Part shown: positions 1 through 64,000 of the stretch, piece after piece
Numbering within the stretch: the stretch's first letter is position 1
Layout of the letters: every line of letters begins with the position of its first letter
Assembly (NCBI GenBank): GCA_009698815.1
Contig: WLPJ01000008.1
Coordinates: 1 to 64,000, forward strand
Direction: 5' to 3'
Source of the DNA: Actinomycetota bacterium
GTDB taxonomy: Bacteria; Actinomycetota; Actinomycetes; Nanopelagicales; Nanopelagicaceae
DNA length: 64,000 nt
Made by a program: the position numbers and the translations under genes
The notes under the pieces: model-generated
Told to the model about the DNA's origin: nothing
The model's database searches: none
The model's input: only the letters and a program-made list of their open reading frames with translations

Positions 1-65
1 CGACGTGTCTGATGTCCGAAGTGGACTCCACTGTCGAGAAGTTCTCGCATTGTTACAACTGCCAT
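1..65 (-). CDS. rpsB: 30S ribosomal protein S2, N-terminus only (runs off left edge)
   Basis: Reading the minus strand from the ATG at 65 gives MAVVTMRELLDSGVHFGHQT, which is the N-terminus of ribosomal protein S2 (family signature LLxxGVHFGHQ). Only about 21 codons lie in the window. A purine-rich Shine-Dalgarno-like stretch (AAGAAAGAGAG, minus strand, about 73-83) precedes the start. S2 joins the 30S subunit late in assembly and is needed for initiation. The gene follows xerC on the same strand behind a 276-nt leader. Short as it is, the match is unambiguous. Confidence 0.93.
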   Translation of the reverse strand, partial: MAVVTMRELLDSGVHFGHQTR

Positions 66-83
66 GGCAGCGCTCTCTTTCTT

Positions 84-169
84 AGGTTTTTGCGCACAGC
101 GCAATAAACCTGATCGGTTGGTGGCTAAACAATTTGTTAAGCCCGTCGCACCTACAACGCCGACCAACC
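84..169 (-). promoter_or_regulatory. Structured 5' leader of rpsB (two stacked hairpins)
   Basis: On the minus-strand transcript, 163-169 (GGTTGGT) pairs with 116-122 (ACCAACC), and 159-161 with 123-125, giving a 10-bp stem with one bulge. Directly after it, 84-111 forms a 12-bp stem (AGGTTT/AAACCT plus TTGCGC/GCGCAA arms, one bulge, 3-nt loop) that ends at the edge of the ribosome-binding stretch. No U-run follows, so it is not a terminator. S2 is known to repress its own mRNA in other bacteria; that this leader does the same is inference. The rest of the xerC-rpsB gap (170-341) shows no gene and no convincing promoter. Confidence 0.5.
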
Positions 170-341
170 TTTGAAAATAAATTTCTTAAGTTGGACCGAA
201 GTGGCTTGTATTCCCTGACATTTCAATTACTGAATTGGTCAGTTCATACATAAGTGCTGAGATGTCACCCTAATTTTCGTTCCCGAATAACTAAGGTGCA
301 GGGGGAATCTTACCTTCTCAAAAGGGGTGCAAAATCCACGG

Positions 342-1271
342 CTAATCCTGTTTTTCTGCGCGGGGGTGGGCTTGTTTAAATGCTTTTTGCAGACGTTCGG
401 TGGAAACGTGGGTGTAAATCTGGGTAGTAGCAAGGGAGGCGTGCCCCAATATTTCTTGGACGGTTCGCAGGTCGGCGCCACCTTCTAATAAATGTGTTGC
501 CGCCGAATGTCGCAGCGCATGTGGACCCATTCTCTGCGCCCCTTCGAGCGCTTCAAGTGCGTGATAAACCACGGTACGAACAGTGCGTTGATCGATTCGC
601 TTGCCGCGCGAACCAAGAAAAACTGCGCGCATCGATTTTTCACCTGCTAAAGCTGCGCGTCCATTCTTTAACCAATTCTCAAGTGCGCGCATCGCCGGGT
701 TGCCGATCGGAATAGTGCGCTCTTTATTGCCTTTTCCTAATACGCGAATCGTCTGCCTTTGATAATCAATATCTTCTAAATCCAAACCACAGAGTTCAGA
801 GACGCGCGCACCGGAGGCGTACAAGATTTCGAGCATCGCACAATCTCTCTTTGAAATTGGGTCATCTTCTTCAGCAACTCTGGTCGCCATCGAATCCATG
901 GCAGTTGAAGCATCGGCAACGCTTAAAACATCTGGCAAAGTACGCGCACCTTTAGGGGTGGCTAGGGTCGCGCCAACATCTTTTGTGAGATAGCCTTTTT
1001 TAGTCACCCACTTTGTAAATAAACGAATCGAGGTAGCACGGCGCGACATAGTTGTGCGCGCTCCCCCTTTGATTTGCTGGTTAGCAAGCCACGATCGAAT
1101 GTGCGAGAGCTCCAAAGTTGCAAAATCATTTACATCTAACTTAGTTAAATGATCGAAAAAGGAATCTAGATCACCCATATAGGCACGAACTGTGTGTACC
1201 GAAAGATTTCGCTCTGCTTCTAAATAACGTTCAAATGCGCTGCGAATATCACTTAATGCAACGCTAGTCAT
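342..1271 (-). CDS. xerC: Tyrosine recombinase XerC
   Basis: 309 residues, the usual size for Xer recombinases, which resolve chromosome dimers at the dif site together with FtsK. The N-terminal SAM-like DNA-binding domain covers roughly residues 1-95 and the catalytic domain 110-300. The catalytic set is complete: Arg156 (ASGARVSEL), Lys180, His251/Arg254 (HALRH), His277 (LGHASL) and the nucleophile Tyr286 (TTQIYTHVS). I chose the ATG at 1271, where homology begins and which lies 10 nt after the cimA stop; a longer frame would run into cimA. It is the last gene of the branched-chain operon and precedes rpsB. Housekeeping XerC fits better than a phage integrase, because the protein is compact and the context is conserved. 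XerC rather than XerD is a judgement from context. Confidence 0.88.
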   Translation of the reverse strand: MTSVALSDIRSAFERYLEAERNLSVHTVRAYMGDLDSFFDHLTKLDVNDFATLELSHIRSWLANQQIKGGARTTMSRRATSIRLFTKWVTKKGYLTKDVGATLATPKGARTLPDVLSVADASTAMDSMATRVAEEDDPISKRDCAMLEILYASGARVSELCGLDLEDIDYQRQTIRVLGKGNKERTIPIGNPAMRALENWLKNGRAALAGEKSMRAVFLGSRGKRIDQRTVRTVVYHALEALEGAQRMGPHALRHSAATHLLEGGADLRTVQEILGHASLATTQIYTHVSTERLQKAFKQAHPRAEKQD

Positions 1272-1281
1272 ACGATAAAGG

Positions 1282-2871
1282 TTACTCGGGTTTGCGCCCT
1301 TGACGCAGTAAGCCGAAGGTAACTGCATCTTCAAGTGCCATGGCGGATGCGGCTATAACATTTTCGTGAACGCCCACAGTGTTCCATTCACCTTTGCCAT
1401 CTGAAGTTTCCACGAGAACACGAGTGATCGCACCGGTTCCGAGGCGACCTTCAAGAATACGAACTTTGTAATCAGTAAGTTCTAGAACTTCAAGTTCTGG
1501 ATATAGCTGCTTTAAACCAGAGCGAAGTGCGTTATCAAATGCGTTAACCGGACCGTTTCCAGAACCAGAGCATGAGATCGCTTTGCCTTGCGAAGTAACT
1601 GTTACTTCAGCCTTAGTAATAATGCTCTGGTTTTCAGCTCGTTCTACCGTGGTTAACCAATGATCTATTTGAAAAAATGACGGGCGCTTTCCATTTACTT
1701 CTTCTAGCAATAACAGTTCAAAGGATGCATCGGCTGCTTCAAAAGTGAAGCCGCGAGATTCCATCTCTTTTACACGATCGACAATGCGGCCAAGAAGTTC
1801 GCGATCTCCGCCTAGATCAACACCTAGTTCTTGGGATTTCAATTCAATTGAGGCGCGGCCAGCCATTTCAGATACCAACATCCGCATATCATTTCCAACA
1901 GATTCAGGATCTTCGTGTTGATACAAGAAAGGGTCAACTTTGATTGCAGATGCGTGGAGTCCGGCTTTGTGTGCAAAGGCTGAAACTCCAACGTAGGGCT
2001 GGCGTCCAGATGGAGAAATATTTGTAATTTCAGCAACTGCATGTGAGATTCGGAATGACTCTCTTAGGAAATTTGTAGGAAGAACTAACTGCTTCTTCTT
2101 TAGCTCCAGATTAGCGATGATTGTGACTAAGTCTGCGTTTCCAGTTCGCTCGCCGTAACCATTTAGAGTGCCTTGAACGTGGGTTGCACCTGCTGCAACC
2201 GCCGCCATTGAGTTAGCAACTGCGCAGCCAGTGTCGTTGTGGCAATGGATACCGATACGTGCAGAAGTTGCAGTTAAAACATCATGAACCACTTCAGCGA
2301 TTTCATCGGGCAACATCCCGCCATTGGTATCACAAAGCGCAGCAACATCGGCGCCTGCATCCATTGCAACGCGAATAACCTCGAGTGCGTATTCGCGATT
2401 AGCGCGATAGCCGTCAAAGAAATGTTCGGCATCAAGAAAAACGCGTTGCCCTTCTTGGCGAAGGTGAATAACTGAATCGCGAATCATCGCAAGGTTCTCT
2501 TCTAGCGTGGTTTTCAAAGCAAGATCAACGTGGCGATCAAATGCTTTTGCAACCAGAGTTACGGCAGGAGCACCAGAATCGCGAAGTGCGCCCAGCAAAA
2601 CATCATCAGCAGCCTTTGCACCTGGGCGACGAGTTGTTCCAAAGGCCACAAAAGTGGCGTTCTTAAGTTTCAACTCTTTCTTGGCGAGAGCGAAGAATTC
2701 AGTATCTTTTGGATTAGCTCCTGGCCAACCGCCTTCAATAAAACCAACACCAAGATCATCTAGGTGACGCGCGATGGTTAGCTTGTCGTGGACAGAGAGA
2801 TTTAAACCTTCTTGTTGTGCGCCATCGCGCAGAGTTGTGTCATATATATGAAACGCATCCGATACTGGCAT
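1282..2871 (-). CDS. cimA: (R)-citramalate synthase CimA
   Basis: 529 residues, LeuA/homocitrate-synthase superfamily. The DTTLRDG motif (residues 11-17) and metal-binding HCHND (His209, His211) mark the TIM-barrel domain; the C-terminal ~150 residues look like the LeuA-type regulatory domain. The family condenses pyruvate with acetyl-CoA to citramalate, the threonine-independent entry to 2-ketobutyrate and isoleucine. The length and the sequence around DGAQQEG fit the ~530-residue citramalate synthase group better than 2-isopropylmalate synthase. The start ATG overlaps the ilvE stop by one base (TAATG), implying translational coupling. Downstream LeuC/LeuD partners are not in this window. 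A 2-isopropylmalate or homocitrate synthase activity cannot be excluded by reading alone. Confidence 0.86.
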   Translation of the reverse strand: MPVSDAFHIYDTTLRDGAQQEGLNLSVHDKLTIARHLDDLGVGFIEGGWPGANPKDTEFFALAKKELKLKNATFVAFGTTRRPGAKAADDVLLGALRDSGAPAVTLVAKAFDRHVDLALKTTLEENLAMIRDSVIHLRQEGQRVFLDAEHFFDGYRANREYALEVIRVAMDAGADVAALCDTNGGMLPDEIAEVVHDVLTATSARIGIHCHNDTGCAVANSMAAVAAGATHVQGTLNGYGERTGNADLVTIIANLELKKKQLVLPTNFLRESFRISHAVAEITNISPSGRQPYVGVSAFAHKAGLHASAIKVDPFLYQHEDPESVGNDMRMLVSEMAGRASIELKSQELGVDLGGDRELLGRIVDRVKEMESRGFTFEAADASFELLLLEEVNGKRPSFFQIDHWLTTVERAENQSIITKAEVTVTSQGKAISCSGSGNGPVNAFDNALRSGLKQLYPELEVLELTDYKVRILEGRLGTGAITRVLVETSDGKGEWNTVGVHENVIAASAMALEDAVTFGLLRQGRKPE

Positions 2872-3950
2872 TAGATAACCCGCTTCATCCAGTCGTGCTT
2901 ATCAGCCGTTGTCCCATGCTGAATCGCGAGTAAATGATTTCTGATTTCCATGGTGATCTTGCCAGGTTGTCCATCGCCTGTGACCCATTTGCCCATGGCG
3001 CTCTTGGCTTGACCGACTGGCGAAACTACCGCTGCGGTACCGCATGCAAAAATTTCTGTAATTTCACCTGACGCTACGCCCTCGCGCCAATCATCAATCG
3101 ACAACATAACTTCTTCAGTCTTGTATCCCAAATCTTTAGCAGCAGAAAGAATTGAGTCGCGCGTGATTCCGGGAAGAAGCGTTCCGGTCAGCTTCGGGGT
3201 TATTACAGATGCGCCAGCGCCTTTACCTTTAACGAAGTAAAGGTTCATGCCACCCATCTCTTCAATCCATTTACGTTCTTTGGCATCGATCCAAACAACT
3301 TGGTCGCAGCCTTCTTTCGCAGCGGCTTTTTGCGCAACAAGGGATGCCGCATAGTTTCCACCGCACTTGGCTTCACCTGTTCCGCCCAGCGCTGCGCGAA
3401 CATATTCGGTTGAGATCCATACTGAGACCGCCTTAGATGGATCAAAGTAAGCACCAGCTGGCGTTGCAATAAGAATGTATGTCGCCTTATTAGAAGGCCG
3501 AACGCCAAGCCCAACTTCAGTTGCGATCATAAATGGGCGGATATAGAGCGACTCTCCAACTTTATTTGGAACCCATCCAGCATCGCGCGATACAAGTGCG
3601 TTAACTGTCTCCAAGAATAAAGCTTCAGGCATTTCTGGAAGCGCCAATCGTGCTGCGGATTTAGCAAAGCGACGGGCATTTGCTTCGGGGCGAAATAATG
3701 AAATGCCGCCATCTGGTTGGCGATATGCCTTCATACCTTCGAAGATCTCTTGTCCATAGTGAAAAACTGCAGTGGCCGGATCTAAAGAAAGTGGACCATA
3801 AGGAATTAACGAAGGCTCAGCCCAACCATCTTTTTCTGTCCATTCGCAGATAACCATGTGATCGGTGTAGTACTTACCAAATCCACCTTCAGCAACTAAA
3901 GCATCGCGAGTCGCAACATCTTTGGCATTGGGATTTAGTGAAATTTTCAT
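2871..3950 (-). CDS. ilvE: Branched-chain amino acid aminotransferase
   Basis: 359 residues, fold-type IV PLP enzyme that transfers the amino group between glutamate and the keto acids of Leu, Ile and Val. The motif GQEIFEGMKAYR (about residue 67) and the Schiff-base lysine context EAKCGGNYAAS (about 195-205) are the signatures of the large BCAT group shared by actinobacteria and mitochondria. It is co-transcribed: its ATG at 3950 is one base from the leuB stop, and its stop overlaps the cimA start. It carries out the last step for all three branched-chain amino acids whose upstream enzymes are encoded in the same operon. Confidence 0.95.
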   Translation of the reverse strand: MKISLNPNAKDVATRDALVAEGGFGKYYTDHMVICEWTEKDGWAEPSLIPYGPLSLDPATAVFHYGQEIFEGMKAYRQPDGGISLFRPEANARRFAKSAARLALPEMPEALFLETVNALVSRDAGWVPNKVGESLYIRPFMIATEVGLGVRPSNKATYILIATPAGAYFDPSKAVSVWISTEYVRAALGGTGEAKCGGNYAASLVAQKAAAKEGCDQVVWIDAKERKWIEEMGGMNLYFVKGKGAGASVITPKLTGTLLPGITRDSILSAAKDLGYKTEEVMLSIDDWREGVASGEITEIFACGTAAVVSPVGQAKSAMGKWVTGDGQPGKITMEIRNHLLAIQHGTTADKHDWMKRVI

Positions 3951-3951
3951 T

Positions 3952-4986
3952 TTAAAGTTGCGCTAAGAGCGCATCTCCGATTTCGGTAGTGCTGCGCTTC
4001 TTATCACCACGGATTAGCAAATCAGCGTTTACTGCAGCTTCAATTTCACGGGCAGCACTTTGATAGCCCAAATGATCCATCATCATCGCAACTGACATAA
4101 CTGTTGCTGTTGGATCAGCCAAATTCTTACCTGCGATATCTGGGGCTGAACCATGTACAGGTTCAAACATAGATGGGAATGCACCAGTTGGGTTGATGTT
4201 TCCTGATGCGGCAAGTCCGATGCCACCACAAATTGCGGCTGCAATGTCAGTCAAAATATCTCCGAAGAGATTATCCGTGACAACTACATCAAAGCGTTCA
4301 GGGTTGGTAACAAAGAACATTGATGCTGCATCAACATGTAAATAATCAGTAGTCACCGTCGGAAACTCTTTTGCAACTTCGTTAAAAGTACGAGTCCAGA
4401 GGCTGCCTGCGCGAGTTAGCACGTTGTTCTTATGAACAAGTGTTAACTTCTTACGATCGCGCTTTGCAGCACGTGCAAATGCATCACGAATTACGCGCTC
4501 TGCGCCACGTCGAGTGTTTAGGGATTCTTCCGTTGCTATTTCGGCATCTGTGCCTTCAGCCAGGACACCTCCTGCACCTACATATGGACCTTCAGTGCCT
4601 TCGCGCACAACAATGAAATCAATTGGCGCCTTTGTGGCAAGCGGTCCGATCACTCCCGCGCGTAAAACTGCAGGACGCAAGTTAATGTAATGATCGAAGG
4701 CGAAACGTAACTTCAGCAGCAATCCGCGTTCTAGAACTCCACTTGGAACTGTTGGATCTCCAACTGCGCCAAGCAAGATGACATCTGCTTTGGCAAGTTC
4801 GGCCAAAACTGAATCAGGAAGAACTTCCCCCGTGCGATGCCAATATCCCGCGCCCAGATCGTATTCAGTCTTTTCAAAAGCTACGCCATGTTTTGCGGCA
4901 ACCTTATCTAAGACGCGAATTCCTTGAGCAATCACTTCTGGACCGATTCCATCACCAGCGATTACGGCAAGATTTATCTTCTTCAT
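3952..4986 (-). CDS. leuB: 3-isopropylmalate dehydrogenase
   Basis: 344 residues, the short actinobacterial LeuB form of the isocitrate/isopropylmalate dehydrogenase family; it oxidises and decarboxylates 3-isopropylmalate with NAD in leucine synthesis. Visible motifs are GDGIGPEV near the N-terminus, the metal-binding and substrate region [14 protein letters not shown] (about 237-250), and the NAD-binding [13 protein letters not shown] near residue 278. A GAGAAG ribosome-binding stretch precedes the ATG at 4986. It lies between serA and ilvE, 12 nt after serA. leuA and leuCD are absent from the window, so the leucine branch is only partly encoded here. Confidence 0.95.
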
Positions 4987-4998
4987 AATAACTTCTCG

Positions 4999-7630
<2,632 letters not shown>

Positions 7631-7641
7631 TTAGTTTCGAG

Positions 7642-7929
7642 TTAGTTCTGGTAATCGGGTTGGGTGTCGTGCTTTGAATTGCTGATCGCACCTTCGAGAA
7701 TCTCTTCGATACGGATCACATTTATTAACTTATCTAATTGGGCAATAACTTGTTCCAAAGAGTGACCTTCGACGTTTACTTCGATGATCATCTTAGAAAT
7801 CTTAGAGTTTTCAGTTGGGCCAACAGTCAGCGAATCGATGTTGTAAAGGCGTCGCGCAAAGAGACCTGCTACACGGGCTAAAACACCTGGTTCGTTTTCA
7901 ACGAGAACTTCTAATTTATGAATAGCCAT
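7642..7929 (-). CDS. ilvN: Acetolactate synthase regulatory subunit, single ACT domain (short form)
   Basis: 95 residues. The first ~75 form the ACT domain that binds valine and activates IlvB (LEVLVENEPGVLARVAGLF, then YNIDSLTVGPTE). IlvH/IlvN of most bacteria, including mycobacteria and corynebacteria, is 160-175 residues with a second C-terminal domain; here the protein stops soon after the ACT domain with an unrelated polar tail. The 23 nt to ilvC leave no room for a lost domain in another frame, so this is a real short gene, similar in size to enterobacterial IlvM/IlvN. The start codon overlaps the ilvB stop by one base, as expected for a coupled subunit. Confidence 0.92.
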   Translation of the reverse strand: MAIHKLEVLVENEPGVLARVAGLFARRLYNIDSLTVGPTENSKISKMIIEVNVEGHSLEQVIAQLDKLINVIRIEEILEGAISNSKHDTQPDYQN

Positions 7930-9689
7930 TAGAGCTCCTGTGAATCCCAGTCAGGCGCCGTAGCGCGGGCGATTAAGATTTCATCATTTGATGTTCCGGC
8001 GGCAACCATTGGCCAAACCATGGCATCGCGATGAACACGGAAATCAACAACAACTGGCTGATCATTTATAGACATTGCTTTTTCAATTGTTGCATCAACG
8101 TCATTTGGGCTATCGCAAGAAAGACCAACGCAACCCATAGATTCTGCCAACATTGGGAAGTTTGGAATCCGCTTAGACTCAAGGCTGGTGTTTGAATAAC
8201 GGCTGTCATAGAACAAGGTTTGCCATTGGCGAACCATTCCTAAGCTTTCATTGTTAATGATTGCGACCTTGATTGGAATGTTATTTAAGGCGCACGTAAC
8301 AAGTTCTTGATTTGTCATTTGGAAACAACCATCGCCATCTATTGCCCAAACAGTTGTATCTGGAGCGCCAACTTTTGCACCCATCGCAGCTGGAACGCCA
8401 TAACCCATCGTGCCCGCACCGCCTGAGTTAAGCCAAGTACGTGGTTTTTCATAACTAATAAATTGTGCTGCCCACATCTGATGTTGGCCAACACCTGCGG
8501 TGAAGATTGTGTCAGGGCCACAAATCTTTCCAAGTCGCTCGATTACAAGTTGCGGTGACAACGCACCATCGGCTGGTGTGTCATAACCCAATGGATAAGT
8601 TGCTCTTAACTTATTCATGCTTTCGATCCAAGGTGAAAGATCAGTACGTCCCTTAGCAAGAACGGCGGTAAGTGCTGGAATAAGGGCTGTAATGGTTTCG
8701 CGCAAGTCACCGATTACAGCAACATCGGCATAGCGATTCTTACCGATTTCTGCAGGATCGATATCTGCGTGAATAATCTTGGCATTTTGCGCGAATGTTG
8801 AAAGTTTTCCAGTTACGCGATCATCAAAGCGTGCGCCTAAAGTTATAAGCAAATCAGCCTTTTGAAGTGCAGTCACTGCAGCAACGGTTCCGTGCATGCC
8901 GGGCATACCAAGATGTTGCGGATGCGAATCTGGGAAAGCACCACGCGCCATCAAAGTTGTAACAACTGGTGCACCAAGAAGTTGGGCAAGTTCTAGTAAT
9001 TCGCGGGATGCATTAGCTTTGATGACACCGCCGCCAACATAGAAAACGGGCTTCGCAGATTGCGCGATAAGCGCTGCCGCATCGCTGATAGCGCTCTTAT
9101 TTGGCTGTATCTGTGGTTTGTAACCAGCCAGGTTTACAGTTGTTGGCCAATCAAATGTTGTCTGCTTCTGAAGTGCATCTTTTGCAATGTCAACAAGAAC
9201 CGGACCAGGCCGACCTGATGTGGCGATGTGAAATGCTTCGGCAATGACACGTGGGATGTCATCTGGGTTGGTAACTAAAAAGTTATGTTTGGTAAATGGC
9301 ATCGTGATGCCACGGATATCTGCTTCTTGAAAAGCATCGGTTCCGATTGCAAGAGATGGAACTTGACCTGTAATTGCAACAACCGCAACTGAGTCCATTG
9401 CAGCATCGGCAAGTGGTGTAACTAAATTTGTCGCGCCAGGCCCAGATGTTGCAATGCAAACGCCAGCACGTCCAGTTACTTGCGCATAACCGGTTGCAGC
9501 ATGTCCAGCACCTTGTTCGTGGCGAACCAAGATGTGGCGAATTGTTGAATCATAAATTGGATCGTAAGCAGGAAGAATCGCGCCGCCCGGAATTCCAAAC
9601 ATCACATCAACGTTGGCTGCTTCAAGGCTTTTGACCAATGAAGAAGCTCCAGTCATTGCGGTGCCGTTGGCAGTTGGTACATGTGCCAT
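7929..9689 (-). CDS. ilvB: Acetolactate synthase catalytic subunit
   Basis: 586 residues, thiamine-diphosphate enzyme. It condenses two pyruvates, or pyruvate with 2-ketobutyrate, as the first common step of valine, leucine and isoleucine synthesis. Motifs: [10 protein letters not shown] and the catalytic Glu in [15 protein letters not shown] near the N-terminus, the FAD-binding middle domain, and the ThDP motif beginning [14 protein letters not shown] (about residue 455). AAGGAG lies seven bases before the ATG. It is the first structural gene after the leader peptide and attenuator at 9740-9843, so its expression should follow charged branched-chain tRNA supply. Confidence 0.97.
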
Positions 9690-9739
9690 CTTCGTACTCC
9701 TTTCCTTGCTAATCGAAATTTCTTTCTACTTATTAAACG

Positions 9740-9763
9740 AAAAAACCCTCAGATATCTGAGGG
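9740..9763 (-). terminator. Rho-independent terminator of the ilvB attenuator
   Basis: On the minus strand, 9746-9763 is a perfect inverted repeat, CCCTCAG-ATAT-CTGAGGG, followed at once by six U (9740-9745). It sits between the leader peptide stop (9787) and ilvB (9689), so termination here would prevent transcription of the whole operon. The leader segment AACCTCA (codons Leu-Thr-Ser) can pair with TGAGGGTT of the terminator 3' arm with one bulge, a possible antiterminator; that pairing is inferred, not tested. Confidence 0.85.
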
Positions 9764-9787
9764 CGCGTGCTTTAAAAAGGCACGCGC
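9763..9787 (-). promoter_or_regulatory. Hairpin between leader peptide and terminator
   Basis: Arms GCGCGTGC (9780-9787, minus strand) and GCACGCGC (9763-9770) pair over 8 bp with a 9-nt loop. The 5' arm includes the last base of the leader stop codon. The leader segment GCTCGCGC (codons Lys-Leu-Ala-Leu) resembles the 3' arm at 7 of 8 bases and could compete for the 5' arm. This is the layout expected of an amino-acid attenuator with alternative pairings. It could act as pause hairpin or antiterminator; sequence alone does not decide. Confidence 0.6.
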
Positions 9788-9843
9788 TATCGAATCACCA
9801 CCACAATTGCTGATGATGAGGTTAGCGCGAGCTTCTTTTCCAT
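9787..9843 (-). CDS. ilvB leader peptide (branched-chain attenuator)
   Basis: ATG at 9843 to TAG at 9787-9789 encodes the 18-residue peptide MEKKLALTSSSAIVVVIR. Five consecutive branched-chain codons (Ile-Val-Val-Val-Ile) lie just before the stop, which is the signature of a ribosome-stalling leader peptide. A hairpin and a strong terminator follow, then ilvB. Attenuation of ilvBNC by a Val-rich leader peptide is known in Corynebacterium glutamicum. A GGAG (9853-9856) lies nine bases upstream, but the best -10 (9850-9855) overlaps it and would start the transcript at or next to the ATG, so the peptide may be read from a leaderless message. An in-frame ATG at 9849 would add two residues. Confidence 0.8.
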   Translation of the reverse strand: MEKKLALTSSSAIVVVIR

Positions 9844-9849
9844 GCCCAT

Positions 9850-9879
9850 ATTCTCCAACGCCAATGGCTTACTAGTCAA
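9850..9879 (-). promoter_or_regulatory. Probable promoter of the ilvB operon
   Basis: Minus strand: -35 TTGACT (9874-9879), 18-nt spacer, -10 GAGAAT (9850-9855). A start 6-7 nt downstream falls on the ATG of the leader peptide at 9843. The -35 is near consensus and the -10 is moderate. It lies in the 220-nt gap between ilvD and ilvB, so the operon need not depend on read-through from ilvD. Confidence 0.5.
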
Positions 9880-9909
9880 GGTTTGAGATGTAAGTCTCAG
9901 ATTGTGAAA

Positions 9910-11583
9910 CTAGCCGCAGACCGCGCCCTTGGATGCAGAGCCCACAGTCTTGGAATACTTGGCCAAGACTCCACGAGTGAATTTATGAGGCAATGGTTGC
10001 CAGCCAACTTTGCGAGCCGCAAGTTCTGCAGGATCGACCAAGAGATCCAAGGTGCGCGCTTTAATATCAATTCTAACTAAATCACCATCTTTAATAAATG
10101 CAATGGGTCCACCATCGACTGCTTCTGGTGCAACATGTCCAACACAAAGGCCTGTTGATCCACCAGAGAAGCGACCATCAGTTAAAAGCAAAGTTGATTT
10201 ACCAAGACCAGCGCCTTTAATTGCACCAGTAATCATTAGCATCTCGCGCATTCCTGGTCCACCCTTTGGACCCTCATAACGGATTACAACTACATCACCG
10301 GCTTGAATGGTGCCGTTTTCTAGCGCGGCCATTGCAGCTTGTTCGCGTTCAAAGACGCGTGCTGGGCCTTGGAAAGATTCGATGCCAATACCTGCGGTCT
10401 TACAAACTGCGCCATCTGTTGCAAGTGATCCGCCAAGAATCGTGATTCCGACATCTGTAGAAAGTGGCGTGGCAACGGCATGCAAAATATCGCCATCAAC
10501 ATCTGGTGGATTAATTCCAGCCAAGTTTTCGGCCATAGTTTTTCCAGTAACTGTCATGACATCGCCGTGCAATAGGCCAGCATCAAGAAGGGCTTTAAGA
10601 ATTACAGGTACTCCCCCGACGCGATCCATATCAGTCATTACATAGCGACCAAATGGTTTCAAATCTCCCAGCAGTGGAACCTTAGAACCGATGCGGTGGA
10701 AATCATCGAGTGATAAATCAACTTCTGCTTCATGGGCGATCGCAAGTAAGTGAAGCACTGCATTCGTCGAGCCGCCCACTGCCATAACTGCAGTGATGGC
10801 ATTTTCAAATGCACGCTTTGTCAAAATATCGCGAGTAGTAAGTCCAAGTTTGATCATATTTACAACGGCTGCACCGGATTGAACTGCAAATGCATCACGA
10901 CGGCGATCAACTGCCGGCGGTGCAGCAGAACCTGGAAGCGAGAGACCAATTGCTTCGCCAACTGTTGCCATTGTGTTTGCGGTGTACATACCGCCACATG
11001 CACCTTCACCCGGGCAGATGGCGCGTTCAATCTGATCAACACGCTCTTTGGTAATCAATCCGCGTGCGCAAGCACCGACTGCCTCAAATGCATCAATGAT
11101 GGTGACATCGTTTCCATCTACTTGGCCGGGCAGTGTGGAACCTGCATAAACAAATACCGATGCCACATCAATTCGCGCTGCTGCCATCATCATGCCGGGA
11201 AGTGATTTATCGCATCCAGCAAAAGTGACCATGCCATCAAAGCGTTCTGCCTGCATCACTGTCTCAACAGAATCTGCGATAACTTCACGCGAGACAAGTG
11301 AGAAGTGCATTCCTTCGTGCCCCATTGAGATTCCATCTGAAACTGAAATCGTGCCGAATTGCATAGGGAAACCACCAGCATCGATGACGCCTTGTTTGGA
11401 GGCTTTTGCTAAGCGATCTAAAGATAAATTACATGGGGTTATTTCATTCCAAGATGAAGCGATACCAATCTGTGGTTTTACCCAATCATCATCGCCCATT
11501 CCAACTGCGCGAAGCATGCCGCGGGCAGGTGCTCGCTCAAGACCATCTGTGACTAGCCCTGAACGTGGTTTCATCTGCGACAT
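9910..11583 (-). CDS. ilvD: Dihydroxy-acid dehydratase
   Basis: 557 residues, IlvD/Edd family iron-sulphur enzyme. It dehydrates 2,3-dihydroxy-isovalerate and its methyl homologue to the keto acids that IlvE aminates. Cluster-binding cysteines are seen in [14 protein letters not shown] (about residue 122) and [16 protein letters not shown] (about 190); the C-terminal [14 protein letters not shown] is also typical. No ribosome-binding site precedes the ATG, but a TANNNT -10 lies 7 nt upstream, so the message is probably leaderless. It is upstream of ilvB on the same strand, outside the attenuated unit, and divergent from the MFS gene. Confidence 0.96.
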
Positions 11584-11590
11584 GTGGGCA

Positions 11591-11620
11591 AGTCTAATAG
11601 AATGCGCTCATTCACTCCAA
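11591..11620 (-). promoter_or_regulatory. Probable leaderless promoter of ilvD
   Basis: Minus strand: -35 TTGGAG (11615-11620), 18-nt spacer, -10 TAGACT (11591-11596), then 7 nt to the ilvD ATG. The spacing places the transcript start on the start codon, which suits the lack of a Shine-Dalgarno. The 75-nt gap to the divergent MFS gene must hold both promoters. Confidence 0.5.
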
Positions 11621-11658
11621 TTAATAACCAAAAACTTACCTTTTTTAAGGAGAACCTT

Positions 11659-13131
11659 GTGTCAAAAAAGCCCGCCCAAGTAGAAACCGACGGACTTGAT
11701 CCAACTAGATGGCGCACACTATTTGTTGTAGCCATTTCCCAATTGATGATCGTGCTCGATAGCTCCATCATGAATATTGCAATCCCAAGTGCCAAGATTG
11801 ACCTAGGCATCAGCGATGCAAATCAGCAGTGGGTTATCACTGCATACACGCTGGCCTTTGGATCACTGCTCCTTCTTGGTGGTCGCATCGGTGACTACAT
11901 GGGACGCAAGAAAATTTTCTTAATTGGTCTTGCCGGTTTTGCAGCAGCATCGGCACTCGGTGGAATCGCATCCACTCAAGGGCTTTTATTTGCATCTCGC
12001 GCCTTGCAAGGAGTATTCGGTGCGTTGCTAGCACCTGCTGCCCTTGCCATCATCTCGGTAACTTTCACAGTTCCGGCAGAACGCGCCAAAGCCTTTGGTG
12101 TAATCGGTGCGATCTCAGGTGGTGGCGCAGCCATCGGGTTAATTCTTGGCGGAACACTCACTGAATTTTTCTCATGGCGTTGGTGCTTAGGCGTTAACGT
12201 TCCAATCGCGATCATTGCTGCTCTGCTCGCTCTCAAATTTGTTAAAGAGTCAAAAGCTGAGGGTAATAACACATACGACATTCCCGGTGTCTTTACCGCG
12301 ACTGCTGGACTTTTCTCACTCACCTATGGATTTAATGAAGCCGCGACAAAGGGTTGGTCATCAACAACCACAATTTCCTTCCTTGTCGCAGCTGTAGTTC
12401 TATTGGTTGTATTTGTAGTTATTGAGAAGAAGGTAGCAAATCCACTTATGCCACTTCGCGTCGTAACAGAGCGCAACCGTGGCGGTTCATACCTCGGCTC
12501 ACTTGTTGTAGGAGCCGGACTATTTTCAATGTTCCTATTCCTTGGACTTTACCTACAAGTGATCCTTGGATACTCACCACTGAAATCTGGCTTTGCATTC
12601 TTGCCATTCACCGCCGGCATCATTGTCTTTGCGGGAATCGCATCACAACTCTTGCCTAAGTTTGGGCCAAGACCGTTAATGGTCCCGGGCTTGATTTTCG
12701 CTGGTGTTGGGCTGCTTATGATGACCCGAATTACTCCAGATACTTCTTATGTAACTCACGTATTACCATCGCTATTAATCATGTCTAGCGGTATGGCACT
12801 GGTATTTATCCCGCTGACTTCAACCTCACTGCATGGAGTTTCAAATCATGACACTGGTGTGGCAAGTGCGATGTTAAATACTTCCCAGCAAATCGGTGGC
12901 TCACTTGGTACTGCGCTGCTAAATACAATCGCGGCAACCGCTACAGCAACCTATGCTGCAGCAAACACTCAGCTTGGTGATCGAGTTATGCCATTTGCGA
13001 TGACTCATGGATTTACTGTGGCATTTAAATTCAGTGCGGTGTTGTTATTTGCAGGCGCGATTGTGCTCTTCTTCTTTATCAATATTGGAAAAGAGTCACT
13101 AGTTGAAACAGAAGGCGTATCAGTTCACTAA
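11659..13131 (+). CDS. MFS exporter, DHA2 (EmrB/QacA-type) family
   Basis: 490 residues from the GTG at 11659, chosen because AAGGAG lies six bases upstream; the frame is open further upstream but without a site. About 14 membrane segments, as in drug:H+ antiporter family 2. Signatures include LDSSIMNIAIPSAKIDL in segment 1, the cytoplasmic motif GGRIGDYMGRKKIF (between segments 2 and 3), and ALQGVFGALLAPAALAII for motif C-like packing. The substrate cannot be read from sequence; relatives export drugs, dyes or metabolites. Divergent from ilvD across 75 nt, which might hint at linked control or at amino acid export, but this is speculation. It ends four bases before the convergent gatB stop. 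Confidence 0.88.
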   Translation: MSKKPAQVETDGLDPTRWRTLFVVAISQLMIVLDSSIMNIAIPSAKIDLGISDANQQWVITAYTLAFGSLLLLGGRIGDYMGRKKIFLIGLAGFAAASALGGIASTQGLLFASRALQGVFGALLAPAALAIISVTFTVPAERAKAFGVIGAISGGGAAIGLILGGTLTEFFSWRWCLGVNVPIAIIAALLALKFVKESKAEGNNTYDIPGVFTATAGLFSLTYGFNEAATKGWSSTTTISFLVAAVVLLVVFVVIEKKVANPLMPLRVVTERNRGGSYLGSLVVGAGLFSMFLFLGLYLQVILGYSPLKSGFAFLPFTAGIIVFAGIASQLLPKFGPRPLMVPGLIFAGVGLLMMTRITPDTSYVTHVLPSLLIMSSGMALVFIPLTSTSLHGVSNHDTGVASAMLNTSQQIGGSLGTALLNTIAATATATYAAANTQLGDRVMPFAMTHGFTVAFKFSAVLLFAGAIVLFFFINIGKESLVETEGVSVH

Positions 13132-13135
13132 CTAA

Positions 13136-14644
13136 TTAATTAGTAGCTTGACCTAAGTGGCCAAGTAGAAGCTCTCGAACTCGAGCGGCATCTGCTTGGC
13201 CCTTCGTCTCTTTCATGACCGCGCCAATAAGAGCGCCAGCTGCAGGAACATGACCATTGCGCACTTTATCGGCGGTCTCTGCTTGCTCAGCACATACCTT
13301 TTCAATTGCAGCCATAAGTGCGCCATCATCATTAACGACTTTAATTCCGCGCTTAGCAACAACTTGCGCAGGAGTACCTTCGCCAGCAATAACACCTTCG
13401 ACAACTTGTCGCGCCAACTTATCTGTAAGTTCACCGGCAGCGACTAAGGCAACAATTTCGGCAACATCACGAGGTGCAATCGATAGATCGGCGATCGCGA
13501 TATCTTTTTCATTCGCAACACGTGAAATTTCACCGAGCCACCAGGTGCGCGCCTTAGTTGGATCTGCCCCAAGTAGAACCGTTTCTTCAACAATATCTAA
13601 AACGTCAGCGTTAATCATCGCCGCCATTTCTTTATCAGGTACTGCCCATTGCTCTTTCAGGCGCTTGCGGTGAAGTGAGGGACGTTCTGGAAGTTGTGCG
13701 CGTAATTCTTCAATCCAGGTTGTGGCAGGTGCGACAGGGACTAAATCTGGCTCTGGGAAATATCGGTAATCCTCAGCTTGTTCTTTCGAGCGTCCAGATC
13801 TAGTGAGGCCAGTATCTTCTTGGAAGTGACGGGTCTCTTGCTTAACTTTCTTACCTTCATTTAATAGTTCAGCATGGCGAATCATTTCACCGCGAATGGC
13901 ACGTTCGACTGAACGAAGTGAGTTAACGTTCTTAGTTTCTGAGCGAGTTCCTAAAACATCTGATCCGATCAAACGCAAGGAAACGTTGGCATCGCAACGA
14001 AGTGAACCTTGCTCCATCTTTACATCTGAAACCTTTAGCCCGCGCAAAATATCGCGAAGTTCTGCAACATATGCTTTTGCTACTTCAGGTGCGTACTTGC
14101 CAGTGCCTGGAATAATCTTGGTAACAATTTCAACAAGTGGGATCCCAGCACGGTTGTAATCAAGGAGCGAATACTCAGCGCCATGGATGCGCCCAGTTGC
14201 GCCGCCCACGTGTAGCGATTTTCCAGTGTCTTCTTCCATATGCACACGTTCAATTTCGATACGGAACTGCTTAGGGCCTTCATCAGTTTGGATTTCTACA
14301 TCAACGTATCCATCGAAACAAATTGGCTCGTCATATTGCGAGATTTGAAAGTTCTTCGGCATATCTGGATAGAAGTAATTCTTACGAGAGAAGCGGCTAT
14401 ACGGTGCGACCTGACAATTAAGGGCTAGGCCAATCAAGATTGAAGATTCGATCGCTTTGGCATTTACAACTGGCAGCGCACCAGGTAGCGCCAAGCAAAC
14501 GGGACAAGTTTGAGTATTTGGTTCCCCGCCGAATGTTGTGCTGCAAGAGCAGAACATCTTTGATTCGGTATTTAACTCAACGTGGACTTCCAAACCAAGT
14601 ACTGGTTCGTACTTTGCAATTACATCATCGTATGAAAGAGCCAT
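13136..14644 (-). CDS. gatB: Asp/Glu-tRNA amidotransferase subunit B
   Basis: 502 residues. GatB phosphorylates mis-acylated Glu-tRNA(Gln) or Asp-tRNA(Asn) and amidates it with ammonia supplied by GatA. The opening [21 protein letters not shown], the CxC...CPVCLALPG zinc-site region (CSCS and CPVC, about residues 32-52) and the C-terminal YqeY-like helical tail are typical. I start at the ATG at 14644, which overlaps the gatA stop by one base; a longer frame into gatA lacks homology. Third gene of gatC-gatA-gatB. No glnS or asnS is seen in the window, which fits indirect amidation. Confidence 0.96.
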
Positions 14645-16140
14645 TACTTGGCACCTCCCAACGCAGGGGCTTTGGAAATCAAGTGACCGCCCCATTTTGA
14701 AACTAGCGCCGCTTCCAGCGCTGCGCCCACGTTATATAGACGTTGATCCTGCATTGCAGGTGCCATGATCTGGAAACCAACCGGCAGATTATCTTCATCG
14801 GCTAAACCAGCTGGCAGACTCATTCCGCAGATACCAGCCAAGTTAACTGGAATTGTTGCTACATCAGCTAAATACATTGCGATTGGATCTTCCGATTTTT
14901 CACCGATCTTGAATGCGGTAATTGGAGAAGTCGGCGATACCAAGACATCTGCTTGCATAAATGCCTTCTTGTAATCTTCAATAATTAGGGTGCGGATCTT
15001 CTGTGCGCTTCCGTAATAAGCATCGTAATAACCAGATGAAAGTGCGTAGGTTCCCAAAATAATACGGCGCTTAACTTCGCGGCCAAAACCAGCTTCGCGA
15101 GTTGAATTCATTACTGATTCAGCCGATGCGCCATCAGCTTCGCCTGTACGAAGGCCATAACGCATCGCATCAAAGCGAGCCAAGTTTGAAGAACATTCGG
15201 AAGGCGCAATCAAGTAATAAGCAGCCAGGGCGTACTCAAAACTTGGGCAATCTACTTCGACAATTTCGGCGCCTAAGGATGAAAGTATTTCGAGTGACTC
15301 GTAAAAGCGCGCCAATACTCCGGCTTGATAGCCCTTTCCTTGCAGCTGCTTGATAACACCGATCTTTAAACCTTTAACATCACCAGATTTTGCCGCCGCA
15401 ACCACCGCAGGCACTGGCACCTTAAGACTTGTCGCATCTTTTGGATCATATCCAGCGATAATTTCGTGCAACATCGCGGTATCCAAAACAGTTCTTCCAA
15501 AAGGTCCCGCTTGATCCAAACTTGATGAGTAAGCGATTAGCCCATAGCGCGAGACTGCGCCATAAGTTGGTCGCACTCCGACAATTCCGGTAAGTGCGGC
15601 AGGTTGGCGGATAGATCCACCCGTATCGGAACCAATTGCAATCGGTGCTTGGAATGCACTGACTGCGGCCGCCGATCCACCGCTTGAACCACCTGGTGTG
15701 CGAGTTAAATCCCACGGGTTAAAAGTTGGTCCATATCCGGAATTCTCAGTTGATGAACCCATCGCAAATTCATCCATGTTTGTCTTACCGAGAATTACAA
15801 CGCCAGCTGACTTTAATTTCGCGACAACGGTTGAGTCATAAGGCGGTTTCCACCCTTGCAAAATCTTTGAGCCAGCGGTGGTTGGAACACCTTCTTGGGC
15901 AAGTACATCTTTAAGTGCAAGAGGTACGCCCGCTAAAGGACCAAGCGCCTTACCTGCAGCACGATCAGCATCGACTGCTGCAGCCTGGGCTAACGCGCTA
16001 TCGGTATCGACATGCAGAAAGGCCTTAACTTTTTTATCAACATCTGCAATGCGATCTAAATGTTGCTGGGTTAGCGCAACCGAAGTTATTTCACCTTTTG
16101 CAAGTGCAAGCGACATTTCGGAAGCAGTTGTTTTTATCAT
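14644..16140 (-). CDS. gatA: Asp/Glu-tRNA amidotransferase subunit A
   Basis: 498 residues, amidase-signature enzyme. It hydrolyses glutamine and channels ammonia to GatB. The Ser-cisSer-Lys triad is visible: Lys in [13 protein letters not shown] (about residue 77), and the glycine/serine-rich stretch [15 protein letters not shown] with [13 protein letters not shown] holding the two serines (about 150-180). The start ATG overlaps the end of gatC by 4 nt (ATGA) and the stop overlaps gatB by one base, so the three subunits are translationally coupled. Confidence 0.97.
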
Positions 16141-16436
16141 TCCGCTTCTCCCAAAATTTGTGGGACGCGGAAGCGTTGATCTTCTTGCGCAGGTGCACCA
16201 GATAGCGCTTGATCTGGTGTGAGGCTAGGAAGAACTACATCTTCGCGGAAAATGTTTTCAAGTGGTTGCGGATGAGAAGTTGCTTTTACGCCATCTAAAT
16301 TAAGTTCTTGCACTCGGGCTACGGCATCGAGAATGCTGCCAAATTGTGATGCCAAGTTAACGAGCTCTTCTTCGCTCATTTCGATACGAGCTAGCGCTGC
16401 CAGTTTGGCTACTTCATCACGGGACAGGCTGCTCAT
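16137..16436 (-). CDS. gatC: Asp/Glu-tRNA amidotransferase subunit C
   Basis: 99 residues, the usual GatC length. It wraps the GatA-GatB interface and stabilises the complex. The opening [20 protein letters not shown] and the later [18 protein letters not shown] motif are diagnostic. It is the first gene of gatCAB, 28 nt downstream of proA on the same strand, and ends in a 4-nt overlap with gatA. Confidence 0.94.
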
Positions 16437-16464
16437 AATGGGTTGAGTTTAATGACTAAGCCAG

Positions 16465-17733
16465 TTAGTTGCGAATTTGACCATCGCCGGTGACGATCCA
16501 AGTGGTTGTTGTCATTGCTTCCAACCCCATCGGCCCGCGTGCATGCAATTTCTGATTTGAGATGCCGATTTCTGCGCCAAAGCCCATTTGTTCGCCATCG
16601 GTAAACCGAGTTGATGTATTAACCATTACCGCTGCGCAATCAGATAAAGCGATGAAGCGATCAGCGTTGGCTTTATTTTCAGTAACGATTGCCTCAGTGT
16701 GGTTGGTACCGTATCTTGCAATGTGATCTGCAGCAGCCTCAACTGAATCAACTACGCCAACGTTAATTTCTAAAATGCCATATTCAGTGCACCAGTTTTC
16801 TTCTGTCGCAGCGGTGGACGCAATTCCGAATTTTTCTGCCACCTTCTGTGCGGTCGCATCAGCGTGCAGGATTACACCAGCATCGGAAAGAGCTTTCAAA
16901 GCCATTGGCAAGAAGGTTGGGGCAATTGAGCGATGAACCAGCAAGGTTTCGGCAGCGTTGCAAACACTTGGGCGATGAGTTTTAGAGTTAATCAAGATCG
17001 GCAGCGCTTTTTCAATATCTGCAAATTCATCGACATACACATGGCAAACTCCAGCGCCAGTTTCAATCGTCGGAACTGTTGATTCGTCGACAACCATGCG
17101 AATTAAAGCGGCACTGCCACGTGGGATGACTAGATCAACTTTGCCACGTGCATTTAAGAGCGCTTTAACTGTTGCACGGTCATCGGATGGAACTAATTGG
17201 ATTACATCAGGTGAAATATTGGTGGTAGCAAGAGCATCTCGCATCACATCTACCAATACTTTATTGCTAGCCGCAGCAGTCGATGATCCACGCAGCAGAG
17301 CCGAATTGCCGGACATCAATAAAATTACTGCAGCATCAACTGTGACATTTGGACGCGCTTCATAAACCATGCCAATCACACCGAATGGAACCGAAATCTG
17401 TTTTAAATCAAGTCCATTTGGCAGCGTTGAATGGCGAAGAACTTGACCAAGTGGATCTGGCAAATCTGCAACTAAGCGAGCACCATTTGCAATACCTGCG
17501 ACACGAGATGCATTGAGCAACAAACGATCCTGCATTTGTGGGTGCATATCTTCGGACTTGGCGCGTTCAATATCTACGGCATTAGCGGTAACGATTTCAG
17601 CGCTACGCTTTTCAATCGCTTCCGCAATTGCGTATAAGGCGGCTTTGCGTTCGGCACCGGTTGCAGTCGACAAGGTGCGCCCTGCTCTGCGAGCAGTGAG
17701 CGCTAGCTCTGCGACTATTTGTGCTGCATCCAT
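16465..17733 (-). CDS. proA: Glutamate-5-semialdehyde dehydrogenase (gamma-glutamyl phosphate reductase)
   Basis: 422 residues, aldehyde dehydrogenase superfamily. It reduces gamma-glutamyl phosphate with NADPH in proline synthesis. The catalytic cysteine lies in THRPSVCNAAETLLVH (about residue 258); PFGVIGMVYEARPNVTVDA (about 115-133) and the C-terminal FTDGEQMGFGAEIGIS are ProA hallmarks. proB, the kinase that makes its substrate, lies 1.2 kb upstream on the same strand but is separated by an opposite-strand serine hydrolase, so the two are probably not one transcript. Confidence 0.96.
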   Translation of the reverse strand: MDAAQIVAELALTARRAGRTLSTATGAERKAALYAIAEAIEKRSAEIVTANAVDIERAKSEDMHPQMQDRLLLNASRVAGIANGARLVADLPDPLGQVLRHSTLPNGLDLKQISVPFGVIGMVYEARPNVTVDAAVILLMSGNSALLRGSSTAAASNKVLVDVMRDALATTNISPDVIQLVPSDDRATVKALLNARGKVDLVIPRGSAALIRMVVDESTVPTIETGAGVCHVYVDEFADIEKALPILINSKTHRPSVCNAAETLLVHRSIAPTFLPMALKALSDAGVILHADATAQKVAEKFGIASTAATEENWCTEYGILEINVGVVDSVEAAADHIARYGTNHTEAIVTENKANADRFIALSDCAAVMVNTSTRFTDGEQMGFGAEIGISNQKLHARGPMGLEAMTTTTWIVTGDGQIRN

Positions 17734-17766
17734 GAGGCTAAGGGTATAGGGAGATATCCTCTGGCC

Positions 17767-18912
17767 GTGCTGAAATTAATTCGTAGAGTCGTCGTAGTAC
17801 TTCTTATCCTTTATTTAGCCCTCTTTGGTTTGACCAAAGCGATTAGATATCCCGAGCCAATTGCAGCGATCAAATTAGGTCTAGCGCCGGCATCCAAGAC
17901 CCCTGACTTAATGCCATTTCATATCATTAAAGCAACAGCAGGCGAAAGTACTCCATGGCTAAGCGGCGCTTCTGAAGAAATTAATGAAGTTACTTGGGGC
18001 GGTATAAAGATTTCATTTGATGAATTCTTAGCCAACACCCAAACCAATGCCTTCTTGGTGATTCGAGGCGGAAAAATTACCTACGAAAAATATTTAAATG
18101 GCAAGACTGAGTCCACTGTCTTACCTTCTTATTCTGTTGCGAAAACTATGACTTCACTTGTTATTGGCCAGTTAATTGATGAGGGAAAGATAAAGGAGAG
18201 CGATACCTTCGTCAAAATATTTCCCGAATTTAAGGCAGATTCCTCTTTTGATCAGGTAACGATCAAAGATTTGCTCGACATGAACTCGGGTATTGGCGTA
18301 TCCGATAACTATCCAACAGGGCCATCTGGCTGGGGTGTAGCGATTGCACAAATGTATGCGACCACAGATATGAATTTCTTTATGAAAAATAATCGTAAAA
18401 TGAGGGAGAAGCCAGGAACTTATCCAGAGTATCGCAGTGTGAATACTCAGATGCTAGGACTAATAATTCAAAAAGTGACCGGGAATAGATTGGCTGATGA
18501 ATTCAGTGATCGCATCTGGAAGAAAGTTGGCGCAGAATACGACGCAACTTGGAACGTCGATAAAGTTGATGGCCACGAGAAAGCATTTTGTTGTTTTAAC
18601 GCAGTAGCTCGGGATTACGCACGCGTCGGCTTGGCTTTAATGTCTGGTTCGCCGAAGATTGCCAGTACTTCTTGGAAGGCTCGACTTTCAAATCCTGTAG
18701 TTAATTTGGATTATGGCTGGGGTTACGCTGCACAAATGTGGCACCCATATCCTGGGATTAACTTGATGATGGGGCTACACGGTCAATACATCTATCAAGA
18801 TGCGCTTCATGACACGGTAATCGTAAAGTTGAGTGATATGCCAACTAGTGCAGATGGAATCAGCGATAAAATTGCTGCAGTCTTGCGCGAGATCTCTGAA
18901 AAGAAGAGTTAA
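17767..18912 (+). CDS. Membrane-anchored serine hydrolase, beta-lactamase/NylB-like family
   Basis: 381 residues from the GTG at 17767. One N-terminal hydrophobic segment (VVVVLLILYLALFGL, about 8-22) should anchor or export it. The penicillin-binding fold is shown by SxxK as SVAK (Ser123, Lys126), a Tyr in EYRSVNTQMLG (Tyr222) and a C-terminal HGQ element. These patterns resemble 6-aminohexanoate-dimer hydrolase and EstB-like esterases more than true beta-lactamases; the substrate is unknown. It sits alone on the plus strand between proA (divergent, 33-nt gap) and proB (convergent, 4-nt overlap), and looks inserted into an otherwise actinobacterial proB-proA neighbourhood. Confidence 0.85.
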   Translation: MLKLIRRVVVVLLILYLALFGLTKAIRYPEPIAAIKLGLAPASKTPDLMPFHIIKATAGESTPWLSGASEEINEVTWGGIKISFDEFLANTQTNAFLVIRGGKITYEKYLNGKTESTVLPSYSVAKTMTSLVIGQLIDEGKIKESDTFVKIFPEFKADSSFDQVTIKDLLDMNSGIGVSDNYPTGPSGWGVAIAQMYATTDMNFFMKNNRKMREKPGTYPEYRSVNTQMLGLIIQKVTGNRLADEFSDRIWKKVGAEYDATWNVDKVDGHEKAFCCFNAVARDYARVGLALMSGSPKIASTSWKARLSNPVVNLDYGWGYAAQMWHPYPGINLMMGLHGQYIYQDALHDTVIVKLSDMPTSADGISDKIAAVLREISEKKS

Positions 18913-20024
18913 AGCAGAACTAAATCATCGCGATGTACGAGTTCACGCTCGTATTCAGCGCCAAGGGATGCCGCAAGTTCTTTAGTTGATCGACCCAACA
19001 TTTGTGGAATCTCAGCAGAATCAAATGCAACCAATCCGCGCGCAATTACCTTCTGATCTGGACCAACTAATTCGACAGTATCTCCTGAAATAAATTCACC
19101 TTCCACGGCTGTAACGCCAGCTGGCAACAAAGAAACTCCACGCTCCAAGATTGCGGTGACTGCACCTGCATCAAGAATTAATCGGCCTTGTGGAGTTGAG
19201 GCATGCGCCAACCAGAGCAGACGGGAATTTGTGCGAACGCCATGTGCTGCAAATAAAGTTCCAACTTCAGCGCCACTTAAAGCTTGCTCTGCTTTTTCAA
19301 GTGAAGTAAGCAGCATCGGAATACCAGCACCAGTTGAAATCCGTGCCGCCTCAATCTTGGTAACCATTCCCCCGCTACCAACGCCCGCTTTGCCTGCTCC
19401 ACCCACAACAACAGATTCGATATCGCTCATTGCGTTAACAAGATGAATGGCTTTTGCTCCTGGCTGTGATGGAGGCGCGTCATAGAGCGCATCAACATCT
19501 GAAATCAAAACCAACAAATCTGCGCCGATTAATAGCGCAACGAGTGCTGCAAGTCGATCGTTATCTCCGAAACGGATTTCTTGCGTTCCGACCGAGTCAT
19601 TTTCATTGATGATCGGAACAACGTCCAATGAAAGTAATTTAAAGAGAGTTTGCTGCGCATTTTGATAATGCGAACGGCGCACCACATCCTCAGTTGTCAG
19701 AAGCACTTGTGATGAAACGATGTTGTGGCGTGCGAAATTCTGGTTATATTTTGCAATAAGGAGACCTTGACCGACCGATGCGACTGCTTGTTGGGTTGCT
19801 AAATCTTTTGGTCGAGTTTTTAGTCCAAGAGGTGCAAGCCCGGTTGCGATCGCACCAGATGTAACTAGCGCAACTTCAGCACCGCGCTTAGTAAGAGCCG
19901 CAACCAAATCAACGATCTTTGAGACTGCAGATTCGTTTAGTTGAGAACCTGCTTGCCCAGTAAGAGAAGATGATCCGATCTTGATCACAACGCGCTTGGC
20001 GCCGGTGACTTCGATGCGGTTCAT
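18909..20024 (-). CDS. proB: Glutamate 5-kinase with PUA domain
   Basis: 371 residues. It phosphorylates glutamate to gamma-glutamyl phosphate, the first and proline-inhibited step of proline synthesis. An amino acid kinase domain covers about 1-255 (KRVVIKIGSSSLTG; NENDSVGTQEIRFGDNDRL, about 136-155) and a PUA domain the last ~90 residues. It starts one base after the obg stop, an arrangement conserved in actinobacteria, so it should be co-transcribed with obg. Its 3' end overlaps the convergent serine hydrolase by 4 nt. Confidence 0.96.
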   Translation of the reverse strand: MNRIEVTGAKRVVIKIGSSSLTGQAGSQLNESAVSKIVDLVAALTKRGAEVALVTSGAIATGLAPLGLKTRPKDLATQQAVASVGQGLLIAKYNQNFARHNIVSSQVLLTTEDVVRRSHYQNAQQTLFKLLSLDVVPIINENDSVGTQEIRFGDNDRLAALVALLIGADLLVLISDVDALYDAPPSQPGAKAIHLVNAMSDIESVVVGGAGKAGVGSGGMVTKIEAARISTGAGIPMLLTSLEKAEQALSGAEVGTLFAAHGVRTNSRLLWLAHASTPQGRLILDAGAVTAILERGVSLLPAGVTAVEGEFISGDTVELVGPDQKVIARGLVAFDSAEIPQMLGRSTKELAASLGAEYERELVHRDDLVLL

Positions 20025-21521
20025 TTACTTTTCCTCGCTAACTGGGGGCTTACTTAAATCTGCTTGCGGAGTATGTGGGTCCTCCACGTTGTACTCCCAT
20101 TGTTGCGCAATTTCATCATCAGATAGTTGATCGACAACACGTTCTTCGACAACCCAGGCGCCTTCAAGGCGTGAATCTTCACCGCGACGAAACAGGTGGC
20201 CAGCAAGTTGTTCTGCGCCAGCCTCGATAGTTGGCTCCCATTCGAAGACAACTTCGTTATCACCTGATCCGATGCGAACTTCACTGCCGGCGACTGCGCC
20301 TTTTTTGAATAAATCTTTTTCAACTCCGAGTTGAGCTAAGCGGTCTGCTAAATAACCAATTGCTTCTGCATTCTTAAAGTTTGTCTGGCGAACCCATCGC
20401 ACAACTTTCTGACCGCGCACGCTAAATGATCCATCAGCGTTTGCTTGCACGATAAATCCAGAATCATCTACGGCAACCGGACGCAAGATAATACGAGTGC
20501 GTTCTTCAGTTGCTGCTTCAGCACGCGCTTTCTGAACTAAGCGCGCCATGCCATAAAGAAGTTCCTGCAGGCCTTCGCGACTAGCCGCAGATACTGGATA
20601 AACGTCATAGCCCTTATCGCGCAGAGTTTGCGCAACCATATCGGCCATCGCCTTGCCATCAGGTAGATCAATTTTATTTAGCGCAACGATTCGGACTCGA
20701 TCTTCGAGGCCACCGTATAGAGCGAGTTCTGCTTCAATAATTTCTAAGTCGCTAACTGGATCGCGATCTGTTTCCAGCGTTCCGCAATCGAGCACATGTA
20801 CCAAGGCGACGCAACGTTCCACGTGGCGCAAGAATTCCAGACCTAGACCTTTACCTTGCGATGCACCCGGAATTAAACCTGGAACGTCAGCAACTGTGAA
20901 GCGAGTATCACCTGCCTGAACAACACCTAGATTCGGAACCAGAGTTGTAAATGGATAGTCAGCAATCTTGGGACGTGCTGCAGAAATTGCGGCAATCAGC
21001 GATGATTTTCCGGCACTTGGATATCCAACGAGTGCAATATCTGCAACTGATTTAAGTTCTAAATAAAGTGTGCGTTCTTCACCCGGTTCGCCAAGGAGTG
21101 CGAAACCTGGCGCGCGACGCTTTGATGATGAGAGCGCTAAGTTTCCCAGTCCACCATGTCCGCCCTGTGCAGCAAGAAAAGTTGTTCCGGTACCAATTAG
21201 ATCTGCTAATTGATTTCCTTTTTCATCAAGGATGACTGTGCCATTTGGAACAGGCAAGATTAAATCTTCGCCGTAAGTTCCATCTTTACGATCGCCATAA
21301 CCTTGCGAACCTGAAGTTGCTTTGCGATGAGGTGAGTGGTGAAAATCCAAGAGAGTTGTAACGCTTGAGTCAACGATCAAAATGATGTCACCACCGCGAC
21401 CACCATTGCCGCCATCTGGGCCGCCAAGTGGCTTAAATTTTTCGCGCTTTACCGAGACGCAACCGTCTCCACCTTTTCCGGCAGCAGCGTAGAGAGTTAC
21501 ACGATCAATAAATGTTGTCAT
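20025..21521 (-). CDS. obg: GTPase Obg/CgtA
   Basis: 498 residues. It acts in late 50S assembly and stringent response. Three parts are seen: the Gly-rich Obg fold (about 1-158, [16 protein letters not shown]), the G domain with GYPSAGKSS (G1), DVPGL (G3), NKID (G4) and SAAS (G5), and a C-terminal OCT domain (about 355-435) with an acidic tail, as in Gram-positive Obg. AAGGAG is nine bases before the ATG. It lies downstream of rpmA behind a terminator hairpin at 21566-21601, so read-through or a promoter in 21522-21565 is needed. Confidence 0.96.
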
Positions 21522-21565
21522 CTCTATCTGCTCCTTTCGGTTAGCTAATGGCTAAAATATTTTGG

Positions 21566-21601
21566 AAATAAAAAGAGCGAGCCACGAACGCGGCTCGCTC
21601 T
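21566..21601 (-). terminator. Terminator-like hairpin after rplU-rpmA
   Basis: On the minus strand AGAGCGAGCC (21592-21601) pairs perfectly with GGCTCGCTCT (21574-21583) around an 8-nt loop, followed by TTTTTATTTCC. It lies 17 nt after the rpmA stop and before obg, so it probably ends or dampens the ribosomal protein transcript. Confidence 0.8.
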
Positions 21602-21617
21602 CTTTGAGAAACCTAAA

Positions 21618-21872
21618 TTAAGCGACGGGAACCACGTTCACTACACGACGACCGCGAGCGCGACCGAATTCAACTGCTCCTGCAGCGAGTGCAAAGAGAG
21701 TGTCATCCTTACCGCGTCCAACGTTCTTACCTGGGTGAAAATGTGTTCCGCGTTGGCGAACCAAGATCTCGCCTGCGTTTACTTCTTGTCCACCAAAGCG
21801 CTTGATACCAAGGTATTGCGGATTCGAATCGCGACCGTTACGTGTTGAGGAGACGCCCTTTTTACTTGCCAT
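21618..21872 (-). CDS. rpmA: 50S ribosomal protein L27
   Basis: 84 residues, standard length. The start [16 protein letters not shown] and the core [24 protein letters not shown] are invariant L27 features. L27 lies near the peptidyl transferase centre. AAGGGG lies seven bases upstream of the ATG. It is 11 nt downstream of rplU and, in the usual order, precedes obg. There is no N-terminal extension of the kind cleaved by Prp in Firmicutes. Confidence 0.97.
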
Positions 21873-21883
21873 TGTTCAACCCC

Positions 21884-22198
21884 TTATTTCACGCCGCTGA
21901 TAGCGGTGATCTTGACTCGAGTTTGCTGTGCACGAAAACCTTGACGGCGGCGGTAACCAGTCTTGTTCATGTAACGAAGGATGTCGATCTTTGGACCCTT
22001 AACTTCGTCAATTACTTCGCCAGTAATTTTTACGCCACTTAGAACTTTTGGGTCAGATGTGACGCTTGCGCCATCTACGACGAGAAGTGCAGGAAAAGTT
22101 ACGGTTGCTCCAGCAGCTTGGTCGATGCGATCGACAGTGATGGTTTCACCGATGGTGACTTTCTCCTGGCGTCCGCCAGCTTTAACAATTGCGTACAC
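21884..22198 (-). CDS. rplU: 50S ribosomal protein L21
   Basis: 104 residues with the L21 signature: opening [20 protein letters not shown] and C-terminal [22 protein letters not shown] basic tail. L21 binds 23S rRNA with L20. It begins with GTG, with GGAG eight bases upstream. It is the first gene of rplU-rpmA, with its own promoter in the 106-nt gap after rne. Confidence 0.97.
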
Positions 22199-22263
22199 GA
22201 TTCTTGCTCCAGTTCATTTCACGCTCGCGCCTCCCGAGATGGGATGCGAACGAGCAGAGGCTA

Positions 22264-22293
22264 AGGGTACGGATTTCATACCCCCAGGGTCAA
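22264..22293 (-). promoter_or_regulatory. Probable rplU promoter
   Basis: Minus strand: TTGACC (22288-22293), 18-nt spacer, TACCCT (22264-22269), matching an actinobacterial -35/TANNNT pair. It lies just after the rne stop and about 65 nt before the rplU GTG, which fits separate transcription of the ribosomal protein pair. Confidence 0.55.
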
Positions 22294-22304
22294 ATTGGGG
22301 TTTT

Positions 22305-24509
22305 CTAGGCGGTGATAATCCCGCTAGAGGCTGCCCGGCGACGGCGTCGCCCAGCAGGTTTTACAGTCTCAACTACATCCTCTGAAATTACGTCAGAGTG
22401 GGAATCAGTACTTTCGGAATTTAAAACTTCGTGGAATTCGTGTTCAGTCGCCGCAGATTCATCTGCATCTTCGTGCGATGCTGATTGTGAATTTACTTGT
22501 GGCATCGGAGCCTTCATCTTTACTGGCTCCATATGGATATGAATTCCGCGACCTGCACAAGAATCACAAGTTGTTGAGAAGGCTTCAATCAGACCTTGAC
22601 CAACGCGCTTGCGAGTCATCTGAACCAACCCAAGTGAAGTTACTTCTGCAACTTGATGCTTGGTGCGATCGCGACCTAAACATTCAACTAAGCGACGAAG
22701 AACCGCGTCACGGTTAGATTCAAGAACCATATCGATAAAGTCGATGACAACAATGCCGCCTAAGTCACGCAAGCGAAGTTGACGGGCGATTTCTTCAGCT
22801 GCCTCCAAGTTGTTCTTGGTGACAGTCTCTTCGAGGTTTCCGCCCTTGCCGATAAATTTACCGGTGTTGACATCGATGACGATCATCGCTTCGGTGCGAT
22901 CGATAACAAGTGATCCACCTGATGGCAGATAAACCTTGCGATCAAAGGCCTTAGCAAGTTGTTCTTCGACGCGGAATTCGGCGAAGAGATCACCCTTGCC
23001 GGTGTATTTCTCTAACTTGCTAACGAGTTCAGGTGCAATACCGCCAAGGTATGTGCTGATCTCTTCCCAAGCATCGCTTCCCTGAATAGTTAACTTACGG
23101 AAATCTTCATTGAAGATATCGCGGATAACGCGAACTGCAAGATCTGGCTCTGAAAGCAGAAGTGTCGGTGCGTGGAAGTTTGGATTTTCTGACTTCTGAT
23201 AAATATCTTCCCATTGCGCTTTAAGGCGCGCGACATCATTCGTTAACTCTTCTTCGCTAACGCCTTCAGCAGCGGTACGCACAATCACGCCAGCTTCTTC
23301 AGGAATTAAGTTCTTAAGAATCGCCTTTAAGCGAGTGCGCTCTGATTCAGGAAGGCGCTTAGAGATACCGCTCATTCCGCCACCAGGAACATAGACAACA
23401 TAACGTCCCGGCAAAGAAATCTGGCTAGTTAGACGTGCACCTTTTTGACCAATTGGATCCTTGGTGACTTGCACAAGAACTGGTTGACCAGTCTTTAAAA
23501 CCATTTCGATCTTACGTGGTTGTGATTCTGAAATACCTGCGGCATCCCAGTTAACTTCGCCAGCATAAAGAACTGCGTTACGGCCCTTGCCAATATCAAC
23601 GAAGGCGGCTTCCATTGAAGGAAGTACGTTCTGAACGCGACCTAAGTAAACGTTACCGACGTATGAAACGTTGGCATTGCGGTTTACATAGTGCTCGACC
23701 ATTACCTTGTCTTCGATTACTGCAATCTGAATACGATCAGCGATCTGGCGTACCAACATTTCGCGATCAACATTTTCACGGCGGGCTAAGAATTCTCCAT
23801 CTGTAATGATGGTTCCACGACGGCGATATGGCTCGCGATAATCAGTACGGCTATCAGAGCGATCAGATCTGGCGCTTCGTTCGCGACGATTGCGTGTTCC
23901 GCGTTCGTTGCGCTCTGCGCGCGCTGGACGTTCAGTTTTTTCACGAACTTCACGGACCTTAACAACTGTTATTACGCCATCTTCGTCAACGATTTCCCCA
24001 GGGGTAACGCCTTCACCAGTTGCGCGACGACGACGTCGGCGACGATGAGTCGCACCTTCTGTACCTTCGCTATCGGTTTCAGAACTTTCGCTGTCATCAT
24101 CTTCACCATCAGAGCCTTCAACACCCTCTGCTTGTGGTTTGCGACGACCACGTCCACCGCGGCGACGACGACGATTACGACCTGTGCGTGAATCTGAATC
24201 ATCTGATGAATCACTGCCTTCAGAATCCTCAGATTTACTTTCGGCCGCGGCCGCAGTTGCTTCCACTTTTGGGACGCTCTTCTTCGCGTTTTTTGGTGCG
24301 CTTTTTGGTGCGCTCTTAGGAGCTTTCTCTTCTGGAGCTGCTTGAAAAATAGGGACCGGAATAGACGGCGCCTTCTTCTTTGATTTTGCCTCAGTTACTT
24401 CATCAACGGGGGCAGCAATGACATCCGGCAAATTTTCACCTGGAACAGATTTCTTCTTACCTACTTTTTTCACCGCACGCTTGCGCGGTGACTTTGGCTC
24501 AATAGCCAT
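22305..24509 (-). CDS. rne: Ribonuclease E/G family endoribonuclease
   Basis: 734 residues. It cleaves single-stranded AU-rich RNA in mRNA decay and in rRNA and tRNA maturation. About 240 N-terminal residues are low-complexity with acidic and Arg/Gly-rich blocks (RRRRRGGRGRR), as in actinobacterial RNase E. The catalytic core then follows: S1-like part (NVYLGRVQNVLPSMEAAFVD), 5' sensor and DNase I-like site (IVIDVNTGKF, VVIDFIDM), and the zinc-link cysteines in CDSCAGRG (about residue 665). A short Arg-rich tail ends the protein. Upstream is a 229-nt gap with two palindromic elements; RNase E is autoregulated through its leader in E. coli, whether here is unknown. Confidence 0.94.
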   Translation of the reverse strand: MAIEPKSPRKRAVKKVGKKKSVPGENLPDVIAAPVDEVTEAKSKKKAPSIPVPIFQAAPEEKAPKSAPKSAPKNAKKSVPKVEATAAAAESKSEDSEGSDSSDDSDSRTGRNRRRRRGGRGRRKPQAEGVEGSDGEDDDSESSETDSEGTEGATHRRRRRRRATGEGVTPGEIVDEDGVITVVKVREVREKTERPARAERNERGTRNRRERSARSDRSDSRTDYREPYRRRGTIITDGEFLARRENVDREMLVRQIADRIQIAVIEDKVMVEHYVNRNANVSYVGNVYLGRVQNVLPSMEAAFVDIGKGRNAVLYAGEVNWDAAGISESQPRKIEMVLKTGQPVLVQVTKDPIGQKGARLTSQISLPGRYVVYVPGGGMSGISKRLPESERTRLKAILKNLIPEEAGVIVRTAAEGVSEEELTNDVARLKAQWEDIYQKSENPNFHAPTLLLSEPDLAVRVIRDIFNEDFRKLTIQGSDAWEEISTYLGGIAPELVSKLEKYTGKGDLFAEFRVEEQLAKAFDRKVYLPSGGSLVIDRTEAMIVIDVNTGKFIGKGGNLEETVTKNNLEAAEEIARQLRLRDLGGIVVIDFIDMVLESNRDAVLRRLVECLGRDRTKHQVAEVTSLGLVQMTRKRVGQGLIEAFSTTCDSCAGRGIHIHMEPVKMKAPMPQVNSQSASHEDADESAATEHEFHEVLNSESTDSHSDVISEDVVETVKPAGRRRRRAASSGIITA

Positions 24510-24526
24510 GGCACCAAATCCTCTAT

Positions 24527-24540
24527 GCGTTAATTAACGC
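24527..24540. repeat. Perfect 14-bp palindrome upstream of rne
   Basis: GCGTTAATTAACGC ends 17 nt before the rne start. Its half GCGTTAATT recurs at 24721-24729, near the rodA stop. A second perfect hairpin (TCGCGAT-TTAG-ATCGCGA, 24646-24663) lies between them; no U-run follows, so it is not a terminator. The elements could be an operator or part of a folded rne leader. Nothing else is seen in the 24510-24738 gap. Confidence 0.45.
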
Positions 24541-24738
24541 GCTCTGGCTTGTAGTCACTTATCTGGCAAACAACCTTTGGGCTGTCCCTAGTAAATCCTT
24601 CAAGCAATTCTTTTGACTTCTCTTTGAGTCCGCCGCTGGCTTCCTTCGCGATTTAGATCGCGAGCCGCGCTGAACTGTTGGCATAAGTATGGCAGATGAA
24701 TGCACCAAAGTGCGAAACGAGCGTTAATTGAGGGCGAT

Positions 24739-25899
24739 TTAGCCGCGATTGCGGGCATTTACATTCTGCAGCAACCCGAATCCAATCATCGTCGCAAACA
24801 TGCTCGATCCGCCATATGAGACAAATGGCAGCGGAACGCCAGTCATCGGCATCATGCCCAAGGTCATTCCAATATTTTCAAAAGTTTGGAATGCAAACCA
24901 AGCGATCACGCCAGTGCAAACGAGCTTCCCGTAAGGGTCATTTGATTTACGTGCGATGCCAAAGGCTCGCATTAAAACCGTGAGGTAAAGAATGAGAATG
25001 AATCCGCATCCCAGAAAACCCAGTTGTTCGCCAGCGACTGTAAAAATAAAATCGGTCTGTTGTTCTGGAACGAAGCGACCATTTGTTTGTGGACCATTAA
25101 AGAGCCCGGTTCCGATTAGCCCGCCAGAACCAACGGTGATGCGCGCTTGGCGCAGTTGATAACCGCTGCCTTGTGAATCAGCACTTGGATCAACAAATGC
25201 TTGCAGGCGTTTGACTTGGTAATCATTTATGACTCCAACTTTTACGGCAGCAAAACTGCCAATCACTGCAACCAGAATTAAACCAACAACCCATCGCATC
25301 GGGGCACCAGAGACTGCAATGATCGTGACGACTGCGATGCCGATTATAAAAACCGTTCCCATATCTGGCTGAGATAGAATTAGAAGTACTGGAATAGCAG
25401 CGACAACAAGTGCTTGCAATACATCAGTGTGTTGCGGTGAATCAGTGTCATGTGTGCGCTCAGATAAAATCATTGACATGCCTACGATGATTGAGATTTT
25501 TGCTAACTCAGCAGGTTGAACCTGAAATCCACCAGGAAGTCCGATCCAAGCTTTAGAACCATTTACTTCATCGCCGATTCCCGGAATCAACACTGCAGTT
25601 AAGCCAAGTACTCCGATGGCCCAAAGGATTGGCGTGTAGGCGCGCAGAAGTCTGTAATCAACGACCGTTGTCCCCCATGCAAGCAATGAACCAATTGCAA
25701 TGTTGATGACATGTCGCTTTAGGTAATACTCGGGATCTAAACCATTCGCGGCATACCAATTGCGCGTTGCGGCATAGACCAAGAGGGTTCCAATTACTAG
25801 CAGTAACGCAACGGCGATAGTAAGAATTGGATCAAAACCAGCGAAGATAGATCGCCGGGAACCTCTGCCGTAATTAATGCGCTGGGAAGCTAGGCTCAT
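24739..25899 (-). CDS. rodA: Peptidoglycan glycosyltransferase RodA (SEDS family)
   Basis: 386 residues, about ten membrane segments. RodA polymerises glycan from lipid II in the elongasome with PBP2. Recognisable stretches are GSKAWIGLPGGFQVQPAELAK (the conserved WI..G...QPSE-type loop, about 135-150) and the C-terminal MMPMTGVPLPFVSYGGSSM (about 350). Its start overlaps the mrdA stop by 4 nt (ATGA), so kinase-like coupling of the polymerase with its transpeptidase partner is at the level of translation. It is the last gene of mreB-mreC-mreD-mrdA-rodA. Confidence 0.95.
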   Translation of the reverse strand: MSLASQRINYGRGSRRSIFAGFDPILTIAVALLLVIGTLLVYAATRNWYAANGLDPEYYLKRHVINIAIGSLLAWGTTVVDYRLLRAYTPILWAIGVLGLTAVLIPGIGDEVNGSKAWIGLPGGFQVQPAELAKISIIVGMSMILSERTHDTDSPQHTDVLQALVVAAIPVLLILSQPDMGTVFIIGIAVVTIIAVSGAPMRWVVGLILVAVIGSFAAVKVGVINDYQVKRLQAFVDPSADSQGSGYQLRQARITVGSGGLIGTGLFNGPQTNGRFVPEQQTDFIFTVAGEQLGFLGCGFILILYLTVLMRAFGIARKSNDPYGKLVCTGVIAWFAFQTFENIGMTLGMMPMTGVPLPFVSYGGSSMFATMIGFGLLQNVNARNRG

Positions 25900-27986
25900 T
25901 TTGCTTCCTTTACCTTCGTAGCAGGTGAGATCTTTGGCAACCCAACTGGTGGAATACCACTTGGGAAGATGATCTTGGCAGATACAACTTTAGAACCTTG
26001 CACACCCAATAGAGTTTCGTAAATTTTTCGTACTCCGATACCAGAAGTAGATGCACCGAATCCACCTTGACTCACCATCATGACGACGGCAAAACGTGGT
26101 TTTTCGGTAGGGCCGTAGGAAGCAAACCAAGAAGTGTCGGACTTTTGACTGCCATTTGGGTTTTTACCAAAAACCTGGGCAGTTCCAGTTTTGCCGCTTA
26201 TAGCGAGTGGGAATCCGCTAAAAACGCCAGCGCCGGTTCCGCTAACGACAACTTCGCGTAAAGCACTGTGTAAAAATTTCATCGTCTCTTTATTAGCAGG
26301 GATTGTGCCCAACTTTTCTGGAGAGAAAGTTTTAAGAACTGTTCCATCTGTCTTAACGATCGCCTTAGCCACCGTTGGCTTCCAAATAGTTCCACCATTT
26401 CCAATAGCGGCATACATTTGAGCCAACTTAATTGGGGTAATTACCGTGTCACCTTGGCCAATTGAGAAGTTGACCGCATCTCCGGCACGAATCTTGTCTC
26501 CATCTAAACAGTTTTCATAAGCCAACTGCAATAAGAAAGCGGTCTGCTGGCTCTTTGGCGCACGTTCCTTATAGTTGCAATAGAAATCTTTATTCTGCTC
26601 ATACCAAGATTTACGCCACTGACGGTCGGCTAATCGACCAGATGATTCTGATGGCATATCTATCCCAGTTTTCTTACCAATTTGAAAACCTTTAGCGGCC
26701 GTATAGAAATAATCATTGGCGTTTGATTTTGGCTTTAGCCCGCCATCGCGCAACCATTCATCGAAGGCGATGCGATACCAAATTGTGTCGCAAGAAATAG
26801 CAAGAGCCTTTTTCAGAGAGATGCGACCTTGCGCCTTGCTATCAAAGTTTTGAAATGTGCGAGTTCCAACTTCGACCTGAGATGGGCAGTCATACGTTGC
26901 ATTCAGGTCATAGCCCGCATTCGCTGCAGCAACGACAGAGACAGATTTAAAAGTTGAAGCGGGTGCGAACAGCCCTTGCAAAGCGCGCGACAGCGCTGGT
27001 ACTCCCGCGGCTTCACTATAAAGATTTTCTGCCTCTGCCACAGTTAAACCACGTTCGAAAGCATTTGGATCATAAGTTGGATAAGAGGCTAGAGCCAAAA
27101 TCTGACCATTCTTTATATCCATCACCACTGCAGCGCCACCATCGGATCGATAACCTGATGCTCGCGCTCGTCGAACCGCATCTGCAAGTGCACTTTCGGC
27201 AGAGGCTTGCACGCGCGCATCGATACTGGTTACTAGATGGTTTCCGCCAATTGGTTTTGAGTTTTGACTTGTACTGGTTACCGCCTCTTTACGATCAACA
27301 ATTACCGTCTTGATTCCCGGCATCCCGCGCAAATATTCGTCGTACTGAATCTCCAAACCTGCTTTACCAATTGATTCAGATCGGAAATAACTTCGCCCAT
27401 TGGCTCCAGATAAATCCGCATCGGTCAGCGGGCCTACATAGCCAAGTAAGTGCGCACCATTTACGCCGGCGCTTGCTGGGTAGTTACGAATTGAAACTGG
27501 TGTTGCAGAGACTCCTGGATATTGATCAGACCGCTCAACGATACGAAGTGCAATCTCTGGATCTGCCTCCTTTGTAATCGGAATTGGCTGAAAGCGTGAT
27601 CCTGTCCAGCATCCAGCACGTGAACCTTTCGGAAGTTCTCCACAAAGACGAGTGCGTTGATAAATGTCTGCGTATTGCAAATTCAATAGGGTGGCCAGAC
27701 TGCGCAAAACAGCAACTCCTTTATCTGGCTGGCGATCAATCTTGGTGCGATCAACTGTTACGGCGATACCAACTCGGTTTAGCGCTAGTGGAACACCTGA
27801 TGAATCAACGATTAGCCCACGTGTTGCAGGTGTAACTACATCCCGACTTTGAATGGAAAGCGCTGCATCACGATATTTTGGGCCAGCCGCGACTTGCAGA
27901 TAGAAAAGGCGTCCGAGCAGACCGACCAAAAGTGAGAATATAAATATTTGAACAACCAAGAGACTTAGCCGTGCGCGTTGGTTCAT
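25896..27986 (-). CDS. mrdA: Penicillin-binding protein 2 (class B transpeptidase)
   Basis: 696 residues. One N-terminal membrane helix (about 10-27), then the pedestal domain and a transpeptidase domain with SxxK as STFK (about residue 345), SxN-like SCDT, and KTGTAQVFG near residue 600. It cross-links peptidoglycan during rod elongation. An insertion-like region around 425-500 contains several Cys and aromatic residues. Overlaps mreD and rodA by 4 nt on each side, so all three are translated in a coupled manner. Confidence 0.95.
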   Translation of the reverse strand: MNQRARLSLLVVQIFIFSLLVGLLGRLFYLQVAAGPKYRDAALSIQSRDVVTPATRGLIVDSSGVPLALNRVGIAVTVDRTKIDRQPDKGVAVLRSLATLLNLQYADIYQRTRLCGELPKGSRAGCWTGSRFQPIPITKEADPEIALRIVERSDQYPGVSATPVSIRNYPASAGVNGAHLLGYVGPLTDADLSGANGRSYFRSESIGKAGLEIQYDEYLRGMPGIKTVIVDRKEAVTSTSQNSKPIGGNHLVTSIDARVQASAESALADAVRRARASGYRSDGGAAVVMDIKNGQILALASYPTYDPNAFERGLTVAEAENLYSEAAGVPALSRALQGLFAPASTFKSVSVVAAANAGYDLNATYDCPSQVEVGTRTFQNFDSKAQGRISLKKALAISCDTIWYRIAFDEWLRDGGLKPKSNANDYFYTAAKGFQIGKKTGIDMPSESSGRLADRQWRKSWYEQNKDFYCNYKERAPKSQQTAFLLQLAYENCLDGDKIRAGDAVNFSIGQGDTVITPIKLAQMYAAIGNGGTIWKPTVAKAIVKTDGTVLKTFSPEKLGTIPANKETMKFLHSALREVVVSGTGAGVFSGFPLAISGKTGTAQVFGKNPNGSQKSDTSWFASYGPTEKPRFAVVMMVSQGGFGASTSGIGVRKIYETLLGVQGSKVVSAKIIFPSGIPPVGLPKISPATKVKEAK

Positions 27987-28504
27987 CCGCGGCTCTGCTC
28001 TTCAAAGAGTGCGCCGTGCACGCGAGTTACCACTGGCATTAGCAGCGGCACTATTGCAATTGACCAAAGTGCTGATGAAAGCAGCGACAAAAATGTCTGC
28101 AGCACACTCCCCATCTCACCGCCCAACATGAGCCCAATAACTAAATACACCAATCTGGTTAAGGGAACAGCGACTGCCACAATTACTACGAGTGAAATTG
28201 GGTTACCGCGAAAATTATCATCGCCATAACCTAAGTAAGAGATTGCAAATCCCGCCAAAATCATGATTAAAGTCCATTGGCCCATAGGGCTTGACGTTGT
28301 CTGCGATAAATCCATCAGCAAGCCTGCGCCAAAGCCCGTAACCGCGCCAAGTTCAGGTGAACCTAGCGCAGCCCAGAGAAGTGTAAAAATTAGAAATAAT
28401 GAAATTCCTCCGCCAAAGATTTTAAATTGGCTGATAACCGCTTCTTGCAACACGAACATAAATAAAAAGATGGGAAATGTAGCTAATAATTTACGGGCGA
28501 ACAT
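27983..28504 (-). CDS. mreD: Rod shape-determining protein MreD
   Basis: 173 residues, about five membrane segments, the usual MreD size. MreD binds MreC in the elongasome. Sequence conservation is low in this family, so the call rests on hydrophobic pattern (GFGAGLLMDLSQTTSSPMGQW is the typical loop) and position exactly between mreC and mrdA. The ATG follows the mreC stop directly and its stop overlaps mrdA by 4 nt. Confidence 0.9.
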   Translation of the reverse strand: MFARKLLATFPIFLFMFVLQEAVISQFKIFGGGISLFLIFTLLWAALGSPELGAVTGFGAGLLMDLSQTTSSPMGQWTLIMILAGFAISYLGYGDDNFRGNPISLVVIVAVAVPLTRLVYLVIGLMLGGEMGSVLQTFLSLLSSALWSIAIVPLLMPVVTRVHGALFEEQSRG

Positions 28505-29428
28505 TTATGGAGTTGGCGATTCTGATGGTATGGCGTAAATCGTTACCGTTGGTACCGGGGTCGGAGCCGGGCCTTTAGGCACTAGCGCATCACGTGGGTC
28601 CGTTTTGGGTGCACCAACTACGACTGCAACCACGCTAAGTGTTGAAAAATTGGGGTACAACTTCACATCTGCCGTCTGAGTTATGGCACCTGCCGCGTTA
28701 TCGACAGATGTAACTGCTCCGATAGGAACACCTGGCACAAATGGTCGGTTATTTTGGCTACCGCGCGCCAAAATGACATCCCCGACCTTTAGGGCAGTTT
28801 GATTGTCGAGAAGTTGCAGCACCGCTTTGTTAGTTCCTTGACCACTTAATATCCCAATTTGTTGGCTTCCAGCAACTCTTGCTCCGACGCGGAAAGCTGG
28901 GTCGGTTGTTAACTGCACAAGGGCGTGATTTGGATAGGAAATCTTTACAACGCCAACTAGCCCCAGCCCTGAAATCACAGTCATGTTCTGGCGCACACCC
29001 ATGTTTACGCCCGCATCGATTGAGATCGTTTGCGTAAATGAAGATGTTGATCCCAATGAAATTACTCTTGCACTTACAACTTTATATTGCGCAGTTCCGG
29101 CTAAATCTAAAACTGATTTCAGTTGCTTTAATTCGGCATCTGCATTTTGACGAGTAATGAGAGAATTGCGTAACTTTTCGTTGGCTTCCTTGAGACTCTC
29201 AATTTCGCTGCGAGTTCTGCCTAAATGTGTGACATCTGTAAAGAAGTTTCCTACTGGGCGAAAAATTGTTGCGGCAAATGATTGAAAAGGCGAGATGGCA
29301 CTTTGCGAACCACTTCGCAAGCCACTGATTACTGAAACACCACGCAGATCTAATGTGATCAGAAAAAGCGAAGTAACAATTAGCGATATAAGCAGCAGAC
29401 GACCGCGGTTATCGCCGCCGTTTCGCAT
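28505..29428 (-). CDS. mreC: Rod shape-determining protein MreC
   Basis: 307 residues. One N-terminal membrane helix (about 10-28), a coiled coil (about 70-100, SEIESLKEANEKLRNSL) and a beta-rich periplasmic-side domain with VISGLGLVGVV. MreC activates PBP2-RodA. The C-terminal ~35 residues are Pro-rich (PKGPAPTPVPTV), as in other actinobacterial MreC. It starts nine bases after mreB. Confidence 0.94.
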   Translation of the reverse strand: MRNGGDNRGRLLLISLIVTSLFLITLDLRGVSVISGLRSGSQSAISPFQSFAATIFRPVGNFFTDVTHLGRTRSEIESLKEANEKLRNSLITRQNADAELKQLKSVLDLAGTAQYKVVSARVISLGSTSSFTQTISIDAGVNMGVRQNMTVISGLGLVGVVKISYPNHALVQLTTDPAFRVGARVAGSQQIGILSGQGTNKAVLQLLDNQTALKVGDVILARGSQNNRPFVPGVPIGAVTSVDNAAGAITQTADVKLYPNFSTLSVVAVVVGAPKTDPRDALVPKGPAPTPVPTVTIYAIPSESPTP

Positions 29429-29437
29429 CTTTAAAAC

Positions 29438-30469
29438 CTATCGACGTGGCTCGGAGATCAAAACCTTTTCAAGGGCTTCGAACTCTTCAATGCACTTACC
29501 TGATCCTTCAACTACTGCATCAAGTGGGCGATCAGCGATATGAATTGGCATGCCAGTCTCTTTACGAAGGCGCTCGTCAATACCCTTAAGAAGTGCGCCG
29601 CCTCCAGTAAGGACGATTCCACGATCCATTAGATCTGATGAAAGTTCTGGTGGACATTTATCCAGCGTGCTCTTTACCGCGTTGATGATTGCATTTACTG
29701 GCTCTTCGAGTGCTTTGCGAATTTCTGCAGCCGACACAACGATTGTCTTTGGAAGACCTGTTGCTAGGTCGCGACCGCGAATTTCAGCATCGTTTTCGCC
29801 CTGAAGTGGATAAGCAGAACCAATTGCCATTTTAATTTCTTCGGCTGTGCGTTCTCCGAGAAGCAATGAGAATTCGCGCTTTACCCAGTTAATAATGGCT
29901 TGATCAAGCTCGTCTCCACCAACGCGAATTGAGAGTGAAGTAACGATTCCACCGAGTGAAATAACTGCAACTTCAGTTGTACCGCCACCAATATCCACAA
30001 CCATATTTCCAGTTGGCTCATGAATTGGTAGACCAGCACCAATTGCTGCCGCCATTGGTTCTTCAATAATGTAAACCTTGCGCGCACCTGCTGCATATCC
30101 AGCATCTTTAACAGCTCGCTGTTCTACGCCGGTGATTCCTGAAGGAACGCAAACGACGATGCGCGGCTTTGCTAGATAGCGACGGCGGTGAACTTTTTGA
30201 ATGAAGTAACGGAGCATGCGCTCGGTTGTATCAAAGTCTGCGATAACTCCATCTTTAAGTGGACGGATTGCAACGATGTTACTTGGTGTGCGACCAATCA
30301 TCTTTTTCGCTTCAAGGCCAACTGCGAGAATTCCGCCAGTGTCTTGGTTAACTGCAACAACTGAAGGCTCATTAAGAACAATGCCGCGACCGCGGACGTA
30401 TACCAGTGTGTTTGCGGTACCTAAATCGACAGCCATGTCTCGGCCGATGAATGACATTCTGTTGCCCAT
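29438..30469 (-). CDS. mreB: Rod shape-determining protein MreB (actin homologue)
   Basis: 343 residues. The cytoskeletal ATPase that guides lateral wall synthesis. Actin-fold phosphate motifs are clear: [15 protein letters not shown] (phosphate 1, about 14), [13 protein letters not shown] (phosphate 2, about 165) and [12 protein letters not shown] (adenosine motif, about 288). I keep the ATG at 30469 because GAGGGG lies six bases before it; an in-frame ATG four codons later is possible. Its presence implies rod growth with lateral insertion, unlike mycobacteria, which lack MreB. Confidence 0.97.
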
Positions 30470-30498
30470 TTAATACCCCTCGAGTTGTTTTCTTGAAC

Positions 30499-30918
30499 TT
30501 ACTTACCGAAAAAAATTTCAATCTCACGTGCCGCAGATTCTGGAGAATCAGAGCCATGAACAATATTTTGAACAACTTTTGTGCCTTGATCGCGAGCTAA
30601 GTCACCACGAATTGTTCCGGGAGCCGCGACTGTTGGATCAGTAGCTCCAGCAAGTGAGCGAAATCCTTCGATAACGCGATTTCCTTCGGCAACGATTGCA
30701 ACAACTGGGCCTGACATCATGAACTCAACTAGTGGTTCAAAAAATGGCTTGCCTTGATGTTCGGCGTAATGGCGTTCGAGCAATGCGCGATCTGCTTGCA
30801 TCATTCGCATCGCAGTTATGACATAACCTTTTTTCTCTATGCGAGAAATTACTTCGCCTACCAATTGACGGCGCACGCCATCTGGCTTAACGAGGATCAG
30901 GGTCTTTTCGGTGCTCAC
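30499..30918 (-). CDS. ndk: Nucleoside diphosphate kinase
   Basis: 139 residues. It balances NTP and dNTP pools. The phospho-histidine lies in [16 protein letters not shown] (about 116-131) and the N-terminal [10 protein letters not shown] is diagnostic. It begins with GTG. It lies 12 nt after the DUF4233 gene and before mreB, as in Streptomyces-type gene order (folC-DUF4233-ndk). Confidence 0.97.
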
Positions 30919-30930
30919 TTGCCCAGTCTA

Positions 30931-31311
30931 TTAGGCATCTGGGGTTTGCGGTGCCACGGGATTTTGCCCCGCTTTTCCAGGTTCTGGTTTTCCTTGTGCC
31001 AATAGGGCCGCCCGCGCTGCCTCGCCTTTGCGACCCACAATTATCGCCGCAACCCATAACCCCATAAAAAGTAGGTTAACAATCGCCATTGAAGGTACGA
31101 CAACGCTATAGGCCATCATCGCAAATTGCAGAATTGAACCGAGAATCCAACCTGAACGTTTTTTGAGAAGTCGAATGGAATAAATCAAAAGAAACATGAC
31201 AGCAAATCCGTAAATAATCGTCGCCATCTCGTGGGTATCTTTTGCCAACAACATTGCAAATCCCATGATTAAGAATTCCATTGCTAAAACGGCGGATCCT
31301 AATACGCGCAT
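30931..31311 (-). CDS. DUF4233 membrane protein
   Basis: 126 residues with four predicted membrane segments and a Pro/Ala/Gly-rich tail. The size, the topology and the place between folC and ndk match the actinobacterial DUF4233 family, whose function is unknown. Its ATG overlaps the folC stop by one base, so it is translated with folC. No catalytic motif is seen. Confidence 0.85.
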   Translation of the reverse strand: MRVLGSAVLAMEFLIMGFAMLLAKDTHEMATIIYGFAVMFLLIYSIRLLKKRSGWILGSILQFAMMAYSVVVPSMAIVNLLFMGLWVAAIIVGRKGEAARAALLAQGKPEPGKAGQNPVAPQTPDA

Positions 31312-32681
31312 TAGCTTTCACCGACCGGCGTTAGCTTGGCATATTTTTTGCGCACTGCAGATCTAGCTTCTCCAACAGTGACAACTGAACCAGTTATCAC
31401 AATCGCAAGGGATTCCTCACTTAGTGGTCGAACCGCATCTTGAATCGCCTTTTCGATTGCCGCTGTCAAATTATCTGCCGCAAAGACGCGATCAGCGCCA
31501 AATACTTGATTCGCCAACTTAGTTAAGTCGGCAGCGCTCATGCTTCGTTCTGATGAATTAGTCGTAACGATAATTTGGTTCATCACTGGCTCAAGTTCTT
31601 GCAAAATACCTAAAGCATCCTTATCCGCCATCAGCGCCACGATGCCGGTGACATCATCAAAGGTGAATTCGGCCTGCAGAGTATCGGCAATGGCCTTTGC
31701 ACCATGCGGGTTATGTGCCGCATCCAAGATGATGGTGGGATCGCGATGGATGATTTCACAACGCCCTGGCGAAGTTACATTGGCAAAGCCTGCGCGCACG
31801 GCATCTATATCTAAATCCTGCTCACCAAAGAAGGCCTCGACCGCGATAAGTGCAGCTGCGGCATTTGAGGCTTGATGCTTGCCGTGAAGTGGCAAAAAGA
31901 TTTCATCGTAATGGCCACGCAGACCAGTGATTGAAATTAATTGTCCGCCGACTGCGATCGCACGTGAATCAATCGAATATTCCAGACCTTCGCGCGCGAC
32001 ATCGGCGCCAACTTCGGCGGCACGTCGCAAAAGTTGTACTGCGGCTTCAGGGGTTTGTTGGGCTAGTACAACAAAACCCTGATCCTTAATAATTCCAGCC
32101 TTAGTCGCCGCAATTTCAGCGATGGTATTACCGAGATATTCCATGTGATCAAGCCCAATTGGAGTTATGACTGACACATCTGCATCAACCACATTTGTAG
32201 CATCCCATTGACCGCCCATGCCAACTTCAATGACACCGACATCAATTGGATGCTCGGCAAATGCCACAAAGGCCAGCGCAGTCATTGCTTCAAAGAAAGA
32301 GATTGGATTTTCAAATTTAGTATCCATCAGATCTAAATATGGACTCAAATCGTTAAAGGAAAAGATTAATTCTTTGGCATCAATTGACTGACCGTTGATA
32401 GAAATTCTTTCCAGATAACTTTCTAGGTGGGGACTGGTGAAACGGCCAGTACGTAAACCCATTTCAAAGAGCAGTGAGTCAATCATCCGAGCTGTAGTCG
32501 TTTTACCGTTTGTGCCGCCAACATGGATGGTGGGATAGGTAAGTTGTGGAGATCCTAAAATATCTACCAGCGCAGCAATTCTTTCTAAAGTTGGTGCAAT
32601 TCGATTTTCCGGCCAACGTGCTAATAGCGCCTTCTCGATAGCGTCGACGCGCGCTTGATCATCTGGATTTATATTATTCAT
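31311..32681 (-). CDS. folC: Folylpolyglutamate synthase / dihydrofolate synthase
   Basis: 456 residues, Mur-ligase family. It adds glutamate to dihydropteroate or folates. The P-loop HVGGTNGKTTTARMI (about 53-67), the TSPHLESYLERI folate loop, IEVGMGGQWDATN (about 143) and the C-terminal LDAAHNPHGAKAI (about 318) are all present. It lies 12 nt downstream of valS, as in most actinobacteria, and is coupled to the DUF4233 gene. Confidence 0.95.
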   Translation of the reverse strand: MNNINPDDQARVDAIEKALLARWPENRIAPTLERIAALVDILGSPQLTYPTIHVGGTNGKTTTARMIDSLLFEMGLRTGRFTSPHLESYLERISINGQSIDAKELIFSFNDLSPYLDLMDTKFENPISFFEAMTALAFVAFAEHPIDVGVIEVGMGGQWDATNVVDADVSVITPIGLDHMEYLGNTIAEIAATKAGIIKDQGFVVLAQQTPEAAVQLLRRAAEVGADVAREGLEYSIDSRAIAVGGQLISITGLRGHYDEIFLPLHGKHQASNAAAALIAVEAFFGEQDLDIDAVRAGFANVTSPGRCEIIHRDPTIILDAAHNPHGAKAIADTLQAEFTFDDVTGIVALMADKDALGILQELEPVMNQIIVTTNSSERSMSAADLTKLANQVFGADRVFAADNLTAAIEKAIQDAVRPLSEESLAIVITGSVVTVGEARSAVRKKYAKLTPVGES

Positions 32682-32693
32682 TTTATTTACTTA

Positions 32694-35282
32694 CTATTTC
32701 AGGGCTGCAAGTGAAGCGGTTATGCGTTCGATATCTGCAGAAGTCTTCACTAGGCGATCTTTGATTTCAACAAGAACATCAGCTGGTGCTTTTGCCATAA
32801 AACCAGCGTTACCCAATTTAACTTCGGCTGTTTGTAGATCTTTCTTAGCGGCCGCTAAATCTTTTTCAAGGCGCGCACGCTCGGCAACAACATCAATTGA
32901 TCCGGTGAGATCGAGTTCAATTTTGACTCCGGAGATTTCTAAAGTTGCAGATGGGGTGAAATCAGTATTTTCTAATTTAAGTAAGAAACGAAGCGCACTG
33001 GAATAGCCAACGATGTCGGCCGATCCTGTGAAACGACCCGGAACTTTCTGTGATGGCTTTAACCCTTGATCGTTGCGAAAGCGACGAACTTCTGTAACAA
33101 CTTCTTGCAGAGTAGTTACTAGCTTTTCGGACTTCTTATCGATGTGCGCTAGATTGGCTGTCGGCCATTGGGCAACAACTAAAGACTCTCCCCTAGTTAA
33201 GGTGCACCACAGTTCTTCAGTAATAAATGGCATGAGTGGATGTAGCACCCGCAGCAATTGATCCAAAACATGACCAAGTACGCGCTGAGAGGCAGCTTTG
33301 TTATCTGATGAAAAGGTTTCCTTAGAAAGTTCTAGGTACCAATCGCAAAGATCATCCCAAGCAAAGTGATAGAGAGTTTCAGAGGCACGGGCAAATTCAT
33401 AATTTTCTAAGAGCTGATCTACATCACGCAAAGTTTCGCTCAAGCGCGAAAGGATCCAGCGATCAACCGCATTCAGCGTGCTTGCCTCAGGCAAGGCGCC
33501 AGATACGTTAGCCCCGTTCATCATCGCAAAGCGCGTTGCGTTCCATAACTTGGTTGCAAAGTTACGAGAACCACCAATCCAATCTTCGGCAAGTGCTTGA
33601 TCTGTGCCTGGGTTTGCACCTCGGGCTAAGGTAAAGCGCAGCGCATCAGCACCGTATTTATCCATAAATTCAATTGGGTCAATTACATTTCCGGTGCTCT
33701 TCGACATCTTCTTACCGAACTGATCGCGCACCAAACCATGCAGCATGATGGTTTTAAAGGGCGCGACGCCATCCATGGCAAAAGTTGACATCATCATCAT
33801 GCGCACAACCCAGAAGAATAAAATGTCATAGCCAGTAACAAGCACGCTGGTTGGATAAAACTTCGCTAGATCTGCTGTTTTCTCTGGCCAACCGAAAGTT
33901 GAAAATGCCCATTGTCCTGAAGAGAACCAGGTATCTAGAACATCTGGATCTTGCCTCCATCCCGCAGGTGCAACTTCGTCAGGACCAACAACTTGAACTT
34001 CACCGTCAGGTCCGTACCAAACTGGAATGCGGTGTCCCCACCACAATTGGCGAGAGATGCACCAGTCATGCATGTTATCTACCCACTCAAAATATCTTGG
34101 TGACAGCGCTTCAGGTTCAATCTTTACTTCACCGCTGCGAACCGCGTCCGCTGAAGCTTTTGCAAGTGGTGCGACCTTCACGAACCATTGCTTAGAAAGA
34201 CGTGGCTCAACAGTTATATCGCAACGCGAACAGTGGCCAACTGCGTGAATGTATGGACGCTTTTCAGCAACAACGCGACCCATCTCTTTCAACCTAGCAA
34301 CCACCGCAACGCGCGCAGCAAAGCGATCCATGCCATCGAATTCGGTGCCGGTGCCATCCATTACCCCGTGTTCGTTCATAATTACAACGAATGGAACGTT
34401 ATGGCGCATCGCCATTTCAAAGTCATTCGCATCATGGGCAGCGGTGACCTTTACTGCGCCAGTTCCGAAATCTTGTTCAACAAGTTCATCGGCAATAATT
34501 GGGATCATGCGGTTTACCAGCGGCAGCAAAACTTCGGTGCCGATTAAGTGCTTATAACGCGGATCATCTGGATGAACCGCAACGGCGCCATCGCCCAACA
34601 TAGTTTCGGCGCGGGTTGTTGCGATAACAATTGATTGTTCGCCTTCGCCGTAACGAATTTGCACGAACTCGCCAGCATCGTCTTGGTGATCAACTTCGAT
34701 ATCTGAAAGCGCAGTTAAACAGCGTGGGCACCAGTTGATAATTCTCTCGGCTCGATAAATCAATCCGGCATCATGCATCTTCTTAAAGATTGAAACCACA
34801 GCCTTGGACATTCCTTCATCCATAGTGAAACGCTCACGTGACCAATCGACGCTAACGCCAAGTCGCTTCATTTGATCAAGAATTGCTCCACCAGATTCGG
34901 CTTTCCATTCCCAAACTTTCTTTACAAATTCTTCGCGACCAAGATCATGACGAGATAAACCTTGCGAACCTAATTGTTTTTCAACAACGTTCTGGGTTGC
35001 AATACCGGCATGATCCATTCCGGGTAACCACAAAACTTCGTAGCCCTTCATACGCTTCATGCGTGATAGGCAATCCTGCAAAGTTTGATCTAAGGCATGC
35101 CCGATGTGAAGAACACCAGTGACGTTTGGTGGCGGCAGAACAATTGTGAACGCTTCTTTTTTAGACGAGGCATCAGCGGTGAAGTAATCAGCGCTTAACC
35201 ATTTTTTGTAAAGCCGCGCCTCTATATCGACCGGTAAGAAGGTCGAAGCGAGTTCAGCGCCAGTAGGCGTTGCGGAAGACAT
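32694..35282 (-). CDS. valS: Valyl-tRNA synthetase
   Basis: 862 residues, class I synthetase. HIGH motif as PPPNVTGVLHIGHALD (about 50-65), CP1 editing domain, KMSKS motif as GKKMSKSTGNVIDP (about residue 530), anticodon-binding domain, and a C-terminal coiled coil (last ~65 residues, LEKDLAAAKKDLQTAEVKL) that is specific to ValRS. First gene of the valS-folC-DUF4233-ndk run, 15 nt after clpX. Confidence 0.97.
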   Translation of the reverse strand: MSSATPTGAELASTFLPVDIEARLYKKWLSADYFTADASSKKEAFTIVLPPPNVTGVLHIGHALDQTLQDCLSRMKRMKGYEVLWLPGMDHAGIATQNVVEKQLGSQGLSRHDLGREEFVKKVWEWKAESGGAILDQMKRLGVSVDWSRERFTMDEGMSKAVVSIFKKMHDAGLIYRAERIINWCPRCLTALSDIEVDHQDDAGEFVQIRYGEGEQSIVIATTRAETMLGDGAVAVHPDDPRYKHLIGTEVLLPLVNRMIPIIADELVEQDFGTGAVKVTAAHDANDFEMAMRHNVPFVVIMNEHGVMDGTGTEFDGMDRFAARVAVVARLKEMGRVVAEKRPYIHAVGHCSRCDITVEPRLSKQWFVKVAPLAKASADAVRSGEVKIEPEALSPRYFEWVDNMHDWCISRQLWWGHRIPVWYGPDGEVQVVGPDEVAPAGWRQDPDVLDTWFSSGQWAFSTFGWPEKTADLAKFYPTSVLVTGYDILFFWVVRMMMMSTFAMDGVAPFKTIMLHGLVRDQFGKKMSKSTGNVIDPIEFMDKYGADALRFTLARGANPGTDQALAEDWIGGSRNFATKLWNATRFAMMNGANVSGALPEASTLNAVDRWILSRLSETLRDVDQLLENYEFARASETLYHFAWDDLCDWYLELSKETFSSDNKAASQRVLGHVLDQLLRVLHPLMPFITEELWCTLTRGESLVVAQWPTANLAHIDKKSEKLVTTLQEVVTEVRRFRNDQGLKPSQKVPGRFTGSADIVGYSSALRFLLKLENTDFTPSATLEISGVKIELDLTGSIDVVAERARLEKDLAAAKKDLQTAEVKLGNAGFMAKAPADVLVEIKDRLVKTSADIERITASLAALK

Positions 35283-35297
35283 AGAGCGCAGTCTAGA

Positions 35298-36593
35298 TTA
35301 TGCGCTCTTCTCCTCTGTACCTTTTTCGCGGCGAGATGCGCGCTTTGGAATATCTCCGGTGCGCTCAACCAAGGTTGGGCCTGCGCTTTCATCAATGCAT
35401 TCCTTAGTGATGATCACTTTGGCTATATCTGTGCGACTTGGTACGTCATACATCACAGTGAGTAGAACTGATTCCATGATTGCGCGAAGTCCACGTGCGC
35501 CCGTGCCGCGCTTTAGAGCAAGCTCGGCTATGGCATCGAGTGAATCTGTCGTGAATTCAAGTTCGACATCATCTAAGTTAAAGAGACGCTGATATTGCTT
35601 AACCAGGGCATTCTTTGGTTCGGTGAGAATTTCCATCAACGCAATCTTGTCTAGATTTTCAACGCTGGTTAATACTGGAAGGCGCCCAATAAATTCAGGG
35701 ATCATTCCAAACTTCAATAAATCTTCAGGCATGACATCAGCAAATATATCTGTACGGTTCTTATCTGCTGCCTCTTGCAAAGTGGCATTGAATCCGACGC
35801 CAGCTTTTCCGCTTCGTGCTTCGATGATTTTATCTAGTCCAGCGAATGCGCCGCCCACAATAAAGAGAACATTTGTTGTATCGATCTGAATAAATTCTTG
35901 ATGTGGGTGCTTGCGTCCACCTTGTGGCGGAACGGATGCAACAGTTCCTTCCAGGATCTTCAACAGCGCCTGCTGAACACCTTCACCTGATACATCGCGA
36001 GTAATTGAAGGGTTTTCAGATTTGCGAGCAACCTTATCAATTTCATCGATGTAAATGATTCCGGTTTCGGCTTTCTTGACATCGTAATCTGCAGCCTGCA
36101 AAAGCTTTAGCAAAATATTTTCAACATCTTCACCCACGTAACCTGCTTCAGTTAGCGCTGTGGCATCTGCAATTGCAAAGGGAACGTTAAGCATGCGTGC
36201 CAGGGTTTGCGCCATCAAAGTCTTACCGCAACCAGTTGGACCAAGTAATAAAATATTTGACTTGGCTAGTTCAACGCCGTCTTCGCCTTTTGCTTGGCCA
36301 GATTGGACGCGCTTGTAATGGTTATAGACGGCAACAGCTAAAGATTTCTTGGCGCGATCTTGTCCGATTACATACTGATCTAAGAATTCAAAGATTGCCA
36401 GTGGCTTAGGAAGTTCAGTAAGACCAAGCGTTGTGGCTTCAGAGAGTTCTTCAACGATGATCTCGTTACATAGTTCGATGCATTCATCGCAGATATAAAC
36501 GCCAGGACCGGCAATAAGTTTCTTAACCTGCTTCTGAGTCTTTCCGCAGAAAGAACATTTGAGCAGGTCGCTAGTTTCACCAATACGAGTCAT
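35298..36593 (-). CDS. clpX: ATP-dependent Clp protease ATP-binding subunit ClpX
   Basis: 431 residues. The AAA+ unfoldase that feeds ClpP1P2. It carries a C4 zinc-binding domain (Cys13, Cys16, Cys35, Cys38), Walker A GPTGCGKT (118-125), Walker B IYIDEID (about 180-186) and the GAR pore region. A basic C-terminal tail follows ([13 protein letters not shown]). An MFS gene separates it from clpP2, whereas in most relatives clpX follows clpP2 more closely. Confidence 0.97.
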
Positions 36594-36634
36594 GGGTAAA
36601 TCTTAGTTTCTAGGCTTAATAAATAGGTCCTAAT

Positions 36635-37894
36635 TTACGAGTGACTTTGTTCGCCCTGAGAATAATAAGGAGGTTTTGTCGACTTCATCTGCTTTACACC
36701 AGGCACAAATAAAACAACTGCGCAGATCAGTAAATGAAAGACCGCAACCCCGATCAACATTTCTCGTTCACCGAAAATATTAACCATTGGGCCCACCAGC
36801 GCCATCCCAAGTGGCATGAGGGCAAACGTTCCCATGTAGTCAATTGCAAATACGCGTCCTTGGTATTCAGCCGGAACTTCACGTTGCACTTGCGTTGCCC
36901 AGAAAGCTTCCCAAGGACCGATAGAGAAGCCTGCGGCAAAGTAGGCAAAGAAAATTAATTCTTTTGAAGAGGGGAAAGCTAAAACAAGAGGCGCAAAAAT
37001 AAAAAGTCCCCAAACTGCAACCGAGACGAGTCCAGGGTTTTTAACTTTCGCTTTTATACAAATCACTGCCGAGATCGCGCCACCCAGACTAAATAACGCA
37101 GCAGAGGTTGCAAATACTGACGCGGTTCCAAAATCTCGCTTGGTAATTACTGGCAATAAGACATTTTCCACACCCACAACCATCATTAACTGAAGAGAGG
37201 CCATCACGATCATTGCGGCAATCCACTTGTAGTACCAAACTACGCGCAAGCCTTCGCGAATTTCCACAATGAATTTACTTTCTTTACCAACAGGTGCGAC
37301 ACGCGGACCTTCATCGATTCGAATTAGAAGCAACGCACCAATCAGGAAGAAAACTGAAGTTGCTATATAAGTTGCATGTGTACCCAGCGAAACGACAATT
37401 AATCCAGCAATTCCTGGACCAGCAATGTAGCTACCTCTTAACAAAATACCTCGCACTACATTTCCAGATGGCAATAAATGATCCGGTAGCAGACTCGGAA
37501 TGATTGCACCTGCCGCAGGTCCGCCAAATCCGTCACTGACGCCCATCAATACAACGATGCCGCCAAGAATCCACATTGAAATATTTTCTGGGTTAATAAA
37601 AATTACGATGCTTCCCATAATCGCTCGGAATGCATCAGCCAAAATCAACATGGTTTTGCGAGGCAAACGGTCAACCCAAACTCCGCCGACTGGCGCGAAA
37701 AGAACTCCGGATAGAACCCTTGCAGCAAGAATTAGCCCCAACGTGGATGCGCTACCACCGGCGTCTAGAACTGTTACCGCCAGCGCAATTGGAAATGCGG
37801 ACATGGCAATATTTGTTAATGTAGTTGAAATGAGCAGATTTCTATAAGCGGAGAAAGATAAAAGAGCGCCAGGTTCGAAATATTTTTTTAACAT
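36635..37894 (-). CDS. MFS transporter, DHA3-like
   Basis: 419 residues, about 12 membrane segments. The motif GGVWVDRLPRKTMLILADAFRA between segments 2 and 3 and the repeated GAxxG patterns place it in the EntS/MefA-like DHA3 group of exporters. The substrate is unknown. It lies on the same strand between clpP2 (28 nt) and clpX (41 nt), an unusual place for a transporter, and is probably transcribed with the protease genes. No signature of macrolide resistance can be claimed from sequence. Confidence 0.83.
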   Translation of the reverse strand: MLKKYFEPGALLSFSAYRNLLISTTLTNIAMSAFPIALAVTVLDAGGSASTLGLILAARVLSGVLFAPVGGVWVDRLPRKTMLILADAFRAIMGSIVIFINPENISMWILGGIVVLMGVSDGFGGPAAGAIIPSLLPDHLLPSGNVVRGILLRGSYIAGPGIAGLIVVSLGTHATYIATSVFFLIGALLLIRIDEGPRVAPVGKESKFIVEIREGLRVVWYYKWIAAMIVMASLQLMMVVGVENVLLPVITKRDFGTASVFATSAALFSLGGAISAVICIKAKVKNPGLVSVAVWGLFIFAPLVLAFPSSKELIFFAYFAAGFSIGPWEAFWATQVQREVPAEYQGRVFAIDYMGTFALMPLGMALVGPMVNIFGEREMLIGVAVFHLLICAVVLFVPGVKQMKSTKPPYYSQGEQSHS

Positions 37895-37922
37895 TACTTA
37901 ACCGACGCCCCTTTAGTAAAAA

Positions 37923-38549
37923 TTAAGCCGAAGGCTTCGCCTTACGTGAAGACATCACCTTATCGATAATTCCGTATTCAACTGCTTCTGCAGCGGTAAG
38001 AATCATGTCGCGCTCAATATCTTTCTCAATTTCTTCAACAGTCTTATTTGAATGTTTAGCCAACATGGTTTCAAGCAATCCACGCATACGCATGATCTCG
38101 CGTGCTTGGATCTCGATATCTGAAGCCTGTCCCCCGCCTTCGGATGAAGGTTGGTGGATAAGAATTCGTGAATGTTCAAGGCCGTAGCGCTTGCCCTTTG
38201 TTCCACCGGCCAAAATGATCGCAGCAGCAGATGCTGCTTGGCCAAGACAAATTGTTGTGATGTCTGGGCGAACAAATTGCATAGTGTCATAAATAGCGGT
38301 CAGTGCTGTAAATGATCCACCAGGTGAGTTGATGTAGATCGAAATATCGCGATCTGGATCCATAGATTCAAGGGTTAGAAGCTGTGCCATAACATCGTTT
38401 GCAACAGTGTCATCAATTGGCTGGCCCATGAAAATGATGCGCTCTTCGAATAACTTTGTATAAGGATCAAGTCGCTTGTAACCGTAAGCGGTTTTCTCTT
38501 CGATTGTTGGAAGAACGTAGCGGTTCGTAATCTCTTGAATGTGCTTCAT
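37923..38549 (-). CDS. clpP2: ATP-dependent Clp protease proteolytic subunit ClpP2
   Basis: 208 residues. The serine protease triad is visible: Ser107 (GQAASAAA), His132 (LIHQPSSEGGGQASDI) and an Asp near 180. It forms the mixed ClpP1P2 barrel typical of actinobacteria. Its ATG overlaps the clpP1 stop by one base. The SSEGGGQASD loop and extended N-terminal region resemble mycobacterial ClpP2, the subunit that docks ClpX and ClpC. Confidence 0.95.
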   Translation of the reverse strand: MKHIQEITNRYVLPTIEEKTAYGYKRLDPYTKLFEERIIFMGQPIDDTVANDVMAQLLTLESMDPDRDISIYINSPGGSFTALTAIYDTMQFVRPDITTICLGQAASAAAIILAGGTKGKRYGLEHSRILIHQPSSEGGGQASDIEIQAREIMRMRGLLETMLAKHSNKTVEEIEKDIERDMILTAAEAVEYGIIDKVMSSRKAKPSA

Positions 38550-39175
38550 TACTTCTTACCTCCCGCAACTTGTCCATCGTTTGTAGCGATGTGATCGATA
38601 AAACCATATGTGAGTGCATCTTTAGAATTAAACCAATTATCGCGATCTGAATCAGCGATGATCTTTTCTAGCGGTTGGCCAGTGTGCTTGGCATTTAACT
38701 CAGACATGGTCTGCTTGGTAATTGCCATCTGCTCTGCCTGAATACGAATATCTGTTGCGGTTCCGCCGATGCCACCAAGTGGTTGGTGCATCAAGATGCG
38801 CGCGTTAGGGGTTGCATAACGTTTTCCAGGAGCACCAGCGGTCAGGATGAACTGGCCCATTGACGCAGCCATTCCCATTGCAACAGTTGCTACATCGTTC
38901 TTGATGTAATGCATGGTGTCGTAGATCGCCATTCCTGCTGTTACAGAACCGCCAGGTGAGTTGATGTAAAGATAGATATCTTTGTCGGAATCTTCAGCAG
39001 CGAGCAAGAGCATTTGTGCGCAGATCGCATTGGCCATCTCGTCGCGGAATTCGCCAGCAAGAAAGATGATTCGCTCACGTAACAAGCGGTTATAGACATT
39101 GTCATCTAGCCAGTTACCGCCATTAGCCGCAGCACGAACATTTAGTCCGGCCGACTGTGGGTCTTGATAATCCAC
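38549..39175 (-). CDS. clpP1: ATP-dependent Clp protease proteolytic subunit ClpP1
   Basis: 208 residues from the GTG at 39175, chosen because GGAGG lies five bases upstream; a longer frame to 39247 has no homologous start. Catalytic Ser105 (GMAASMGQ) and His130 (LMHQPLGGIGG) are present. It pairs with ClpP2 in a hetero-tetradecamer that is essential in other actinobacteria. It lies 108 nt after tig, as in many bacteria. Confidence 0.95.
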   Translation of the reverse strand: MDYQDPQSAGLNVRAAANGGNWLDDNVYNRLLRERIIFLAGEFRDEMANAICAQMLLLAAEDSDKDIYLYINSPGGSVTAGMAIYDTMHYIKNDVATVAMGMAASMGQFILTAGAPGKRYATPNARILMHQPLGGIGGTATDIRIQAEQMAITKQTMSELNAKHTGQPLEKIIADSDRDNWFNSKDALTYGFIDHIATNDGQVAGGKK

Positions 39176-39283
39176 GTATTCCTCCTGATTGATAACAACA
39201 CTTATATGTAGTGACCTTAACAATTCCAGCGGGTAAATGCTTCCCAAATATGAAAAAAGAGGCGCAAATCTGCCCTTGTTCGC

Positions 39284-40558
39284 TCAGGGCTGAGTTTGCG
39301 GACGAAGCGCCTCGAGATCGATCTTGTTGCCAGATTTGTCGACCACGTTAACGCGACCGAGGACTACGGCCAAAGCCTTCGTGCGAGATACCTCAGCAAC
39401 GAGTTGTGAAATCTGGCCAGCATCTTGCAGTTGCTGCGCAAATTGTTCTGGCGGCATTCCGTAACGCTGTGAAGAACGGATTAAGTATTCAGTTAATTCA
39501 ACCTCGTTAACTTGTACCTCTTCAGCCTTAACAATGGCATCAAGCAAGAAATCAGATTTAATGGATGTGCGAACTTGGCCATCTACTTCGGCGCGGTGTT
39601 CGGCATCTTCTTGGCGACCTTCACCTTCGAGGTGCTCGTTAACTTCATCAGCTACCAACTTATCTGGGACTGGAATATCTAGATCATCAAGCATTTTCTT
39701 GAGGAGCAAGTCACGGGCTTGCGCACCTTGTCCAAGTGACTTCACGCGCTTTAGACGCTCTGTGAAATCTGCCTTTAGCTCTGCGATTGTGTCGAACTCA
39801 GATGCCAGCTTTGCAAATGCATCATCAACTGGTGGAAGTTCGCGTTCTTTAACAGCCTTTAACTTAATCTCAACATCGCCATTTTCGTCATCTTTTTGAC
39901 CAACGAGCTGTGTTTCAAAATTCTTAACATCCCCGGCCTTCATGCCGATAAGAGCTGCATCAAGTCCGTCAATCATGCGGTTTGAACCGACTTCGTAAGA
40001 AATGTCGTTGGCCTTGCCGCCATCAACTTCAGCGCCAGCGATCTTGGCTGTTAAATCAACAGTTACGAAATCGCCATCTTTTGTATCGCGTTCAACCGTT
40101 GTAAGTGTTCCAAAGCGAGCGCGGAGTTCGTCAACTTGCTCGTCAATATCTTTATCGGTTACTTCAAGATCATCGACTTCGATTGTGATCTTTGAAAAAT
40201 CAGGAAGCGTTACTTCTGGACGCACGTCTACCTCAACTGCGAAGACCAGCTTCTCGTTATCGACATACTCTTTGACTTCAACTTCTGGGCGGCCGACAAC
40301 TAGTACTGAATGCTCGCGAGCTGCCTTTCCATAGAACTCAGGAAGTGCGCTATTTATAGCTTCATCGATAACCGACCCACGACCAACGCGTTGATCGATC
40401 ATTGCAGCAGGTACTTTGCCTTTACGAAAACCGGGAACATTAATCTTTGATCCAACTGCCTTATATGCAGCTGCAATGTGATCAGATAAATCAGCATACG
40501 GAACTTCGATATCAAGTCGGACTCGTGTTGGGGATAGTGTTTCTACTGTGCTCTTCAC
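39284..40558 (-). CDS. tig: Trigger factor
   Basis: 424 residues from the GTG at 40558, with AAGGAG six bases upstream. The ribosome-binding domain with the GFRKGKVP signature (about 44-51), a PPIase (FKBP-like) domain around 160-240 and the helical chaperone domain are in the normal order. It folds nascent chains at the ribosomal exit. Upstream lies tRNA-Pro on the same strand, 45 nt away, so tig could be read from the tRNA transcript or from a promoter in the short gap. Confidence 0.96.
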   Translation of the reverse strand: MKSTVETLSPTRVRLDIEVPYADLSDHIAAAYKAVGSKINVPGFRKGKVPAAMIDQRVGRGSVIDEAINSALPEFYGKAAREHSVLVVGRPEVEVKEYVDNEKLVFAVEVDVRPEVTLPDFSKITIEVDDLEVTDKDIDEQVDELRARFGTLTTVERDTKDGDFVTVDLTAKIAGAEVDGGKANDISYEVGSNRMIDGLDAALIGMKAGDVKNFETQLVGQKDDENGDVEIKLKAVKERELPPVDDAFAKLASEFDTIAELKADFTERLKRVKSLGQGAQARDLLLKKMLDDLDIPVPDKLVADEVNEHLEGEGRQEDAEHRAEVDGQVRTSIKSDFLLDAIVKAEEVQVNEVELTEYLIRSSQRYGMPPEQFAQQLQDAGQISQLVAEVSRTKALAVVLGRVNVVDKSGNKIDLEALRPQTQP

Positions 40559-40602
40559 AAAGTGCTCCTTGATATAGAGATGCAAGATTGATATTTAAAT
40601 AC

Positions 40603-40678
40603 TGGTCGGGGCGGGGAGATTCGAACTCCCGGTCTCCTGCTCCCAAAGCAGGCGCGCTAGCCACTACGCTACGCCCCG
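40603..40678 (-). tRNA. tRNA-Pro(TGG)
   Basis: Minus strand, 76 nt including an encoded CCA. Acceptor CGGGGCG pairs with CGCCCCG, the anticodon arm CCTGC-TTTGGGA-GCAGG shows anticodon TGG, and the T arm is GGGAG-TTCGAAT-CTCCC. It is divergent from tRNA-Gly; the 96-nt gap between them holds two small hairpins (40698-40715 and 40714-40726). Confidence 0.95.
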
Positions 40679-40774
40679 TGGCGCAAGAAGCGAGTCTAGA
40701 GTAATTTTTTACTCTCGGTTACCGAGGCAGTAGGCTTCGCGTCAGTTCAAAGTTTTGCAGGTTTAGCACCTTCT

Positions 40775-40848
40775 GCGGGTGTAGCTCAATGGTAGAGCCC
40801 CAGCCTTCCAAGCTGGCCATGCCGGTTCGATCCCGGTCACCCGCTCCA
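40775..40848 (+). tRNA. tRNA-Gly(TCC)
   Basis: Acceptor GCGGGTG pairs with CACCCGC, anticodon arm CCAGC-CTTCCAA-GCTGG gives TCC, T loop TTCGATC; discriminator T at 40845 and encoded CCA at 40846-40848. Its 3' end lies 5 nt from the 3' end of the convergent collagen-like gene. Confidence 0.95.
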
Positions 40849-40853
40849 TAGTT

Positions 40854-41915
40854 TTACAGAGTACCGATGGACCCGACAAGGGTTGCAACGTAGCTAGCGT
40901 CAGATTTTGCTAAATGAATAGTCGTGTCAAAGCCAATCGATAGTTGTAAGTTGATTGAGAAATCCACACTTGAAGTTCCGTCCAAAGTGATTTGAACCAT
41001 GGTTACGTATTCAAACCTATCTGATGCAGCGCCTGATCGATAAGAAATTCCACTAGCTGATTGATATGCGAACCAAATAGTTGCGCTTCCCAAGTTACTA
41101 GTTACTGCCAGGCCCATCGGAAATGAGTTATCCATATTTCTAGTTGGTTGATACGTGACTATTGCAATTGATATCAAATAACTTTTCCCAGCTTTAAACC
41201 CAGATAGCGTTGCTATCTGACTTGTGCCTTCACTCCCGCTTATATCTGGAAAAGAGAATGTTCCTTTGTAAACATTGCTCGGGCCAGTTGCACCAACAGT
41301 TCCGGTTTCACCTTTCACTCCTGTTGTACCGAGTGATCCGGCGGTTCCCGTTTCACCCTTTGAACCTGTTAAACCAGTAACGCCCTGCGAACCTGCAGGA
41401 CCAGTTGGACCAGTTGGACCAGTTGGACCAGGACTTCCTCCACCAGAACTTCCCGCTGGTCCGGTTGCACCACTTGCGCCCGTAGCGCCAGCAAGGCCGA
41501 CTGCACCATTTGCACCTGCGGATCCGATTTCACCCTTCTCACCTTTTTCTCCTTTATCTCCTTGCACACCACTGGGACCAGCAACATTTGATGCAGAAGA
41601 AACAGTTTTACCTTCTCCGCCATTTTTTCCATCTGTACCGCTTGAACCAACCGGACCTTGCAAGCTTTGTGGAATTGGCCATTTTTTACTCTTCTTCGGT
41701 CCGTAAATTAAAAGACTTCTTGTATCGATATAGAAATCTCCATCAATTCCCAAGGTACTAAGTGGCGCACCTTTCCCGTTCAAAATCGTGTTCGCTATCG
41801 AACTTGAAGTTCTGCCCGCAGCTTTTGGCTTTGTTGCGGCACTTGTCATCGGTATTGAAATACCTGTTAGCAAGAGAGTTAATGTGACTGCAATTGATAT
41901 CCGAATCCGATTCAA
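40854..41915 (-). CDS. Secreted collagen-like repeat protein
   Basis: 353 residues from a TTG at 41915 with GGAGG five bases upstream. Signal peptide about 1-26. Residues ~50-86 hold a GDFYIDTRSLLIYGPK module often found before collagen repeats in bacterial and phage-tail-like proteins. About 38 Gly-X-Y triplets follow (87-~215) with two interruptions, rich in GPT, GET and GEK, then a ~135-residue C-terminal domain that I do not recognise and that looks beta-rich. The protein should form an exported triple-helical stalk with a trimeric head. It lacks an LPXTG anchor. The DNA carries a 9-bp tandem repeat (41401-41430) for the GPT run, a likely site of length variation. Ligand and role are unknown. 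Confidence 0.88.
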   Translation of the reverse strand: MNRIRISIAVTLTLLLTGISIPMTSAATKPKAAGRTSSSIANTILNGKGAPLSTLGIDGDFYIDTRSLLIYGPKKSKKWPIPQSLQGPVGSSGTDGKNGGEGKTVSSASNVAGPSGVQGDKGEKGEKGEIGSAGANGAVGLAGATGASGATGPAGSSGGGSPGPTGPTGPTGPAGSQGVTGLTGSKGETGTAGSLGTTGVKGETGTVGATGPSNVYKGTFSFPDISGSEGTSQIATLSGFKAGKSYLISIAIVTYQPTRNMDNSFPMGLAVTSNLGSATIWFAYQSASGISYRSGAASDRFEYVTMVQITLDGTSSVDFSINLQLSIGFDTTIHLAKSDASYVATLVGSIGTL

Positions 41916-42075
41916 GCAAACCTCCGAGATAGCTAGTGACGGTTAAAGGATTCAGTGTGAAGTGATGCCTCACCTTCGCGAAGAGGGCTTTCCTGAGCAA
42001 TTTCGTAGCAGGAACTGGTCTATCTCCGCTTACGTGAGGGTTGGTTGGCGCAAAAACTCGCAAGAGTCTCACAGG

Positions 42076-42121
42076 ATCTAGGGGTAGTTTTCCCAACATC
42101 AAGTAGTTATCTACGGGTAGT
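42076..42121. repeat. Two 13-bp direct repeats, 33 bp apart, in a divergent promoter region
   Basis: ATCTAGGGGTAGT (42076-42088) and ATCTACGGGTAGT (42109-42121) differ at one base and are spaced by three helical turns. On the minus strand they read ACTACCC(C/G)TAGAT; the first contains TACCCCT, which fits the NarL-type heptamer TACYYMT. They lie in the 253-nt gap between the collagen-like gene and the divergent secreted protein, so a LuxR/NarL-type regulator could control both. The rest of 41916-42168 holds no gene; no known riboswitch is recognised. Confidence 0.45.
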
Positions 42122-42168
42122 CGATAACGAGGGTTTCGACATTGTGCTCCACGGGATGAAAGGCAGAC

Positions 42169-42879
42169 ATGCAAATGTCATCAAAGAAAAAAGTGATCGC
42201 AGTAGCGATTACAACAATTGCGCTAACAGTAGGCAGTGTTGGAATCGGTCAAGCTGCATCTAAGTCAAAGGTTGTCTCAACAAAGATAACTCGCAGTTCC
42301 TCAAACGGAATTGCTAATCCAATGGCCAAGAGTGGCGGACATGCTGCAGATTTGACGGCAATGCTTTCAGCACTCGTTGCAAAGGGAACAATCACTCAAG
42401 CACAAGCAGATGCAATCACTGCAGCAGCAACAGCAGCCGAAACTGCTAAGCGCGCAGCAAAGGATGCAATCCATGCAGTAAAGGATGCAGAACGCGCCGC
42501 ATTTGAAGCACTGATTTCAAAGACAATCGGTGTGGACAGCGCAACTATTCGTACTCGTCTTGCAGCCGGTGAATCACTTGGTGCAATTGCAGGTGCAAAG
42601 AGAGCTGATCTCATCGCAGTAATTGTTGCTGACAAGACAAAGCACATTGATGCAGGTGTAACGGCTGGAAAGTTAACTGCTGCACAAGCAACAACTCTTA
42701 AGGCTGGACTCACCGCACATGTGACCGCAGAGGTTGATTCTGTCGGTGGCAAGCGTGGTCCAGGAATGGGTCACAAAGAAGGTAAAGGCGGACGCGGACA
42801 TGGTGGTCCAGGTAAGGGCGGCATGGGGGCTGCTCCAACAAATCCTGCGCCAACAGCATCTCCAGCATCTGCTGCATAA
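42169..42879 (+). CDS. Secreted Ala/Gly-rich helical protein of unknown function
   Basis: 236 residues. Signal peptide about 1-32 (VIAVAITTIALTVGSVGIGQAA). Residues ~58-195 are Ala-rich helices with two copies of a pattern of the type GxITxAQADAxxxA and GKLTAAQATTLKAGL, seen in many exported actinobacterial proteins of unknown function. The tail (~196-236) is Gly/His/Lys-rich, then Pro/Ala/Thr-rich, and looks disordered; His clusters might bind metal. AAGG lies five bases before the ATG; the second ATG two codons on is possible. It faces the collagen-like gene across shared repeats, and ends at a strong terminator. I do not assign a function. Confidence 0.82.
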   Translation: MQMSSKKKVIAVAITTIALTVGSVGIGQAASKSKVVSTKITRSSSNGIANPMAKSGGHAADLTAMLSALVAKGTITQAQADAITAAATAAETAKRAAKDAIHAVKDAERAAFEALISKTIGVDSATIRTRLAAGESLGAIAGAKRADLIAVIVADKTKHIDAGVTAGKLTAAQATTLKAGLTAHVTAEVDSVGGKRGPGMGHKEGKGGRGHGGPGKGGMGAAPTNPAPTASPASAA

Positions 42880-42921
42880 GTTCTACTGATTAATTTCATG
42901 TAGTTCCTCCAAGGGTAGAAA

Positions 42922-42958
42922 AACCCGTCGCGAATTCTCCATCGCGGCGGGTTTTTCG
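42922..42958 (+). terminator. Rho-independent terminator
   Basis: AACCCGTCGCGA (42922-42933) pairs with TCGCGGCGGGTT (42942-42953) over 12 bp with one G-T pair, an 8-nt loop, then TTT. It ends the upstream secreted-protein transcript before rpiB. Confidence 0.85.
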
Positions 42959-43005
42959 TTGTTGCGATAAGCGGTTAATAAATAACCCCGTGAGAGACTT
43001 CAGGC

Positions 43006-43461
43006 ATGCGTTTACATATCGGCAGTGATCATGCGGGCCTTGAATTAAAGAGTGAATTAATCGCTCACTTAGTTAATAACGGCCACGACATCACAGATCA
43101 CGGACCGTATGAATATGACGCTTTAGATGATTACCCGGTCTTTTGTATTCCAGCAGCAGAAGCTACTGCTAAAGATCCATCTTCACTTGGAATTGTTATT
43201 GGTGGATCAGGAAATGGCGAACAAATGGCTGCCAATAAAGTTAAAGGTGTTCGTGCTGCTTTGGCTTGGAGTATCGAGACCGCTAAGTTAGGCAAAGAAC
43301 ATAACAATGCAAATGTAGTTTCTATCGGCGGGCGATTGCATTCAATCCAAGAGTGCAAGGCAATTATCGATGCCTTTATAGCAACGCCATTTAGCAATGA
43401 TGAACGTCATATTCGACGCATTAATTTAATGACTAAATATGAAGAAACCGGCAACATCTAA
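43006..43461 (+). CDS. rpiB: Ribose-5-phosphate isomerase B
   Basis: 151 residues, RpiB/LacAB family. It interconverts ribose-5-P and ribulose-5-P in the pentose phosphate pathway. The opening MRLHIGSDHAGLELK and GGSGNGEQMAANKVKGVRAA (about 67-86) are clear. In this motif the actinobacterial-type Glu replaces the catalytic Cys of the E. coli enzyme, as in Mycobacterium. Convergent with trmB, overlapping its end by 4 nt. Confidence 0.95.
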   Translation: MRLHIGSDHAGLELKSELIAHLVNNGHDITDHGPYEYDALDDYPVFCIPAAEATAKDPSSLGIVIGGSGNGEQMAANKVKGVRAALAWSIETAKLGKEHNNANVVSIGGRLHSIQECKAIIDAFIATPFSNDERHIRRINLMTKYEETGNI

Positions 43462-44108
43462 GCTTTTAAAAATCTAAAGTTATTTACTGCATGATCTTTA
43501 GAAATTCCTTGACCTTCAAATCGAGTTAACGGACGCCAATCTGGGCGGTCAACAACTCCCCCAGTAAATAACTTGGTATTTGAAAAGACTTCGGTGATCC
43601 ATTCGGCATATGGAACCCAATCGGTTGCGATATGCAGATAGCCGCCCGGCTTTAATTTTGCGTGAACATCGTTAAGAAATCTCTCGTTAACTATACGTCT
43701 CTTAAAATGGCGCTTTTTTGGCCAAGGATCTGGAAAGAAAAGGTGAACGCCGTCTAGGCTAGAATCTTTAACCATGTAATAAAAAACTTCAAAGACATCA
43801 CGTTCGATTAAGCGAACATTGGTAAGTTCGTATTCATCAAGGCGTGCCATCAACTTTCCAGCGCCAGGCATGTGGACTTCTACACCTAAGTAATTTGTAC
43901 TCGAGTTGGCCTTAGCAATTTGCCAGGTGGCTTCGCCCATTCCGTAGCCAATCTCCATAACAATTGGTTGTGCACTTGGAAAAAGTGTCCCCAGATCAAT
44001 TTTGGACTCTTGAAACTCAACTCCAAATTTAGCCCACAAAGAATCGCGTGCCTCTTGCTGGGCGGGGGTGATACGAACCCCACGCAAGCGATAACTTCGA
44101 TTGGTCAT
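43458..44108 (-). CDS. trmB: tRNA (guanine-N7-)-methyltransferase
   Basis: 216 residues from the ATG at 44108; a GTG at 44117 would add three residues. It methylates G46 of tRNA with S-adenosylmethionine. The SAM-binding VMEIGYGMGEA (about 50) and the family signature HLFFPDPWPKKRHFKRRIV (about 123-141) are diagnostic. It stands divergent to pepN, 75 nt apart. Confidence 0.93.
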   Translation of the reverse strand: MTNRSYRLRGVRITPAQQEARDSLWAKFGVEFQESKIDLGTLFPSAQPIVMEIGYGMGEATWQIAKANSSTNYLGVEVHMPGAGKLMARLDEYELTNVRLIERDVFEVFYYMVKDSSLDGVHLFFPDPWPKKRHFKRRIVNERFLNDVHAKLKPGGYLHIATDWVPYAEWITEVFSNTKLFTGGVVDRPDWRPLTRFEGQGISKDHAVNNFRFLKA

Positions 44109-44183
44109 TGGCTCCACAGCACAACTCTTTCACGATTAGACTGCACCAGCAAAACAGAGCGAATTCATTTAAAAGGAGCAGTC

Positions 44184-46724
44184 GTGTCGGGTATTAACCT
44201 AAAGCAGATCGAAGCCGCCCAGCGTTCAGAAATCATCAAGGTCGCAAGCTACAAAATTGACTTGGATGTAACAACCGGGGCTGAAACATTCTTGGTTAAG
44301 ACGACTATTAAATTCGCTGGCCTCAAGCCAGGTGCGACAACCTTTATCGACTGTGTTGGAAAGCGTGTCATTAGCGCAAAACTCAATGGCGCAGATTTTG
44401 ATCCAAAATTCGATGGCGAATCTATTTTCTTACCAGCCATCGCTGCAGATAATACTTTGGAGATTGAGCACGAAGGTATCTATTCAAATTCGGGCGAAGG
44501 TCTGCACCGCTTCGTGGACCCGGCTGATAACGAAGTTTATCTTTACACCCAGTTCGAAACTGGCGATGCCCGTCGCATGTATGCCTGCTTTGACCAACCA
44601 GATCAGAAAGCTACCTTTTCGATCAGCACGATCACTCCAAAGCATTGGGAAGTTATCTCTAACTACGGGATCGAAAACGCAAAAGATCTCGACGGCGATC
44701 GCAAGCACACTCAGTTTGCAACATCACAAATTATTTCAACTTACGTCACAGCAATTATTGCCGGCGCTTACACATCGGTCCATGATGAATACAAGGGCGA
44801 GAAGACAATTCCACTTGGAATCTATGCCCGTAAATCATTTTTCCAATACGTTGATGCAGCCAATATCTTTGAAGTTACCAAACAAGGCTTTGCCTACTTT
44901 GAAAAGACTTTTGGTCTGGCCTACCCATTCGCCAAGTATGACCAGATCGCAGTTGCTGAATACAACTGGGGTGCAATGGAGAATGTTGGTTGTGTAACTT
45001 TCCATGAAGATGTTTTGATTTTCCGCAGCAAGGTCACCGAGCGCAGCTACATCAGCCGCGCCACAACGATCCACCACGAGATGGCACATATGTGGTTTGG
45101 TGACTTGGTAACAATGAAATGGTGGCAAGACCTGTGGCTAAATGAATCTTTCGCTGAATGGGCTTCATATATGTCCGTTAGCGAATCAACTCAATATAAG
45201 CACGCTTGGACCGAATTTAACTCAGGGCGTAAGACTTGGGCATATCGCGCCGATCAACTTTCCTCAACCCACCCAATTGCCGTTGATATGGAAGATCTTG
45301 ATGCGGTTCGCACAAACTTTGATGGAATCTCATATGCCAAGGGTGCATCTGTTCTGCAGCAACTCGTTGCCCATGTTGGACGCGATAACTTCATCAACGG
45401 TTTACGCAAATATTTTGCCAAGCATGCTTACAAGAACACTGAGCTAAGCGATCTGATTGTTGAACTTGAAGCGGCCAGCGGAAAAGATTTAACTACTTGG
45501 GTGGCAACTTGGTTGCGCACCGCGGGTGTAAATACACTTCGCCCGGTTATCGCACTAGATGGTGACAAATATGCATCTGTCGCAGTGAAGCAAGAAGTTC
45601 CACCGATGCCAATTGGTTCAACGGAGCTTCGCCCACACCGTTTATTCATTGGCCTTTTCGATATTGCCGGTGACAAATTAGTTCGTCGCGAAAGTATCGA
45701 AGTTGATATTGCAGGTGATCTAACTGAAATTAAAGAGTTGTCCGGTAAGAAATCTGCCGACCTGCTCTTAATTAACGACCAAGATCAAAGTTACGCCAAG
45801 TTGCGCTTCGATGATCGCTCTGTTGAAACCATGAAAAAGTACTTAGGTCAGCTAGATGACTCTTTGGCGCGCGGCCTTATTTGGGCATCCCTTTGGGATT
45901 CAACTCGCGATGGCGAACTTGCAGCAAGTGATTACATTGCAATTGCGCTAAACGCACTTAAGGGTGAATCCGATATCTCAATGATCTCCGCAACATTTAT
46001 ACAAATTGATACTGCTATCTGGGCATACCTTGCGCCCAAGAACCGTGATGCAGTTCGTTTATCGGTCGCAAATGCGGCACAATCTTTGCTAGATGGCGCA
46101 GCACTAGGCAGCGATAACCAATTGCAATATGCCAAAGCATTTGCAAATAACGCGGTAACGCCAGCGCAATTTGATCGCCTAAAGGCGATGTTAGATGGCT
46201 CTGTTAACGGTCTGGTGATTGATGCCGAATTACGTTGGTATCTATTCCTTTGTGGCGTAAAGCGCGGAATTTTCGGAGTTGCAGATATTGCAGCCGAAGG
46301 AAATCGCGATAAGACCGCACACGGCAAGCAATACATCGCTTACGCACATGCTGCTATTCCGACTCATGAGGCTAAAGCTGCTGCTTTTAAGTCAATCACA
46401 ACAGATGATTTGAGCAACACAATTCATTCATACACCTGCCGTGGCTTTAACGAGAGTATCCACTGTGACTTGCTCGAAGCATTTGTTGATGACTACTTTG
46501 CTGCGATCTTGGAAGTCTGGAAGAACAAAGGATTCGAAATTGCAGAAACCACAGCAACTCTTGCTTTCCCAGCCTGGGCAATTAGCGAAGTAACTGTTAG
46601 CAAAACACAGCACTGGCTTGATGTGACAGGAAAAGATGCTGCTCATTCTTTGCGCCGCACGGTTTCTGAAGGACGCGATGCCATGACTCGTGCGCTTAAG
46701 GCGCGTGCGGTCGATGCTCGCTAA
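44184..46724 (+). CDS. pepN: Aminopeptidase N (M1 family)
   Basis: 846 residues from the GTG at 44184, chosen because AAAAGGAG lies eight bases upstream; the open frame extends upstream through trmB but without homology. Gluzincin motifs: exopeptidase GAMEN (263-267), zinc site HEMAH (298-302) with the third ligand Glu321 in WLNESFAEW. An ERAP1-like helical C-terminal domain fills the rest. No signal peptide, so it is a cytosolic enzyme that trims N-terminal residues of peptides, in line with the peptide-scavenging life of this lineage (inference). Confidence 0.95.
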   Translation: MSGINLKQIEAAQRSEIIKVASYKIDLDVTTGAETFLVKTTIKFAGLKPGATTFIDCVGKRVISAKLNGADFDPKFDGESIFLPAIAADNTLEIEHEGIYSNSGEGLHRFVDPADNEVYLYTQFETGDARRMYACFDQPDQKATFSISTITPKHWEVISNYGIENAKDLDGDRKHTQFATSQIISTYVTAIIAGAYTSVHDEYKGEKTIPLGIYARKSFFQYVDAANIFEVTKQGFAYFEKTFGLAYPFAKYDQIAVAEYNWGAMENVGCVTFHEDVLIFRSKVTERSYISRATTIHHEMAHMWFGDLVTMKWWQDLWLNESFAEWASYMSVSESTQYKHAWTEFNSGRKTWAYRADQLSSTHPIAVDMEDLDAVRTNFDGISYAKGASVLQQLVAHVGRDNFINGLRKYFAKHAYKNTELSDLIVELEAASGKDLTTWVATWLRTAGVNTLRPVIALDGDKYASVAVKQEVPPMPIGSTELRPHRLFIGLFDIAGDKLVRRESIEVDIAGDLTEIKELSGKKSADLLLINDQDQSYAKLRFDDRSVETMKKYLGQLDDSLARGLIWASLWDSTRDGELAASDYIAIALNALKGESDISMISATFIQIDTAIWAYLAPKNRDAVRLSVANAAQSLLDGAALGSDNQLQYAKAFANNAVTPAQFDRLKAMLDGSVNGLVIDAELRWYLFLCGVKRGIFGVADIAAEGNRDKTAHGKQYIAYAHAAIPTHEAKAAAFKSITTDDLSNTIHSYTCRGFNESIHCDLLEAFVDDYFAAILEVWKNKGFEIAETTATLAFPAWAISEVTVSKTQHWLDVTGKDAAHSLRRTVSEGRDAMTRALKARAVDAR

Positions 46725-46728
46725 CTAA

Positions 46729-46947
46729 CTATTCGATAGTTGTAATGACAGAACTTTTCTTCTCGCTCTTTTTGCGATCTCCGGTGAGCGCGTAAACGAT
46801 TACCGAAATTGCTAAGAAAAGAACTGTCGGTGCTGCAAAGAAATAGGCAAATGTCTCAATTGCAGATAAGCCTTCGCCTGCAAATGTGCCATCTTCTTGG
46901 GCACCGTATTTGAATGAATTTATAGCGGATGCGATATGAATCATCAT
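46729..46947 (-). CDS. Small single-pass membrane protein, unknown function
   Basis: 72 residues. A single hydrophobic segment (about 33-53, FAYFFAAPTVLFLAISVIVY) is followed by a Lys-rich cytoplasmic tail. A similar small membrane protein is common beside pepN in actinobacteria, so I take it as real, but no function is known to me. Tail to tail with pepN (4-nt gap); the start could be the second ATG. No ribosome-binding site is obvious. Confidence 0.65.
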   Translation of the reverse strand: MMIHIASAINSFKYGAQEDGTFAGEGLSAIETFAYFFAAPTVLFLAISVIVYALTGDRKKSEKKSSVITTIE

Positions 46948-46966
46948 GGGCGTTAGTGTAAGTCAG

Positions 46967-47482
46967 TTATGCGATAGCCGCTGCCACACCAAATGGTTCT
47001 AGATACGGCAACCATCGATTATCAGTGCGACCTGTGCCCAGAATTCGCCAAGCCGCCCCAACTGGTTCGCGTGGAAGTGAGCGAAGTCTCCAACCTAAAT
47101 CTTTAAGCGGTTTATCTGCCTTGACGTGATTGCACTTGTGGCAAGCAGAGACAACATTTTCCCAATTGTGCCCGCCACCCCGTGAGCGAGGAATCACGTG
47201 ATCAATCGAAGTTGCCGGAGCCGCGCAATAAACGCAACGTCCGCCATCTCGCGCAAATATTGCACGGCGTGAAAGTGGAACTGCATGGCGATAAGGAATT
47301 TTTACAAATTTATTTAAACGAATAACAGATGGAAGCTCTATCTGTCCTTTAGCAAAGTGAAGAATATTGCCGGATGATTCGACCATGGTTGCTCGAGTAT
47401 TTAGAACAAGCAGCAGCGCACGACGTTCAGTAACCACACCTAACGGTTCGTAGGTGGCATTTAAAACCAACGCGCGTGACAT
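46967..47482 (-). CDS. HNH endonuclease domain protein
   Basis: 171 residues. The HNH core is CVYCAAPATSIDHVIPRSRGG (about residues 83-103) followed by NWENVVSACHKCNHVKAD, with CxxC pairs for structural zinc. The N-terminal ~70 residues (SRALVLNATYEPLGVV) are the conserved part of a widespread actinobacterial family of single-copy HNH proteins. It is chromosomal housekeeping in context, not part of a visible restriction or phage system. Divergent from the MscS-like gene over 120 nt. Confidence 0.88.
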   Translation of the reverse strand: MSRALVLNATYEPLGVVTERRALLLVLNTRATMVESSGNILHFAKGQIELPSVIRLNKFVKIPYRHAVPLSRRAIFARDGGRCVYCAAPATSIDHVIPRSRGGGHNWENVVSACHKCNHVKADKPLKDLGWRLRSLPREPVGAAWRILGTGRTDNRWLPYLEPFGVAAAIA

Positions 47483-47533
47483 CGAGACCCCAGTTTCGAA
47501 GCGCGTGGCTCGCGCCGATTGGATTATCTTGCA

Positions 47534-47577
47534 CTAAAAATGCGCAACTTCGGGGCATTTTTAGGTCAATTTTAGGT
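47534..47577. repeat. Inverted repeat and paired direct repeats between the HNH and MscS-like genes
   Basis: CTAAAAATGC (47534-47543) and GCATTTTTAG (47555-47564) form a 10-bp inverted repeat around 11 nt. Partly overlapping it, TTTTAGGT occurs at 47559-47566 and again at 47570-47577, exactly 11 bp apart. This could be an operator for the divergent pair, or a weak bidirectional terminator. Confidence 0.4.
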
Positions 47578-47602
47578 AAAGAATTGGATTAGAGTTCAAC
47601 TT

Positions 47603-48148
47603 ATGAACGAGCAGACCCGCAATATTCTGGAATGGCTAAGCGGTGCGCCGCTTCGCATCGTAATCGTCCTGATTGCTGCCTGGATCAGCTACAGCATCGG
47701 CCATCGCGCCATTGATCGCGCCGTCAACAAATTAGCCACTGCCGATTTGATACCGGGCCCAGGGTTTGCCAAGCGCCAAGCCGAACGCGCCCGCACAACT
47801 GGTTCAGTCCTTAATTCGATTCTCAAGGCGGTTGTTTGGATCATTGCAATCGGAATGATTCTTGGTGAGTTCGGTTTTAATCTTGGTCCAGTAATCGCAT
47901 CCGCCGGCGTTATCGGTGTTGCAATTGGTTTAGGCGCCCAGACTTTAGTTCGCGATATTTTATCTGGAATCTTTATGCTGATCGAAGATCAATACGGAGT
48001 CGGCGATCAGATCAAAGTCTTAGAAATTGAGGGTGTTGTCGAAAAGGTCGGACTTCGCATCACAACGATTCGCGATAAAGATGAAGTGCTTTGGTATGTC
48101 CGAAATGGTGAAATTCTAATTATTGGGAATCGGTCTCAGAAGCGTTAA
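47603..48148 (+). CDS. Small MscS-like mechanosensitive channel
   Basis: 181 residues. Two hydrophobic segments (about 15-32 and 70-90), then the pore helix region IASAGVIGVAIGLGAQTLVRDILSGIFMLIEDQYGVGD, which is the MscS TM3/beta-domain signature. The protein ends soon after the beta domain and lacks the C-terminal alpha/beta cage of E. coli MscS (286 residues). Short forms occur in actinobacteria, so this may be native. Its 3' end overlaps the convergent globin gene by 29 bp. Confidence 0.85.
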   Translation: MNEQTRNILEWLSGAPLRIVIVLIAAWISYSIGHRAIDRAVNKLATADLIPGPGFAKRQAERARTTGSVLNSILKAVVWIIAIGMILGEFGFNLGPVIASAGVIGVAIGLGAQTLVRDILSGIFMLIEDQYGVGDQIKVLEIEGVVEKVGLRITTIRDKDEVLWYVRNGEILIIGNRSQKR

Positions 48149-48506
48149 CCATTCCGTGCGCGGCCATCTCTAAATACTCACGTAATTGCCCGCGAAAGTG
48201 TTCTTTCATCTCCATGCCATCCAGTGCTGCAAGTGCGCAGGATAACCAAGCATCACGCGCGACTAAATCAATGTGGAAACCTGCATGGCGCATTCGCAAT
48301 CTAGGATGGCCTCGTTCTTCGGAATATGTAGTCGGCCCACCCCAATATTGCTCAAGGAACATCTTTAACCGAAGAGCTGCCCCTTGCATATCTTTTTCGG
48401 GATACATCGGGCGCAATATGGGATTAGTTGCGGCTCTTGCATAAAACTGTGAAACGAAATCGTTGAAGAAAGGTTCTCCCCCGACTTCTTCATAAAAAGT
48501 ACTCAT
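48120..48506 (-). CDS. glbO: Truncated haemoglobin, group II (trHbO)
   Basis: 128 residues, 2-on-2 globin. TyrB10 in FVSQFYARA, the conserved EQYWGGPTTYSEERGHPRLRMRH stretch and the proximal His within MRHAGFHID mark group II. Relatives bind O2 and interact with terminal oxidases or detoxify NO and peroxide. Its ATG overlaps the end of the MFS gene by 4 nt, so it is the last gene of ettA-thioesterase-MFS-glbO, a grouping close to that of mycobacteria (Rv2477c-Rv2475c-Rv2470 region). Confidence 0.93.
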   Translation of the reverse strand: MSTFYEEVGGEPFFNDFVSQFYARAATNPILRPMYPEKDMQGAALRLKMFLEQYWGGPTTYSEERGHPRLRMRHAGFHIDLVARDAWLSCALAALDGMEMKEHFRGQLREYLEMAAHGMVNASETDSQ

Positions 48507-49777
48507 GTACGCATTTCGCTATCAGAAACGTTCTTTGCTATTTGTAGTACAAAGTAAGAAGTAACAATGCACATCGCACCGCTGACATAGAAAGCAGCAG
48601 CATAATCACCAAGCTTTACTCGCAATATTGCAGCACCAAATGCTGCAATGCTTCCGCCAATCTGGTGTCCGGTAAAGACCCAGCCGTAAACAATGCTTGC
48701 CCGCTGTGGGCCGAGGATGGAACGGCAGAGCATGATCGTTGGCGGAACAGTTGCCACCCAATCCAAACCGTAAAAGATTACAAAGACCAGAGTTGATGGG
48801 TGGATAGTGGAGAAGAGAATTGAAGGTAGTAAAAACAGAGCAAGGCCACGTGTGCCAAAATAAAAGAAGAGCAATTTACGAGGGTCGTAACGATCTGTGA
48901 GCCAACCACTAAATAGCGTGCCGATTACATCGAAGATTCCGACTAAAGCAAGCAGAGATGCTGCAAGAGTTGTTGGCATTCCGTGATCGTGCGCAGCTGG
49001 AATAAAATGTGTACCCATTAGCCCACTGGTGGAAAGACCGCAGACGAAGAAGGAGCCATACAAGTACCAGAAATCTTTTTTCTTGGCACTTTGCCTCAAA
49101 GTATCAATTGCAAGTGCACCCGCGCTTAAATCACTAGGCGCCGGTGGTTGCCAGGAATCAGGTGCGCCGTACGGCAAGAGTCCAAGATCTGCAGGTTTTT
49201 CCCGTAAGAATAAGAAAACAAACGGCACAACAAGTAAAGCGAATGAGGAAACTACAATTGAAACGCTCTTCCAACCGTAAGTGTTCGCCAGGTGCGAGAG
49301 CCCAGGCAAGAAAATTAATTGTCCACTTGCAGTAGCAGCTGTAAGGATACCGGTCACTAATCCGCGCTTAGCAACAAACCAACGATTTGCAACAGTTGCT
49401 GCAAATACCAACGCCAAAGAACCTGTTCCAAGTCCAACAATTACACCCCAAGTAGCGATTAATTGCCACGATGATTTAATAAAAATAGTGAGAAATGCGC
49501 CGAGTGAAATTGTGGTGAGGGCTGACATTACGACGCGTCTAATACCAAATTTCTCCATTAACGCTGCAGCGAATGGAGAAATAAGGCCAAAGAGAAGCAG
49601 GTTTATTGCAATTGCAAGAGAGATTTCAGAACGGGACCAACCAAAAGCTTCTTCTAGCGGAACTACTAAGACCGATGGCGCAGAACGAAATCCAGCAGTT
49701 GCCATCAAGGTCATAAAGGTGACTGCGACAGCGATCCAGCCGGGATGAATTTTGCGGGCACTAAGAATAAGGCTCAA
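48503..49777 (-). CDS. MFS transporter, monocarboxylate/OFA-like
   Basis: 424 residues, about 12 membrane segments, TTG start directly after the thioesterase stop. The first segment with FRSAPSVLVVPLEEAFGWSRSEIS and the loop WLTDRYDPRKLLFFYFGTRG resemble the oxalate-formate/monocarboxylate porter group. The substrate is not readable. It is embedded in the ettA-thioesterase-glbO operon, where most actinobacteria have no transporter. Confidence 0.82.
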   Translation of the reverse strand: MSLILSARKIHPGWIAVAVTFMTLMATAGFRSAPSVLVVPLEEAFGWSRSEISLAIAINLLLFGLISPFAAALMEKFGIRRVVMSALTTISLGAFLTIFIKSSWQLIATWGVIVGLGTGSLALVFAATVANRWFVAKRGLVTGILTAATASGQLIFLPGLSHLANTYGWKSVSIVVSSFALLVVPFVFLFLREKPADLGLLPYGAPDSWQPPAPSDLSAGALAIDTLRQSAKKKDFWYLYGSFFVCGLSTSGLMGTHFIPAAHDHGMPTTLAASLLALVGIFDVIGTLFSGWLTDRYDPRKLLFFYFGTRGLALFLLPSILFSTIHPSTLVFVIFYGLDWVATVPPTIMLCRSILGPQRASIVYGWVFTGHQIGGSIAAFGAAILRVKLGDYAAAFYVSGAMCIVTSYFVLQIAKNVSDSEMRT

Positions 49778-50185
49778 TTAATTGGACTCCAGATACTTAG
49801 TAAGGAACTCGCGTTCTTTATCGGTCAGCGGGCGAGACTTCATCGTCTCAGTTGAAATCGCAACTTGCACGGTCATGACCTTTGCAAAGACTTTGCCTTG
49901 ATCGCCAATTGTGAAAAGCATATTAAAAGATGAGTTTCCGATTTTTCCAATCGTAATTTCCACATCCACAAACCTGCCACCTTCATAAATTGGTTCTATG
50001 AAATCAACTTCGGCTCGTGCCACAACCATCTCGATTAAAGATGTTTCGCGCATGGCACCTGAGAATTCTTCCGTCGCCCATAAGAAACGCGCTTCCTGGG
50101 CATAAGTCAGAAACTTGGCATTATTTACATGACCCATTGCATCAAGATCATCCCAACGAACAAATTGCTTGCTCAAGAATTTCAT
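49778..50185 (-). CDS. Acyl-CoA thioesterase, hotdog fold (4HBT)
   Basis: 135 residues. The motif FVRWDDLDAMGHVNNAKFLTYAQEARF (about 8-34) is the 4-hydroxybenzoyl-CoA thioesterase signature, with the catalytic Asp in WDDLDAMGHVNN. The natural acyl-CoA is unknown. It overlaps the ettA stop by one base and abuts the MFS gene. The ettA-thioesterase pairing is conserved in actinobacteria. Confidence 0.9.
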   Translation of the reverse strand: MKFLSKQFVRWDDLDAMGHVNNAKFLTYAQEARFLWATEEFSGAMRETSLIEMVVARAEVDFIEPIYEGGRFVDVEITIGKIGNSSFNMLFTIGDQGKVFAKVMTVQVAISTETMKSRPLTDKEREFLTKYLESN

Positions 50186-51852
50186 TAGCGGGTCAGCTTT
50201 CGATAAGTAGCACGATGTGGACGTGCTGCATCTGCGCCAAGTCGCGAAATCTTATTCTCTTCATAGGATTCGAAGTTTCCCTCAAACCAGAACCAATGGG
50301 AATCACCCTCATAGGCCAAGATGTGTGTTGCAACGCGGTCCAAGAACCAACGATCGTGAGAGATCACAACTGCGCAACCTGGAAATTCGAGTAAGGCATT
50401 TTCTAAAGATCCAAGTGTTTCCACATCAAGATCGTTCGTTGGCTCATCGAGCAGAAGTAAATTACCACCGAGTTTTAAAGTAAGGGCTAAGTTCAAGCGG
50501 TTTCTTTCTCCGCCCGAAAGCACTCCGGCTTTCTTCTGTTGGTCAGGGCCTTTAAACCCGAACGCTGAAACATAGGCGCGTGAAGGCATTTCTACTTGGC
50601 CTACTTTTATATAGTCCAACCCATCAGAGACCACTTCCCATAATGATTTATTGGGATCAATTCCTCCACGTGACTGATCAACATATGAAATCTTCACAGT
50701 TTCGCCGATCTTTACATTTCCAGAATCGGCAGGCTCTAGACCCAAAATTGTTTTAAATAAGGTGGTCTTTCCGGCACCGTTAGGTCCAATAACTCCAACA
50801 ATTCCGTTGCGCGGCAAGGTAAATGAAAGATCATCGATCAAGATGCGATCGCCAAAACCTTTTGTTAGGTGATCGATTTCCACAACTATATTTCCAAGAC
50901 GCGGCCCAGGTGGAATCTGAATTTCATCAAAGTCCAACTTACGCATCTTGTCGGCCTCTGCCGCCATCTCTTCATAACGCGCAAGACGCGCCTTTGATTT
51001 AACTTGGCGACCCTTTGCATTCTGGCGAACCCATTCGAGTTCTTCAGTTAAACGCTTGGCGCGCTTGGCATCTTTCTGGCCTTCAATTTTTAGACGAGCT
51101 GATTTGGTCTCAAGATAAGTCGAATAGTTGCCCTCATATGGATAGGCGCGCCCGCGGTCGAGTTCGAGAATCCACTGTGCAACGTTGTCCAAGAAATAAC
51201 GATCGTGCGTAATCGCAACGACGGCGCCTGGATATTTATTTAAATGTTGTTCGAGCCAAAGAACTGATTCGGCATCAAGGTGGTTGGTAGGCTCATCGAG
51301 AAGCAATAAATCTGGTGCTTCCAAGAGCAACTTACATAAAGCAACGCGACGTTTTTCACCGCCAGAGAGAAGCTTTACATCAGATTCAGGTGGTGGGCAA
51401 CGAAGTGCATCCATCGCTTGTTCGAGCAAAGAATCTAACTCCCAAGCATTTCGGTGATCGAGTTGTTCTTGCAGCGTTCCCATCTCGGCGAGCAACTTGT
51501 CATAATCCGCATCAGGTTGTGACATCTCATCGCTAATTGCGTTAAAGCGATCGAGCATCGCAACAGTTTCGGCCACACCTTCTTTAACGTTATCGATAAC
51601 GTTCTTCTCTTCATTTAGATGAGGTTCTTGCAACAAGATACCTACGGTGTAACCAGGTGTCAGATACGCCTCACCATTTGATGGTTGTTGCAACCCGGCC
51701 ATGATCTGCAAGACGGTGGATTTACCGGCGCCGTTTGGGCCGACCACACCAATCTTTGCCCCTGGATAAAACATCAAGGTCACATCATCGAGAATTACCT
51801 TGTCACCATGCGCTTTGCGCGTCTTTTTCATCGTGTAAATGAATTCAGCCAT
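50185..51852 (-). CDS. ettA: Energy-dependent translational throttle protein EttA (ABC-F)
   Basis: 555 residues from the ATG at 51852, which gives the family start MAEFIYTMKK; a TTG two codons upstream is less likely. Two ABC domains: GPNGAGKST and LSGGEKRRVALC in the first, GPNGAGKTT and LSGGERNRLNLAL in the second, with the Arm insertion and a charged linker between. It has no membrane segments. EttA binds the ribosomal E site and gates the first elongation step according to ATP/ADP. It is the first gene of a four-gene operon and lies divergent from tRNA-Arg. It is the housekeeping ABC-F, not an antibiotic-resistance one. Confidence 0.95.
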   Translation of the reverse strand: MAEFIYTMKKTRKAHGDKVILDDVTLMFYPGAKIGVVGPNGAGKSTVLQIMAGLQQPSNGEAYLTPGYTVGILLQEPHLNEEKNVIDNVKEGVAETVAMLDRFNAISDEMSQPDADYDKLLAEMGTLQEQLDHRNAWELDSLLEQAMDALRCPPPESDVKLLSGGEKRRVALCKLLLEAPDLLLLDEPTNHLDAESVLWLEQHLNKYPGAVVAITHDRYFLDNVAQWILELDRGRAYPYEGNYSTYLETKSARLKIEGQKDAKRAKRLTEELEWVRQNAKGRQVKSKARLARYEEMAAEADKMRKLDFDEIQIPPGPRLGNIVVEIDHLTKGFGDRILIDDLSFTLPRNGIVGVIGPNGAGKTTLFKTILGLEPADSGNVKIGETVKISYVDQSRGGIDPNKSLWEVVSDGLDYIKVGQVEMPSRAYVSAFGFKGPDQQKKAGVLSGGERNRLNLALTLKLGGNLLLLDEPTNDLDVETLGSLENALLEFPGCAVVISHDRWFLDRVATHILAYEGDSHWFWFEGNFESYEENKISRLGADAARPHRATYRKLTR

Positions 51853-51879
51853 GGGCAAAACCTTAGTGGCTCGTGTCGG

Positions 51880-51885
51880 TACAAT
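51880..51885 (+). promoter_or_regulatory. Probable -10 of the tRNA-Arg transcript
   Basis: TACAAT lies 20 nt upstream of the mature tRNA-Arg 5' end. No clear -35 is found at the right distance. It lies in the 52-nt gap between divergent ettA and tRNA-Arg. Confidence 0.35.
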
Positions 51886-51904
51886 TAACTATCGACCTCT
51901 GCAG

Positions 51905-51978
51905 GCGCCTGTAGCTCAGTCGGATAGAGCACTCGCCTTCTAAGCGAGTTGTCGCAGGTTCGATTCCTGCCAGGCGCA
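51905..51978 (+). tRNA. tRNA-Arg(TCT)
   Basis: 74 nt: acceptor GCGCCTG/CAGGCGC, anticodon arm CTCGC-CTTCTAA-GCGAG (anticodon TCT), T arm GCAGG-TTCGATT-CCTGC, discriminator A at 51978. CCA is not encoded; the next bases are CATG, in which ATG is the orn start codon. Confidence 0.96.
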
Positions 51979-51979
51979 C

Positions 51980-52546
51980 ATGACTACACCCCTGCCCCAC
52001 CTGATCTGGATTGACTGCGAAATGACTGGCCTTGACCTAGTTGGCGATGCCTTGGTCGAAATTGCGGTCTTGGTCACAGACTCTGACCTAAACGTTATTG
52101 GCGATGGCATCGATGTCGTAATTGCAACCACCCCAGAAAAATTAGCGGGGATGAATGAGTATGTAACTCAAATGCATACGACATCAGGGTTGATCACAGA
52201 AATTCCAAATGGAACCACAATGAGCAAGGCCGAAGATGCGATCTTGGCTTACTTAGAAACAACTGGCACGGTTGCTGGAAAATCTCCGTTGGCCGGAAAT
52301 TCAGTCAGCGTTGACCGCAATTTTATTGCGCGCGATATGCCGCGGCTAAATGAATATTTGCACTACCGCACCGTCGATGTTTCATCGATCAAAGAATTGG
52401 CACGACGTTGGTATCCCAAGCTCTATTTCGCAGCCCCTGCCAAGACCGGCAACCATCGCGCCCTTGGAGATATCCAAGATTCGATCGCCGAACTGGCTTA
52501 TTACCGCTCAACTTTGTTTATCCCGACCACTACGGGCAACGAGTAA
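51980..52546 (+). CDS. orn: Oligoribonuclease
   Basis: 188 residues, DEDDh exonuclease that degrades RNA dimers and short oligomers, including pGpG. Catalytic residues: Asp/Glu in WIDCEMTGLD (about 10-19), Asp in SVDRNFIARDMP, and His/Asp in HRALGDIQDSI (about 158-168). The ATG at 51980 is the only start that keeps the conserved N-terminus, and it lies one base after the 3' end of tRNA-Arg, so no ribosome-binding site is possible outside the tRNA itself. The mRNA must be translated either leaderless after tRNA 3' processing or from within the tRNA transcript. Confidence 0.96.
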   Translation: MTTPLPHLIWIDCEMTGLDLVGDALVEIAVLVTDSDLNVIGDGIDVVIATTPEKLAGMNEYVTQMHTTSGLITEIPNGTTMSKAEDAILAYLETTGTVAGKSPLAGNSVSVDRNFIARDMPRLNEYLHYRTVDVSSIKELARRWYPKLYFAAPAKTGNHRALGDIQDSIAELAYYRSTLFIPTTTGNE

Positions 52547-52585
52547 GACCAGAGAGCAGGTAAGATAAGCATTCAATCAGCACAT

Positions 52586-52662
52586 GGTGGACGTAGCTCA
52601 GCTGGTAGAGCACCCGGTTGTGGTCCGGGATGTCGCGGGTTCGAGCCCCGTCGTTCACCCCA
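52586..52662 (+). tRNA. tRNA-His(GTG)
   Basis: Acceptor GTGGACG/CGTTCAC with the extra G-1 (52586) facing C73 (52659), the identity element of tRNA-His. Anticodon arm CCCGG-TTGTGGT-CCGGG gives GTG, T arm GCGGG-TTCGAGC-CCCGT, and CCA is encoded (52660-52662). It lies 39 nt after orn and 42 nt before ppa, possibly on one transcript. Confidence 0.96.
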
Positions 52663-52704
52663 AGTTTTTCTTGTCCGACTAAGCACTAAACGAGAGCGGT
52701 AGAA

Positions 52705-53190
52705 ATGATCTTCGACGTAGTAGTTGAAATCCCAGCGGGCTCCCGCAATAAATACGAAATTAATCATTCAACTGGCGAGGTTCGCCTTGATCGCATGCTC
52801 TTTACCGCAACCCGCTTTCCACATGATTATGGTTTCGTTAAGAACACTCTTTCCAATGATGGTGATCCACTTGATGCTTTGATCATGTTGGATGAGCCAA
52901 CCTTCCCTGGTTGCGTAGTTTCCTGCCGCGTTATCGGAATGTTCCGCATGACCGATGAAAAAGGCGGCGACGACAAGTTGTTATGCGTTGCAGCTGGAGA
53001 TATTCGTAAATCCAACCTCAATGATTTAGATGACGTTCCGATTTACGAACTAGATGAAATCAAACACTTCTTCGAGGTCTATAAGACCCTCGAGCCAGGC
53101 AAGGAAGTTCATGGCGGAGATTGGGTCGGTCACGACGCCGCCGAAGAAGAAATCCTCGCGTCATATGCGCGATATAACGAAAGCCACTAA
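52705..53190 (+). CDS. ppa: Inorganic pyrophosphatase (family I)
   Basis: 161 residues, short family I form as in mycobacteria. It hydrolyses pyrophosphate to drive biosynthesis. RFPHDYGFVKNT (about 32-43), the metal-binding GDPLDALIMLDEP (about 52-64) and KGGDDKLLCVA are diagnostic. It lies between tRNA-His and amtB; its stop is two bases before the amtB start. Confidence 0.96.
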   Translation: MIFDVVVEIPAGSRNKYEINHSTGEVRLDRMLFTATRFPHDYGFVKNTLSNDGDPLDALIMLDEPTFPGCVVSCRVIGMFRMTDEKGGDDKLLCVAAGDIRKSNLNDLDDVPIYELDEIKHFFEVYKTLEPGKEVHGGDWVGHDAAEEEILASYARYNESH

Positions 53191-53192
53191 TA

Positions 53193-54461
53193 ATGCAGGC
53201 AATTAATTCCGGCGATACCGCGTGGGTGTTAGCAAGTGCCGCACTTGTTCTATTTATGACACCAGGACTAGCCATTTTTTATGGCGGAATGGTTCGCGTA
53301 AAGAGCGCGCTAAATATGATGATGATGTCATTTGCTGCAATCGGCGTAACGACAATTATTTGGGTGCTCTACGGATATTCCTTAGCCTTCGGTAAATCAA
53401 ATGGTGGGCTAATCGGAAGCTTAGATCACATTGGTTTATCCAATACTTTGGATCAAGTAACTGGCCCCGAAGGCCATCAAATTCCCGTTCTGGCATTCGC
53501 TATGTTCCAATTAACTTTTGCAATCATCACAGTTGCACTTCTTTCTGGCGCAATCGCAGACCGTGCGAAATATGGTTCTTGGGTAATTTTCGTAGCTGTT
53601 TGGATTACTTTGGTTTACATACCTGTTGCGCACTGGGCTTTTGCTACTCAAGGCGGTTCTGGCGGTTGGATCATCGATAAATTAGGTGCACTCGATTTTG
53701 CGGGCGGCACAGTTGTTGAAATTAACTCAGGCGCGGCAGCGTTAGCCCTGGCACTTGTTCTTGGTAAGCGCGATGGCTTCAGACGTGATCCAATGCGACC
53801 ACACAATATGCCACTCGTTCTTCTCGGTGCCGGAATGCTCTGGTTCGGTTGGTTCGGATTTAACTCAGGATCAGCACTCTCTGCAGGTTCGCTGGCAGCA
53901 ACTGCAATGATTAATACTCAGATCGCAACAGCTGCCGCTGCAATGTCTTGGTTGGCATTTGAGAAAAAGCGCGATGGCAAAGCCACCACACTTGGCGTGG
54001 CATCTGGTGCGATCGCCGGTGCGGTTGCAATCACACCAGCCTGCGGATTCTTAAATCCACTTGGAGCGCTAGTGCTTGGTTTAATTGCTGGAGTTGCATC
54101 TAGCTGGGCTGTCACACGCAAATATAAATATGGCTATGACGATTCTCTAGATGTTGTGGGCGTTCACGGCGTTGGTGGAATCCTCGGAATGCTCTTCATC
54201 GGGCTTGCTGCAACAGTTACAGCAAATGCTGCAGGTAAAGATGGTCTCCTCTTCAGCGGCGGAACAGAGCTGATGCAGTCACAAGTAATCGCAATTATCG
54301 CTGTGGGCACATTCTCGTTCTGTGCTACTTGGCTAATTGCCACCGTCATTAGCAAAACGATTGGATTCCGCGCCTTCCGTGACGATGAGCTAAATGGCCT
54401 AGACACAACATTCCACGCCGAATCCGCCTATGACATCACCGGAAACTCAAACCGGTACTAG
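53193..54461 (+). CDS. amtB: Ammonium transporter AmtB
   Basis: 422 residues, eleven predicted membrane segments. The conduction-pore histidines lie in PVAHWAFATQGG (about 146) and VGVHGVGGILGMLF (about 320), and MFQLTFAIITVALLSGAIADR is a typical Amt segment. It takes up ammonium and is blocked by GlnK when nitrogen is plentiful. The signal peptide of some Amt proteins is absent. It forms amtB-glnK with a 27-nt gap; translation probably continues from ppa, two bases upstream. Confidence 0.96.
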   Translation: MQAINSGDTAWVLASAALVLFMTPGLAIFYGGMVRVKSALNMMMMSFAAIGVTTIIWVLYGYSLAFGKSNGGLIGSLDHIGLSNTLDQVTGPEGHQIPVLAFAMFQLTFAIITVALLSGAIADRAKYGSWVIFVAVWITLVYIPVAHWAFATQGGSGGWIIDKLGALDFAGGTVVEINSGAAALALALVLGKRDGFRRDPMRPHNMPLVLLGAGMLWFGWFGFNSGSALSAGSLAATAMINTQIATAAAAMSWLAFEKKRDGKATTLGVASGAIAGAVAITPACGFLNPLGALVLGLIAGVASSWAVTRKYKYGYDDSLDVVGVHGVGGILGMLFIGLAATVTANAAGKDGLLFSGGTELMQSQVIAIIAVGTFSFCATWLIATVISKTIGFRAFRDDELNGLDTTFHAESAYDITGNSNRY

Positions 54462-55480
<1,019 letters not shown>

Positions 55481-55507
55481 GTCACCATCTTCGCCGCCGC
55501 GAGCGTG

Positions 55508-55536
55508 TTAGACAAGGCTCAAAGCCCTGATAGGGT
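55508..55536 (+). promoter_or_regulatory. Probable tRNA-Lys promoter
   Basis: TTAGAC (55508-55513), 17-nt spacer, TAGGGT (55531-55536, TANNNT). Transcription would start near 55543, about 27 nt before the tRNA. The 5' leader contains the imperfect palindrome 55553-55570 (CATTCGAACGTTTGAATG), which reaches the first base of the tRNA. Confidence 0.5.
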
Positions 55537-55569
55537 CTGATCTTCATTCAAGCATTCGAACGTTTGAAT

Positions 55570-55642
55570 GGGTTGTTAGCTCAGTTGGTAGAGCAAGGCA
55601 CTCTTAATGCCTGGGTCGGGGGTTCGAGTCCCTCACAACCCA
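55570..55642 (+). tRNA. tRNA-Lys(CTT)
   Basis: 73 nt: acceptor GGGTTGT/ACAACCC, anticodon arm AGGCA-CTCTTAA-TGCCT (anticodon CTT), T arm GGGGG-TTCGAGT-CCCTC, discriminator A at 55642; CCA is not encoded. Its 3' end (55630-55647) is repeated at 58514-58531. Confidence 0.96.
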
Positions 55643-55647
55643 CTTAT
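55630..55647 (+). repeat. Left direct repeat at the tRNA-Lys 3' end (putative att)
   Basis: CCCTCACAACCCACTTAT covers the 3' T-stem strand, the 3' acceptor strand and five bases beyond the tRNA. It matches 58514-58531 at 17 of 18 positions, including 13 consecutive bases. Tyrosine integrases commonly use this part of tRNA genes as attB. Confidence 0.55.
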
Positions 55648-55679
55648 ATAAGTGAATCCGAGATCAATGCAACCGCGGT

Positions 55680-56945
55680 TTAAGGAATGGCAAATCCTTG
55701 CGTTGCTAGGAATGGCTTAACTTCCTCGAAGAAATCCTTAAGTGTTATTCCATGAGCCAATTTGAATGCTTCCTCAAATGTCTTGCCCTGTGCGACATAT
55801 TCGTAGTTTTTCAGAATTGCAGCAACTCCTCCGTGCCAAGCAACAAGATAATCTGTCATTCTGCGACCTAAGCCGTATTCACATTGTCCAAGTTCTGAAA
55901 AACCAGTTGCATTATTGGTCTGCTGCCAATGAGTCCACGCTTTATTGCAATCGCTAAAGGACACAGGTGATTTCTCAAAACGGTTTAAATCACCGTAGTT
56001 AAATTTGCCTTTGCTCATTAGCGATCTAACTAAGCCACCAAAAGTTGAGGCGCTTCCTTCGCGATACCAGGAAGGATGGTAAGGATAGGACAACGAATTA
56101 TTGGGGTCATTTCCGACGATAGCAGCGACAAACTGAGCATTATGAAATGTCTCGTGTGCGGATTCAAACCATGAGCCATCGATACCCGCAATGTTATTGT
56201 TCCAGCCATTTAGATTGGAGATAACTACCTTGCCGCATCCGGCGTTTGCGCCCGCTGTCGTTCCCGTTGGATTTTGGCCCACTAACCGTGGACAAGGTGA
56301 TGCCATTTGTTTATCGGCCCACTCCGCTGTTTCATACATGTAATACATTGGAGAAATCATGCTTGACAGCATTTTCCCTATGATTTCAAAAGACACCTCT
56401 GCACTTAGGCGATTTTCTTCATTTCGCGGATGTGATGGATTCTCACTAATCAGTTTCACCTTGTTGTTTTCAAGTGCTGAAAGATAGGGAGCCCACTCCT
56501 TAATAATCGCATCCAACTGTAGATACAGATTGCGTTCAATTTCCGAAACCCCAGGGTATGGAACTTCCGGTGTAGGTGTAGGTGTAGGTGTAATTAACTG
56601 AACACGAAAGCCAACTCCTGGTCCTGAGGAAAATTTTGGTGCGCCTACTGCATCTGCTAAGTAACGCCAAGGTTTAGGCAGTGGAACCTTATCTTTCAAT
56701 TTCAGGAATTTAGCAAATAGACCTTTACTCCCCATTACTTTTGTACAAGAAATTCCAAAGGTGTTAATTTGATATGTGCCTTTTGGAAATTTAACACCAA
56801 CGATTACTTCATTTTTAGTTACCTTGTAATTGCCACAACTTGGAGTTTGGGGACCTGCATGATCAGTTCCATAGGTGGATGTTGGAAGCAGGGTAAGGAT
56901 GAGGGCAACTAAAAGTCCATTGGAAACAGTCCCCTTAGTACGCAT
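55680..56945 (-). CDS. Predicted secreted gluzincin-type metallopeptidase
   Basis: 421 residues. Signal peptide about 1-26. Residues ~37-116 form a Cys-containing domain (FPKGTYQINTFGISC) of a kind seen in exported actinobacterial proteins; a TPTPTPTP linker (119-126) follows. The C-terminal region holds HETFH (264-268), a zinc-site HExxH, and 28 residues on WYREGSA (Glu296), the likely third ligand, as in peptidase_MA-like gluzincins. Cys218, Cys237 and others could form disulphides. It is divergent from the serine hydrolase at 57048 and lies inside the tRNA-Lys repeats. Substrate unknown. I am confident of export and of the HExxH, less of protease activity. Confidence 0.75.
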   Translation of the reverse strand: MRTKGTVSNGLLVALILTLLPTSTYGTDHAGPQTPSCGNYKVTKNEVIVGVKFPKGTYQINTFGISCTKVMGSKGLFAKFLKLKDKVPLPKPWRYLADAVGAPKFSSGPGVGFRVQLITPTPTPTPEVPYPGVSEIERNLYLQLDAIIKEWAPYLSALENNKVKLISENPSHPRNEENRLSAEVSFEIIGKMLSSMISPMYYMYETAEWADKQMASPCPRLVGQNPTGTTAGANAGCGKVVISNLNGWNNNIAGIDGSWFESAHETFHNAQFVAAIVGNDPNNSLSYPYHPSWYREGSASTFGGLVRSLMSKGKFNYGDLNRFEKSPVSFSDCNKAWTHWQQTNNATGFSELGQCEYGLGRRMTDYLVAWHGGVAAILKNYEYVAQGKTFEEAFKLAHGITLKDFFEEVKPFLATQGFAIP

Positions 56946-57035
56946 TCCAAAAGGGTAGCAAGAAGAGCAGATGAGTCAAGATCTAAAATCTTGCTCCAAA
57001 CCTTGGATGAGAGGTGAAAGAAGTACTTTGCCTTG

Positions 57036-57041
57036 TAATCT
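57036..57041 (+). promoter_or_regulatory. -10 of a probable leaderless promoter (serine hydrolase)
   Basis: TAATCT lies exactly 6 nt before the ATG at 57048, and no Shine-Dalgarno is present. The same hexamer at the same distance precedes the next gene (58577-58582). Confidence 0.45.
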
Positions 57042-57047
57042 GCTCAG

Positions 57048-58430
57048 ATGAATCCTGAAGAGATAATTGAATATGCATCTCATGAATTTGAACTTCTCAG
57101 GGCAGAGATGGAAATACCTGGCATCGCCTTTGGATTAATACACGAAGGTAATCTGGTTTATTCAGCCGGATTAGGTGAAAGTATTATTGGTAGCGGAATC
57201 CAACCAACATCAAAAACAGTTTTTCGCATTGCTTCTATGACAAAGAGTTTTACAGCAAAGGCAATATTGGACTTGCGGGATAAGGGCTTATTACAACTCG
57301 ACTTACCAATAACTACATATCTTCCTTGGGCTGCAACAATCGGTTTACCTGCTAACTCTGCTCCAATTACTATCCGCCATCTCTTAACTATGGGTGCCGG
57401 ACTTCCAATTGATGATCCATGGGGAGACCGACAAGAGAGTTTACCGATCTCAGACTTTGATGAAATGGTTAAATCGGGGCTAACTTTCAACAGGAGTGTT
57501 AACACTGGATTTGAATATTCAAATTTGAGTTACGCGTTACTTGGAAGAATTATTTCAGTGGTGACTGGTGAAGAATTTGAACCCTTCATTAAGCGAGAAA
57601 TTTTTGATCTGTTGGGCATGCAAGCTTCAACTTTCTTCACAGATGTTGTGCCAGATGAGTTCCGTGCCGTTGGGTATGCAAAATTTGCTTCTGGGCTAAC
57701 TCCTGAGCCAACTATAAAAACTGGTGCCTTTACCCCCATGGGTGGCTTGCATAGCAGTGTAGATGATTTAGCAAAGTGGGTTTCAACGTATCAACTTGGC
57801 AGGATCGAGCAACAAACTCCGTATCGATATGCGCAATCAGGGATGGCGAAAGCAGTAAATGAATCCCCAGAAAGAATCGTCATAAGTGCATATGGATTTG
57901 GTTTATTCATTAATGATGATGCGATACTCGGTCGTTTTGTGCACCACTCTGGTGGCTATCCAGGTTATGGCTCTCATATGAGATGGCATCTTGAGTCAGG
58001 TTGGGGAATCGTCGCCTTAGGAAATTTGACTTACGCGCCGATGAATATTGCTTGTACAAATATCATGAATCATATTGCACAAATTCATAGGAAATCGAGT
58101 AAACCAAAGATAAATATGGGTAATGCAACACAAGCAGCGATGATTGCTATTAATGACCTTATTAATAAATGGGACGATGCTGTTGCTGATGAGTGGTTCA
58201 CTGAAAATATGGATCTAGACCAGCCACGTGCAGAACGGATTGCCGAGCTGCGAAAATTGACATCAGGAAAAGATAATTGGAAACCCTTAGAGGGCTCAAT
58301 CACTGCACAAACGAAATCAAATGTAACTTGGAAAGTTGAGAGTGGGGGCAGTGCCATCGAAGTAGAACTGCTTATGAGCCCTCAAAAATCACCGAAAATT
58401 CAGAAGCTGACTTTAAAATCAGCCAATTGA
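57048..58430 (+). CDS. Serine hydrolase, class C beta-lactamase/DD-peptidase family
   Basis: 460 residues. The penicillin-recognising fold is complete: SMTK (Ser63, Lys66), YSN (Tyr157-Asn159) and HSGG in HHSGGYPGYGS (about 300). About 110 residues at the C-terminus form an extra domain with alpha and beta parts, as in esterases and D-aminopeptidases of this family. No signal peptide is seen, so it may be cytosolic, and it should not be read as an antibiotic-resistance enzyme. Together with the metallopeptidase it makes up the whole content between the tRNA-Lys repeats. Confidence 0.86.
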   Translation: MNPEEIIEYASHEFELLRAEMEIPGIAFGLIHEGNLVYSAGLGESIIGSGIQPTSKTVFRIASMTKSFTAKAILDLRDKGLLQLDLPITTYLPWAATIGLPANSAPITIRHLLTMGAGLPIDDPWGDRQESLPISDFDEMVKSGLTFNRSVNTGFEYSNLSYALLGRIISVVTGEEFEPFIKREIFDLLGMQASTFFTDVVPDEFRAVGYAKFASGLTPEPTIKTGAFTPMGGLHSSVDDLAKWVSTYQLGRIEQQTPYRYAQSGMAKAVNESPERIVISAYGFGLFINDDAILGRFVHHSGGYPGYGSHMRWHLESGWGIVALGNLTYAPMNIACTNIMNHIAQIHRKSSKPKINMGNATQAAMIAINDLINKWDDAVADEWFTENMDLDQPRAERIAELRKLTSGKDNWKPLEGSITAQTKSNVTWKVESGGSAIEVELLMSPQKSPKIQKLTLKSAN

Positions 58431-58513
58431 AACTTTGGCCCAATCTCTAATCTGAGTTGTGGATCAAAATCAATTGAACCCATACGTGTCCTATGAAGGC
58501 GATATAACCCGAA

Positions 58514-58531
58514 CCCTTACAACCCACTTAT
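58514..58531 (+). repeat. Right direct repeat of the tRNA-Lys 3' end (putative att)
   Basis: CCCTTACAACCCACTTAT, one mismatch to 55630-55647. It is not part of any tRNA. It lies between the serine hydrolase and the next exported protein and marks the right end of a ~2.9-kb unit. Confidence 0.55.
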
Positions 58532-58576
58532 GGCAAATATGAGTGTCGGACTATTCCCTAGTGGATATTGCAGGCG

Positions 58577-58582
58577 TAATCT
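58577..58582 (+). promoter_or_regulatory. -10 of a probable leaderless promoter (exported protein)
   Basis: TAATCT lies 6 nt upstream of the ATG at 58589, with a weak TTCCCT -35 at 17 nt (58554-58559). No ribosome-binding site is seen. Confidence 0.45.
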
Positions 58583-58588
58583 CTTTAT

Positions 58589-60271
58589 ATGAAAACCAGA
58601 GCAACTTTTAAGACTACTTTAATGTCCGCCTTAATCGCCTTTTCTTTGTTTCCAACCGTAAGCCAGGCCACTTCCCACCCAAAAGTAGACCTACGTCCAC
58701 CAGCATTCGAGATGGGTATTAAAGAGCAATATCCATTGCCTTTTTTTTGGTTATCTGGTTTGCGCGGAAATGTACCGGTGGCAGCAGGCAAACAAGGGCA
58801 AGGCGATCATCCATTATGTGCATCTGCAACAGATCCACATTGCGCAAATAGCGTGGACATACATGCTCTTTTAATTATTCCTCCATGCTATACCGCTGCT
58901 GATCGAGTATGTATTGAAGGATTAGAGATTGGCGCAGAAGGTAAGCCACTTGAAAGCGCAGTGCTAGACCATGAGTTCATGGGTACTAAGACACCGGGGG
59001 ATAATAAATTGGGTTTGCCTGCTGGAGGATCGGGCAGTATCTGGACTGCACCATCAATTGCGCATCAAGGTAATGCACTTTCTTATGCGGTAGTTATCCA
59101 GGCCTCCTACCTCTTAGATAAAAAAATAGCCGCATCTTCTCAACAATTTGGTCCTGGTTATTTTAAGGCAGAAGTCATTCCGGTTAATATGAAAAAAGGC
59201 AGCTACTGCGGTTATGAACTTTTCGAGGTTGCAAAGGATGAATATTTTGGTGAAGTCAATACTGGGTCTCGGCAGGTTGGGAGCTGTAATGGAGGAGGGG
59301 GAACTGCTGGCGAGTGCATCTTGACCGAAACGGGATTTTGCGCCGCCCCGGCTGAATTTTTACCAAATACGAGAGTCGCTCTTACTTTGCGGATGGATAG
59401 TAAACTTACTGGTTGGCTTTTTGGAAGAATGAAAGATGTTGACATAGCAATTACTTCTCTAGATTCTAAAACTAATAAGTTACGGGTAGAAGCAACCTCA
59501 GTCAGTTTACTTACTGCAACGGGATCGGTTGAAAAAAAGAATTTAGCCAATTACCCAGATTTATATGCTTATAAAAAGAAGACTTGGTGGAGTGGTGATG
59601 GAAAGTTTGAAGATTCTCTTGCTTCTGCGGGCACTTTGACGACCACTACGACCAATTTTGAGGAATTTGCAGTGTGGGAGAAATTGATGAAGGCAAACCC
59701 AGAAGATAATTGGCGTTGGAATTTCGCATCAAGTAGTGATGACAGCAAACAAAATTGTTTTGCTCAAGCAGGAAAAGATAAATTGATCGGATTAGTAACA
59801 ACTAATGCGCCAATTTACTGGGGAGGAGCACCTATATTCCAAGATGGATCGTTGAACTATAAGGTGGCTGGGTTACATTTTAAAGCAGATGGTACTTTGT
59901 TTAAAGGTTCATATGACTTGGCAATACGATCAGATGTTGCCAGATGCCTATATGGATTTTCAAATGCACCAATCATGGCAAATGTATCTGTAACATCGAG
60001 CGATGGCGGGGCTCAAAATGTCGCTACCGAATTAGTCACCGAGAAAGGTGGTTGGATTACTCTTAGCGCAAAGAATTTCACCTTTTCATCTCCGACCATC
60101 AAAGTGAAATTGACGCAGGCTGGATCGACCCCACAAGCAACTTCTAAGGGGGCAAAAACATCTTCAGCTGCACCAATTACCAAGAAGACGATTGCCTGCG
60201 TGAAGGGCAAGACAACTAAGAAAGTTACTGGAAACAACCCAACATGCCCTACCGGTTACACAAAGAAGTAG
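58589..60271 (+). CDS. Large exported protein of unknown function
   Basis: 560 residues. Signal peptide about 1-27 (LMSALIAFSLFPTVSQA). The mature part is rich in beta-prone stretches and contains several paired cysteines (about 77/85, 99/107, 207/234, 244/251) that suggest disulphides, hence an extracellular place. The extreme C-terminus, IACVKGKTTKKVTGNNPTC followed by PTGYTKK, is a short Lys-rich two-Cys motif that I have seen on many exported proteins of actinobacteria; it may bind cell wall. No enzyme motif is recognised. It follows the right tRNA-Lys repeat. Function is not assigned. Confidence 0.8.
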   Translation: MKTRATFKTTLMSALIAFSLFPTVSQATSHPKVDLRPPAFEMGIKEQYPLPFFWLSGLRGNVPVAAGKQGQGDHPLCASATDPHCANSVDIHALLIIPPCYTAADRVCIEGLEIGAEGKPLESAVLDHEFMGTKTPGDNKLGLPAGGSGSIWTAPSIAHQGNALSYAVVIQASYLLDKKIAASSQQFGPGYFKAEVIPVNMKKGSYCGYELFEVAKDEYFGEVNTGSRQVGSCNGGGGTAGECILTETGFCAAPAEFLPNTRVALTLRMDSKLTGWLFGRMKDVDIAITSLDSKTNKLRVEATSVSLLTATGSVEKKNLANYPDLYAYKKKTWWSGDGKFEDSLASAGTLTTTTTNFEEFAVWEKLMKANPEDNWRWNFASSSDDSKQNCFAQAGKDKLIGLVTTNAPIYWGGAPIFQDGSLNYKVAGLHFKADGTLFKGSYDLAIRSDVARCLYGFSNAPIMANVSVTSSDGGAQNVATELVTEKGGWITLSAKNFTFSSPTIKVKLTQAGSTPQATSKGAKTSSAAPITKKTIACVKGKTTKKVTGNNPTCPTGYTKK

Positions 60272-60399
60272 CCACAGACTTAAGAAAATTGTTGGCTTGA
60301 TAGTCGGTTATGAAGTTGATGTCATGCCATATTCCTCTAGAAGGTAAAGTCGCTGCCACGAAGGTAAGATGTCGCTAAAGCTAGATCTAAGGAGCCTTC

Positions 60400-61032
60400 G
60401 TGTACGAGCAAGTCGATGGCGATTACCGGGCTCTCGGTAAAGATAATCCCCGCCCACGCCGTAATTTTAAACTCGTCGCTGGCCTTGGTCTACTTATTTG
60501 TGGATTTATTGGTGCCACACTCGCTCAGACTATTAATATCAACGCAAATGATCGAGTCGAATTTGGTCAAGGTATCGTCACGCTTAAGGCCTGTGACTCA
60601 TTTATTTCAATTTCCTTGAATCCTTCTGCGGCTACTTTCTCGGGAGTTAACGCTGCTGGTGCGCCATATGAAAATGCATCTCGCGTCCGCAGCATCCTAT
60701 TTACTGGACTTGATACACGAGCCTGTGCGGGAAGAACTATCAAGCTGCAACTCTTTGCGGGCGAGTCCACAACAGCCATGTACTTGTTCTCCGAATCACA
60801 AACTGCAACATCAGTAGATAGCGCATTTTTAGTAATCGATGCCGATAAAACTTTGGATCGGGCGTTGAGTATTACTCTGCTTAATTCACAAAATCAGAAC
60901 ATAGAACGCTCTAGCACTGATCAATCATTGGTTTACAGCACAAACAGCGCAACCTACACACTTGAATTCTCGGCGCCATTAGCTTTAATGAGTGATGTCA
61001 GCCGCGTAAGCGTTGAAACTAGTATTACTTAA
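60400..61032 (+). CDS. Membrane-anchored surface protein of unknown function
   Basis: 210 residues from a GTG with AAGGAG five bases upstream. A basic cytoplasmic N-terminus (RPRRNFK) precedes one hydrophobic segment (about 24-42), then an extracytoplasmic beta-rich domain that opens with ININANDRVEFGQGIVTLKACD. The two Cys (near 65 and 109) may pair. This opening recurs in other surface proteins of the lineage as I remember them; no function is known. Between 60341 and 60376 upstream lie two imperfect copies of AAGGTAA(n)GTCGCT, 20 bp apart. It is convergent with the histidine kinase (4-nt overlap). Confidence 0.75.
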   Translation: MYEQVDGDYRALGKDNPRPRRNFKLVAGLGLLICGFIGATLAQTININANDRVEFGQGIVTLKACDSFISISLNPSAATFSGVNAAGAPYENASRVRSILFTGLDTRACAGRTIKLQLFAGESTTAMYLFSESQTATSVDSAFLVIDADKTLDRALSITLLNSQNQNIERSSTDQSLVYSTNSATYTLEFSAPLALMSDVSRVSVETSIT

Positions 61033-62747
61033 AACGGGGTGGTCATTGTCGCCAAAGTACCGTTTTCGTTTGATTTTAATTTCCAATCTGGCGCAAAAAC
61101 CTCAAAAAAAGTAGTACCTAATCCTCGCTTCTTCGTTGATTTTAATTTTCCATCATCTTGTACTTCAATATGACAAATTTCCTCTTCAATCCACACGATT
61201 ACTCGCACATTCTTAGCCTTACCGTGGCGTATGGCATTTATCACCGATTCTTCAATAAGTTGCGAGATGACCTCTCCGTTCCTGCAAGTCTGGCTAAGTT
61301 CGGCAGGTAAATCCATCTTTATTCTGGTCAAACCACGCCAAGTTTGCACGAGTTCATTAAGTCGAAATTCTGGAATACGAATATCTTTCTTCTGATAAGG
61401 CAATTTCAGATGATCAATACGTTCCAAAACCTTACGAGTTGTCTCGGTCGACATAGACGAGAAGTCAGAATCTGCTGCCTTTAAGAGCAGAAGTTTGCTG
61501 GCTGTCAGTTGTGCTTGAACTTCAGCATGTAAATACTGGGCATATTCTGACTCTGCATTTGAATTGATCCCTGCATTGAGAATTTCCCGAAGTTTTTCCT
61601 CCGGTAGCAAACTTCTTAACTGTTCTAACGCTTTATCGCGTTCTTCATAGGCAGATAGAACCATCGTCCCGCACGCCGCGAATCCAATAAAAGCGGCCAT
61701 CGAACCAATTTGTAGCCAAACTATTCTCATAATACTTAGATACGGATCTTCATTTAGAACAAAACTGATGTACGCAATAATCGGTCCTTGAACAACTACA
61801 TAAAACACGAAGTAGAGTCGGTTATTAAATCGAGTGTCCTTTCTTGCTCTAATAGAGATCGAATCTGCGAGATTAATTAAGAGATAAATAATAACAAGTG
61901 TAATTGATAGAAGTAGAATCGAATTAAACAAAGAACCATAAGCGGATCGGCCTGTAAGGAGGAGTGGAGTGAGCGCTAATGCATATAAGAAAAACGGGAT
62001 CCTGGTTTCTAAAAATGACTTTCTAAGAACCCGCCATGGATGTATTCGAGGCCAAATCAATTCGGCTTCTTTCCATCTTTGTGAACTATTGGGACGAATA
62101 TTCTTGGCAATTACTCGGTCAATTGCTTCAGCTTGTTGAATGAGAGTCAATCCATCAGATTCTTTAGCAAGAGAATCTTCTAATAACTTGCCAAGCTTCG
62201 CGATGGCATCCTGACGTGGCGTATCATCGATTTGATCACGGTTTTTTGATGAAATAAGTTGAGCGATTGACTTATTTGATACAAGTGCAACCAGAAAGTC
62301 TCTTAAGTTTTTCTCAAACTTACCCCAAACCCCTTTAATCATCGAGACCATCACAAAAAGATAGAGAAAAACTAGTCCAGAGTTCAAAGCTCGAAAATAT
62401 ATTGGAAGAGGATCTGTCACTAAAAAGACGGGAGCGATTAAATTTAAAACACTCCCTTTGATAGTACCGAGAACGAATGCAGATATTAGGTGCACTCTTC
62501 CCGAAAATCGCTTATTCAAATAATGGACAAATGGAGCCATGCTGGCATGAGAAATTAAGGCGATTGCAGTCCATAAAAGTGAATTGCGAAAATTAAATTG
62601 ATCTGGGTTGATAAAAATTATTGCAGTCAGGACTGAAAGTGGAATTGTGCTCCAAAAGGCCTCCCAGGTTACTACTCGCTCGTGCAAGAAAGACCTATAA
62701 GGCAAAAATGATTCCTTGATTCTAATAAGAATTAGAGTTGGTTTCAT
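61029..62747 (-). CDS. Multi-pass membrane sensor histidine kinase (HisKA_3-like)
   Basis: 572 residues. About four membrane segments (30-140), a soluble helical linker (140-240), about four more segments (248-365), then the kinase core. The dimerisation helix carries YLHAEVQAQLTAS with His407 as the likely phospho-acceptor. The ATPase domain (about 485-572) has the N box EESVINAIRHG (Glu499/500, Asn504), G1 VQDDG (532-533) and a G2-like RGLGTTFF. This is the NarL-partner class of kinases. No response regulator lies in the window. It follows the partner gene by 27 nt on the same strand, so both are probably co-transcribed. The signal sensed is unknown. Confidence 0.82.
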   Translation of the reverse strand: MKPTLILIRIKESFLPYRSFLHERVVTWEAFWSTIPLSVLTAIIFINPDQFNFRNSLLWTAIALISHASMAPFVHYLNKRFSGRVHLISAFVLGTIKGSVLNLIAPVFLVTDPLPIYFRALNSGLVFLYLFVMVSMIKGVWGKFEKNLRDFLVALVSNKSIAQLISSKNRDQIDDTPRQDAIAKLGKLLEDSLAKESDGLTLIQQAEAIDRVIAKNIRPNSSQRWKEAELIWPRIHPWRVLRKSFLETRIPFFLYALALTPLLLTGRSAYGSLFNSILLLSITLVIIYLLINLADSISIRARKDTRFNNRLYFVFYVVVQGPIIAYISFVLNEDPYLSIMRIVWLQIGSMAAFIGFAACGTMVLSAYEERDKALEQLRSLLPEEKLREILNAGINSNAESEYAQYLHAEVQAQLTASKLLLLKAADSDFSSMSTETTRKVLERIDHLKLPYQKKDIRIPEFRLNELVQTWRGLTRIKMDLPAELSQTCRNGEVISQLIEESVINAIRHGKAKNVRVIVWIEEEICHIEVQDDGKLKSTKKRGLGTTFFEVFAPDWKLKSNENGTLATMTTPF

Positions 62748-62774
62748 TTCTTAAATATCCTCAAATCTAGAATT

Positions 62775-64000
62775 TTAGAGACTAATTTTTTTAATTTCTA
62801 AAATTGCATTAGTCAAAAGTATATTAGCATTATTGATTATATCGGCCGCATTTGACCTCGTTAAATTTAGATCTTCATCTTCAGTTAAAAGATTCAAGGA
62901 AAGTAGCGCCCCAGAAATTTGCCCTTGAAGCGCCCCTTGATTCGTTGAGGTATTTGCGGCCTCAAGAATTTCATTCCTATTGTTCTGTAAATTGAGTAGC
63001 TCTCTTGAACTAGAGCTCTGATCTATCATTGATTTAAGTATTGAAGAATCTCTCTCCAGGAACGACAGAAATGATGAGGCAAGAAAAACCGCAAATGTTA
63101 TCTTCGCCGATGAATACCAAGGATTTAGCGGTTGGTCGAGATTGAAGATTGCTGGCACAAGCCGGGAAGCATAAAAATATTGGATCGCAAAGACAGATAT
63201 AAAAGTTGAAATTAAGAGGAATTGCTTAAGATCACTTTTGGCCTTCTGTAACAGTCTTTCAAAGATCAGAAGTGCGCCCCCAATGATCACAGATCCGAAT
63301 AGAGAGCTCAGGACACCGGAAATCGAATTCCGACCAATTTGGACAATGACTCCACCAATAGAAAGAAAAAGAATCGAAAGTTTTACAGATAATTTGTTCG
63401 GCCATATTGCCAGCGAGTTTTTGGACAAGATAAAGAGGCGCGAAGTCACACCGGTGCGCGGATTAGGAATTGATTCTAACTTATCTAAATTAACGCGCAT
63501 TTGATACGCCAGATGATGAGCTTGCCCTTCCAGCGATTGAAGGGATTGCCGCAAGGCATCTGACGCATCGATTTTCTTTAAACCGGAAGTTAGATGTTGA
63601 AGCTGGATAACTTTTGGCACCAGACTTTGTTGAAGTGTAACGATCGCTTCTTCCTTCATAGCGCTCTGCTTTGAATTCAGATCTGCATTCTCACTCAAAA
63701 TAAATCCATTGAGGGATCGAAGAGCAGATTTCTTTGTATCTATGGCGTAGATAGATCCAAATGAATAGGCAGCAAATGCTAAACCCAGCGTAGAAAATAA
63801 TACAGATGAAAGAATTCGACTGGATGTATAGGACTGATAATTCAAAACTGATGCGGCATAGAATTCAGAGAAAAACCCACGAATCACACCAGTCATCGCC
63901 CAAACCATAAGACAAAGGAAAAGGTTCTGTTCTCGAAGTTTTCTATTTTTTAGAACTGTGAGCGCACTTATATGCAAAAACAGAAATGATGTTAATTCTC
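62775..64000 (-). CDS. Multi-pass membrane protein with degenerate histidine-kinase dimerisation helix, no ATPase domain (5' end off window)
   Basis: The frame is open to the right edge; a TTG at 63977 (400 residues) is only one possible start and the gene probably begins outside. Seen from that TTG: two membrane segments (18-45, 55-78), a helical linker (80-180), about four segments (197-305), then a final helical region with NQGALQGQISGALL (346-359). This aligns with LHAEVQAQLTASKL of the next gene, with Gln347 in place of the phospho-accepting His. The protein ends about 40 residues later without an ATPase domain, and only 27 nt separate it from the kinase. It looks like a pseudokinase partner. 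AT-rich relative to the left part of the window. Confidence 0.72.
   Translation of the reverse strand, partial: ELTSFLFLHISALTVLKNRKLREQNLFLCLMVWAMTGVIRGFFSEFYAASVLNYQSYTSSRILSSVLFSTLGLAFAAYSFGSIYAIDTKKSALRSLNGFILSENADLNSKQSAMKEEAIVTLQQSLVPKVIQLQHLTSGLKKIDASDALRQSLQSLEGQAHHLAYQMRVNLDKLESIPNPRTGVTSRLFILSKNSLAIWPNKLSVKLSILFLSIGGVIVQIGRNSISGVLSSLFGSVIIGGALLIFERLLQKAKSDLKQFLLISTFISVFAIQYFYASRLVPAIFNLDQPLNPWYSSAKITFAVFLASSFLSFLERDSSILKSMIDQSSSSRELLNLQNNRNEILEAANTSTNQGALQGQISGALLSLNLLTEDEDLNLTRSNAADIINNANILLTNAILEIKKISL

Follow-up and report, generated by a model that had tools for sequence, protein, structure and literature searches.

A putative kinase-derived pseudokinase encoded between a response regulator and a complete sensor kinase in small-genome actinobacteria

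Several described systems are close to the locus considered here. Among the kinases of HPK7/HisKA_3 systems, NarX and DesK carry the motif DxxxQ, in which Gln lies at H+5 relative to the phospho-acceptor His. Three-component systems of the LiaFSR/VraTSR type add a membrane accessory protein; LiaF is not derived from a kinase, and like other accessory proteins it contacts its kinase through the membrane block. DivL, a pseudo-histidine kinase, has Tyr at the His position and retains its ATPase domain. Pseudokinases and accessory sensors are, in kind, known. The locus described here comes from one of the small-genome actinobacteria that are abundant in fresh water, and lies at the end of a 64,000-nucleotide stretch of DNA (the window) at the start of a contig, C21, that extends to position 69571. 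We regard it as a real, conserved three-gene signalling unit, made up of a response regulator (RR), a protein that by its sequence appears to be a kinase-derived pseudokinase (PK), and a histidine kinase (HK).

The last gene of the unit encodes HK, a complete membrane sensor histidine kinase of 572 aa (61029..62747, minus strand). A preliminary description of this DNA had called it a full kinase with His407, an N box, and a G box, and all three are seen: the candidate phospho-acceptor His407 (codon 61527..61529, minus strand, a coordinate computed by count) lies within YLHAEVQ in a column that is invariant among HK homologues, and the N box (QLIEESVINAIRHGKAKNV) and GLG box are both conserved. 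The AF2 model (pLDDT 72.9) places His407 in a predicted DHp hairpin (residues 383-447, with helices 383-426 and 430-447), followed by an alpha/beta CA part at residues 459-571 (61035..61373, minus strand). HK thus has the two features by which a histidine kinase is recognized. One is the His within its DHp hairpin; the other is an ATPase domain bearing N and G boxes, with a Pfam HATPase_c score (21.9 bits) under the cut-off of 26.4 and a match of the ATPase part of the HK profile to DesK/YocF (E 1.3e-5). Pfam HisKA_3 (PF07730) gave no match to HK among those listed at E<=1, and the sole PF07730 match in this genome is on contig C17. The earlier label "HisKA_3-like" is therefore based on motif order and on the DesK match of the ATPase part. 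The HKs of the three-gene units (triads) read LHAEVQxxL or VHAEVQxxL, with Gln at H+4.

Upstream of HK lies PK, whose C-terminal 407 of 463 residues are encoded in the window (62775..63998, minus strand); the window edge cuts the gene, and the extended contig gives its whole extent as C21:62775-64166. The codon in the His register (62937..62939, minus strand) encodes Gln410, as the preliminary description had recognized under the number Gln347, counted in a 400-aa numbering. Across the 19 PKs with a C-terminus, a count that omits G102, whose contig stops within PK, this position is Phe in 12, Gln in 6 (including the present PK), and Tyr in 1. Gln at H+4 (Gln414, codon 62925..62927, minus strand) is invariant in a 14-row alignment and retained in 19/19, and the tail holds an H-box pattern (xGxLQGkisGv) around the lost His. 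PK terminates 54-59 residues past the His register, right after DHp helix 2, in line with the missing ATPase domain noted earlier; no ATPase domain was matched by Pfam at E<=0.01 in 14/14 members scanned, and no replacement phospho-His is conserved in the tails of the PK homologues. PK accordingly lacks both the phospho-acceptor His and the ATPase domain of a histidine kinase.

The earlier observation that PK and HK share a membrane layout holds at the level of profiles, as their membrane and linker parts are alike with a profile-profile probability of 95% over 331 columns. Residues in the second membrane block of PK, including G271, Q276, R279, and N280, are invariant. An AF2 model of the part of PK encoded in the window (pLDDT 73.4, pTM 0.46, from 11 input sequences) ends in a DHp-like hairpin with helices at 351-373 and 381-406, the first of which contains Q354 and Q358 (Gln410 and Gln414 of the whole protein). 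The helix pair on which the earlier proposal depended is thus predicted at intermediate confidence, with residues 348-352 and 374-379 under 50, and Foldseek found no fold match for the model in the PDB at E<=0.001. Taken with the profile match and an omega near 0.1, the predicted helix pair gives PK the kinship, lost catalytic residues, and kept fold of a pseudo-histidine kinase.

Just right of the window, where a NarL-type regulator had been anticipated, is a 216 aa response regulator (C21:64163-64813). It matches Pfam Response_reg at 38.5 bits, above the cut-off of 30.2, and its LuxR-type HTH falls slightly below threshold (22.7 of 23.5). Its end overlaps the PK start by 4 nt, giving the operon order RR-PK-HK. 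The 27 nt reported between PK and HK as two separate genes are confirmed in the window, and in many relatives these genes overlap by 4 nt.

We gathered PK and HK relatives by genome scans. A profile search covering 296 genomes from the order, which we take to be Nanopelagicales, matched 27. We count 20 of these as true PKs and 3 as full-length kinases; the other 4 are weak or partial matches. Among 396 genomes drawn across the phylum there was no PK match save the window's own genome. HK follows PK in 19 of the 20 genomes, as expected from the proposed pairing, the exception being the truncated contig of G102; the HK of G005 is divided between two frames. RR precedes PK in all 17 genomes in which the position is visible, the remaining 3 contigs being too short. 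Ten loci in a named collection, each with PK and HK, are the same as ten already counted and add no cases. This recurrence across the order indicates more than a chance arrangement. An assembly artefact is ruled out for PK by the same state in many genomes, including the single-contig chromosome of strain IMCC26103 (L087, G185), which stands in the NCBI taxonomy under unclassified Actinomycetota.

The three full-length kinases (586-596 aa; L061 in G009, L121 in G227, and L122 in G256) match the PK profile nearly end to end, at 128.0, 129.6, and 65.7 bits, respectively. They open with the same TGRW/TGKW stretch as PK, contain HATPase_c above the cut-off, and carry LHGPLQGRIAG or LHGPVQGKIAG, the His of which aligns without gaps to the Phe, Gln, or Tyr of PK. 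Identity between PK and the L061 kinase is 21%, i.e. distant. Homologues with His and an ATPase domain, which the preliminary description would have read as a sign that PK had merely decayed, do exist in these three distant kinases; we take them to mark its origin, not decay. Their near end-to-end match indicates that PK descends from a kinase, and the alignments are read here as placing a full kinase at its ancestry.

RR precedes the full kinase in L061 and L122, while L121 is cut. In the RR tree, 16 triad RRs and an additional RR on contig C12 form one group (100/100; 92/98 for the triad group with other, more rows). Its neighbours in the tree are the RRs of L061 and L122, and the RRs of 19 single-kinase loci lie far away. 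The DHp+CA tree separates the triad HKs (100/99) from the PK-type full kinases (100/100); it does not place the triad HKs as sister to any lineage of single HKs, and long branches meet at its deeper nodes. We infer that RR was first served by a PK-like kinase, that catalysis then passed to a kinase from a different lineage, and that PK was retained.

The sequences also support purifying selection on the state in which PK lacks both His and the ATPase domain. Omega was 0.08-0.23 in 7 of 8 PK pairs (undefined in the eighth, with dS saturated in several), and 0-0.13 for the tail, which lay under the whole-gene value in 5 of the 7 defined pairs. PK could in principle be a decaying gene copy, having lost a domain and its His and being missing from one lineage. 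This is highly improbable, as 19/19 PKs are in the same state with open frames, omega near 0.1, and a conserved tail. PK and HK distances correlate at 0.96 over 14 triads (partial correlation 0.79 given RR), a relationship that is confounded by shared descent and is broken by G118 and G176, which have the same PK and diverged HKs.

HK also occurs without PK. The end of RR at 848 is followed in G045 (L165) by the start of a triad-type HK at 871. No PK lies between the two, and a direct search of this genome (88% complete) found none. In the tree this HK falls inside the group of triad HKs, next to those of L006, L050-L052, and L059 (100/99), on a longer branch (1.43, against a median of 0.49); the RR tree leaves the placement of its RR open. 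PK was probably lost in G045, where HK-RR continues alone, and HK is hence not strictly dependent on PK. At otherwise invariant columns the G045 HK has 6 private changes in 65, and the other 14 HKs have 0-4 each, numbers too small to locate a site of contact with PK. In G239, a triad-type HK lies at a contig end, with no PK match elsewhere in the genome.

We identified a promoter-like element, GTAW-N3-CCGAW-N(31-32)-TARACT (also written GTAWNNNCCGAW-N31/32-TARACT), upstream of RR in 14/14 triads tested. An initial pattern matched 11/18 upstream regions and, loosened once, 15/18; it had one match in 36,000 resampled upstream regions, a figure to be read knowing that the pattern was derived from these same sequences. 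Across 251 genomes the exact pattern gave 13 matches and its reversed control 6. Twelve of the 13 lie upstream of a triad RR. The other, in G156, lies at the end of a contig, immediately following the glycosyltransferase found ahead of RR in L048, L050, L052, and L059; no PK was found in G156, and a triad there is our guess. Within the window's genome, GTAWNNNCCGAAYA occurs twice, before its two RR genes, the C12 copy having a 41 nt spacer, about one helical turn longer. The element is absent from the upstream regions checked in L053, L061, and L122, and no exact match was found in L165; in L164 (G283) the GTATTACCCGAACA half is present and TARACT is missing.

The neighbours of the unit are commonly surface-related. 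Convergent with HK (4-nt overlap) in the window is a gene for an exported EFGQG-family protein (60400..61032, plus strand). Its relatives make up the exported cluster next to other triads, and BLAST matched it to cluster proteins from L041, L053, L079, and other loci. RR is divergent to two exported proteins in eight triads (L041-L045, L057, L119, and L123), with a further EFGQG protein in six and a signal peptidase in three (L045, L057, and L119) within the fetched stretch. In six others (L048-L052 and L059), HK is directly followed by a bacterial sugar transferase, together with a Wzz/tyrosine-kinase-like protein and a low-molecular-weight phosphatase (Pfam was run on these exopolysaccharide-type neighbours for L051 only); the remaining triads are too near a contig end to judge. 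The present triad adjoins neither the exported cluster nor exopolysaccharide genes, apart from the EFGQG-family gene that abuts HK; elsewhere in its genome, on C12, the exported cluster lies next to the second RR. These neighbours bear out the exported proteins first reported beside the kinase pair; that they are RR targets is an inference.

Of 251 genomes, 29 contain the cluster protein. They include all 7 with a triad-type RR of the cluster group and none of the 5 with an RR of the exopolysaccharide group; the other 22 have no cluster-group RR, which shows that the cluster is not dependent on the triad. RR relatives with other kinases also adjoin it (L164 in G283 and L166 in G217), while none is in view at L061 or L122. 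The cluster resembles SipW/TasA-like clusters in having small exported proteins beside a signal peptidase I close to the archaeal/SipW type (TIGR02228 at 50.7 bits, cut-off 51.85, with only the L057 protein scanned), and differs in that the EFGQG proteins scanned here had no above-cut-off match to any family in Pfam or NCBIfam.

Gene order, conservation, kinship to full kinases, purifying selection, the upstream element, and the neighbours can be read from the DNA itself, and on them we base a proposed mechanism. We hypothesize, with a probability of roughly 0.55, that PK is a dedicated pseudokinase co-sensor of the RR of HK, pairing with HK and directing output to surface genes. HK would autophosphorylate on His407 and then phosphorylate the LuxR/NarL-type RR. 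PK would once have been a kinase for this same lineage of RR and, with its membrane sensor block and DHp hairpin retained, would pair with HK through membrane helices, the DHp, or both, and thereby add a second signal. It may also bind RR and possibly favour its dephosphorylation via the invariant H+4 Gln. The output would then comprise autoregulation of RR from the promoter-like element and control of cell-surface genes, either the exported EFGQG/signal-peptidase cluster or exopolysaccharide. In this role PK would probably be a helper steering a regulator common to both sensors.

A more specific form of this reading, in which one sensor is split between two proteins, PK supplies the phosphatase or RR-docking half (with His and ATPase removed and the H+4 Gln frozen), HK supplies the kinase half, and two signals are integrated in a hetero-oligomer that arose as an other-lineage kinase replaced the original PK-type kinase of RR, is tentative and somewhat improbable. 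Another account makes PK a membrane sensor whose contact with HK is confined to the membrane block, in the manner of LiaF or other accessory proteins, with the DHp-like tail of PK being a dimerization coil without RR contact. The likeness of the two membrane blocks, the invariant residues in the second of these in PK, and the HK and RR that persist without PK in G045 would all fit; the tail, however, keeps an H-box pattern beyond hydrophobic heptads, ends at the DHp boundary, and is mostly under stronger constraint than the whole gene (5/7 pairs), and we consider this account unlikely.

PK might instead act independently of HK, using a homodimeric DHp of its own and serving either as an RR phosphatase or as an RR sink, which would agree with an invariant H+4 Gln next to a missing His and with the grouping of the RR lineage with PK-type kinases. 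Yet HK comes after PK in 19/20 genomes, often with a 4-nt overlap, and the two co-diverge beyond RR, making independent action quite unlikely.

One regulator family offers a natural series, in which RR occurs with a full PK-type kinase, with another kinase, with PK and HK, with HK in the absence of PK, or alone. This series allows tests of how two-component systems swap kinases and of what use a kinase has after losing its chemistry. It also suggests that bacteria with small genomes (~1.3 Mb here) regulate their cell surface.

In comparison with HPK7/HisKA_3 systems (NarX-NarL, DesK-DesR, and LiaS-LiaR), the unit has an HK with a His-bearing DHp hairpin and a DesK-matching ATPase part, and an RR made up of a receiver and a LuxR-type HTH. 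It differs in that HK is without a Pfam HisKA_3 match, has Ala at H+1 and Gln at H+4 in place of DxxxQ, and is encoded with a second kinase-derived protein. LiaFSR/VraTSR-type systems likewise encode a membrane accessory protein with a NarL-type pair in a surface-related setting, but PK appears kinase-derived and retains a DHp hairpin, and by Pfam it is not placed in the LiaF family, with no family matched in 14/14 members scanned. PK shares with DivL-type pseudo-histidine kinases a replaced phospho-acceptor His and a retained DHp, and differs in having Phe, Gln, or Tyr at that position, in having no ATPase domain, and in being encoded together with a full kinase and RR. What makes PK unusual is this combination, in which both His and the ATPase domain are lost, the DHp is kept, and the gene stands between its RR and a full kinase.

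Comparison of the triad between genomes G118 and G176 (L041:3500-5900 against L042) revealed 97-100% identity per 100-nt block in the gene for the His-less, ATPase-less kinase homologue and 56-77% identity in the middle of the gene for the complete sensor histidine kinase. This mosaic pattern suggests recombination, or else a mixed assembly.

Response regulators of the triad regulator's family also occur in other settings. The genome of the window encodes a second one of the triad type, 68% identical, on another contig (C12:136705-137352; locus L079:706-1353), where it adjoins an exported EFGQG/signal-peptidase cluster and carries the promoter-like element found upstream of triad regulator genes, with a spacing of 41 nt vs 31 nt; neither kinase-type partner is in view around it in L079. 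In G283 (L164:378-3210), a different kinase (VFIHGKI), together with a receiver-only protein, comes after the cluster-linked regulator, giving the same regulator family another kinase setting.

Several exported-looking proteins accompany these loci. Three of them (window 58589-60271, L002:5025-5801, and L079:2-610) share the motif CxKGxxxKxVTGxxPxCPxGY, which lies C-terminally in the first two and is possibly a cell-wall or sorting tail. Immediately right of the triad in L002, a very long exported-looking repeat protein (5973-9569; at least 1199 aa) extends past the contig end. The exported-looking product of window 54824-55480 contains a GmrSD_C domain (70.4 bits) and may be a secreted HNH-type nuclease. 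HExxH stretches in two others (HETFH, HEFLH; window 55680-56945 and L122:4163-5179) mark possible secreted metallopeptidases near these signalling loci.
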